IMG/VR virus record: IMGVR_UViG_3300019758_000016
Coordinates: 1 to 36,396 of that record
Direction: 5' to 3' (one strand)
DNA: 36,396 bases
Source of the DNA: a virus
The notes under the pieces were generated by a model. The model searched no databases and was not told the origin of the DNA. It was given only the letters and a program-made list of their open reading frames with translations. The position numbers were made by a program, and so were the translations under genes. Shown in pieces: positions 1 through 36,396 of the stretch. Position 1 is the first letter of the stretch. Each line of letters begins with the position of its first letter.

Positions 1-1547
1 ACATCTGTACTACTGAACCTAGCTTTGAATGGAATGATGGTAATTCTTCGTGAGAAACCATCTGTTTTATCGCTAACATTTGGCATTTCATTTGCACAGA
101 AAATCTGTGTTGCATAACTCTCCAACTCAAATGGTTGCATGTATTTACGCTGTGCCATAAAGCTGTTACCAGTTACAATTTTCTTAAACTTACTTGCATT
201 GTCAAGATACTTAGCTGAAATATCATCACCAAGGTTGGCTAGTTTGTTATACAATTCTGCAGGCTTGAAAGTATCTTCCAACTCTCTCAAATCCAAAGAT
301 GTGTAATTGTCCTTTCCAAGTAATGTTTTAATACAGTTTAGAATTGTTGATTTACCATTGCTACCCTCACCAGTTAGAATAAAGCACGTTTGGAGTGAAG
401 CTGAACGATATACACTATAACCAATCATTTCCTCTAATAATGAACGGATTTGTTTATCATGACAAGCTACTTTGGAAAGTGTATTATCCATAGTATCGTG
501 CTTTGCATCTGGTTTATAATCAATGTTGATTTTATTATTGATTACCAATGCAGGAGTGTATGGTAATAGTTGCATTGTTTCCAAATCCAAGATACCGTTT
601 TTAACACCGATATATTTTGCATCTGCGAATGTTCCTGTTTTTCTACACATCAAGCAAATATATTTATATACCTCTTTACGCTGTGTATCTTTCAACGCAG
701 GGATTTTTGCAAGCATAGCTTTTTCAAAAGCCATTGGGTCATTGGTATACAATCCTGCATCTGTGTAGATGTTACACGTTCCATTAATAAGCATAATATT
801 GTTATTGTTCAACATATAATTACCAAACGTATCGTGTCTAAAATTACCCTTTGCATCATAGAACAATTCTTCACTGAAAGCATCATCCCTTGTAATGGTA
901 TCTACTTCACGTTGGGTCAATGGTTCTTTGAAAATGTAACGATTTACGATGTTGCATGTTTTTCTGATACCATCTTTAGTCAAGTTTTTTGTTTGTAGTT
1001 TTAGAATATACTCAAATAGAGTATTGTTTCTATTGACACCATTTAATATTTCTGGTTCGTACTTGCTTATTGGAAGTAGAAACTCTGGTAAGCTGTCCAA
1101 TTCGTTGTATTGTTGTAACCATTCTCTTGTAGTTGTCGTGCTTACTGGAACTTCGGTTGGTACATCTTCCACATATCTTATTTCTTGCGTTGTTTTGGTT
1201 GTTTTTAATGGTACAACTCTATCTTTTGTACCCAATCCATAATCTGCAGGAATACCACAGGCACTATAAATGTGGACACCTTGACGATTTACAACTGTGT
1301 TTTTGAAATAGAAATGCAAACCTCTACTGGTTTTAAGAACATCGCATTTTAGTTTTTCATCACGAATGATATCAAATAATTTATATGCCCAACCACTATC
1401 GTCAATGTCAACTTGAATGTATTCTGGTTTTAACACACCAACGTAATCGCTGTCTGTTGGTGGTTCTGCTAAATATTCACCCCCTTTAATCGCTCCCAAT
1501 GGTCTTTTACCAATTGATTTGATATATCCTTTGAATAAATTTGCCAT
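1..1547 (-). CDS. Primase-helicase (PrimPol-like plus SF3/D5 helicase), 3' end cut by window
   Basis: Replication protein that would prime DNA synthesis and unwind the fork. The readable 515 codons begin with ATG at 1547 and run off the left edge. The N-terminal part has a VDIDD motif near residue 46 and a TSRGLHFYF stretch near 75-82, as in archaeo-eukaryotic-type primase-polymerase domains. A superfamily 3 helicase core follows: Walker A GEGSNGKST at residues 393-401, Walker B LGDDIS around 439-444, and a motif C region CANEMPN followed by a conserved arginine pair. The start overlaps the polymerase stop (TAATG), so translation is probably coupled. A consensus promoter lies about 80-110 bases upstream, inside the polymerase gene. 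The lost C-terminus probably holds the winged helix typical of D5-like helicases. Identity is secure from the motifs; the primase activity is inferred from family resemblance. Confidence 0.9.
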   Translation of the reverse strand, partial: MANLFKGYIKSIGKRPLGAIKGGEYLAEPPTDSDYVGVLKPEYIQVDIDDSGWAYKLFDIIRDEKLKCDVLKTSRGLHFYFKNTVVNRQGVHIYSACGIPADYGLGTKDRVVPLKTTKTTQEIRYVEDVPTEVPVSTTTTREWLQQYNELDSLPEFLLPISKYEPEILNGVNRNNTLFEYILKLQTKNLTKDGIRKTCNIVNRYIFKEPLTQREVDTITRDDAFSEELFYDAKGNFRHDTFGNYMLNNNNIMLINGTCNIYTDAGLYTNDPMAFEKAMLAKIPALKDTQRKEVYKYICLMCRKTGTFADAKYIGVKNGILDLETMQLLPYTPALVINNKINIDYKPDAKHDTMDNTLSKVACHDKQIRSLLEEMIGYSVYRSASLQTCFILTGEGSNGKSTILNCIKTLLGKDNYTSLDLRELEDTFKPAELYNKLANLGDDISAKYLDNASKFKKIVTGNSFMAQRKYMQPFELESYATQIFCANEMPNVSDKTDGFSRRITIIPFKARFSSTD

Positions 1548-3340
1548 TATCGAATTCCCCTTTTCCAATCTTCGTAGGTTAGTTTTTGTTTACTGGTGCT
1601 ATCTAAGAAAGCCTTTATCTTCTTAGTAGTATACCATATATACCATTCTTTGTCAAGCCACATTGGAACTTTTTTATCCAAAACATTATCATTAGTAATG
1701 AAGCAATGGTCGGGTGTATCTGCAACTCTATCCAAACTATCATATTCTTTATCACGATGTTTTTTTAACAATTCCGTATCATTTGGATTTGTAGATGCAA
1801 AACAACGATGGACACGTTCGCTCAAAATTTTACCGTTGTGTACTCCATAATCATACTTTCTGCTTATTTTATAAATCTTTTGGAACATACGCAAATCATC
1901 ACATTCCATTATTGTTTTTCTTGGGTCTGTTCCATATAGGTAATATTCCAATAGGACTTTGTTTAGAATTGGTAGGTTGTAATCCAAATCGTGTTGTTTT
2001 TTCGCAACGCTACCTTTGCTTTTTGATTTGCCATCAGCATCTACGATGATATAGTTGTTTACATTTGATTGAACAACTTTTCTATATTCATCATATTCAA
2101 GTTCCATTCTAGTGCGTTTACACCATTCATCACAAATAGCCATAATTTCTTCTCTATCTTCATCACGATAAAGTTTAATCAAAATACCGTCTGTGTTTGA
2201 TTGGATAAGTTCGCATTTACCATACAGTTTATCTAATAGGTCTACCAATAGTAGTTGTCCTGCAATACAAACATTGTTAGCCATCAAAGGGTCATACAGA
2301 TTATTAAATCTATCTTTAGATGCTCCGAATGTTGAGTTAAGGACGATTTTTCTTGGTTGCTGTCTAGGGTCTTTGTTGCGTTTCATAACAATACGCTCGT
2401 CACGAATTTGAGTGTATTTTTTAGGATTGCGAACATTGCGAGATAAGAAATCATATTCAATCATGATTGCAGGATAGTATGAACCAACATCAGCCATGAT
2501 ATACGTTCCCTCACCCATATAATCTGGAATAGCACCATGTAGACCACCAACACCAAATACATGAGGTACACCGTTTATATCTTCCTTAAAAGACATACCC
2601 TTATATAGTTCTTCGTGGTCATAACCTTTTGCTTGCATTTCCTTAGCTTTTTTCGCCCACTCCAAATATCTATCTTTCAGATATTCATATCTTCCTAAAT
2701 CCAAAGTTTCTGGAAATATTAAATCAAACTCGTCATTTCGTTCCTGTTTAACAGCACCTAATATAATGGCTGAAATCTGTGCTTTGGTTTTACTCAATGC
2801 AGTAGAATTTAATCCAAACTCTTGTACCAGTCCAACATGGCTATCCCACTCTGTTTTATTTCTTAGGAATACTTCAAAGGTTTCCATAACATCGTGAAAG
2901 CAATATTTTTCGGTTTCAAGTTTTTCATCATCAGTTAGTTTTCTGTCAATATCAAAAGGTACAGTTGTTTCTCTAATATCGTGTCCCATATAGGCTTCTA
3001 GTTCTTTTAATGATTTAGCACTATACCCAGAACCCACTAGAGTATCATAGTTAATAATTGGAAATTTTATCAATTCCCTTGAAAACATAAAACCTTTTTG
3101 GTCTTGGTTGATAATCCAATCTGACATTTCATATGGATTAAAGTCACACAAGATTGCTTTTGCTATCCATTGGTCATAACCTCTACTGTTATATCCAACC
3201 CAAACCTCGTTTTTGTAATGCTCATAAAACCGTTCAAGTGTTTCTTTGCTGTTCCAAATCTTGTACTTTTTCCTAGTATTTGTATCTAACCAACATATTA
3301 GCCAGTCATGTTTAAATACTTCAAAGTCATATATAATTAT
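1547..3340 (-). CDS. Family B DNA polymerase with 3'-5' exonuclease; non-canonical start
   Basis: Replicative DNA polymerase. Polymerase motifs, numbered from the start proposed here: motif A DVGSYYP at 284-290, motif B KIVLNSTFG at 331-339, and motif C SNTDG around 381-385, where Asn replaces the first Asp of the usual DTD while the catalytic second Asp is kept. The proofreading exonuclease has Exo I YDFEVF (D5, E7), Exo II NSRGYD (N51, D56) and Exo III YCFHD (146-150). Exo I and II lie upstream of the first usable ATG/GTG/TTG codon (a TTG at 3151), yet the frame is open and clearly conserved back to about 3346. I place the start at ATA 3340, eight bases after an AAGGGGG ribosome site; ATT at 3346 or 3337 is possible. 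A hairpin (3369-3390) precedes the site. Function is secure; the start is uncertain and could reflect a sequencing error. Confidence 0.88.
   Translation of the reverse strand: MIIYDFEVFKHDWLICWLDTNTRKKYKIWNSKETLERFYEHYKNEVWVGYNSRGYDQWIAKAILCDFNPYEMSDWIINQDQKGFMFSRELIKFPIINYDTLVGSGYSAKSLKELEAYMGHDIRETTVPFDIDRKLTDDEKLETEKYCFHDVMETFEVFLRNKTEWDSHVGLVQEFGLNSTALSKTKAQISAIILGAVKQERNDEFDLIFPETLDLGRYEYLKDRYLEWAKKAKEMQAKGYDHEELYKGMSFKEDINGVPHVFGVGGLHGAIPDYMGEGTYIMADVGSYYPAIMIEYDFLSRNVRNPKKYTQIRDERIVMKRNKDPRQQPRKIVLNSTFGASKDRFNNLYDPLMANNVCIAGQLLLVDLLDKLYGKCELIQSNTDGILIKLYRDEDREEIMAICDEWCKRTRMELEYDEYRKVVQSNVNNYIIVDADGKSKSKGSVAKKQHDLDYNLPILNKVLLEYYLYGTDPRKTIMECDDLRMFQKIYKISRKYDYGVHNGKILSERVHRCFASTNPNDTELLKKHRDKEYDSLDRVADTPDHCFITNDNVLDKKVPMWLDKEWYIWYTTKKIKAFLDSTSKQKLTYEDWKRGIR
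1628..1656 (-). promoter_or_regulatory. Consensus sigma-A-type promoter inside polymerase gene, for primase-helicase
   Basis: On the minus strand TTGACA (1656-1651), a 17-base spacer and TATACT (1633-1628), with TGG before the -10. It lies 80-110 bases upstream of the primase start and matches the other early promoters of the window in spacing and flanking bases. Confidence 0.75.
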
Positions 3341-3368
3341 ATCAATTACCCCCTTTTCTGATATGTAA

Positions 3369-3390
3369 AGAGTAGGTTTTACCCTACTCT
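3369..3390 (-). other. Hairpin between SSB-like gene and DNA polymerase
   Basis: An 8-base perfect stem (AGAGTAGG/CCTACTCT) with a 6-base loop sits between the stop of the SSB-like gene at 3401 and the polymerase ribosome site. It is followed by CTTTACAT rather than a U-run, so it is a weak terminator candidate. It could attenuate transcription or process the message upstream of the oddly started polymerase. Confidence 0.55.
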
Positions 3391-3400
3391 CTTGTGTGTA

Positions 3401-3862
3401 TTATACGAATGGAAGTGGTTCGTTATTTTCTTCCATATACTCTTTGGTGTAGTAAATGTTTGGATATTTCTTATCCTCGTTCCAGTGTTTACAGGTTACT
3501 ACTACCTTTTTACCTAGTTTAGCTTTTGCAATTTCTTCTGCGAATTGTGGGAAATCATCAAATACGATTTCTGAATCTGTAATCAAGTTAATAAAATCTT
3601 GACATTTTGCAATATTCTCTGGAGTTCTATCTGGATTATTGCTTTGTAGATACATGATACGCTTCATGAAGTTTTCTGTTTCCAGATTTTTAAACTTAAT
3701 AGCTACCATTGGTTGTGCAGATTGTGTTACTCCCAACTCAATTTCCAAAACCTCTAGTTTATATTGACCATCTTCCCAATCGTCATATTTTTCTGGTTTT
3801 GCTTTCAATACCTCGTCTGCTGTTGCCATACCTGCAAATTGTTCCCAAATGTTTTCATTCAT
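3401..3862 (-). CDS. Single-strand-DNA-binding-like phage protein (DUF669-like)
   Basis: A 153-residue protein just upstream of the DNA polymerase, the usual place for a phage single-strand DNA-binding or DUF669-type protein. It opens MNENIWEQFAG and has a beta-rich core (LEVLEIELG, MVAIKFKNLE) and a KKVVVTCKHWNE strand near the C-terminus; these are compatible with an OB-like fold. The start ATG has AGAGGAAAAC upstream. Its own TTGACA-N17-TATACT promoter lies at 3910-3938. No catalytic motif is visible. The assignment rests on position and general resemblance, so single-strand binding is an inference. Confidence 0.55.
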   Translation of the reverse strand: MNENIWEQFAGMATADEVLKAKPEKYDDWEDGQYKLEVLEIELGVTQSAQPMVAIKFKNLETENFMKRIMYLQSNNPDRTPENIAKCQDFINLITDSEIVFDDFPQFAEEIAKAKLGKKVVVTCKHWNEDKKYPNIYYTKEYMEENNEPLPFV

Positions 3863-3909
3863 ATTGTTTTCCTCTTTCTTTCATTAAACATTGTTTTGAC
3901 TTCTTACTT

Positions 3910-3938
3910 AGTATACCATAGTTATTAGCGTTTGTCAA
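3910..3938 (-). promoter_or_regulatory. Consensus promoter for SSB-like gene and polymerase
   Basis: TTGACA (3938-3933), 17-base spacer, TATACT (3915-3910), preceded by TATGG. It lies between the stop of the gene ending at 3944 and the start at 3862. Confidence 0.85.
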
Positions 3939-3943
3939 GTGTT

Positions 3944-4270
3944 TTATTTGATAATTTTAATAGTTTTACCAAGTTCTCTGCAAACTTCTCCAAGTGTCAT
4001 TTCAATTTCAATAGGTCTTTTCCAAATTACTTGTAGTTCATCATCGTTAAAAATACTACCTAATGTGTAACCTTTTGTTTTATATACAACATCAATATCG
4101 AAATTTTCATAAGAGGGTGATTTCAAATCATCATTTCTATCACTTATATTTCCTGCAAAATACTTAGTATTTTCTTCCATTAGATGGTTATTAATTACAA
4201 GGCATTTAGTTCCATTTTTAAGTTTTACAACCATACCATTTTCAATATCTTTTTTACTAAAATTTTTCAT
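3944..4270 (-). CDS. Hypothetical early protein, paralogue of the 6893-7216 product
   Basis: Function not recognised. The 108-residue product opens MKNFSKKDIENGMVV and ends with a MTLGEVCRELGKTIKIIK tail. The protein at 6893-7216 has the same plan: a KKxFxKxDxxxGMxV opening, a central CxVxN or LWLNG segment, a D-I-x-x-V-Y strand, CIWKR or VIWKR, then an EMTxxEVC-GK-IKI tail. They are duplicates within one early block, each as the first gene after its own consensus promoter. The ribosome site is AGGAGAAATATAAATG. A small beta-barrel nucleic-acid or host-targeting protein is conceivable, but nothing shows it. Confidence 0.75.
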   Translation of the reverse strand: MKNFSKKDIENGMVVKLKNGTKCLVINNHLMEENTKYFAGNISDRNDDLKSPSYENFDIDVVYKTKGYTLGSIFNDDELQVIWKRPIEIEMTLGEVCRELGKTIKIIK

Positions 4271-4305
4271 TTATATTTCTCCTTTTTTTTTTTTATTGTA
4301 TACTT

Positions 4306-4334
4306 AGTATACCATATAATTTGTTATTTGTCAA
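4306..4334 (-). promoter_or_regulatory. Consensus early promoter
   Basis: TTGACA (4334-4329), 17-base spacer ending TATGG, TATACT (4311-4306), between the HD protein stop at 4343 and the start at 4270. Confidence 0.85.
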
Positions 4335-4342
4335 CCATTTTT

Positions 4343-4894
4343 TTAAACTTTTTTCAAATAAGTTGCTTTCATATCTGCCATGTGAGTTAATAGAACTAGT
4401 GGATACATTTCATATGCTCTACCCAAAGTGTTCCAGTCTTGCTGACCACTGTATGCTCCCATATGCCAACGAATAGCCATCATTTCTTCCATTGAGAGGT
4501 TCATCATACTAGAGATAAGCAAAACGCTTTTTTCTCCGTGACCTAGTGGTAGTTTATCATCTACTGTGTAGAATGGAACTTGAACCCATTTACCATCAAC
4601 TTTTTTGTTTCTCATTTCAGTTGTGTAGAAATTGACTTTGCATATATCGTGTAGTAGAGCAACCAATGCGATAGTTTCTTTTGGTGTATCTGCTACTTCT
4701 GGCATTTTCTCCAATTCTTGGAATACACGGACTGAATGTTCTACCAAACCTCCTTTATAGCTTTCATGAAATCTAGTTGATGCAGGTGCTTCAAAGAAGT
4801 CTGTACGTTCCAAATATTCTAGTAATTGTTTTGCACCATATCTTGTAATGTGGGTGTTATACAATTTAATAAATTCTTCTTTATAATTATTCAA
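4343..4894 (-). CDS. HD-domain phosphohydrolase-like protein
   Basis: The 183-residue protein has HD-superfamily metal motifs: HESYKGGLVEHSVRV with H53, then ALLHDICK with H82-D83, and a later RWHMGAY histidine. HD proteins hydrolyse phosphate bonds of nucleotides or cyclic signals; the substrate cannot be read here. It lies among recombination and replication genes and starts with TTG at 4894, overlapping the exonuclease stop (TTGA) with a GGAGG site seven bases upstream, so it is translationally coupled. Roles in nucleotide-pool control or signal-nucleotide degradation are possible but not shown. Confidence 0.8.
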   Translation of the reverse strand: MNNYKEEFIKLYNTHITRYGAKQLLEYLERTDFFEAPASTRFHESYKGGLVEHSVRVFQELEKMPEVADTPKETIALVALLHDICKVNFYTTEMRNKKVDGKWVQVPFYTVDDKLPLGHGEKSVLLISSMMNLSMEEMMAIRWHMGAYSGQQDWNTLGRAYEMYPLVLLTHMADMKATYLKKV

Positions 4895-5649
4895 ATTAAA
4901 TCCTCCAATGTCATTATTTTAGTTTCGGTTTGTTCACTGATACATGTTTTGCATTTACCACATCTATCTGGAATGATTAAACCTTGTCTAATCTGATAGT
5001 AGCGTTCCACACGCTGTTTAACTTCAAATAATACGGCATCCAGATGGTATTGTGGGATTTGAACAATAGCACTATTCAGTGGTTTCTTCTTTTCCACAGC
5101 ACAAATAAAAGTTGGTAATCTCTCACCTGTGTTTTGGTACACAATCTCTTGATAACAAGCCATTTGGATATCATATCCCCAAGGAGTAATGAAGTCAATA
5201 AACTCACCTCTACGATTTGTTACATCTGCCATTACTTTTAAATCGTTAATTGCAACACCTTTGGAGTAACTATCCATCTTAATTTTGAATGGTACACCCT
5301 CAATTTCACCAGTCATTACCGTTTGTTTGTCACCAGACATAAATTGCATAAATACTTTGTCATTTTCAATGTATCTGCAAATTTCCTCTGCCAACTTAAA
5401 TTCGCTTTTTAACATTCCTTTGGTTTTTCCACGGCTAGAATAGATGTTCGGATGTTCTTCTCTAAATTCATCTAGTGTACCCTCAATCCACGCATCAACA
5501 TAAGAACCTATTAGCATACTTGGTGTCGGTTCGCCAAAAGGCTTTGTACCTGCATATTCACAATGCTTATACTTCTTGTATGAGGACACAGACATATAGT
5601 GCGTATCCTCATAATAAGCCTTTCCAAGTAGGTCTGTTGGATTAGTCAA
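4891..5649 (-). CDS. PD-(D/E)XK exonuclease (RecE/DUF3799-like)
   Basis: Probable 5'-3' double-strand exonuclease that works with the RecT protein encoded at 6020-6658 in phage recombination. The 252-residue protein has a nuclease core with E115, D126 (FKIKMDSY) and D136-x-K138 (INDLKVM), the order expected for PD-(D/E)XK enzymes. LIGSYVD near residue 47-52 resembles the G-x-x-x-H/D helix of RecB-like nucleases. A C-terminal cysteine cluster (CGKCKTC) may bind metal or an iron-sulphur cluster. Start is TTG at 5649, just inside the end of the small gene 5642-5818; no strong ribosome site is visible, so coupling is likely. The DUF3799 label is from memory of the family. Confidence 0.75.
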   Translation of the reverse strand: MTNPTDLLGKAYYEDTHYMSVSSYKKYKHCEYAGTKPFGEPTPSMLIGSYVDAWIEGTLDEFREEHPNIYSSRGKTKGMLKSEFKLAEEICRYIENDKVFMQFMSGDKQTVMTGEIEGVPFKIKMDSYSKGVAINDLKVMADVTNRRGEFIDFITPWGYDIQMACYQEIVYQNTGERLPTFICAVEKKKPLNSAIVQIPQYHLDAVLFEVKQRVERYYQIRQGLIIPDRCGKCKTCISEQTETKIMTLEDLI

Positions 5650-5818
5650 CTGAACTTAGAATATTCTTACCTAACCAACATATTCCAATAATTCCGTTTG
5701 GCACACAACTATACTCAATACAATATGGTATATTTAATGCTGATAGAATAGACCATGTGAATAGGTTAATCAACACAAAGTACACCAAAATACCTAACAA
5801 TACATTTAAAAATCTCAT
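5642..5818 (-). CDS. Small membrane protein, 58 residues
   Basis: Short open frame between the Lar-like gene and the exonuclease. Its ATG overlaps the upstream stop (ATGA) and its stop overlaps the TTG start of the exonuclease, so it fills the gap exactly in an otherwise gapless operon. A hydrophobic N-terminal segment (residues 4-27) looks like a membrane helix. Function unknown. Confidence 0.6.
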   Translation of the reverse strand: MRFLNVLLGILVYFVLINLFTWSILSALNIPYCIEYSCVPNGIIGICWLGKNILSSVD

Positions 5819-6018
5819 TTAACTCTCCTATTCCAATTTTCAATTGCTTCTTTTTTAGTTTTTCTGTAACCACCAGTAGCACCACAACCTGCGTTTGTAA
5901 ACGGACAAACTACTGTGTAATATCCACAATAATCTGGATTATCACTCGATTCTTCGTTCAGTTCATAATCTGTCAATGCTACTGGATTAGGTCTACCACA
6001 ATGTGGACATTTTTTCAT
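5815..6018 (-). CDS. Lar-like zinc-ribbon protein (restriction alleviation family)
   Basis: A 67-residue protein with CPHCG near the N-terminus, a second cysteine group (VVCPFTNAGCGATGG) and the ending KEAIENWNRR, which is the signature of the Lar restriction-alleviation family and related phage zinc ribbons. Lar of the Rac prophage modulates type I restriction; whether this protein does is unknown. I start it at ATG 6018, preceded by AGAAAGGTGAATAAT, rather than at the in-frame upstream codons up to 6048 that overlap recT. It sits between RecT and the exonuclease. Confidence 0.7.
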   Translation of the reverse strand: MKKCPHCGRPNPVALTDYELNEESSDNPDYCGYYTVVCPFTNAGCGATGGYRKTKKEAIENWNRRVK

Positions 6019-6019
6019 A

Positions 6020-6658
6020 TTATTCACCTTTCTCATATGGGTTAACAACTTCTGTTACAACCTCATCACTAACGTCCATAACCTCATCATCCGTTTGCAC
6101 ACCCATCATTAGGTCTGGACAATATACTCTTGCGAACCACGCATATGCTCTATATCCAAGCATTAATTGTGGCATTGTTTTCCACTTACTGCCTGTTTTT
6201 GTAGACCATCCCTCTGCCTTTGCTACACCCATTGTTACGGCAGAACCAGTTACAGTCTTTCCACTACTAACTCTAGTTGCTGTTACATATGCACCCCACG
6301 CATCAGACATTCTGTGTTGCTTGCGTTTTTCTGGGTCTGTGATGTTTTCATCTGTGTAATGCAATTCAATATCAGTGTATTTTTTATTGTTCATCAGCAT
6401 TGTAGCAATCGCTTGACCACTCCAACTAGGTTTACCTTGAACAACATAGAGATTTTGCATTACCATCATTACTGGAACATTCATACGGTTTGCTAGTTCC
6501 AAAGCAATGAAGCAGTTTTCTTTTTTACGCTGATAGGTTTGTGGAACAATTGTACTCATGGCAAGCATTTCAGACATTTCCATAATATTTCCGAATGAAC
6601 CCTCTAAGGCTAATTCATTTTTGGTTTCTTCAACTGGTGCTAAAACTTCTGTACTCAT
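6020..6658 (-). CDS. recT: RecT-family single-strand annealing protein
   Basis: The 212-residue protein carries a pattern common in phage RecT-like proteins: an N-terminal segment with LANRMNVPVMMVMQNLYVVQ, then GKPSWSGQAIATML, a central region rich in aromatic and basic residues, and MPQLMLGYRAYAWFARVYCPD before an acidic tail (QTDDEVMDVSDE). These proteins anneal complementary single strands during phage recombination and pair with an exonuclease, here at 4891-5649. Start ATG 6658 has a GGAGG site. The family is fairly secure; the mechanism is family knowledge. Confidence 0.78.
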   Translation of the reverse strand: MSTEVLAPVEETKNELALEGSFGNIMEMSEMLAMSTIVPQTYQRKKENCFIALELANRMNVPVMMVMQNLYVVQGKPSWSGQAIATMLMNNKKYTDIELHYTDENITDPEKRKQHRMSDAWGAYVTATRVSSGKTVTGSAVTMGVAKAEGWSTKTGSKWKTMPQLMLGYRAYAWFARVYCPDLMMGVQTDDEVMDVSDEVVTEVVNPYEKGE

Positions 6659-6660
6659 AA

Positions 6661-6891
6661 TTAAACCTCCATTTTAAAGATACTGTTAGTTTCAGTTGCG
6701 ATTTCCCAATCTTCCATAGCAATGTTTGAGAATGTGTATGGGATATCTAACACATTTCTAATATTTAACATTGTACCCTCTCTTGTATAAATAACAATCT
6801 CACCGTCTTTATACTTCCAATATCCTGCCCACTTCTTACGTTTGATTGGGTCACCACTGATAAATGCTGTAAAAACTTCATTAAATTTCAT
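6661..6891 (-). CDS. Small protein resembling DUF2829/Tad2 family
   Basis: A 76-residue protein opening MKFNEVFTAFISGDPIKRKKW, with a strand YKDGEIVIYT and ending AMEDWEIATE. The layout (FxEAhxAlxxGxxhxRxxW near the start, DWEI near the end) is that of the DUF2829 family, which includes the Thoeris anti-defence protein Tad2 that sequesters signalling nucleotides. The middle is shorter and more divergent than I expect for Tad2, so function is uncertain. I start at ATG 6891, two bases after the upstream gene ends (GGTAAATAATATG), instead of the upstream in-frame codon at 6927. Confidence 0.5.
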   Translation of the reverse strand: MKFNEVFTAFISGDPIKRKKWAGYWKYKDGEIVIYTREGTMLNIRNVLDIPYTFSNIAMEDWEIATETNSIFKMEV

Positions 6892-6892
6892 A

Positions 6893-7216
6893 TTATTTAC
6901 CCTCAACAATCTTAATATTTTTACCAAATACTTTGCAGATTTCAGCCATTGTCATTTCAACTTGTTCTGGTTCACGTTTCCAAATACATTTTAGAGAATT
7001 TCTTTTTAAAGCGTCATTTATTGGTGTATCTGGATATTCATATACGGCGATTATATCAAATGAACTATCAACAAAATTTGTTAAATCAAAACAAGTAGTT
7101 CCCAAATGATATTCAATACCTCTTGGTTTACCATTCAACCAAAGTGCTTTTACACCATCTCTTCTCTCCACAATCATTCCATCTTTCAAATCACTTTTCC
7201 CAAATACTTTTTTCAT
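6893..7216 (-). CDS. Hypothetical early protein, paralogue of the 3944-4270 product
   Basis: A 107-residue protein of unknown function, recognisably duplicated with the 3944-4270 product (shared GMxVxxxxG opening, CIWKREPE strand and EMTMAEICKVFGKNIKI tail). It is the first gene after a consensus promoter at 7248-7276 and is followed immediately by the DUF2829-like gene, then recT. Duplication with a fixed promoter-proximal position in both copies suggests an early role. Confidence 0.75.
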   Translation of the reverse strand: MKKVFGKSDLKDGMIVERRDGVKALWLNGKPRGIEYHLGTTCFDLTNFVDSSFDIIAVYEYPDTPINDALKRNSLKCIWKREPEQVEMTMAEICKVFGKNIKIVEGK

Positions 7217-7247
7217 ATTTTATTTCCCCTTTCTTTACTGTAATGCT

Positions 7248-7276
7248 ATTATACCATACTATTTACCGTTTGTCAA
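7248..7276 (-). promoter_or_regulatory. Consensus early promoter for recT block
   Basis: TTGACA (7276-7271), 17-base spacer ending TATGG, TATAAT (7253-7248). The -35 box contains the TGA stop of the ERCC4 nuclease gene. It drives the block 7216 to 4343. Confidence 0.88.
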
Positions 7277-7782
7277 CCTCTTTTTAAAAGTTTTTCTCGT
7301 AATCCATAATATAGTATATCGTGTATAACCATAGGACTTTCATCTTTACCTACAAACCATACTGGACAGTCGTATCGTGCCGAGAATGACTGTATACTCG
7401 CTCTCACAGCCTTTTCAGATATCTTTGACCTGTAACTTTCGTTGACCACTTTCTTCCAAGTTGCGTTCTCAACAACCAAGTGCATTTTTGTGTCAGCTTC
7501 TCTCGCTCTTTGGAACTCTCTGTGGAATCGTTCCCGTCCACTAGTAAAGTTTCCAACAATCTCGTTCAAGCTGTTTTTCTTTTCAACACATATACATCTA
7601 TTGAGGTGTTTGTATTCTTCCATATCAATCTCAAAAGTGTAGTCACCGTGATTTACAGTTGCCACAGCATATCGTATATTGTTCTGTTTGAAGTAATCCA
7701 GTAGATGTTGATTTTTCTGTTCTCTCGTGTCCACTATGATTATCATGTTTCTTATTATATCAGCAAATTGCTTATCTGTCAA
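7273..7782 (-). CDS. ERCC4-domain nuclease
   Basis: A 169-residue protein with the ERCC4 nuclease signature: VDTREQ (D18), a GDY triplet at 46-48, and VEKKNSLNEIV with E67 and K68, matching the GDxxxERKxxxD pattern. A C-terminal segment (LYYGLREKLLKR) follows. Such phage enzymes cut branched or flap DNA in recombination or repair. The TTG start at 7782 has a strong AAAGGAGG site nine bases upstream and overlaps the sigma-like gene. An internal ATG (7746) lies just downstream of an intragenic consensus promoter, so a shorter product starting right before VDTREQ is possible. Confidence 0.82.
   Translation of the reverse strand: MTDKQFADIIRNMIIIVDTREQKNQHLLDYFKQNNIRYAVATVNHGDYTFEIDMEEYKHLNRCICVEKKNSLNEIVGNFTSGRERFHREFQRAREADTKMHLVVENATWKKVVNESYRSKISEKAVRASIQSFSARYDCPVWFVGKDESPMVIHDILYYGLREKLLKRG
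7754..7782 (-). promoter_or_regulatory. Intragenic consensus promoter at start of ERCC4 gene
   Basis: TTGACA (7782-7777) coincides with the TTG start codon, followed by a 17-base spacer and TATAAT (7759-7754). The predicted transcript start falls within a base or two of an in-frame ATG at 7746, so it could make a leaderless message. It may be coincidence. Confidence 0.5.
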
Positions 7783-8239
7783 CCCCTAATTCCTCCTTTA
7801 ATTTTTTTCTTATTGATTTTAGTATCCTAGACACATGAACTTTATCATGACCAATAACTTCGGCTATTTTTAAATTGGTGTATCCTCTAGCTTTCAACTT
7901 AGCCACAATCTGTTCTTTTTCATTCAGACAATCCAAAATCTCAATCGTATCGTCCATATATTGATATGTTGGAGTTAGTTCATCGCTGTATTCACATGTT
8001 ACTCCATCACGCTTTTGATATTTCTTGGCATCAACTTCTTTTAGATAATCTCTATACATAAGTGTAAATGCGAATGTGGAAAAAGCACCTTTGCTTTCAT
8101 CGTAGTTTTCTACGGCTCTACATAATGCTATTGCCAATACTCCATAATTTTCTTCCAAATTTATGTGATATTTATGTGCAACGTCAAAAATTAAATTGTG
8201 ATTATCAGTTGTAAACTTTTGTTGTTCTGCATTTAACAT
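7772..8239 (-). CDS. Sigma-70-like RNA polymerase sigma factor
   Basis: A 155-residue protein with the two DNA-contacting parts of sigma-70 factors: a region 2-like segment (LCRAVENYDESKGAFSTFAF and the following YRDYLKEVD) and a region 4-like helix-turn-helix (LNEKEQIVAKLKARGYTNLK, IAEVIGHDKVHVSRILKSIRKKL). It has the size of small phage sigma-like late regulators, with no anti-sigma or extra domain. It is the first gene of the replication block, behind a consensus promoter, so it should be made early. Recognition of the GATGTTA-N17-TGGTAYAMT late promoters is my inference. Start ATG 8239 has AAAGGAG. Confidence 0.8.
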   Translation of the reverse strand: MLNAEQQKFTTDNHNLIFDVAHKYHINLEENYGVLAIALCRAVENYDESKGAFSTFAFTLMYRDYLKEVDAKKYQKRDGVTCEYSDELTPTYQYMDDTIEILDCLNEKEQIVAKLKARGYTNLKIAEVIGHDKVHVSRILKSIRKKLKEELGVDR

Positions 8240-8275
8240 TTTTCAAACTCCTTTCTTGTTTCTTATATTGTATAT

Positions 8276-8304
8276 ATTATATCATACTTTTAAACATTTG
8301 TCAA
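8276..8304 (-). promoter_or_regulatory. Consensus early promoter for sigma-like gene
   Basis: TTGACA (8304-8299), 17-base spacer, TATAAT (8281-8276). The TAACAG-type repeats at 8341-8372 lie 40-70 bases upstream, a position suited to an activator or repressor. Confidence 0.88.
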
Positions 8305-8340
8305 GTCTTTTTTGAAACTTTTTTAAATTATTTTTTAACG

Positions 8341-8560
8341 CCAACAGACTAACTAACAGATTACGCTAACAGTATGCTCTTCACTCTTATATATATTATA
8401 CTCTCTCTAATCTATTCTTTTATTACTTTCTTCTGTTATTTGTTAGTAAAGAAAATAAAATAATAGTAAATAGTTATAAAAACACCCGAAAATAGGGTAA
8501 AAACTGAACTTTTTTGATACAAAAATGACTAACGGATGAAGCTAACAGAATGACTAACAG
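8341..8560. repeat. Control region R1: TAACAG-type repeats around an AT-rich core
   Basis: Plus strand: AACAG-type boxes at 8341-8347, 8348-8359 and 8364-8372; GTTAGTAA at 8442-8449; CTAACGG at 8529-8535; CTAACAG at 8541-8547 and 8553-8559. The span between is pyrimidine- or AT-rich and has no gene. The same order and similar distances recur at 34690-34933. It could be an operator array or an origin. Confidence 0.65.
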
Positions 8561-8630
8561 TAACAATGTTTTTATACATTAAAGTATTAAATTGATATAA
8601 AGTTAACAATTTATTTACATATATAGTTGT

Positions 8631-8671
8631 TCGGAAATAGTTTGAAAGCTGTCTCGGAAATAGTTTGAAAG
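8631..8671 (+). repeat. Pair of TCGGAAATAGTTTGAAAG repeats, 23 bases apart
   Basis: Two identical 18-base copies at 8631-8648 and 8654-8671. The core AGTTTGAAAG recurs at 33039 and 33062, also 23 bases apart. The pair lies just beyond the late operon terminator. Confidence 0.75.
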
Positions 8672-8673
8672 TA

Positions 8674-8704
8674 AAAATCCCCTAAACCGAAGTAAAGGGG
8701 ATTT
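8674..8704 (-). terminator. Rho-independent terminator of the late operon
   Basis: Stem AAATCCCCTT/AGGGGATTT around an 11-base loop, followed on the minus strand by TTTTTAC. It begins four bases after the stop of the last structural gene. Confidence 0.8.
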
Positions 8705-8707
8705 GTT

Positions 8708-9172
8708 TTATCCTATTTTAAATACATTAAAAATTGCATTTTCCATTGTAATATTTGCATTAGCTTTAATATAGAAATCTAATGTGTCATTTTTACTTAA
8801 CTTTTCAACTGATTGCGATGTTAATTCCTTAACATCATTAGCATTACTTAAAACATTTAATGTCTCAAATGCAAGTGCAGGTGTACCATTTTTACCACCA
8901 GTCATTGTTACACCAACTCCACCAGAACCAGATTTGACAGATGTTGTAACTATTAACATAACTGTAATATCTTCATCACCAATATAAGTTGCTTGACCAC
9001 CAGAATATTCAAAATTAACTGGGTCAATATTTGGAACATATTGAACATATTGTGTAGGAGATTTATAACTACCATCACCAACAATTGGCTCTGGTTGAGA
9101 TAAATTTAACAATAAACTAGCATTAAATACACTATGGTCTACTTCTAAACCTGTAAATTTTGATTTATACAT
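8708..9172 (-). CDS. Putative phage structural protein (beta-rich, last gene of late operon)
   Basis: A 154-residue, low-cysteine, Ser/Thr/Val-rich protein opening MYKSKFTGLEVDHSVFNAS. The C-terminal half (SGSGGVGVTMTGGKNGTPAL, then LSKNDTLDFYIKANANITMENAIFNVFKIG split by turns) resembles a C1q/TNF-like or spore-collagen C-terminal jelly roll, which forms trimers in phage fibres. No enzyme motif is present. Its place after the lysis genes suggests a late accessory structural or receptor-contact protein. Function is inferred only from composition and position. Confidence 0.6.
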   Translation of the reverse strand: MYKSKFTGLEVDHSVFNASLLLNLSQPEPIVGDGSYKSPTQYVQYVPNIDPVNFEYSGGQATYIGDEDITVMLIVTTSVKSGSGGVGVTMTGGKNGTPALAFETLNVLSNANDVKELTSQSVEKLSKNDTLDFYIKANANITMENAIFNVFKIG

Positions 9173-9174
9173 TC

Positions 9175-9321
9175 TTAACCCTCCTTTGGAACGTAGAATG
9201 GTGTATCATCTACAGTAAATATTTCATATCCACCAACACCATCTTTAACTATAAATAATTCTTCTGTCGCTTTAGAAATTATATGCTTATCTAATTCTAA
9301 ACCCAAACCTAATTCTGGCAT
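9175..9321 (-). CDS. Small hypothetical protein, 48 residues
   Basis: ATG at 9321 with a perfect GGAGG site; reads MPELGLGLELDKHIISKATE and ends PFYVPKEG. Its stop region contains the AAGGAGGGT site of the next gene. It is acidic and soluble. Function unknown. Confidence 0.65.
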   Translation of the reverse strand: MPELGLGLELDKHIISKATEELFIVKDGVGGYEIFTVDDTPFYVPKEG

Positions 9322-9333
9322 AAAATTACCTCC

Positions 9334-9606
9334 TTAAGCATAATAACCAATCATATCACCACTTGATAATGTAATTGAACTCCATAAACCATAAACAATA
9401 AGACCCTCTGGAATAGCAACAAGTGATGTTAAATCAGCGTTAGATACACCCTCGTCAACTTGTGCTGAAACAACACAATCACTCATAGCATATAAACAAG
9501 TAAAAATTTTATCATCATCTGCTTTTACTTCTGATGTGCCTACAATTGCTTTAGAACCATTCTGACCAAACGCAGTTTTCTTAAAATCGTTTATTCTTTT
9601 ATTCAT
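9334..9606 (-). CDS. Small hypothetical late protein
   Basis: A 90-residue protein opening MNKRINDFKKTAFGQNGSK and ending TLSSGDMIGYYA. Beta-rich and without motifs I can name. AAAGGAG upstream supports the ATG at 9606. It sits in a string of small late genes between the holins and the last structural gene, so a virion or fibre accessory role is plausible but not shown. Confidence 0.65.
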   Translation of the reverse strand: MNKRINDFKKTAFGQNGSKAIVGTSEVKADDDKIFTCLYAMSDCVVSAQVDEGVSNADLTSLVAIPEGLIVYGLWSSITLSSGDMIGYYA

Positions 9607-9621
9607 TATAAAACTCCTTTT

Positions 9622-9759
9622 TTAATGAGTACAGGCATAAATGAAAAACATCGTCAATTCAATAAGAAAGGCATAATACCACCTATTTGATGTTTTAATC
9701 TGTTGGTGTAAAATTTCATATAATACATATGATTCATTTTCACCAGAAATTCGGCTCAT
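9622..9759 (-). CDS. Small protein with C-terminal membrane helix, 45 residues
   Basis: ATG 9759 preceded by GGGAGGGTAAA. Polar N-terminal half (MSRISGENESYVLYEILHQQ), then a hydrophobic segment from about residue 28 to 43. Its position next to the holin-type genes makes a lysis accessory role possible; not established. Confidence 0.6.
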   Translation of the reverse strand: MSRISGENESYVLYEILHQQIKTSNRWYYAFLIELTMFFIYACTH

Positions 9760-9787
9760 TTTACCCTCCCTTTTTAAATCTTCAATG

Positions 9788-9997
9788 TTAATCTTTCATC
9801 ACCTTACCTTTAATTTCATCTAAAGTTTCACGAATCATTGGTAATTCTTTAGATAATGTATCAATTATCTTGTGTAATTTAGCTTCTCTCTTTTCATTTG
9901 ATTTAATTTCATAATATACCATTGCAAAAAATGCAAATGTTATTAAACCAAATACTCCAAAATTTGCATAGGTATTTGTCATTAGTTCTAAAGGCAT
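9788..9997 (-). CDS. BhlA/UviB-type holin-like protein
   Basis: A 69-residue protein with one N-terminal membrane helix (about residues 12-29, NFGVFGLITFAFFAMVYY) followed by a charged coiled tail (KSNEKREAKLHKIIDTLSKE). This is the layout of BhlA/UviB proteins, which act as holins or bacteriocin-release factors. It lies directly after the other holin-type gene. SD GGGGTGATTTAA precedes the ATG. Which of the two proteins forms the lysis pore cannot be told. Confidence 0.75.
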   Translation of the reverse strand: MPLELMTNTYANFGVFGLITFAFFAMVYYEIKSNEKREAKLHKIIDTLSKELPMIRETLDEIKGKVMKD

Positions 9998-10002
9998 TTA
10001 AA

Positions 10003-10272
10003 TCACCCCTTATTCAACTTCTGCTTATATACTTGGTGTACACCAGTTGATGCTAGACCACTTGCAATACCCACTGCAACGCTTGTAATGGGGTCAGAAG
10101 CAGGGAAATCTGGCATACCAATATAGAATGCTACACAACCTAAAATACCACCTGTAACGCCACACACAATGGGAATTAGATTATCATTATTATACTTAGT
10201 TGCTTTTACAATAGAACCCATTAGATAAGAGATTACCGTAATCCCAATAACATTTGTTAAACCAAAATCCAT
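10003..10272 (-). CDS. Phage holin (Hol44/Phage_holin_5_2-like)
   Basis: An 89-residue membrane protein with segments LTNVIGITVISYLMGSIVKA, LIPIVCGVTGGILGCVAFYI and ITSVAVGIASGLASTGVHQV, then a basic tail. The pattern (TNVIGITVISYL, IPIVCGVTGGILG, AVGIASGLASTGV) is typical of the Hol44 holin family of Clostridia-type phages. Holins open the membrane so the endolysin can reach the wall. Start ATG 10272 overlaps the endolysin stop (TAATG). Confidence 0.85.
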   Translation of the reverse strand: MDFGLTNVIGITVISYLMGSIVKATKYNNDNLIPIVCGVTGGILGCVAFYIGMPDFPASDPITSVAVGIASGLASTGVHQVYKQKLNKG

Positions 10273-10838
10273 TATTTACCTCCATTAAATCTATAAAACA
10301 TTGCCCAAATTTCTTCTCGTGTAACAGGGTCTTGTGGTCGTTCTCCATCAGAAATACCATTATCTTTAACCCAAACTTGTGCATTTTTAGCAAAGTCACT
10401 AACTTTCTGTTCTTTCATTTTTTCATTCTCCTTATACTTAGGCATCAATGGAACATTTTTATTAGTAGATTGTCTATTATTATCCCACTGAATATGACAG
10501 TATTCAACAAAAGACTTCCAATCGCCTGCCCATGAAAATCCATATTTTTTAGCAATTTTAGCACATCTTCTAAAGAATTTCATATCACTCCAACCTTTGG
10601 AACGACTATAAAAATCTATAGCCAAACCTGCACCATGATAGGTTGTATATTTTGCGTTAGTGACGATATTACCCTCTCTAGTGCGTCCTTGTTCATACAG
10701 ATATGCTTGATATTCATTGTCCCTCAAAGTGTTGCTTATTTCAACGTCTAAGCCTTGTGAACGGCATTCAGCGAGCCATAGATTAACATTATAAGCAACA
10801 TCTTCTCTTAAATCGCTAATTTTTCTACTATTAATCAT
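10272..10838 (-). CDS. Endolysin: M15 peptidase with C-terminal SLH segment
   Basis: Cell-wall lysis enzyme of 188 residues. The N-terminal domain matches L-alanyl-D-glutamate/VanY-type M15 peptidases: TTYHGAGLAIDFY gives zinc ligands H68 and D75, and EYCHIQW gives H115. After a short linker, residues 147-185 (VSDFAKNAQVWVKDNGISDG, then RPQDPVTREEIWAMFYRF) form one S-layer homology repeat, which normally anchors proteins to secondary wall polymers. There is no secretion signal, so it depends on the adjacent holin. The same SLH type occurs in the upstream protein. Fold and ligands are clear; the cut bond is inferred from the family. Confidence 0.85.
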   Translation of the reverse strand: MINSRKISDLREDVAYNVNLWLAECRSQGLDVEISNTLRDNEYQAYLYEQGRTREGNIVTNAKYTTYHGAGLAIDFYSRSKGWSDMKFFRRCAKIAKKYGFSWAGDWKSFVEYCHIQWDNNRQSTNKNVPLMPKYKENEKMKEQKVSDFAKNAQVWVKDNGISDGERPQDPVTREEIWAMFYRFNGGK

Positions 10839-11777
10839 TTACTCACCTACATTCAAATAATTAATAATTCTATATGCAATAACTGCCATTTCTTCCCTAC
10901 TAATAGAATCTTGTGGTCTAAAGTAACCATCACTACCAGTCATAATTCCAGTTTGTTTTAGAAAATAAACAGCGTCTTTTGCCCAACTAGCAATATTAAT
11001 ATCATCATTATACATTTCATTTACCTCCATATATTTACAAATATCAATTGTCGATGGTTCTGGTAGAATTACCATTCCAAAACCAGTCTTATTATCAAAA
11101 CCAATTTCTTTCAAATCTACTGAATTATCTTTTAAAAATTCATACATTTTTACATAACTTAATGGTTTCCCAGTTTTTTCAATAAAGAAATCATTTATTA
11201 AAGTAACCATTCCACAAAGAATTGGTGCTGAACAACTTGTTCCACTAAAATTAATTTGTAAACTAGTATCAACCATACATGGAGCAGAAAAATCAATATA
11301 TTCTGAAACAGATGAAAATTGAGTTGGAACTGGGTAATAGTTATCTTTAGATGAATCATAACGTAAATAATAAGCACCAACGCTAATTACATTATCATAA
11401 ATAGCAATATCATTATAAGATTGTTCATTATCATTACCAATTGAAGCTAACAATGTAAATTCATCTAAATCAGATAAACTTCCAAAATCTACATTTTCAC
11501 TAGTATATGACATAAACATTGACGTTAAATTATTACTATTTACAAAATCCCTAATAAAAGTAATATCTCTGGAAAAGTATTCATTGTCTTTACCACAATA
11601 AACCAAACTAGCATCTGGTGCAAATTCTTTGAAAATATCAGCTGTATTGGTAGCATGGTCTTGGTTTTTATACAAATTTTCACCAGTACCAACAATACAG
11701 TTTTTACCAGTATATCCCAATTCATGCCACCTTGTTACACCTAGAAAATCTCTGAAATAATCATTACTATCACGCAT
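10839..11777 (-). CDS. S8 subtilase-like protein with C-terminal SLH segment
   Basis: A 312-residue protein in the lysis region. Subtilase features in order: a WHELGYTGKN entry segment, the strand NCIVGTGENL where the catalytic Asp is expected, DHATNTADIF with H41, ASIGNDNE with the oxyanion Asn115, and FSGTSCSAP with Ser181. The Asp position in the strand seems to be Gly, with Glu33 nearby, so activity is open. Residues 262-308 are an SLH repeat (ASWAKDAVYFLKQTGIMTG, FRPQDSISREEMAVIAYR). I start at ATG 11777, overlapping the XkdX-like stop (ATGCGTGA); the longer in-frame extension to 11861 is hydrophobic read-through of the neighbour. It may process phage tail or host surface proteins; that is inference. 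Confidence 0.75.
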   Translation of the reverse strand: MRDSNDYFRDFLGVTRWHELGYTGKNCIVGTGENLYKNQDHATNTADIFKEFAPDASLVYCGKDNEYFSRDITFIRDFVNSNNLTSMFMSYTSENVDFGSLSDLDEFTLLASIGNDNEQSYNDIAIYDNVISVGAYYLRYDSSKDNYYPVPTQFSSVSEYIDFSAPCMVDTSLQINFSGTSCSAPILCGMVTLINDFFIEKTGKPLSYVKMYEFLKDNSVDLKEIGFDNKTGFGMVILPEPSTIDICKYMEVNEMYNDDINIASWAKDAVYFLKQTGIMTGSDGYFRPQDSISREEMAVIAYRIINYLNVGE

Positions 11778-11919
11778 TTGTTGTACCCATAATATCAAGT
11801 AACATATTATATTCTTCTTTTGTAAGTTTACCAACAGCATAAAAGATATCAATTTTATCAATTAAACCAGTCGGAATTTCGGTTAGTTTCAACAATTCTT
11901 TTAAAACATTAAATAACAT
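11770..11919 (-). CDS. XkdX-like small phage protein, 49 residues
   Basis: ATG 11919; the peptide ends with DIFYAVGKLTKEEYNMLLDIMG, which resembles the XkdX family found after tail-fibre genes in many Bacillota phages (a Y-x-x-G-x-x-x-E-Y core). It overlaps both neighbours, typical of the compact late operon. Role unknown. Confidence 0.6.
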   Translation of the reverse strand: MLFNVLKELLKLTEIPTGLIDKIDIFYAVGKLTKEEYNMLLDIMGTTNA

Positions 11920-12034
11920 CTTCAATCCCCATTTCCATAATTAGTAATTTGTATTCTTGTTCAACCAACATCAACATTATAATATCATTAATTGTTGTCG
12001 TCTTTGGTACAATTTTCTTTGTTGATATTACCAT
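11909..12034 (-). CDS. Small hypothetical protein, 41 residues
   Basis: ATG 12034 directly follows the tail-fibre stop (TAAATG), and the stop overlaps the next start region. Sequence MVISTKKIVPKTTTINDIIM continues as an amphipathic helix. Similar tiny genes follow tail-fibre genes in related phages. Function unknown. Confidence 0.55.
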   Translation of the reverse strand: MVISTKKIVPKTTTINDIIMLMLVEQEYKLLIMEMGIEDVI

Positions 12035-13201
12035 TTAATAACCTCCCCATGCAATACCGTTTAAAACATCTATCCCAAGAATTTCAGCTTTAACGTAAAT
12101 TGATGATACTGTAAAGTTTACATCTTTAATCTCCTCTAACGTGATTGGTAACCAAGTTGAACCATTTTGTGATACAAAGTATGATATAGTACCATCACTA
12201 GTTTGAACTTCTGAAACAACACTAATGACACTAAATGGCTCACTTGCAGTACTGTTCCAAACAAGAGTTGCTTTTTGTCTATAATTTACAGTGAATCGCA
12301 AATCGAATGCTTCACTTATCCAACTACCATCATATTTATATGACTGACCATCAGCATAAACATTACTGGATGTTCTAAAAGCTTTATAATAGTTACTTGT
12401 ACTATATGAACCAGTTCTTGAAATCTCCAAGAAATAAGTCGTGTTAGCCTGTAAACTAAGTCCTACACCACTGAAATAGAAAGTACAGAATGACGCAGAT
12501 AATGAAATAGTACTACCTGTTATAGTATTTACAGATGTCGCCAATAGTGTTGCTTTATCACTTGCGTAAACCTTTAGTATAATATCATCACTAACAGTAC
12601 CAACACGACGCATTTTGGTTACTATTGATAACACATAAGCATCCTCGCTAAGTCTAAAAGTCTGCCCTGCTTTCGCACCGAAACTACTTTGATATCCTAC
12701 AATATTGAAAACCTCGTCATCAGTGGGTTGTGTTAATAAATCCGCAGTTGTATATACTCCACCACCTCCAGAGAACTCATAGTTACTACTCATTCCAGTA
12801 TTCAACATACTGTCATCGTCAAGTAAATCACACCACGCATCTATATTTGAACTATTAAGTGTTAAGTTCAACATAATTTGCAAATCCCTTAACATCAAAT
12901 TCTTAATAATATCTCTATTTTTATCAGAGATAACTTTAGAAGCGTGCAATATTTCAAAAACATCATTCGGTACTGCGTTAGTACCCAAGCCAAATAATGT
13001 GGCTACTGCGTCTGTAAGGAATGTTGCTTTATTCAATGGTGTACCTTGTTCTAAAATGCCACTAGGATTAAAACCATTCATATCTATTGGAAAGTCACCA
13101 TCTATTAGTTTTTGTCTAGCTTGTTCCCAAGTATCAGTAGGACTAATTGCAGATTTTAGAAATCTACTATCACCAGTTCCATTTTTTATAAAATCAGTCA
13201 T
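12035..13201 (-). CDS. Tail fibre / receptor-binding-region protein
   Basis: A 388-residue protein. The N-terminal 100 residues (NGTGDSRFLKSAISPTDTWE, LIDGDFPIDMNGFNPSGI, EQGTPLNKATFLTDAVATLF, then PNDVF) match the conserved attachment segment of tail-fibre proteins in Clostridia-type siphophages. A glycine stretch near residue 145 leads into a beta-sandwich-like middle (about 170-310) with alternating Ser/Thr and aromatic residues, then a C-terminal beta domain ending GIAWGGY. Such proteins bind the host surface. SD AGGAG upstream of ATG 13201. Receptor binding is inferred from architecture and position. Confidence 0.7.
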   Translation of the reverse strand: MTDFIKNGTGDSRFLKSAISPTDTWEQARQKLIDGDFPIDMNGFNPSGILEQGTPLNKATFLTDAVATLFGLGTNAVPNDVFEILHASKVISDKNRDIIKNLMLRDLQIMLNLTLNSSNIDAWCDLLDDDSMLNTGMSSNYEFSGGGGVYTTADLLTQPTDDEVFNIVGYQSSFGAKAGQTFRLSEDAYVLSIVTKMRRVGTVSDDIILKVYASDKATLLATSVNTITGSTISLSASFCTFYFSGVGLSLQANTTYFLEISRTGSYSTSNYYKAFRTSSNVYADGQSYKYDGSWISEAFDLRFTVNYRQKATLVWNSTASEPFSVISVVSEVQTSDGTISYFVSQNGSTWLPITLEEIKDVNFTVSSIYVKAEILGIDVLNGIAWGGY

Positions 13202-13212
13202 TTAATCAACTC

Positions 13213-13767
13213 CTATTCTCCACAATTAATTTCCCCAGAATACCAAAATGAAGTTATCATTAGATTTAAATATCTATCTATTTGGTAAATATCCCATTCT
13301 AAAGCATTCGTTTTAACATAATCCATAGTATTTACATATTCAATAGTAATCCATTCTGGAATAGTATAAAATGCTGTTTGTAACGCATCTATATTAGACC
13401 TAATGCGATTTAATTCTTCTAAACTAAATAAATCTGTAATAACCCAATCAGTTTTAACATTTACATCTACTACATAAGCATAACTTGTCAATAAAGTTGC
13501 AAGTGTAGAAGTATTATTTTCAATTCTATTCAAATCAATAATATTTAATGAACCTTTAATTATATTACTACCAACAGTAAGATTAAAACTATCAGAACTT
13601 ACCAATTGGTCTCCATCAGCAAGTAAATTTAAAGGTTCACCAGTTAACCAAAATGCTTTTTCATATGGTAATAAACTATCCCAACCACTGGCGATTATTT
13701 TATCATGTAGTGATTGCAAGTAATAAACATCTGATGATGTTCTATCATAAATAGGTTTAATTAACAT
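13213..13767 (-). CDS. Tail-fibre-associated phage protein
   Basis: A 184-residue protein of mixed alpha/beta content opening MLIKPIYDRTSSDVYYLQSL, with IKGSLNIIDLNRIENNTSTL, then SLEELNRIRSNIDALQTAFY and a final WYSGEINCGE. The pattern of two NRIE/NRIRSNI helices and a terminal YSGE-CG is recurrent in proteins encoded beside tail fibres in Clostridia-type phages. No enzymatic motif is seen. Probably a distal tail component. Confidence 0.55.
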   Translation of the reverse strand: MLIKPIYDRTSSDVYYLQSLHDKIIASGWDSLLPYEKAFWLTGEPLNLLADGDQLVSSDSFNLTVGSNIIKGSLNIIDLNRIENNTSTLATLLTSYAYVVDVNVKTDWVITDLFSLEELNRIRSNIDALQTAFYTIPEWITIEYVNTMDYVKTNALEWDIYQIDRYLNLMITSFWYSGEINCGE

Positions 13768-14757
13768 TTAAACACTTCCTATTGTAACCAAAGTATTAGC
13801 TAAATCGTGTTGTTCAGCCATGAGCCAACTAGCAGACCTAACAATATTTGATATTCTAAATTCATCTATAGTATTACTATAGGTTGCTGCAGTGCTAGTT
13901 CGTCTTGACAACTGCAATACTCCCTCACTCGTTGCTCCACCATAACTATCAGTAACAGTAGATACTGTTCTCAACTCACCGTTAACATATGCTTGAAAAT
14001 CAGTTGTAGATGTAAATGTCAAATTTACAACAAGTCTATCACCAACATTAGACGTAGATAGTATATCGTTACGTTTTTCATGAGTAGAAACAATACCACT
14101 CATACAAAAGAACGTGCCAATTCCAGAATAATAGGGCATATAGCTTAGATTAATGGCAGAAGTACTATTAAAATATTCAATCATTCTAGGATAACCAATA
14201 TTAGAATCAATTGTATGTGCAAATGAGAAAGTCAATGGGAAGTTCAAAGTCATTGAAGTACGATAATAGTCATTTGTATTATTAGTGAATTTAGTTCTAT
14301 TGTGCAATACACCATCTTCAAGAACAATTGGTGAACCATATTTGTCAAATGTATGACCATTAGTACTATCAGTTAAATTAGAACCCATGTGATGCACCAA
14401 ATCATAATGGGTATCCCAAGCATTGATTTTATCAGATTTATCAGTTGCACTTCCAATATATAACCCAAAAACAGTATCAGTTACGGATGAAATCGTTGGT
14501 AATTTAACATAAAAAGATGCTTTTTTATTTACATTATCGTAGTTATCTCTTTCAAAATATAATTCAATATCATTCATTTTAAAATATATATCTGTACCAT
14601 CTGAACTAGCAGATGTAAAATCGAAATTTCCACTATTCAAGATTACAGTTACAGTAAAATTGCTCAATGTACCACTAATCTTTGTAGAATCAATCGTAAT
14701 TGGGATGAAATTATCTCGCATCTGTGATGAAATTGTTCCAAATCTTGTAATTAACAT
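13768..14757 (-). CDS. DUF2341 plus LamG-like lectin-fold tail protein
   Basis: A 329-residue protein. Residues about 15-120 (NFIPITIDSTKISGTLSNFT, SDGTDIYFKMND, ASFYVKLPTISS, VFGLYIG) follow the DUF2341 layout. Residues about 125-325 resemble a concanavalin/LamG jelly roll (DLVHHMGSNLTDSTNGH; DRLVVNLTFTSTTDFQAYVNGEL; SNTIDEFRISNIVRSASWL). Such modules bind sugars and are common in phage host-recognition proteins. I use ATG 14757, which overlaps the upstream stop as TAATG, not the upstream codon at 14784. Glycan binding is inferred. Confidence 0.7.
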   Translation of the reverse strand: MLITRFGTISSQMRDNFIPITIDSTKISGTLSNFTVTVILNSGNFDFTSASSDGTDIYFKMNDIELYFERDNYDNVNKKASFYVKLPTISSVTDTVFGLYIGSATDKSDKINAWDTHYDLVHHMGSNLTDSTNGHTFDKYGSPIVLEDGVLHNRTKFTNNTNDYYRTSMTLNFPLTFSFAHTIDSNIGYPRMIEYFNSTSAINLSYMPYYSGIGTFFCMSGIVSTHEKRNDILSTSNVGDRLVVNLTFTSTTDFQAYVNGELRTVSTVTDSYGGATSEGVLQLSRRTSTAATYSNTIDEFRISNIVRSASWLMAEQHDLANTLVTIGSV

Positions 14758-15203
14758 TATACCAATGCTCCAATCAATAACCAAGTTGAGATATCTATTT
14801 TCTTTAATGTTACTGCTCCATATAAATCAGATATAGTTTTTTTAGAATCAATACTGTGTATAATTACACCACTTTCTACTATTGTAACACTACCAGTATT
14901 ATATTGAACTAATACTATTTCAGAACCAATTGGTAAACTAGCATTTACAGTAAAATTCATAGCTGATGAATTATTACATAGTACAATTCTATTAACATGT
15001 GAAGATGAAGCTGTAGTACTACCAGATATAATACTAATTGGAATAGTTTCTAAATTATCAACTCTACTATCTAATGATAATATATCACTTGTATTTGTTG
15101 ATATATCACTTGTATTTGTTGATATATCGCTTTCATTTTGTGTAACTTTATCTAATTGGTCTTGAACTTCTTGACCAGTATAACTTAAATTAAAATCAGC
15201 CAA
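14757..15203 (-). CDS. Tail protein with heptad repeats (coiled coil plus beta tip)
   Basis: A 148-residue protein. An N-terminal segment (MADFNLSYTGQEVQDQLDKV) leads to a 7-residue tandem repeat TSDISTN and a SLDSRVDNLET coiled coil, then a beta-rich tip (VLCNNSSAMNFTVNASLPIG, SEIVLVQYNTGSVTIVESG). The first helix resembles the GQEVQ-LD motif in phage fibre and baseplate proteins of gut Bacillota and Bacteroidota phages. Start is TTG 15203 with GGGAGG seven bases upstream, immediately after the previous stop; an upstream in-frame codon at 15227 overlaps that gene and is less likely. Confidence 0.65.
   Translation of the reverse strand: MADFNLSYTGQEVQDQLDKVTQNESDISTNTSDISTNTSDILSLDSRVDNLETIPISIISGSTTASSSHVNRIVLCNNSSAMNFTVNASLPIGSEIVLVQYNTGSVTIVESGVIIHSIDSKKTISDLYGAVTLKKIDISTWLLIGALV
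15079..15141. repeat. 21-base tandem repeat encoding TSDISTN
   Basis: Units at 15079-15099, 15100-15120 and a diverged third at 15121-15141. In-frame length (7 codons) lets the coiled coil change length without frameshift. Confidence 0.8.
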
Positions 15204-15216
15204 TTTTATTCCTCCC

Positions 15217-16980
15217 TTAAATAGCAACTACTTTTGTTTTACCTTTTAAAGTACCATCAAAAGAAATTGTATTTTCTATAATTTTACCAGTAATTGTATC
15301 TTCATCAATATTTTGGAAAGTAACATCATCTTGAACATCCAATTGTGGAAAACCACGTTGGTCAAAACTATATGAATGTTGATGTGCAAATAAATCTGAT
15401 TGAAATGTAACCCAGTTAGCACAGGTTGTCAAATCTGAAATAAGAGTATTTGAAACCGATATATCAGAACCTTGTGGATTTACATTTACATTATAAGCTA
15501 CTTCTGTATATTTCAACAGAGAACCCCTTACCTTTATTGTACCAGAACCAGTCACATTTATTAACATCTTAGAACCAAAAATTGTTGGAGAACCATTAAC
15601 TGTAAGTCCTACATTAGTATATGATATAGAACTTGCAGGTTCATAGTTAACAATAACATCTAAATTTGTTGCACCACTAATGTCTACACTAGCTATTTCT
15701 GAATCAGCTTCTAATGATACATCATAATATTTAGAGTAAAAGTTTTTGATTCTCGGAATACTTTTGAAAGTAGGGTCTGTGATACTATTTGAAAGTGTAA
15801 AATCAAATTCAGTTGTACCAAAAGTAACAGGTTCTATCTTAATTTTACCATCACGTTGAATATTAAAATTACAATTACCTGCATTTACTAATAACTGCAA
15901 ACATTCTTTACAACTCATATTATACAGCATAACTTTTGTTGTTATACTATTTAAAGAAGAATCAATAATAAACTTATCTTGGACACCTGCGAAAGTAATT
16001 ACATCTGTAATTAAATCAGCTAATGAATGTCCACCTACATAATAAATACCCTCGTCATAAATAGTATTTAAACCTACCAATAAAGATTGAGTTTTAAAGT
16101 TTATTAGTTTGGCTACACCACCATCTGTAACTTGTGCTTCACCAGTGGTTAAATCTAAACACATTGGAATCCATTCAATACTATTATCATCTAGTGTTTG
16201 ACCAATAAAAAATGCAACTTCTTGACCTGCTTCTAAATAATCCAAATAGTTAGATGGATTTTCTGGGTCATAATTTCTATCAATATCAAGAATTTCAAAG
16301 TTAAATTCATTTAGTGGTAATTCAAAAGAGTTAAGTTCTATTGATTGTTTTAACTCACACTTGGTAATATCTTCTGTCGCAAGGTTAATTAAAATACCAT
16401 AAATTAATTTATTAAGTCTAATACGTCTATAAGGAATTGCAGTTTCTTTAAATTCAAAAACTATTTTATCAATATCATCCATTTGAGTTGGAACAACATA
16501 AGCAGAACTAGTATTTGGTGTATAATCATTATTATAAGATAAAGAAACACCATTATATGCCTTAATATTAAATAATGATGGATAACTATTTTTTATTGTA
16601 TCAAAATCAATTGTTAAACCTGCTAAACTCGTAACTTCACTAAAAGTTATTGTAATAGTTGGATTTGTATTAAACGTTCTATCAATTTTAGACATTTCAG
16701 AACTAACATAACCTTGTGGAAAAGTATCATCAATAGCTTTTACAATACCTAAATCATTTAATATAAATCTGTTAGGTTCTAAAGTTTCATATGTTTTTTC
16801 GACAGTAAATCCAATATTATCAATTTCAGTTACATCAGAGAATCCCAAATGCCCATTATCCACCAAAGTAGATAAAGATGGAGCATCTGGGTCTACTAAA
16901 CCATACGTTATTCTAACATGAGATTCATCCCTAAAAGATTTATTCAATGCAGTTTTTGCTTCATTTGATATAGTATACAT
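15217..16980 (-). CDS. Distal tail / baseplate protein
   Basis: A 587-residue, beta-rich structural protein encoded after the tape measure and the DUF6711-like gene, where distal tail and tail-associated proteins lie. It opens MYTISNEAKTALNKSFRDES, has a jelly-roll-like stretch with FRRIRL-type motif (IPYRRIRLNKLIYGI, residues about 180-200), then a gp27-like region (LPLNEFNFEILDIDRNYDPE; CLDLTTGEAQV; HSLADLITDVITFAG; LQLLVNAGNCNFNIQRDGKI; DVQDDVTF). The YRR-L-YGIL pattern is common in baseplate hub proteins of Bacillota siphophages. No peptidase motif was found. Confidence 0.7.
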   Translation of the reverse strand: MYTISNEAKTALNKSFRDESHVRITYGLVDPDAPSLSTLVDNGHLGFSDVTEIDNIGFTVEKTYETLEPNRFILNDLGIVKAIDDTFPQGYVSSEMSKIDRTFNTNPTITITFSEVTSLAGLTIDFDTIKNSYPSLFNIKAYNGVSLSYNNDYTPNTSSAYVVPTQMDDIDKIVFEFKETAIPYRRIRLNKLIYGILINLATEDITKCELKQSIELNSFELPLNEFNFEILDIDRNYDPENPSNYLDYLEAGQEVAFFIGQTLDDNSIEWIPMCLDLTTGEAQVTDGGVAKLINFKTQSLLVGLNTIYDEGIYYVGGHSLADLITDVITFAGVQDKFIIDSSLNSITTKVMLYNMSCKECLQLLVNAGNCNFNIQRDGKIKIEPVTFGTTEFDFTLSNSITDPTFKSIPRIKNFYSKYYDVSLEADSEIASVDISGATNLDVIVNYEPASSISYTNVGLTVNGSPTIFGSKMLINVTGSGTIKVRGSLLKYTEVAYNVNVNPQGSDISVSNTLISDLTTCANWVTFQSDLFAHQHSYSFDQRGFPQLDVQDDVTFQNIDEDTITGKIIENTISFDGTLKGKTKVVAI

Positions 16981-16996
16981 ACAGACACTCCTTTCT

Positions 16997-17371
16997 TTAA
17001 TAACCCATATCTATCAAGTTTACTTTACAATTTCGATATGATAATTCTTCACCAGTAACAGAATCTATTTCATGGACAACAGCACTTTCATTACCCCAAT
17101 ACATCTTTCGTTCAACAAAGTCATTACTTGGATTATCCCAAAATCTAACTGTAACTTCAAATTCATCTACTAAACCTTGTATTGTTCTCCAATCCGAAGC
17201 GTTTAGATATTTCCATTCCAAGTTATCTATTTTAGTTAATCTACGATTAATCTTTTGAGCAACTACTTCACCTTTCGCATTTCGCTTACTATCAACCAGT
17301 TGTTGTCTGGCTTTTGATAATCCCCTAGCAGGATAGGGGACTTCAACACCATTTACTGTTATATATGCCAT
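16997..17371 (-). CDS. Phage tail protein (DUF6711-like)
   Basis: A 124-residue protein opening MAYITVNGVEVPYPARGLSK with KINRRLTKIDNLEWKYLNAS and a beta-rich end, typical of the small protein between tape measure and baseplate genes (DUF6711-like, from memory). GGAGG precedes ATG 17371. Likely a distal tail structural part. Confidence 0.65.
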   Translation of the reverse strand: MAYITVNGVEVPYPARGLSKARQQLVDSKRNAKGEVVAQKINRRLTKIDNLEWKYLNASDWRTIQGLVDEFEVTVRFWDNPSNDFVERKMYWGNESAVVHEIDSVTGEELSYRNCKVNLIDMGY

Positions 17372-17381
17372 TTAAATCCTC

Positions 17382-19988
17382 CTATCTTGCAAACTCTGGG
17401 ACACCAAAGTTAACACCTTTATTCTTCTTAACTTGTTCTTGATTACGATAAATGACTTCACCATCCAAAGTAATAGTCGGAACACTACCTGTCATATCAA
17501 CTTCACCCATAGCATCTTTTGTTGCTGAATAAATAGCATCGTACATTGCTGTAACAAATCCACTATTTTCCAAAGGCATTACGGTTGTTTTATTGTTATA
17601 AGAACCTAGTAATTCAGCTTTACCACCCTCACCTGCTTCAAAGACTGAACCACCATCTAACATACCACCACGGGCAAGTCTTGGAATATGAACTCTACTT
17701 AGATTAAAACCAAATTCTCCACCACCGAGCCATTCTGGAATATCAAATTGAATTTTATTAATATTATCAATCATTTTATTGACAGCAGATTCAACTATTG
17801 TAATAGCACCATTAAACGCTCCTCTAAACATTTCTTTAATACCATCACTGAAACCCTTACCTAAAGTAAGCCATTTCTCTTTAGTGAACCAAGGTGAAAT
17901 AGTTTCATCCCACCAAGTTTGCATCATAGTTTTTGTTAAATCTATAATTTCAACTAACCAAAGTCTAAAACGTTCAATTAAAATATTTAATTTTTCTATC
18001 CATCTAACTGGATTTAAATATTCAAAACACCATTCAATTGCTTCTGAAAATTTATCTTTAATTGTAATTTTCATTTGCTCAAACTCTTCATCTGTCATAA
18101 TTCCTAACGCTCTAACAGCAAGGGATACCCCCTCAAAACCAAGAACCAATAATCCAAGTGGAGCAGATGGTCCCATTAATAGTGCTAAACCACCAATTAT
18201 AATTAAAAGGTCTGTTACATCAATAGCAGCTTCGTCAAGTGCAGTAGTAAAATCTTCTTTGAATTGTCTAATATTTTCCATAATTTCTGGTGGAATAACT
18301 TTAGCAACTTGTTCTCCAACCCATTTAAAACCCTTACCAATTGGTGTTAGAATTTTATCATTTACAACACCCCATACAGTTGTGAATAAATCACCAACAC
18401 GTTTAACACCTTTTCTAAACGCTTCATTGTTTTGCCATAAATCATAAATTCTACCTACCATTAATGTTAGTACACCTGCAATAAGCAAAATAGACGGTAA
18501 CGCATTCATAAATGTTGCAGAAAATCCTGCCATCCAAGGAAACATTGTTTTTAAACCCATTCCAATACCGAAACGTTTAAATACAACAAGTGCTTCACCA
18601 AGTCTAGTTATAAATGGAGTAAGCATTGTGGTTGCCATGCCAATACCTTTTCTGATTATAATACCAGTCCATATAGCACCAATAACAATACTTATATCTC
18701 TTATTTTTTCAAGATTAGTATATGTTTTATCTAATTCCCAAGTTACTTCACCAGTTTCTTCATTAGTTCGTGCTGTAAAACCTAACCATTCCATAATACT
18801 AGTTTTTATATCATCAGCTTTTTGTTTAACACTTGCTAATTTAGAATCATATTCATCTAAAATTTCTAATGAACCTGCACCAATACCACCGAATCCACCA
18901 CCTGCTCCACCACCTGCAGTTGGAATTGTTATAGCATTTAATTCATCAAATGGAGCAGAAATATTTTTCATTTCTTTTTTTAGTTTTCCAGTTGATTTAG
19001 TAACATCATCTATACCACCAGAAACTCCACCGAATTTATCTTCCATATTTTTAGCATCTAATTCAACAATACCAAAAACAGCACCTAAAATAGAAAATAA
19101 TTCAGTTAGAGCCATTACAAAACCACGAATATATGGTACAACTCTACCAATCATTGGAATAAATACACTAGATATGGTACGTCCAAGTGTAATAAAGTTC
19201 TCACCAAGTAATCTAATTTGGTTTGCAGGTTGTTCAATAGTACGAGCAAAGTCACCATTAGCACCAGATGCTTGACGCATAGCAACAGCCATACGAAGTT
19301 GCATTTTTTCGCCTTGTGACATTGTTCTAACACTTTTTGTAATTCCATGACGTAAAGCTTCTTGTTGTAAGGATGCTTCTGTCAAGTCAAGACCATATTT
19401 ATAAACTGTTTCAGTTTGACCAATCATACCAGAACGTAAGTCACCCATAACTTGTTCAATTGGAATATTAAACAATGAAGATAGGTCGAGAGCCATTCTA
19501 GTAGCATTTATACCAAGAGTAGTAGATTCATTAGATGCCATACCCATTGATTTAGCTAATAGTGTAAATGTACCAGTAGCTTGTCGTAGATTTGTCAAAT
19601 CCAATCCACTTAATTCTGCTAATGCTTTTAGTTCTTTATCTGTTTCTTCTGCTAAACTACCCATTGAAACTTCAAACATATTAAGAATTTCAATAGCGTC
19701 CATACCACTTTGGAACATTCCTGCAAAAGATTGTGCTAGTTTATTCATAACAAAGAAAGTAGCACCACGTTGAAGCATCTTCATACTAGTGGACATTTCA
19801 TTAAAACTCTTACTTGCTCTATTAGCATCTTGTGTTATATTACGAAGTGAACCACGCATTTTATTCATAGCGTTGTTCATTGCTTTTGAATTACCAACAT
19901 TATTTTTAAAAGCGTTACTTAAAGATTTCAAAGCAGTTGTAGTCTTTTTAAAATCATTAGTAACCTTAAAATTTATATTATCAGCCAT
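17382..19988 (-). CDS. Tape measure protein
   Basis: The longest gene (868 residues) sets tail length and probably helps DNA injection. An alpha-helical N-terminus with many Asn and Lys is followed by the conserved tape-measure block at 150-215 (LGINATRMALDLSSLFNIPI, VMGDLRSGMIGQTETVYKYG). Hydrophobic helices lie around 275-310, 430-460, 485-515 and 630-660; a glycine linker is at 359-372. The C-terminus has a beta part (LARGGMLDGGSVFEAGEGGK) seen in many Bacillota tape measures. It follows the tail assembly chaperone genes with only one base between stop and start. Long plus-strand frames opposite this gene are shadows. Confidence 0.92.
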   Translation of the reverse strand: MADNINFKVTNDFKKTTTALKSLSNAFKNNVGNSKAMNNAMNKMRGSLRNITQDANRASKSFNEMSTSMKMLQRGATFFVMNKLAQSFAGMFQSGMDAIEILNMFEVSMGSLAEETDKELKALAELSGLDLTNLRQATGTFTLLAKSMGMASNESTTLGINATRMALDLSSLFNIPIEQVMGDLRSGMIGQTETVYKYGLDLTEASLQQEALRHGITKSVRTMSQGEKMQLRMAVAMRQASGANGDFARTIEQPANQIRLLGENFITLGRTISSVFIPMIGRVVPYIRGFVMALTELFSILGAVFGIVELDAKNMEDKFGGVSGGIDDVTKSTGKLKKEMKNISAPFDELNAITIPTAGGGAGGGFGGIGAGSLEILDEYDSKLASVKQKADDIKTSIMEWLGFTARTNEETGEVTWELDKTYTNLEKIRDISIVIGAIWTGIIIRKGIGMATTMLTPFITRLGEALVVFKRFGIGMGLKTMFPWMAGFSATFMNALPSILLIAGVLTLMVGRIYDLWQNNEAFRKGVKRVGDLFTTVWGVVNDKILTPIGKGFKWVGEQVAKVIPPEIMENIRQFKEDFTTALDEAAIDVTDLLIIIGGLALLMGPSAPLGLLVLGFEGVSLAVRALGIMTDEEFEQMKITIKDKFSEAIEWCFEYLNPVRWIEKLNILIERFRLWLVEIIDLTKTMMQTWWDETISPWFTKEKWLTLGKGFSDGIKEMFRGAFNGAITIVESAVNKMIDNINKIQFDIPEWLGGGEFGFNLSRVHIPRLARGGMLDGGSVFEAGEGGKAELLGSYNNKTTVMPLENSGFVTAMYDAIYSATKDAMGEVDMTGSVPTITLDGEVIYRNQEQVKKNKGVNFGVPEFAR

Positions 19989-20375
19989 TTAATCACCCCT
20001 AAATTGAGTATTTACCTTTTTAATATGCTGTAAAATTTTATCTTGTAATTGCTTACGTTTTTCTTCCTCACTCAATGGTTTATCTGCCATAAATGGACGT
20101 TCTGGATATTTTGCTTCTTTTGAAAATGAACTGCCAATTGCTTTTGCAATATATAAACCTTGTCTCCACAAAAGTTCATCTTCTCTTTGTTCTTTCAAAC
20201 TAAAAGCCTTAACAAAAGGGGTTAGGGTTTTGGGGGATAATTCCCAAAATTCCCCATAATCAACCCCCATTATTAAGGCATCTGGTAAAATCTTTTCGTT
20301 TATTAATTCCAAAGTACTTTTGTACTCTCCAGTAGTATCGCTTGTGGATGGCTCATTTACTTCTGGAGACTTTTG
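19989..20375 (-). CDS. Tail assembly chaperone, T part made by -1 frameshift
   Basis: This frame is open from the slippery site at 20375-20381 to its stop at 19989 (about 128 codons) and continues the product of 20357-20662 after a -1 shift, giving a GT-type fusion of about 224 residues. Its own first start-like codon (TTG 20312) has no good ribosome site. Segments VDYGEFWELSPKTLTPFVKA and LLWRQGLYIAKAIGSSF match the C-terminal parts of Bacillota phage chaperones, which bind the tape measure protein before tail-tube assembly. The basic tail (EEEKRKQLQDKILQHIKKVN) is usual. Confidence 0.8.
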   Translation of the reverse strand, partial: QKSPEVNEPSTSDTTGEYKSTLELINEKILPDALIMGVDYGEFWELSPKTLTPFVKAFSLKEQREDELLWRQGLYIAKAIGSSFSKEAKYPERPFMADKPLSEEEKRKQLQDKILQHIKKVNTQFRGD

Positions 20376-20662
20376 AAAAAAGAACTTTCCTCCAACTCTG
20401 CCATCAAAAGTTGAACGAGTTCAGATAGTGATTGACCATCCTCAACATACGTTTCTAGTAACTCACTTGTAACACCGATAGGTACTCTATTTTTACGGTC
20501 TGTATTCAACGCACCATGTAATAGAGTTTCTGCCATGTTAATGAGCATAAAAGGCTTAGTTTCCAAAGATTCTAGTACAGACAAATCAAATTCATCCATG
20601 TGTTTAAAAGAGTTAAATGTATAATACAGTTCATACTCTTTATTTTTAATTGTTACAGTCAT
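20357..20662 (-). CDS. Tail assembly chaperone, G part
   Basis: A 101-residue protein encoded between the tail tube and tape measure genes. Opening MTVTIKNKEYELYYTFNSFK; helical rest ending SFFKSLQK. It coats the tape measure protein during tail assembly, as gpG does in lambda. A TTTTTTC heptamer near its end lets a fraction of ribosomes continue into the T frame. Start ATG 20662 follows a GGGAGAA site. Confidence 0.82.
   Translation of the reverse strand: MTVTIKNKEYELYYTFNSFKHMDEFDLSVLESLETKPFMLINMAETLLHGALNTDRKNRVPIGVTSELLETYVEDGQSLSELVQLLMAELEESSFFKSLQK
20375..20381 (-). other. -1 frameshift slippery heptamer (T TTT TTC)
   Basis: In the G frame the codons read TCT TTT TTC AAA. The final T of TCT plus TTT TTC makes a legal X-XXY-YYZ heptamer; a -1 shift enters the T frame, which is open for 128 more codons. 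Confidence 0.8.
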
Positions 20663-20689
20663 ATCATAATTCTCCCTTTAAATTAATTG

Positions 20690-21094
20690 TTACGCAAGTG
20701 GTTCAATAGCAGTAGATGCAGAACATACAACTGTCATTTTACGAACTTCACTAACAGCACCACCATTGGTGAAAATATCAATCATACCAGACCAACCAAA
20801 TTTACCATCAGTACCAGTATCATCTCCAAAATAAACTGCCAATAGATATTCGTCAGTCAGAGCATTGATAGTATCATATGTTGCTTTAACATAGTTACAC
20901 TCAAAGGAAAGTTCTGGTGCTTCTTGAATATCATTTATGAACGTTTTCATAATTGTTTGTGAAAGGTCAGTAGTATCCAGTTTAGCAGGTGCAGAACCCA
21001 TATCTGGATAGTTTACAATATCCACCAATTTTGTATAAGTTAGACCATCATCAGTAGAATACATTAGAAAAGTTCCTGCTGTAGAAAGAGCCAT
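20690..21094 (-). CDS. Major tail (tail tube) protein
   Basis: A 134-residue protein opening MALSTAGTFLMYSTDDGLTY, followed by KLVDIVNYPDMGSAPAKLDT and TTDLSQTIMKTFINDIQEAP. The pattern PxxGxxPxxLDTTxLxD is typical of siphophage tail tube proteins. It stacks as hexamers around the tape measure. The location directly before the chaperone pair agrees. ATG with AGGGGG upstream. Confidence 0.85.
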   Translation of the reverse strand: MALSTAGTFLMYSTDDGLTYTKLVDIVNYPDMGSAPAKLDTTDLSQTIMKTFINDIQEAPELSFECNYVKATYDTINALTDEYLLAVYFGDDTGTDGKFGWSGMIDIFTNGGAVSEVRKMTVVCSASTAIEPLA

Positions 21095-21100
21095 ATTGTG

Positions 21101-21490
21101 TTACCCCCTATAAATTACATCATTTTTACTTATCGTTCCAGAATAACGCATTGTAATTCTGTAAACTGTTTTGTCGTTGAAATTCTTCATTGGTCTTGAA
21201 AAATCTCTATTAAAACCGTAATAACCACTCATAATATCATCTACATCGTTTCTAATAGCTTTACCATCAGTTTCCTTTGTACTGGAGTTTGTGTAGATAT
21301 CAATTTGATATGAGGTATTACTATGTGTTTCACCAGTAGTATCGTATGTGCCATTATCAGTTTGGTTATCCAATTCCTCAAAAATAACACATGGAAGTTT
21401 AGCGTCCGTATTTGGATAAGATGCTAGAACTTTAACTGGTGAAAGGTCATTTCTTAATTTTGTTCTTATTTCATTTCCAACATCTATCAT
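21101..21490 (-). CDS. Tail terminator / completion protein
   Basis: A 129-residue protein opening MIDVGNEIRTKLRNDLSPVK. The TSYQIDIYTNSSTKETDGKA segment, the IRNDVDDIMSGYYGFNRD helix and the YRITMRYSGTISKNDVIY strand give the alpha/beta layout of tail terminators, and the gene lies just upstream of the tail tube gene. It caps the tail and joins it to the head. Start overlaps the upstream stop. Confidence 0.65.
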   Translation of the reverse strand: MIDVGNEIRTKLRNDLSPVKVLASYPNTDAKLPCVIFEELDNQTDNGTYDTTGETHSNTSYQIDIYTNSSTKETDGKAIRNDVDDIMSGYYGFNRDFSRPMKNFNDKTVYRITMRYSGTISKNDVIYRG

Positions 21491-22005
21491 TATTTCACCC
21501 TATTCAAATGTTTATTTATAATCTGCGTAATGGAGCGTCTACCCCATAACCAAGTATCATATATGAAAGGTTTACTAGGCATACCTTTTGTATGAGCAAC
21601 AATGTCACCGTCTTTACCTGTGAAAATATAATCAGCGTATTCCAAATGATGGTTTGCAGTAGGTATATAATTCCAACCATTTTCACCATGATTATTAATA
21701 TCATAATCCCAAGGGTCTTTAGGATGGGGATTACTCTCACCAATAACACCTGTACCATATTCAAAGTAAAAAACTTCATCACCAGAAATTGAAATTGATA
21801 TTTGATATTCATGAATCATAATATCTAAATCTTCTATTACTGTAAATGGAACATCGTATTTCATAGCATTTTCAAATAGTTTTTCTTGAAATCTATCTGC
21901 AAAATCTTCTAAACCATTATTAATAGCCTTGTCAATATTCTTTTCGTATTGCTGTATCTTTTTATATACACCTTTCATATCAAACAAGTCTACATCAAAA
22001 ATCAT
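21490..22005 (-). CDS. HK97 gp10-like head-tail protein
   Basis: A 171-residue protein with an N-terminal helical region (KKIQQYEKNIDKAINNGLED) and the FEYGTGVIGESNPHP segment, then GMPSKPFIYDTW near the end, all typical of HK97 gp10-like neck proteins. It lies between the head closure and tail terminator genes as in many siphophages. Confidence 0.75.
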   Translation of the reverse strand: MIFDVDLFDMKGVYKKIQQYEKNIDKAINNGLEDFADRFQEKLFENAMKYDVPFTVIEDLDIMIHEYQISISISGDEVFYFEYGTGVIGESNPHPKDPWDYDINNHGENGWNYIPTANHHLEYADYIFTGKDGDIVAHTKGMPSKPFIYDTWLWGRRSITQIINKHLNRVK

Positions 22006-22006
22006 T

Positions 22007-22354
22007 TTAAACCCTCTTTTTCAAAGCATAGTAAGTGTTGTTTAAGCTTTTCTTGACTTTTGAGATATAATAGTCATGTTTTCCAGAAGCGATATTTTCT
22101 ACATTATAGAATACATCATCTTTTGAAAATGAAGAACCTACTGTTACCATAAGCATATCGAATTTATCATAATCTCCAAAGTTTTCTCTTGCGATAGTAC
22201 CATCAGATGGATACATGTTAACTTTAGTTAAAACTGGTTCTGAATACTCCTTTATAATGTTTCCAGTATAGAAACCATCACCGTCAGTTTCTTCTACTTC
22301 ACCAGTATATAAAGAAACATACATTGTCTGTTTATTCTTTTCCAAAGTCCTCAT
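22007..22354 (-). CDS. Head closure / head-tail adaptor protein
   Basis: A 115-residue beta-rich protein (MRTLEKNKQTMYVSLYTGEV; ARENFGDYDKFDMLMVTVG; FSKDDVFYNVE) in the position of the stopper that closes the connector. Resemblance to head closure proteins is by order and beta content; no single diagnostic motif. Confidence 0.6.
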   Translation of the reverse strand: MRTLEKNKQTMYVSLYTGEVEETDGDGFYTGNIIKEYSEPVLTKVNMYPSDGTIARENFGDYDKFDMLMVTVGSSFSKDDVFYNVENIASGKHDYYISKVKKSLNNTYYALKKRV

Positions 22355-22689
22355 TGGCTAACCCTCACAGTAGAGAAAGGTGTTTTAGCAAATGGAGTGA
22401 TTTCATTCAATAAAGATTTTGAAATTCCAGAATTTTCATACTTTCGTTCAATGCCATTTTCGCCGTGTTCAGTTTGCCCCTCTGCTCCACGTTTATTGTA
22501 AAGTTCAATTGCAATTTTAATTTGAGTTCTTTCAAAATTACTTTCAACATAATCTGTATATCTAATTTCACAAATTACATCTTTAGCTGAATCCAAATAA
22601 AACTCATAGACTTCATCACTTAGAGGAACGTCCTCGTTTAGCAGAGTTTTTAGGAGTGTCAGTTTTTCTGCGTCTGTCAACTTTCTCAC
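22351..22689 (-). CDS. Head-tail connector (gp6/gp15-like)
   Basis: A 112-residue helical protein ending GISKSLLNEITPFAK, a segment common in phage head-tail connectors that bind the portal. Two starts are possible: GTG 22689 or TTG 22680; the TTG has AGGTGAG at good spacing and looks better. Either overlaps the previous gene by 65-74 bases in another frame. Confidence 0.7.
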   Translation of the reverse strand: MRKLTDAEKLTLLKTLLNEDVPLSDEVYEFYLDSAKDVICEIRYTDYVESNFERTQIKIAIELYNKRGAEGQTEHGENGIERKYENSGISKSLLNEITPFAKTPFSTVRVSQ

Positions 22690-22873
22690 CTACCTTTTTT
22701 GGAAAGGTATATCTATCGCCAAAGCGAGCCTTTACTTCTGATTCACAAAGAACTGTTCCATTTTTGAAAACTGTACTTTCTTTCACTAAAGTAATGCCAG
22801 TAGGGGAAATATTAACCCCTACTAGCGTACCTCCTGCTTCAACGAATAGCTTGTTATCTTGATATACAAACAT
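22616..22873 (-). CDS. Small head-region protein
   Basis: An 85-residue protein with a beta-rich N-terminus (MFVYQDNKLFVEAGGTLVGV) and a strongly basic C-terminal tail (KKVGEKVDRRRKTDTPKNSA). It sits between capsid and connector genes; minor capsid-associated or DNA-contacting roles are possible. It overlaps the connector gene by more than 60 bases, which is unusual. ATG 22873 has GGAGG upstream. Confidence 0.55.
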   Translation of the reverse strand: MFVYQDNKLFVEAGGTLVGVNISPTGITLVKESTVFKNGTVLCESEVKARFGDRYTFPKKVGEKVDRRRKTDTPKNSAKRGRSSK

Positions 22874-22887
22874 TCGTTATACCTCCA

Positions 22888-24246
22888 TTAACCGTTTGTG
22901 ACTAGTTTAGCCATTAGGATAGATTTTGCAGGCATTTTACGTTCCCAAGATGCAGAATCTAGGAAAGTTCCGTCTGGCATACCTACGTCTGTAGTAACAT
23001 CACCTTTAAAGGAGAAACCTTGTGGGTGCATCGCTTCACGAACACGAGTGTAGATGAAGTCTTGACCACCGAATTTAGCAGGGTCTCTATCCATTTCAGA
23101 TGGAGTATCCACTGGAGCATCAGCCAGATTGATTGCACCATTACCCATGATAAAGGTTGTGTACTCTTTAGAACCAGTAGCATTGGTTTCAACTGGAACA
23201 CCATCGTTGATGATGACAGTTTTACCATTGATTGTGCCAATTGGTAGATTTCTAGTAATACCACGTTCGTCAGTATACTTAGAGTATTCTAGCAATTGTA
23301 GGTTAGCCAAACGACTAGCAACAACGGAGTGCATGATAGCCAAAGAATAACCATCTGCATTATCACCATTAGCTTTGATACAAGCATCTTCAATAGAAGT
23401 TACACCGACTTTATTATCATCAGTTACACCACTAGCAGGTGTTGCATCAACACTAGCATTTGCTGTTACACCAGTTGTACCAGTATCAGTAAATGTGATT
23501 TCATAAGTTGTATCGAATGGGGCAATCTCTTTAGCTGTTAGTACGATAAAGTCACCGTCAACTGTAGCTGTGAAGAAAGCACCAACATCTGCATCACCAT
23601 CAAGTGCAGTTTGTACTGCAAGAGCAACTTTAGCAGGAGTATCTTGACCTGCAGAAGTAACTGCAACAACAACATCTTTAGGGGAGTTAGTCATATCAGA
23701 TGCAGTAACACCGATTGTAATATTACCATCAGAAGTAGCACCTGCAGTAAACTCCATTTTCTCTGCTTGGAACTTATCAGCAGTAGAAATATCAGTTGTA
23801 TGCAAAGCAAAATCAGCATCGCCTGTGATACCAAAAATTGCATTTAGCAAACCGATAAGACGCTCTTGTTTTTTCTTTTGCCAATAACGAGCAACACCTG
23901 CTGTAATTTGTGCCATTGGGTCTGCACCAGAGTTAAAGTCTTTAATGAATGACTTAGCATTCCAACCTTTTTGTCTACCGTAAACAGTGCCAGACAAGCT
24001 ATCACCAGTTAGGTCAGTAGTAGCGATATCATTTACACCGTTGTAAACACCCTCGTCACCACCAATGTTATTGTAGTAAGGAATTGTGAAGAAGTTAGAG
24101 CCGTTTGAAATCATATTAGCGATTTCAGAGTTATACGTTACAGCACCACTTTGCAACATATTCAAAAGCACCATATCTGGTGTATTACGCCATTCGTAGT
24201 TAAAAATCTCCGAATCATATGGGAAATTTAGATTTGTACCTGCCAT
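22888..24246 (-). CDS. Major capsid protein (HK97 fold) with inserted domain
   Basis: A 452-residue protein. Capsid features: N-terminal GTNLNFPYDSEIFNYEWRNT, the E-loop-like stretch NFFTIPYYNNIGGDEGVYNG, then RQKGWNAKSFIKDFNSGADP, the A-domain helices (YSLAIMHSVVASRLANLQLL) and a C-terminal PSEMDRDPAKFGGQDFIYTR. Residues about 162-278 are an extra Ala/Thr/Val-rich beta domain (TAGATSDGNITIGVTASDM; AKVALAVQTALDGDADVGAF; VDGDFIVLTAKEIAPFDT) that interrupts the fold and probably projects from the capsid surface. AAAAGGAGAAAA precedes ATG 24246. Confidence 0.9.
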   Translation of the reverse strand: MAGTNLNFPYDSEIFNYEWRNTPDMVLLNMLQSGAVTYNSEIANMISNGSNFFTIPYYNNIGGDEGVYNGVNDIATTDLTGDSLSGTVYGRQKGWNAKSFIKDFNSGADPMAQITAGVARYWQKKKQERLIGLLNAIFGITGDADFALHTTDISTADKFQAEKMEFTAGATSDGNITIGVTASDMTNSPKDVVVAVTSAGQDTPAKVALAVQTALDGDADVGAFFTATVDGDFIVLTAKEIAPFDTTYEITFTDTGTTGVTANASVDATPASGVTDDNKVGVTSIEDACIKANGDNADGYSLAIMHSVVASRLANLQLLEYSKYTDERGITRNLPIGTINGKTVIINDGVPVETNATGSKEYTTFIMGNGAINLADAPVDTPSEMDRDPAKFGGQDFIYTRVREAMHPQGFSFKGDVTTDVGMPDGTFLDSASWERKMPAKSILMAKLVTNG

Positions 24247-24263
24247 AATTTATTTTCTCCTTT

Positions 24264-24833
24264 TTATTTCATAAATGATTTAAATAGTTCTGGGTTTTCA
24301 GTTTTTAGTTTTAGTTTTTCATCATAACCCATTTTATTAAAACTTTCCTTTGTAATTTCAGTACCACCATTACCAGAGTTTGGAGGTGGAACATTACTTA
24401 GTTCAGTTCTAACTTTAGTTTCAACGTCAGCCATAGTTGTCTTTACTACATTGATAAATCTATCAACATTAGCTGTTGTACCGTCAGCATCTTTAGTTAC
24501 CATTAGATTAAGCATTTCCTCATACTTATCTTTTGGAACACCTGCTTCGGTTAGTTTTTGTGTAGCCAAGAGAAGATTACTTTGTCTTGCGAGTTCGGAT
24601 TTTTCACTTTCAAGTGCTTTTACTTGTTCATCAAAATTCTTTTTAGCCAATTCTTCTGCACTTAGTCTAGCTTCGTCTTCAATTTTTTGTTTTATAGCTT
24701 CTTCTGCCAGTCTAATAGCTTCTTGTTTGTCAGTTTCGAATTTTTCTCTAGCACTAGTTACTCGTCTATCGCCCTCACTTTGCAAAAGTGCATTTACTTC
24801 CTCTTGTGTATAAGTTTTCGGTTCTGTACTCAT
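24264..24833 (-). CDS. Capsid scaffolding protein (DUF4355-like)
   Basis: A 189-residue, highly charged, helical protein between portal and capsid genes. It begins MSTEPKTYTQEEVNALLQSE, has a long coiled coil rich in Glu, Lys and Ala, and ends KLKLKTENPELFKSFMK. This is the usual form of Bacillota phage scaffolds, which guide capsid assembly and leave. I choose ATG 24833 (AAGGAG upstream) over the in-frame start at 24866. A late-class promoter lies about 60 bases upstream. Confidence 0.85.
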   Translation of the reverse strand: MSTEPKTYTQEEVNALLQSEGDRRVTSAREKFETDKQEAIRLAEEAIKQKIEDEARLSAEELAKKNFDEQVKALESEKSELARQSNLLLATQKLTEAGVPKDKYEEMLNLMVTKDADGTTANVDRFINVVKTTMADVETKVRTELSNVPPPNSGNGGTEITKESFNKMGYDEKLKLKTENPELFKSFMK

Positions 24834-24891
24834 TTTAATAATTCTCCTTAATCCTATATAGTTCAAATGCCCTATATATTATTCTACTTAT

Positions 24892-24924
24892 ATTATACCA
24901 TAAAAATATAAAAATAATAACATC
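24892..24924 (-). promoter_or_regulatory. Late-class promoter for scaffold-capsid-tail operon
   Basis: Minus strand GATGTTA (24924-24918), 17 bases, TGGTATAAT (24900-24892). The -35 hexamer at normal spacing (TTATTA) is poor. Two more sites with identical geometry lie before other late genes. Confidence 0.75.
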
Positions 24925-24939
24925 ATCTGGGGAAAAACT

Positions 24940-26367
24940 TTATTCTGTTAAAGCATCCCCAGTTTGTTGTGTCACTACAGGCTCTTTTCCACCAAATTGT
25001 TCTTGCCAGAACTCTTCACCACGGCTAATATAGTCATTAACATGAGAAACTAAGTCTACAATTGCCAAACAATCAGCAGGATGTAGTGTTTTTGTAGCAA
25101 TCAAGTTAGCATAAGATTGTGTTTTAACCAAAAGGTTATTTGTTTTATTTCTGCTAAACTTAATATCAACATCCAATAATGAAAGTTTATTATCACTTCT
25201 TGTACCCATGATGTTAAGCATGATTTTGAGAGCCATTTTTTCAGAACGTTTAAAAGTTAGTTCCTTATTTCTAGCTACAATTTCTAAATCTGCCCATCCA
25301 TCACGAAGTTCTACTGCTTGACCAGTATCTCCACCACCAGAAGCACTATCATTTCTACTTGGAATACCAATTAGAGCGTAGATATAATCTTTTAGTTCTT
25401 CTGCAAACATAGCAACACCAGTTTGGTCTAATTGATTTGAGATAGTTTGTACTTCAACTCGACCATCACCTTTATTAACTAGTGAAATAACACCAGATGC
25501 TCTCATTTGGTCATATACTTCGGCATTAATATCAGCATTTACGAATACAACTAGTGACTGAACTAACTGTTCAATATCGTCCATACGTCCACTTTCTAGT
25601 GTATTTAGTGCATCCATAACACCAATCATTAGTTCCCAGTCACCCAATCTCCAAATATTATTAGGATATTCAACAATTGGAACACCACCAATAGAATATG
25701 GGGAGAAAGATTCAAATTCAAAATCATCTTCTTCTCCGAAAGTGAAATCTTTTGAATAAATTGTATAAACACCAAATTCTGTATAACAATAAATCTTATA
25801 TCCGATTTGTTCACCAGTATTATTGAATAAACCTAGATAATTTACACCCATTAATGGTTTTTCAGCTACATTATTTTCATATACAACAAAAGTATTCTCT
25901 GGTTCTAGCATTTTATCCTCAAATGGAACTGCATCACCATAAATACCATCAGTATAGATAATTCTATAAGCTGTACCACAAATAGATTGATATTCAGCAA
26001 TATCTTTATCAACACTAGCCTTATCTTCATAGGCTACAACCTTATTTAGATATGCAACTTCGTCTTTTTTAGAACCATCTAAGTCAACATACTGAATTGG
26101 AGTACCAAGAAAATAACCTGTAATTGCCCTAGTAACCATTTGGGCATGATTTATTACAATTTGATTGTTAATTTCTGGTCTAACTTCTTTTTCTTTATCC
26201 AAAATAGTTTGAATACCATTTTTATAGTCTACCAAATAGTTAATTTCAGAACGATTTAGGATATGTGTTCTATACGCTGTGGAAAGTGCTAGTTTTAAAT
26301 TGTTTTCATTTCTAATATCATTTGAATTAAATTCGCTAATAATTTTTCTTCGTCCAGATAGTGTCAT
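24940..26367 (-). CDS. Portal protein (SPP1 gp6-like)
   Basis: A 475-residue protein forming the DNA gate of the capsid. Typical SPP1/phage_portal features: RTHILNRSEINYLVDYKNGI near the N-terminus, NQIVINHAQMVTRAITGYFL, GTPIQYVD, then ICGTAYRIIYTD, and the stem/crown region with ALNTLESGRMDDIEQLVQSL and IPSRNDSASGGGDTGQAVEL. Two bases separate its start from the terminase stop. Length is normal for the family. Confidence 0.92.
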   Translation of the reverse strand: MTLSGRRKIISEFNSNDIRNENNLKLALSTAYRTHILNRSEINYLVDYKNGIQTILDKEKEVRPEINNQIVINHAQMVTRAITGYFLGTPIQYVDLDGSKKDEVAYLNKVVAYEDKASVDKDIAEYQSICGTAYRIIYTDGIYGDAVPFEDKMLEPENTFVVYENNVAEKPLMGVNYLGLFNNTGEQIGYKIYCYTEFGVYTIYSKDFTFGEEDDFEFESFSPYSIGGVPIVEYPNNIWRLGDWELMIGVMDALNTLESGRMDDIEQLVQSLVVFVNADINAEVYDQMRASGVISLVNKGDGRVEVQTISNQLDQTGVAMFAEELKDYIYALIGIPSRNDSASGGGDTGQAVELRDGWADLEIVARNKELTFKRSEKMALKIMLNIMGTRSDNKLSLLDVDIKFSRNKTNNLLVKTQSYANLIATKTLHPADCLAIVDLVSHVNDYISRGEEFWQEQFGGKEPVVTQQTGDALTE

Positions 26368-26368
26368 A

Positions 26369-27913
26369 TTATATTCCCAACCTTTTTCTATCTAAAATTT
26401 TGATACTCATTCCACTCAAATCTTGGTGGAGTTGAGCCAACATAGCCAGTGCATCTGGTGCGTCATCATGTTTGTTCTTACCAGTTTGAGTAAATGAGAA
26501 TGTGTTTTTCATAAACTTATCATATTCGCTATTTTTAGCATAAGTGCTTGGATGCCTAAATATGAATTGCTTTTTAACGTAATCACTATAAGTTATAATC
26601 TTAACCATTTTATTATTACTAGAGAAGAATGTTCGAACAGATGTTCTAGCACCTTTCTCTTTTAACAAGTCTTGTAAGTTTTCAGCATAATAGTTACCAC
26701 CGTTATTCATTTCAACATCACCACGAACCACTTTATGGTCTGCCCATTTTTCAGCAACTCTAGGTCTAGTTATCTCTGGAAGTCTATTATCAAAAATAAC
26801 ATCGTCAACATATACAAAATCACCATGAACATAACCAATAGGACTAGCAACATTGTCTATACCCATATTTTTACTATCACAAATAGAAATGATAGAATCT
26901 GGTTGTTCTTCTGGTAATGTGAAATAATATTGCAATTCGTCTTTTTGATACAATAAACCCTCACGTTCAATTGGTTCTTGCATATATAGAGCGTTAAAAC
27001 TTAATTCATCCATAGAATCTTGTTGTTGTTTATAATAATTAGTATCAAAACCACCGTGAAAATTAAAAGCACTTTCACCATCTTCGTCAAAACAAGGTAA
27101 TTTAATAGATTTGCAACGTGGATTATCCTCATTATCAATATCTAAACGTGAGATAGGGTCATGAACGCTCCATCTTGTAGCAACATGAATTTCTTTACAA
27201 CCCATTTTCTTTCTTTGTCTTGCATTGACTGAATAAGTTTGATATAATTTTTCCAAACGTGTAGGTGACATAGCTTCTTCAATACCAGAAACCATATCAT
27301 CGCAGTACAGATAGTTACCTGCTTCTGCACGACCTGTCATAGAACCATTAATTGGAACAAATGTGATACTTGGGTATCTTTTTTGTACTTTGAGCCAAAT
27401 TTCTTCACGCTTTGCGTTTTGGTTTACTAAAGGGGATTCTGGAAACATTGCTAAATACCGTTCATGCTGAACTATTTCCATAACACCGATATAGAAACTT
27501 GAAGTAATACTATCAGAATATGATGTTGCAAGCTGTGTTTGCTCTGGATGCCTACCAATAATCCACGCTAGAAAACGTATTCCATATGTGGTTTTACCAA
27601 CCCTAGGAGGGCAGGAAACCAATAACAAATCGTACTTGTCATAAATTTCCATGCCGTTAAGTCCATCTACCAACTCTGCCATACAATCTTTTCGGTGGTC
27701 GTGGAAACCCCTGTTTGGGTCGGTCTTATCTTCATCGAACTCCAAATATTCATTGAACGCACCAAAATCATACGGTGCAATCAAACATAATATCTGCTCA
27801 TACAACTCATAAACTTCCAAAAGTTCTGTTGGAGTTTTTTCGCTGTCTAATAATTCCTCTTTTAGTTTCGGGATAACCTCATTTTTATAATGCTCAACTT
27901 GTTCAATATCCAT
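26369..27913 (-). CDS. Terminase large subunit
   Basis: ATP-driven DNA packaging motor of 514 residues. ATPase: Walker A CPPRVGKTT at 101-109, Walker B LYCDDMV at about 202-208, then a TRW coupling segment (IHVATRWSVHDP). The C-terminal RNase H-like nuclease shows acidic positions in SICDSKNMG and KHDDAPDALAML. It starts right after the small gene stop (TAAATG). Portal follows. Full length. Confidence 0.94.
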   Translation of the reverse strand: MDIEQVEHYKNEVIPKLKEELLDSEKTPTELLEVYELYEQILCLIAPYDFGAFNEYLEFDEDKTDPNRGFHDHRKDCMAELVDGLNGMEIYDKYDLLLVSCPPRVGKTTYGIRFLAWIIGRHPEQTQLATSYSDSITSSFYIGVMEIVQHERYLAMFPESPLVNQNAKREEIWLKVQKRYPSITFVPINGSMTGRAEAGNYLYCDDMVSGIEEAMSPTRLEKLYQTYSVNARQRKKMGCKEIHVATRWSVHDPISRLDIDNEDNPRCKSIKLPCFDEDGESAFNFHGGFDTNYYKQQQDSMDELSFNALYMQEPIEREGLLYQKDELQYYFTLPEEQPDSIISICDSKNMGIDNVASPIGYVHGDFVYVDDVIFDNRLPEITRPRVAEKWADHKVVRGDVEMNNGGNYYAENLQDLLKEKGARTSVRTFFSSNNKMVKIITYSDYVKKQFIFRHPSTYAKNSEYDKFMKNTFSFTQTGKNKHDDAPDALAMLAQLHQDLSGMSIKILDRKRLGI

Positions 27914-28063
27914 TTAAACACCACCAATATACACGTTGTGAGCATTACTTAACGCTGTAATATATTCTTTTAAACTTTCATTTAATTCTGGTAGTCTTTT
28001 TTCAAATTCTTTAACATAGTCACTGTCTATAAAACTACTTGGTTGAAATTTTAATTTCTCCAT
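27914..28063 (-). CDS. Small hypothetical protein, 49 residues
   Basis: ATG 28063 overlaps the phosphoesterase stop at 28051; the stop abuts the large terminase start. MEKLKFQPSSFIDSDYVKEF then a helix. Charged and soluble. Function unknown; a small terminase accessory is possible. Confidence 0.6.
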   Translation of the reverse strand: MEKLKFQPSSFIDSDYVKEFEKRLPELNESLKEYITALSNAHNVYIGGV

Positions 28064-28824
28064 AATACACTTACATCCTTTTTCTCACCAGACAACTTAA
28101 TTACTGGAAACTTAGTGTTGCTTTTCGGAGTATACAACCCTTTCAAAGCGTATCCACCAAGCATCTGATAACTAGGTACTGTAACGTGGGTAAATTCGGC
28201 AATTCGCACAACCTCATTGTGACTATCTACAACAATCTTAGCAGGGAAATCACATTCGGGACTATGTGTGTGTCCAGTAACAAATACATCCGTACCATCA
28301 ATGCTGTATCCAAAGTTAGAAACCTTGTTTCTACTACCACCGTGAGCCAGAGTGAATACATAACTACATTGTCTATCCTTTTTTCTTTGTCCTAAATTTA
28401 CTTTAATAAAAGCCATATTTTCTCGGTATAAATCTTCCAAATCTAGTTTACACATAATATCATAAAGTGGACAATCACCTGTGAGCATCGTACTTCTATA
28501 ACAGTGATTACCTTGGACTACACCGAGAATCCTGTCTTTTAGGGGTCGCAATTCTTCCAATAGAAACTCCTTAGCTTGTCTGGGAGACATTGCATTATCA
28601 TAGCAGTTACCTTTACTATTTTTCAGCGTATTATCCAACATATCTCCGACAATGACCACATAACCGTTTGGGTCAGCCAATACAATTTCTTTCCATTTTA
28701 GCCACATAGCCAAGTTACATTCGGTACTACCAACGTGTAAATCCCCGATGGGGTAAATGTTCATTTCGCTCATACCTCTACCGAATTTATGCTTAATCAA
28801 CTCAAAATCATGTTTCATTTTCAT
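28051..28824 (-). CDS. Calcineurin-like metallophosphoesterase
   Basis: A 257-residue protein with all motifs of two-metal phosphoesterases: GDLHVG (D28, H30), VGDMLD (60-64), GNHCYR (N106, H107), AHGG and GHTHS. It lacks the extra capping domain of SbcD/Mre11, so DNA nuclease, phosphatase or diesterase action is open. It lies at the head of the terminase-portal operon, where phages often carry such an enzyme. Starts ATG 28824, overlapping the tiny upstream gene stop, with AAGGGGAGT. Confidence 0.85.
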   Translation of the reverse strand: MKMKHDFELIKHKFGRGMSEMNIYPIGDLHVGSTECNLAMWLKWKEIVLADPNGYVVIVGDMLDNTLKNSKGNCYDNAMSPRQAKEFLLEELRPLKDRILGVVQGNHCYRSTMLTGDCPLYDIMCKLDLEDLYRENMAFIKVNLGQRKKDRQCSYVFTLAHGGSRNKVSNFGYSIDGTDVFVTGHTHSPECDFPAKIVVDSHNEVVRIAEFTHVTVPSYQMLGGYALKGLYTPKSNTKFPVIKLSGEKKDVSVLWRN

Positions 28825-28952
28825 ACTCCCCTTAATTTAATTAGAAATGTATGAAATGCGTCCAATAAAGCATCTTTTAATTCACGAATACGAATATTAA
28901 GTTCCTCCGAATACTCAACCAATGTCATTTCGCTTTTAGGTTTCATTTTCAT
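28821..28952 (-). CDS. Small hypothetical protein, 43 residues
   Basis: ATG 28952 with AAGGGAGT upstream; first gene after the late-class promoter at 28982-29014. Sequence MKMKPKSEMTLVEYSEELNI then a charged helix. The start context is a near-copy of that of the next gene (GGGAGTATGAAAATGAAAC). Function unknown. Confidence 0.6.
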   Translation of the reverse strand: MKMKPKSEMTLVEYSEELNIRIRELKDALLDAFHTFLIKLRGV

Positions 28953-28981
28953 ACTCCCTTTTTAATTTCTTTCTCTATTAT

Positions 28982-29014
28982 AGTGTACCAGAAATACCTT
29001 GATTTATTAACATC
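28982..29014 (-). promoter_or_regulatory. Late-class promoter for phosphoesterase-terminase-portal operon
   Basis: Minus strand GATGTTA (29014-29008), 17 bases, TGGTACACT (28990-28982), same geometry as at 24892 and 33861. A TATAAT occurs just downstream as an alternative -10. Confidence 0.65.
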
Positions 29015-29056
29015 TTACAACCCTTTTTAATTTTTTTCAGAAATTTTAAAAAACTA

Positions 29057-29085
29057 TTGACAAGATTTAAAATCTATGATATAAT
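29057..29085 (+). promoter_or_regulatory. Perfect consensus plus-strand promoter
   Basis: TTGACA (29057-29062), 17-base spacer, TATAAT (29080-29085). It drives the only convincing plus-strand gene. Confidence 0.88.
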
Positions 29086-29117
29086 ATATTTATATTAAAA
29101 AAAAAGGAGATATTAAA

Positions 29118-29354
29118 ATGATTATAAACCCAATTGATGTTGAAGTTACAAGAGGACTTGAATTATACAATTATATAATTAATAAAATAGAAACAGCAAA
29201 GAAAAATGGAAATAAGAATTGTTCAATACACTGGAATGAAATTTCCAAATATACTGGACGCTCCACCGAAATCGCATCTAAATATTTAATTAGAATGGGT
29301 TTTTATTGTAAAGAAGATTTTATGAATCCCTGTACTTTCAATATATGTTGGTAG
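29118..29354 (+). CDS. Orphan plus-strand small protein, possible helix-turn-helix
   Basis: A 78-residue protein opposite in direction to all other genes. It has a perfect promoter and an AAAGGAG ribosome site. The middle (CSIHWNEISKYTGRSTEIAS, then KYLIRMGFYCKED) could be a helix-turn-helix or winged helix, with helix EISKYTG and recognition-like helix STEIASKYLIRMG. Being divergent from the late terminase operon and convergent with the amidoligase unit, it may be a regulator or an independently expressed accessory gene. I do not recognise a family. Confidence 0.65.
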   Translation: MIINPIDVEVTRGLELYNYIINKIETAKKNGNKNCSIHWNEISKYTGRSTEIASKYLIRMGFYCKEDFMNPCTFNICW

Positions 29355-29437
29355 GTTTCTTTTTTAATTTTTTTGAGAATTTTTAAAGGTGCTTTTTTAT
29401 TTTTTGAGGGTGATAAGGGGAGTGATGGGGCGGTTTT

Positions 29438-29482
29438 CTTTAACACGCTAAAGGGGTAGGGTACTACTGTGCTAAAGTGTGC
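29438..29482. repeat. CTTTARCACGCTAAA-type elements left of the amidoligase unit
   Basis: CTTTAACACGCTAAA (29438-29452) and GTGCTAAAGTG (29469-29479). The first recurs with one change at 32957-32971; the second is the exact reverse complement of 32955-32965. The rest of 29355-29600 holds T-runs and no gene. Confidence 0.6.
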
Positions 29483-29494
29483 ATAAAAATACAA

Positions 29495-29520
29495 GGGAAT
29501 TGTATAAATATACAACTCCC
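29495..29520. terminator. Inverted repeat, probable terminator between convergent genes
   Basis: A 12-base stem with one mismatch (GGGAATTGTATA / TATACAACTCCC) and a two-base loop. On the minus strand it is followed by TTGTATTTTTAT. It lies past the amidotransferase stop and could also end the plus-strand gene. Confidence 0.55.
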
Positions 29521-29600
29521 CTGCAATCTGTCAAGTATTCAATTTTATCATGTGATATAGTATCATGAATGGTAATAACAGGATGAAAATGAACTGTCCT

Positions 29601-30560
29601 TTATTCCTCACTTTCTGCACATGGAGTATCATATGGCGAAGTAATTTCTTTTTTATATCTGTCATAATTCATAATGACATACTGTGCATTGTAACATGCC
29701 TGTATATTTGATATTTGCACTAGATTGTCAGTCAGTGGGTCATATTGATACATCAAATCGTTGCTTGCGATATATACATCATCGTCCAAATCAATCTCCT
29801 TGAAGATGCCATTATCTAGCAGTAATGAACCACTAAAAGGTAGTTGGTGTCCAAGTGCTTGCATTCTCTCATAATTGAATTCTAAACTATCATCATTTTT
29901 GGTAGAGTAGTCATAATATTCGTCATACCAACCATATGAGGAGTATGCCCCTTTATAACTCCATGTTTTGGAATAGCTGTGTGTAAAGTTACTATATAAC
30001 CAACCGTCACACTCATTGAATGCACCAAATACAATCATATCTGTGGTGTCCATAAATAGCCATTTAGCACCACTGTCCGTAATATAAGGGATAAATGCCT
30101 TGCGTTTAAAAAACGCCTTGTCAAGAGCCTTAGGGAACGCCAGACGGTCTTTAATATACTGCATAGTGTCGGAAAAGGTGCTTTTATATGGAATGTCAAT
30201 TGAGGTAACCCCATTCATGGCACAAATTACATCTGTTCGACCTTTTAAGGCTGTCAATCGTTCGTCAACGGCTGTCACTGGGAATGGATGCGTGTTTTCC
30301 TGTGATACACCCCCATGTGTTGAAATACGATAATGCAATAGTAGTTGCACATCTTCCAAATTGTAACGGTCAATAACTAGCTTCTGTAGCGTGTTCTTGA
30401 ATGTATCAAAGGTCATAAAGCCTTTTCTAAATCGTACATGTTTATCTCCCTTTACGCAGAACGCAAAGCCTGCTCCATCGTCGTTATTGTCAAAGCAATT
30501 TCTGATTTTTTCCCAATCCAAAGTGTTGATACCGTATGGCTTTCCTGCAATAATACACAT
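29601..30560 (-). CDS. Class II glutamine amidotransferase
   Basis: A 319-residue N-terminal-nucleophile amidotransferase. MCIIAG exposes Cys2 after Met removal; LLHYRISTHGG (76-84) and NTHPF (89-93) carry the conserved Arg and His region, and AMNGV (114-118) the Asn-Gly oxyanion part. These enzymes free ammonia from glutamine for a partner. The C-terminal half (about 200-319), rich in Tyr and Asp (YSSYGWYDEYYDYSTKNDDS), has no recognised family. It lies 20 bases after the amidoligase gene, the pairing described for phage amidoligase systems. It is the last gene of the unit. SD AAGGGAG. Confidence 0.85.
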   Translation of the reverse strand: MCIIAGKPYGINTLDWEKIRNCFDNNDDGAGFAFCVKGDKHVRFRKGFMTFDTFKNTLQKLVIDRYNLEDVQLLLHYRISTHGGVSQENTHPFPVTAVDERLTALKGRTDVICAMNGVTSIDIPYKSTFSDTMQYIKDRLAFPKALDKAFFKRKAFIPYITDSGAKWLFMDTTDMIVFGAFNECDGWLYSNFTHSYSKTWSYKGAYSSYGWYDEYYDYSTKNDDSLEFNYERMQALGHQLPFSGSLLLDNGIFKEIDLDDDVYIASNDLMYQYDPLTDNLVQISNIQACYNAQYVIMNYDRYKKEITSPYDTPCAESEE

Positions 30561-30580
30561 AATATTTTTCTCCCTTATAT

Positions 30581-32215
30581 TTAAAGTTTAATTTCTGTTA
30601 TTCTTGAATCAATGCCCAATTTATGGCAATAGTTGTTAAAATTATCAGATGCACCTGCGAAAATATCTTTCCATTTTGCGTTATAACATGTTTCCATATC
30701 ATGGTTTTTTGCGTACTCTGTGAACAGGTCAACCCATTCCAAAGATGCAAGGAAAGTATTGGTATTTAGTGTTCCCTTAAAGAAACGAAATTCCACAGTA
30801 GCGTTATTTCTGATATTTATGGCTTGATATCTTGCGTAGGCATTATCCTCGATAATGTCGTTTACATTGCAATCTTCCAGTAATGATTTACTTTTATTCT
30901 TTTTTGCCCACTGGTCAAGACCGTCGTACTCCCTGCGTGAAAATGTTACAACATCGTCCCATATTTTATCAAGCATTACAATCATTCGTGCGATTGTGGG
31001 GTTTGCATTGTTGTATTCATCCCTTAATGCTTTTCGTGATACATGCACATGCAGTCCACAAGTATCCACATCATGACTGCGTAAATCATGGAACGCTAGT
31101 TGAGAAAATGCAGTTTTGTAGTCCTTTTGCATATGGTATGCTAGTGTGGCAGGCTGTGTAGCAATCTCGAAGCCGTCAGACAATGAGCCGTCATATTTGC
31201 ACTCTATGAAATTTTCACCTAATATTTCTAAAGCACTTATTGCTCCTTTGTTCTTTTCACAACCGATACTTTCAACTTCCAACTCGATACCAAAATACTT
31301 GTCGGTTTCCTCTCCGTCCAGTTTGTAAAAATGGTCTGCTTCTGTGTGTCCATAACCCCCAATCACTGAACGATTTTCGTAACATTCGTTACAGTAGTAG
31401 TCCCCACTAAATTCTACGCTTTCATCAATTTCGATGAAATTCCCACATTCATAACATTGCCGATAGTGTTCGTATATACAACTGTTACACATTCTTTCCC
31501 CGTTTGGTGCTTCCATTACATCCCAACTGCGTACATATTCATTGCAGGTTTCGCAATGTATGAGAACCTCTCTCGCACATTCTCGGCAGTATTGTCCACC
31601 ACTTGCTCGTGTGCTAGTTCTTTTCTTGTGCCAACAACCACAATTTTCGCAATGATGATAATTTTCCGATGCACATTCTCTACATATGAACCCATCACCA
31701 GTTATGAACATATCAGATGTTCCATGATGGATTTTCCCACAGTCATGACATTCCCAACCATTAAAAACTTGCTCGTCAGTCATGTAAATTTGTAATAATT
31801 CTTGTGATAACTGCATACCACCTCTGCGAAGTCCGTAATGAATAGAACCGTCCACAACTGTAATTCCAGTAACACGAAACGCTTTTCTACGCTTGAAGCG
31901 TTTACGCAGTCCGTCAGTCATTTCTATGCCACCGTAAGTCCTGCCAACTCTTAGATATGGTTTCAGCGTTACAAAATCCCCACGCTTAAATAATGGCATT
32001 TCGTTCTCATTTGGGTCAACGAAATAAGTGCCTCTTGCCCACAACCATGAATTTTCTACCACTCTCACATGGTCACCCTCGCTAACGCTTTCAATGGTCA
32101 TAAGTTCGTTTGCTCGTGTTCTCATATCAGAATTGATATTCACACCGTTTATTTGATATGGGACTTCATCAATTGATGCGATTACTCGGACTTTCATACC
32201 TGCATAAAGTTGCAT
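30581..32215 (-). CDS. Amidoligase with SH3-like N-terminus and four zinc ribbons
   Basis: A 544-residue multidomain protein. Residues 1-150 look like small beta barrels (MKVRVIASIDEVPYQINGVN; KRGDFVTLKPYLRVG). Residues 156-281 contain four tandem CxxC...CxxC zinc ribbons (CHDCGK, CENCGC, CETCNE, CYECGN with partners CREC, CREC, CNSC, CNEC). The C-terminal half matches COOH-NH2 amidoligases: FGIELEVES (308-316), KYDGSLSDGFEIATQP (340-355), CGLHVHVSR (386-394) and TVEFRFFKGTLN (473-484). Such enzymes form amide bonds with ATP; the adjacent amidotransferase would supply ammonia. The zinc array may dock a protein or nucleic acid target. Start ATG 32215, with AAGGAG nine bases upstream. Target unknown. 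Confidence 0.85.
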   Translation of the reverse strand: MQLYAGMKVRVIASIDEVPYQINGVNINSDMRTRANELMTIESVSEGDHVRVVENSWLWARGTYFVDPNENEMPLFKRGDFVTLKPYLRVGRTYGGIEMTDGLRKRFKRRKAFRVTGITVVDGSIHYGLRRGGMQLSQELLQIYMTDEQVFNGWECHDCGKIHHGTSDMFITGDGFICRECASENYHHCENCGCWHKKRTSTRASGGQYCRECAREVLIHCETCNEYVRSWDVMEAPNGERMCNSCIYEHYRQCYECGNFIEIDESVEFSGDYYCNECYENRSVIGGYGHTEADHFYKLDGEETDKYFGIELEVESIGCEKNKGAISALEILGENFIECKYDGSLSDGFEIATQPATLAYHMQKDYKTAFSQLAFHDLRSHDVDTCGLHVHVSRKALRDEYNNANPTIARMIVMLDKIWDDVVTFSRREYDGLDQWAKKNKSKSLLEDCNVNDIIEDNAYARYQAINIRNNATVEFRFFKGTLNTNTFLASLEWVDLFTEYAKNHDMETCYNAKWKDIFAGASDNFNNYCHKLGIDSRITEIKL

Positions 32216-32234
32216 TTTCAAAATCTCCTTTTAA

Positions 32235-32375
32235 TTACCAGATTGTTTTAATGTATTCGCTGTATGAGGTGTTACCCCCATGTAATTTGTGGGACAGCCA
32301 TAACAGGCTTTCAAATAATAAGTAGGTCAACGCTACGGCAGTAGTCACCATACAGGCAAGCATAATTTCAATCAT
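32235..32375 (-). CDS. Small membrane protein, 46 residues
   Basis: ATG 32375 has a perfect GGAGG site and overlaps the previous stop (ATGA). One hydrophobic segment (residues 3-28). Second gene of the amidoligase unit. Function unknown; it might place the system at the membrane. Confidence 0.65.
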   Translation of the reverse strand: MIEIMLACMVTTAVALTYLLFESLLWLSHKLHGGNTSYSEYIKTIW

Positions 32376-32518
32376 TTTGAACCTCCTTTCACATCATTTA
32401 CAATTGTAGAAATTGCATTTTGAATTTTTCCAATCTCCTTATATGCGTTTACTGCTACGATTGGATTATCCAACATTTCAGAACAAGCATCAAGAATAGC
32501 CATCAATTGTTTTACCAT
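32372..32518 (-). CDS. Small helical protein, 48 residues, first gene of amidoligase unit
   Basis: ATG 32518 with GGGGGTGA five bases upstream; reads MVKQLMAILDACSEMLDNPI then a second helix. The alternative upstream start (32554) lacks this site. It is directly behind the unit promoter. Function unknown. Confidence 0.6.
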   Translation of the reverse strand: MVKQLMAILDACSEMLDNPIVAVNAYKEIGKIQNAISTIVNDVKGGSK

Positions 32519-32560
32519 TTTTTCACCCCCTGTTTTGTGTTTCGTGTTTAGCACTCTTTT

Positions 32561-32589
32561 AGTATATCACCACTTTTCCATAATGTCAA
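32561..32589 (-). promoter_or_regulatory. Consensus promoter of the amidoligase unit
   Basis: TTGACA (32589-32584), 17-base spacer, TATACT (32566-32561). It gives the unit expression independent of the late promoters. Confidence 0.85.
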
Positions 32590-32599
32590 GAACTTTTTT

Positions 32600-33190
32600 T
32601 GAGCTTTCCAAATCCGTTTGGTGGTCGAAGTCAATCGCCAGTTTCCAACCCTGTTTGGTGTGTCGCTCGTTTGAACTGTTTATATCTTAATCCATAAATG
32701 TGAACTAGATATGAACAAATTATGAACAAATTATGAACATTCCAAAATACAGGGGATACATATATAAATGCGTGTGTATGTGCGTGTGTGTAGCGTGTAC
32801 GACGCTTAAAACGCTCTCACAGGCTCTCACAGGCTCATATAGAGCATTTAAGGCTATGGGGTATATACTGACCCTCACAGACTCTTAAAACGCTTTACAG
32901 GGGATTATAGACGCTTTACTAATTTAGCACTTTAGTTCGTGAAAGTTTTCGGTCCACTTTAGCACGCTAAATCGTTAGCACTTTAGTGCGTGAAAGTCTT
33001 GCATCCAGATATTACCACCTCCCCATATATACCTAAAGAGTTTGAAAGCTGTGCCTTATAGAGTTTGAAAGCTGTGAATGGCTCTGTGACGCTCTGAGAG
33101 GCTCTACAACGGCTTTTAAGGTACAGGGGTATATAAACATACTGCTAGGGGTCTTAAAACGCATTCTACGGCTTACAGGGGCATAACAAA
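32600..33190. repeat. Repeat-rich non-coding region between amidoligase unit and small terminase
   Basis: No gene on either strand. It holds an 11-base tandem TATGAACAAAT (32710, 32721, partial 32732), a GT-rich run (32771-32798), a 10-base tandem GCTCTCACAG (32813, 32823, diverged 32833), CTTAAAACGC at 32805, 32884 and 33153, TACAGGGG at 32749, 32896, 33122 and 33174, and a 23-base repeat TTAGCACTTTAG-CGTGAAAGT (32924-32946, 32975-32997). Being next to the small terminase it is a candidate packaging site or origin. Confidence 0.7.
33038..33076 (+). repeat. Pair of GAGTTTGAAAGCTGTG repeats, 23 bases apart
   Basis: Identical 16-base copies at 33038-33053 and 33061-33076; a partial copy (GAGTTTGAAAACT) is at 33274-33286. 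The core and the 23-base step equal those at 8639-8671. Confidence 0.75.
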
Positions 33191-33191
33191 A

Positions 33192-33216
33192 GACACCCAC
33201 CATAATAGTGAGTGCC
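33192..33216 (-). terminator. Terminator after small terminase gene
   Basis: Minus strand stem GGCACTCAC / GTGGGTGTC (9 pairs, two G-U), 7-base loop, followed by TTTTGTTAT. It lies about 90 bases past the stop at 33307. Confidence 0.7.
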
Positions 33217-33306
33217 TAATGCAAGAAAGGGAGAATTATGAAATGCAGTTTAGCGTCTTGCCAAGGACGTATAGAGTTTGAAAACTACCCAATTATAATA
33301 TCCATA

Positions 33307-33822
33307 TTATTTCAACCCCATTTGTTTAATTTTATCAGCCACTTCATCAGCAGACACTTTTGTATCCGATGTGATTTCGACCTTTTGGTTTTCCACATAG
33401 TTATATTGTGTTTTAAGTTTGAACATTTGTGGTACTGGTTTGTTATCCAATTTAGCATGGTAAACCATTTCCATAATTTTCATTGCTCTATTCAAAACTT
33501 TGTATTTGACACAATACTTTTCTTCTCGCAACCACCTAGAAAATTGTCCATCGCTAACATTTAACCATACGATTAAAGCAGGTCTTGACGGTTCAAGATT
33601 TATTTCCTCGCACGTTTCAAAAAATTCGTTCACACTTTGTTCAAATTCTTCGTCCGTCCATTTACCTTTATATTCAATCCTATTATCCAAAAGAATACGA
33701 GTTTTAGCCATAACAGATTGCGTTAAATCGTCGGCTTGAAATTTAGCCAACTTAGCATCATCAAAGTTTTTCAGTCCTGCGTTTTCTGCACAGGTATGTT
33801 TTCCTTTACTTGGTCTAGGCAT
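33307..33822 (-). CDS. Terminase small subunit (probable)
   Basis: A 171-residue protein. A middle helix-turn-helix-like part (ALIVWLNVSDGQFSRWLREE) precedes LNRAMKIMEMVYHAKLDNKP, and the C-terminus (QYNYVENQKVEITSDTKVSA, DEVADKIKQMGLK) matches small terminases, whose tail often reads ...V-K-E-V-x-I-T. It would bind the packaging site and hand DNA to the large subunit; the repeat region just downstream is a natural target. The two terminase genes are about 5.4 kb apart, split by the amidoligase unit. GGAGG precedes ATG 33822, with a late-class promoter upstream. Confidence 0.65.
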   Translation of the reverse strand: MPRPSKGKHTCAENAGLKNFDDAKLAKFQADDLTQSVMAKTRILLDNRIEYKGKWTDEEFEQSVNEFFETCEEINLEPSRPALIVWLNVSDGQFSRWLREEKYCVKYKVLNRAMKIMEMVYHAKLDNKPVPQMFKLKTQYNYVENQKVEITSDTKVSADEVADKIKQMGLK

Positions 33823-33860
33823 AATGTAAATCCTCCATTCATAGTAATCTCTATACTTTT

Positions 33861-33893
33861 ATTATACCATAAACCAATAAGAAAAATAACATC
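33861..33893 (-). promoter_or_regulatory. Late-class promoter for small terminase
   Basis: Minus strand GATGTTA (33893-33887), 17 bases, TGGTATAAT (33869-33861). The segment is nearly the same as that at 24892-24924 beyond the boxes (GATGTTATT start, TTTATGGTATAATA end). Confidence 0.75.
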
Positions 33894-34008
33894 ATTCTTC
33901 ATAAATAAAATCAAGAAATGACTTGACGCAATTATGGACTGCAAAACATAATAAACCGACAATAACTAACACACAAATAACTAGAAATATTACTCCAAAA
34001 ATTACCAT
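33892..34008 (-). CDS. Small membrane peptide, 38 residues
   Basis: ATG 34008 with GGTGGGTGAG upstream; one strongly hydrophobic helix (MVIFGVIFLVICVLVIVGLL) then HNCVKSFLDFIYEE. Its stop overlaps the late promoter. Function unknown. Confidence 0.5.
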   Translation of the reverse strand: MVIFGVIFLVICVLVIVGLLCFAVHNCVKSFLDFIYEE

Positions 34009-34031
34009 TATTCTCACCCACCGTTAAAAAT

Positions 34032-34109
34032 CTATTTCAACATTTCAGAAACTACTGCCAAAGTCGCTCCAATTATACCACCTAAAACCATACACTGTAC
34101 AACTCCCAT
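34032..34109 (-). CDS. Tiny membrane peptide, 25 residues
   Basis: ATG 34109 with GGGGGTG upstream, three bases after the previous stop; reads MGVVQCMVLGGIIGATLAVV then SEMLK. The ribosome site and tight packing support it; size makes it uncertain. Confidence 0.4.
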   Translation of the reverse strand: MGVVQCMVLGGIIGATLAVVSEMLK

Positions 34110-34111
34110 TT

Positions 34112-34195
34112 TTACACCCCCATAAACTGTAACCAACAAACGTACAGTCCACCGACTAAGATACCAGAACAAAATGCCAGTAAATGTTTATTCAT
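34112..34195 (-). CDS. Tiny membrane peptide, 27 residues
   Basis: ATG 34195 with GGAGG upstream; reads MNKHLLAFCSGILVGGLYVC then WLQFMGV, one membrane helix. First of three consecutive membrane peptides. Function unknown. Confidence 0.45.
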   Translation of the reverse strand: MNKHLLAFCSGILVGGLYVCWLQFMGV

Positions 34196-34214
34196 AATTT
34201 TAATACCTCCGAAT

Positions 34215-34448
34215 TTATTCTTCCATCAAACCAATGTTTTTACTAGCTAATAATAAACTTTCATATAATGAACTCTCCTCAAATTTTTGCAACTCCACTT
34301 TAACCGCGTGTCTTTCATAAAAAGCTTCAATCGCTGTACTAGTTGTAAGTCCCAATGAAGCCGTGATTAAAGTCAATTCTCTCCCACTCAATTCCAGTGT
34401 GTACTGTTTCTTATAAATATTCTCTTTTTCCATATCTAAGATTTTCAT
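34215..34448 (-). CDS. Hypothetical protein, 77 residues
   Basis: ATG 34448 with AAAGGA upstream. Reads MKILDMEKENIYKKQYTLEL, a strand and then helices (RELTLITASLGLTTSTAIEA). Not recognised. A second in-frame ATG is at codon 6. In an operon with the zinc-finger gene upstream and the membrane peptides downstream. Confidence 0.65.
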   Translation of the reverse strand: MKILDMEKENIYKKQYTLELSGRELTLITASLGLTTSTAIEAFYERHAVKVELQKFEESSLYESLLLASKNIGLMEE

Positions 34449-34493
34449 TTTTCATTTTCCTTTCATAATTAAATATATCCCACCTTAACGGAA

Positions 34494-34673
34494 CTAACAA
34501 TAATCATAAACAAATGTTCCAGATTTTCTATCCTCACAAGCCAATCGTCTATTACCTTGAATTTTGGTTACACAATGTTTGCAATTACTTCCACTAATGC
34601 GATATAATTTTTCATAAGCAGTTTTCACTTTTCTTCTAGCTTTTTTATTAACCTTACTCTTAAAATTAGCCAT
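34494..34673 (-). CDS. Basic Cys-containing small protein, 59 residues
   Basis: ATG 34673 with AAGGAGG upstream. Very basic N-terminus (MANFKSKVNKKARRKVKTAY) followed by CKHC and two more cysteines (ACED, YDYC) that could hold zinc. Likely binds nucleic acid; family unknown. First gene after control region R2. Confidence 0.6.
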   Translation of the reverse strand: MANFKSKVNKKARRKVKTAYEKLYRISGSNCKHCVTKIQGNRRLACEDRKSGTFVYDYC

Positions 34674-34689
34674 ACCTAAAAAACCTCCT

Positions 34690-34933
34690 TAACAGATATA
34701 ACAGAAATAACAGCACTTTCCTACCTCTTTATATATTACTTTTATTTACTATTATACTTTATTTATTATCTTTTATTGTTAGTAATAGAAAAAGAATAAT
34801 ATATATAGTATATAAAGGTGTAGAAAAGCACCATATAGCACAAGATGTAGTGGTTCAAAATCCTAACGGACACTAGAGAAGAACCGTTAAAACAACTGTT
34901 AGCTATCCGTTAAAATCCCAACTGTTAGCCTAT
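34690..34933. repeat. Control region R2: TAACAG-type repeats with the layout of R1
   Basis: Three AACAG boxes at 9-base steps (34690-34714), GTTAGTAA at 34778-34785, CTAACGG at 34863-34869, then tandem copies CCGTTAAAA-ACTGTTAGC-TAT at 34884-34906 and 34907-34933. No gene lies here. I find no TTGACA promoter in it. See R1 at 8341-8560. Confidence 0.65.
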
Positions 34934-34936
34934 TTG

Positions 34937-35233
34937 TTACTCTTTTGTAATCATTTCATCAATATTACAAGCCGTTTTTATATCAGTAACGGATGAAACG
35001 CTAATTTCTAACAGAATAGATTTACGGTTTTCACTACAATCTAAAACAAAATTTGGGTATGAAATGCGATGAAGTCTACCTGTTAACTCCTCTAAAATAG
35101 ATACTTTGCTACCACGTCTGAATATATCGTATTTACCATAATTCTTATCATAAGTCAGTTTTACTTCATTATCGACCATGAAAATTTCGCCTTTAAACTC
35201 CAAACATTCAATGTGTTTTACTTCATTTTCCAT
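34937..35233 (-). CDS. Hypothetical protein, 98 residues
   Basis: Beta-rich, acidic protein (MENEVKHIECLEFKGEIFMV; YGKYDIFRRGSKVSILEELT). Its start overlaps the previous stop. The FRRGSKVSIL segment might be an SH3-like barrel. Not recognised. Confidence 0.7.
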   Translation of the reverse strand: MENEVKHIECLEFKGEIFMVDNEVKLTYDKNYGKYDIFRRGSKVSILEELTGRLHRISYPNFVLDCSENRKSILLEISVSSVTDIKTACNIDEMITKE

Positions 35234-35418
35234 TATTTTCTACCATCCTTAAATTCATTTTTATGTGATTCAATCCACTTTTCTATCGCAAAATCGTAAC
35301 ATCCTGTTTCAATTGGAGTATCACATTTACTTGGAATACGGTAAAAATAACAACCGTAATCGTTGCTATATCGTCCGTTTTCACACACTGATTTGATTGC
35401 TTTTTCAGTTACGGTCAT
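35233..35418 (-). CDS. Hypothetical protein, 61 residues
   Basis: Reads MTVTEKAIKSVCENGRYSND then YGCYFYRIPSKCDTPIETGC; four cysteines in 40 residues could bind metal. ATG 35418 overlaps the upstream stop (ATGA). Not recognised. Confidence 0.65.
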   Translation of the reverse strand: MTVTEKAIKSVCENGRYSNDYGCYFYRIPSKCDTPIETGCYDFAIEKWIESHKNEFKDGRK

Positions 35419-35564
35419 TTTCCCTCACCAAACCTCTCATATAATTCCTTAATTTTAGATTTCGCCACCAACAAACCATCACTTTTTGTACCTTTGCAAA
35501 TCCTATATTCATTCATTTTCTTAGTCAACTCCTGTTGTATAATATCATATTCAAATTTAGTCAT
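35415..35564 (-). CDS. Small helical protein, 49 residues
   Basis: ATG 35564 with GAAAGGTAG upstream; reads MTKFEYDIIQQELTKKMNEY and ends LYERFGEGK, two charged helices. It fits between its neighbours with a 4-base overlap. Function unknown. Confidence 0.6.
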   Translation of the reverse strand: MTKFEYDIIQQELTKKMNEYRICKGTKSDGLLVAKSKIKELYERFGEGK

Positions 35565-35565
35565 T

Positions 35566-35883
35566 TTAACTACCTTTCTTAGTAATATTTAATATAAAAT
35601 TAGCATCTTCAACAACTCTTTGCTTGTCAAAACCCTCTAATCTTGGGTAAAGTTGCATTCCAGTACCAATTTCAAAGTCATAAAACGCTGAATGATACCG
35701 AGATTGCTTAAATTCATCTGGAAAATCGTTCATCATACCGTATAATTGGATGCAATTTCCGTCATAAACTTCATCGGAACAAACATTCTGGTCTAAATCA
35801 TAGTAGATGTATGAGTGTACTAACAACCACCGTTCCAGTAGGTTTATTTTTTCAACAATGCTAAATTCTTTTCTAAAAGTCAA
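35566..35883 (-). CDS. LigA-related protein (DNA ligase adenylation-domain fragment family)
   Basis: A 105-residue protein with YYDLDQNVCSDEVYD, which resembles the Ia segment of NAD-dependent DNA ligases (YYxxDxxxxSDxxYD). The catalytic nucleotidyl-transfer domain is absent, so it cannot be a ligase by itself. Such stand-alone LigA-related proteins recur in Bacillota phages without a known role. ATG 35883; a TTT-rich leader without strong ribosome site. Confidence 0.7.
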   Translation of the reverse strand: MTFRKEFSIVEKINLLERWLLVHSYIYYDLDQNVCSDEVYDGNCIQLYGMMNDFPDEFKQSRYHSAFYDFEIGTGMQLYPRLEGFDKQRVVEDANFILNITKKGS

Positions 35884-35895
35884 GTTAAATCCCCC

Positions 35896-36102
35896 TTAAA
35901 ACCAAATCCATTTCAAACAAGTAACAAATAGTGATAATACAAACGACGCAAATGTAAATAACAATGGAATATAAGCCAAACACATTAGAACATTTTCCGT
36001 TTTAGTATCTGGTTTTGCACAACACCCACATAATCCAAATATGAAAAAGAATAAGAACGATGTCCAAAACATTTTTACGATTACATCAGCAAATAATATC
36101 AT
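35896..36102 (-). CDS. Small two-helix membrane protein
   Basis: A 68-residue protein with hydrophobic segments at about 9-26 (VKMFWTSFLFFFIFGLCG) and 38-64, separated by a polar CAKPDTKTEN loop. GGAGATATTAA precedes ATG 36102. Function unknown; host takeover or exclusion roles are possible. Confidence 0.65.
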   Translation of the reverse strand: MILFADVIVKMFWTSFLFFFIFGLCGCCAKPDTKTENVLMCLAYIPLLFTFASFVLSLFVTCLKWIWF

Positions 36103-36113
36103 TTAATATCTCC

Positions 36114-36396
36114 TTAAAAACTAAATCTACAAGCACTAAATCTACAAGCACTAGCACCAACAATTCCGTTCTCGTCAGCATCATCACTCTCATTGATACA
36201 AATATGACACCCATCAACTGGTCTTTCAACATCATTTTCATCTTTCTCAATGAGTTTTAGGCAGTTAGCATCTTCATTAAAAAACCAACCATGACCCTCT
36301 GGACACTCTCTGTTACAATCATGACCTTTGATATGATTATCAAAATGAACCCCAATTCTGCAGAAATTACTATCAATAGCAATCACAGTTCCATAA
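36114..36396 (-). CDS. Small Cys/His-rich protein, 5' end possibly cut by window
   Basis: At least 90 residues. The frame is open to the right edge; GTG 36386 is the only start codon inside, and codons before it (YGT) suggest the true start is outside. Motif HIKGHDCNRECPEGHGWFFN could bind metal. The C-terminus ends with a duplicated SACRF, encoded by a 15-base tandem repeat at 36121-36150. Not recognised. Confidence 0.6.
   Translation of the reverse strand, partial: YGTVIAIDSNFCRIGVHFDNHIKGHDCNRECPEGHGWFFNEDANCLKLIEKDENDVERPVDGCHICINESDDADENGIVGASACRFSACRFSF

Follow-up and report, generated by a model that had tools for sequence, protein, structure and literature searches.

Amidoligases encoded next to class II glutamine amidotransferases (GATases) have already been published in phages, as the original prediction had said, and the pairing recurs in most relatives of the enzymes described here. 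In the Mycobacterium phage Marvin (gp105-gp106) and its cluster S relatives, a CxxC-bearing amidoligase is likewise followed by a class II GATase. The Methylophilales phages MEP401 and MEP402 (gp05-06/gp06-07) carry the two genes side by side, as does the window (our term for the whole 36,396-nucleotide stretch analysed), and there they have been noted as an auxiliary metabolic pair (PMC10580990). The "peptidoglycan modification" cassette of phiEco32 and PSA-HP1 also combines an amidoligase with a GATase (PMC5498523). The guess that such enzymes act on peptidoglycan is traced to Iyer 2009 by three papers (PMC10580990, PMC11318856, PMC5498523).

The locus in the window joins a GATase to an amidoligase that carries an array of zinc-ribbon-like units. 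From sequence comparison and structural models, we think it reasonably probable that this unit is a moron for a two-subunit glutamine-dependent amide synthetase, the ribbons of which would bind the substrate.

Phage setting and layout of the unit

The record has the gene set of a tailed phage of the gut type. Its TerL is nearest to those of Eggerthella phage EL753P1 and human faecal phages (34-38% identity), and no near DNA relative of the window was found among 50,697 phage records. An exonuclease, RecT and a sigma-like factor are also encoded on the minus strand; a weak helical match of the sigma-like protein to the C-terminal part of a GlmS-like GATase profile (E 2e-4) was discounted. The main features are as follows.

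1547-3151, minus strand: DNA polymerase
17382-19988, minus strand: tape measure
22888-26367, minus strand: portal, scaffold and capsid
26369-27913, minus strand: TerL
29438-29453: palindrome CTTTAACACGCTAAAG, downstream of the unit
29490-29525, minus strand: intrinsic terminator at the end of the unit (stem 16 bp, loop 4 nt, T tail)
29601-30560, minus strand: class II GATase, 319 aa, ATG at 30560; catalytic domain at residues 1-195
30581-32215, minus strand: amidoligase, 544 aa, ATG at 32215; N-terminal region, four ribbons and a core like that of glutamine synthetase
30680-31309, minus strand: glutamine-synthetase-like catalytic core of the amidoligase, residues 303-512
31382-31750, minus strand: four tandem CxxC-x17/18-CxxC units of the amidoligase, zinc-ribbon-like and LIM-like, residues 156-278
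32235-32375, minus strand: tiny ORF, 46 aa, behind AAAGGAGG; a single hydrophobic N-terminal stretch, possibly a membrane peptide
32372-32518, minus strand: tiny ORF, 48 aa, ATG (32518) behind GGGGGTG
32561-32589, minus strand: promoter TTGACA-N17-TATACT with TG ahead of the -10 element, 11/12 consensus matches
32930-32996: three related palindromes (starts 32930, 32957 and 32981), upstream of the unit
33191-33217: second terminator-like hairpin, upstream, separating the unit from the terS-like gene

A promoter, two tiny genes, a 544-residue amidoligase with four ribbons, a GATase and a hairpin had been described as a closed transcription unit, and all are present on the minus strand. The gene order, established by computation, is promoter, 48-aa ORF, 46-aa ORF, amidoligase, GATase and terminator. 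The unit is closed by its own promoter (32589-32561) and its own terminator (29525-29490). Across the region, promoter and terminator matches are about as numerous as in shuffled sequence (23 versus 20.2 and 3 versus 2.8, respectively), and thus the case for these two signals depends on their quality and placement. Hairpins at both ends leave the unit insulated on either side. Purine-rich ribosome-binding sites precede its ORFs, and about 20 nt separate the end of the amidoligase gene from the start of the GATase gene.

The base composition of the unit also differs, as predicted. The two G+C counts offered in evidence (26/60 and 16/60) are exact, although samples of 60 bases are weak evidence; the unit as a whole has 38.4% G+C, compared with 32.9% in the rest of the window. 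The amidoligase and GATase genes have GC3 values (0.34 and 0.36) among the highest in 31 genes, and the codon usage of the amidoligase deviates more than that of any other gene of >500 codons. The capsid gene is equally rich in G+C (40.2%). With its own promoter, its own terminator and a foreign G+C content and codon usage, the unit has the build of a phage moron.

The placement of the unit between two terminase genes was borne out for TerL, which has a firm PHROG match (2e-56), but the small terminase is a weak assignment (PHROG E 4.5e-4), and the interval also holds a phosphoesterase gene, small minus-strand ORFs and a plus-strand 78-aa ORF. The pair was not found near TerL in EL753P1 or MT835537, which are distant phages (34-37% TerL identity). 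A search for a close TerL relative with an empty site found none, so the absence of the pair near TerL was checked in distant phages only. Neither tiny ORF has relatives in Pfam, PHROGs or the fetched loci described below, which rules them out as conserved partners of the pair, and the small neighbours of the pair differ in its relatives.

The two enzymes

Profile-level kin identify the larger protein, by sequence comparison, as an amidoligase. Against Pfam Amidoligase_2 (PF12224) the window protein itself reaches 18.5 bits (E 0.002), below the curated cut-off of 22, while its close relatives reach 24.7-40 bits, and phrog_16683 matches it with an E value of 5e-47. NCBIfam has no model for this protein or for the GATase. 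The computed fold agrees with this assignment: the core is predicted with pLDDT mostly >90, and residues 304-538 of the model superpose on YbdK with Z 12.5 and on glutamine synthetases and glutamate-cysteine ligase with Z of about 12. Its nearest solved folds also include the Pup-system enzymes Dop and PafA, plus amino-acid ligases. Rather than being lost, the catalytic columns are invariant in all 99 aligned sequences (G309, E311, E313, D342, E350, G387, H389, R428, N467, E475 and R477), with H391 kept in 97 of them. The pattern ExE ... HxH ... R ... ExR corresponds to the metal and phosphate sites of glutamine synthetase, and the enzyme looks intact by both sequence and model.

Ahead of the core, the ribbon units occupy residues 156-181, 189-213, 221-246 and 254-278, with pLDDT mostly 88-97 in the predicted structure, and Foldseek matches include the LIM domains of PINCH and CRP. 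The Cys residues of the last unit are kept in >90% of the 99 aligned sequences. Ribbon arrays lie N-terminal to the core in most relatives, and viral proteins of the same shape in BFVD bear the names "Amidoligase enzyme" or "LIM domain containing protein". The first 150 residues are poorly modelled and match no Pfam family even at E 10, and we therefore do not claim an SH3-like domain there.

The smaller enzyme matches Pfam GATase_4 above the cut-off. It begins MCII, with the catalytic Cys at position 2 in 56 of 57 aligned relatives; C2, H76, R78, H91, N116, G117 and D131 are kept in 56-57 of the 57, and T81 is likewise conserved. A profile comparison with the GlmS glutaminase domain (2e-11) covers the Arg-Thr-His-Gly and His-Pro motifs of the glutamine site and extends as far as Asn-Gly. 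Residues 1-195 are modelled with pLDDT mostly >90, and the top Foldseek matches of the model are GlmS/GFAT glutaminases (E 3e-6), which have the Ntn glutaminase fold. The GATase thus looks intact on the same two kinds of evidence, and the combination of GlmS-like motifs and fold suits glutamine hydrolysis better than a general Ntn peptidase activity.

Pairing across mobile elements

Single-protein scans of viral contigs returned no close amidoligase and only three GATase relatives, so profiles were needed to find relatives. Profile scans gave more than 500 candidate amidoligase relatives in viruses and 480 in genomes, and loci were fetched for the best 80 of the former and the best 80 of the latter, plus 34 found via the GATase. 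When the amidoligase was the sole basis for choosing loci, 137 of 151 proved to encode a class II GATase on the same strand, no more than 1.5 kb downstream, so that the pair, far from being absent in relatives, is the usual arrangement. The conserved pairing established by this computation persists after redundancy cuts at 70% identity (68/76 loci) and 50% identity (41/47 loci). Taken together, the 176 pairs have genes a median of 5 nt apart, 121 of them within 50 nt, and Met-Cys lies near the GATase start in 173; the GATase gene is nearly always at position +1 or +2 from the amidoligase. Fusions of the two proteins were sought, and none was found.

Hundreds of phages and mobile DNA elements carry the pair. 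Its phage carriers include Marvin of Mycobacterium, MEP401/402 of marine Methylophilales, a podovirus from spring water and a Christensenellales phage. Of the 80 loci from gut Clostridia, 69 lie within about 7 kb of an integrase, resolvase/recombinase, relaxase, NikA-like, D5 primase or VirB4-like gene, which indicates that the module travels there on integrative and mobilisable elements; as many as six PF12224 genes occur in one Ruminococcus genome. A position between terminase genes is peculiar to this phage; in other genomes the pair neighbours replication genes or belongs to mobilisable elements.

The GATase is not of one kind throughout. Viral loci mostly carry the type seen in the window, whereas the GATases of Clostridia loci resemble GlmS and PurF more closely. 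Mapping the partner (phage type, GlmS type or none) onto the amidoligase tree requires at least 8 changes of state, although the supported branches force fewer. That the slot is kept while the GATase subfamily changes suggests that the amidoligase depends on glutamine hydrolysis as such. A module acquired repeatedly by otherwise dissimilar elements, with its glutaminase subfamily swapped, should do something valuable. A clade of C. difficile phages and phage-plasmids and their kin has an amidoligase without a GATase and without ribbons, so either some amidoligases can dispense with a GATase or their ammonia comes from the host. Three other unpaired amidoligase genes are second copies beside a paired one.

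A DUF960 gene lies directly upstream of the amidoligase in 42 Clostridia loci, about half. We considered DUF960 as a substrate and rejected it: it is absent here, it is missing from 3 of the 5 paired genomes checked, and it occurs in a control Lactococcus lactis genome in which a search for the amidoligase family found nothing. By its distribution in these sequences, DUF960 is probably a fellow traveller.

Possible function and relation to known systems

In the mechanism we favour, the class II GATase would hydrolyse glutamine via its N-terminal cysteine and pass ammonia to the amidoligase, to which it may be physically coupled. The amidoligase would use ATP to phosphorylate a carboxylate, and the resulting acyl phosphate would be converted to an amide, with ammonia presumably serving as the amine. 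The LIM-like ribbon array before the core would act as the substrate reader, binding what is most likely a protein or other macromolecule, and some component of the host or phage would thereby be changed in a way that may benefit the mobile element. The original prediction had drawn a hint of a specific macromolecular target from the zinc array and the membrane peptide. A macromolecule remains a plausible target, given that most relatives have ribbon arrays in front of the core, but the membrane peptide has no detectable relatives and drops out of the argument. None of the neighbours in the window points to a target, and the PADLOC defence models match neither enzyme. As a wider and more tentative possibility, ribbon-array amidoligases with GATases could form a system of general use to mobile elements, common to phages of no close kinship and to integrative mobilisable elements of gut Clostridia, in which the LIM-like array selects a host protein or other macromolecule for glutamine-dependent amidation and a host function such as defence is thereby neutralised.

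We consider it rather unlikely that the pair instead amidates peptidoglycan precursors (for example, at the carboxylates of diaminopimelate or of D-Glu, the latter being the residue that MurT-GatD amidates), with a wall change that blocks superinfection or lysis. As a guess, the literature assigns this role to phage amidoligase/GATase cassettes (PMC10580990, PMC11318856, PMC5498523); the window phage encodes a VanY-type M15 peptidase, from a class of enzymes that cleave stem peptides; and in 12 marine viral loci the pair is followed by a third enzyme weakly like the C-terminal domain of D-Ala-D-Ala ligase. However, the GGCT and RimK-type ATP-grasp partners of the fuller cassette were not detected here, and a peptidoglycan target therefore gains no special support from this locus; searches for GGACT, phrog_2520 and RimK gave no match in the 36,396-base record, which is possibly a fragment. 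A cytoplasmic enzyme with four to six ribbons also suits a macromolecular partner better than lipid-linked precursors, and the module occurs on mobilisable elements too, which would profit less obviously from superinfection exclusion.

Tagging systems with Ntn partners were reportedly predicted for amidoligases by Iyer in 2009, and the presence of Dop, PafA and amino-acid ligases among the nearest solved folds would fit an amidoligase that tags a protein with an amino acid or peptide, with the GATase-like Ntn hydrolase removing or trimming the tag. We regard this as improbable, given that the glutamine-site residues of the GATase are conserved, that GATases most like GlmS and PurF fill the slot in gut Clostridia, and that no conserved tag-like small protein lies beside the window pair, DUF960 being found in only about half of the Clostridia loci. 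Very doubtful, finally, is a small amidated metabolite or modified nucleotide as the product (for example, in DNA hypermodification or as a diffusible inhibitor), since a small substrate would make the ribbon arrays unneeded and no other base-modification or metabolite genes were recognised among the window proteins scanned, even though glutamine-synthetase-fold enzymes and GATases commonly have small-molecule substrates and replication genes lie near the pair in many viral loci.

The amide synthetase model predicts a shift of about -0.98 Da per modified site that depends on glutamine, ATP and Cys2, which makes a 15-year-old guess about phage amidoligases testable, and the repeated pick-up of the module means that the target can be sought directly. 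If the model is true, a mobile element that amidates a macromolecule would be reprogramming its host by a little-known route. The spread of the pair on mobilisable elements looks unreported: a literature search that fell short of many subscription papers turned up no account of the array of ribbons, of the two types of GATase or of carriage on mobilisable elements.

The described systems differ from this one in instructive ways. Marvin and the cluster S phages have proteins of about 27% identity with fewer ribbons and a long C-terminal extension, in an unrelated host and phage. In MEP401 and MEP402, identity is 18-26%, there is one ribbon-like unit (two CxxC motifs), and the pair lies beside replication genes, whereas the phiEco32/PSA-HP1 cassette contains a second amidoligase as well as an ATP-grasp enzyme and GGCT. 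Integrase/relaxase elements of Ruminococcus and other Oscillospiraceae share the same ribbon-array core with a class II GATase directly downstream, but that GATase is of the GlmS-like subfamily, DUF960 lies upstream in about half, and the setting is not a phage moron. MurT is a Mur ligase, and to our knowledge GatD is not a GATase of the class II, N-terminal cysteine kind. In outline, nonetheless, MurT-GatD of Staphylococcus aureus is similar to the system proposed here, as a ligase/GATase pair that carries out glutamine-dependent amidation (PMC3267633, PMC5871853).

Palindromes and DNA flanking the amidoligase unit

Palindromes of the type CTTTA(A/G)CACGCTAAAG flank the amidoligase-GATase unit on either side, with no clear copy elsewhere in the window, and a related sequence, GTGCTAAAC, lies directly behind the unit's promoter. 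Together, these palindromes and the related sequence may represent operator sites of one common regulator.

Palindromes and other features flanking the unit
29057-29354, plus strand: 78-aa ORF with a perfect promoter (TTGACA-N17-TATAAT, 12/12)
29438-29453: palindrome
32700-33200: non-coding, repeat-rich DNA (about 500 bp) separating the unit from the terS-like gene
32930-32945: palindrome
32957-32972: palindrome
32981-32996: palindrome

The 78-aa ORF is oriented against the unit and matched no known family; we consider it a candidate regulator. The repeats in the non-coding stretch are short direct repeats and GGCTCT/ACGCT words, and this DNA is possibly a packaging or origin region.

A probable endolysin in the window

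Further away lies a VanY/M15-type protein, likely the phage's endolysin.

10272-10838, minus strand: VanY/M15-type D-Ala-D-Ala carboxypeptidase-like protein

Neighbors and variants in related loci

Among the fetched loci, which carry relatives of the window's amidoligase or GATase, 12 marine viral loci have a third gene after the pair (for example, L118:5339-6115), the product of which weakly matches the C-terminal (ATP-grasp) domain of D-Ala-D-Ala ligase. Roughly half of the loci from gut Clostridia (L127-L206) have a DUF960 gene immediately 5' of the amidoligase gene (for example, L137:6695-6982 and L158:4740-5024), and the C-terminus of the encoded proteins, LLA-E/S-EY, is strongly conserved. 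GlmS-type GATases (for example, L161:8279-9259) share a conserved C-terminal helical extension, approximately 'YGV..EDVELLLEYGYTADEIEEML', which matched no Pfam family. Finally, two amidoligase genes are found around or ahead of a single GATase gene in L016, L020, L021 and L152, an arrangement that suggests either paralogues with differing substrates or a mixed complex.
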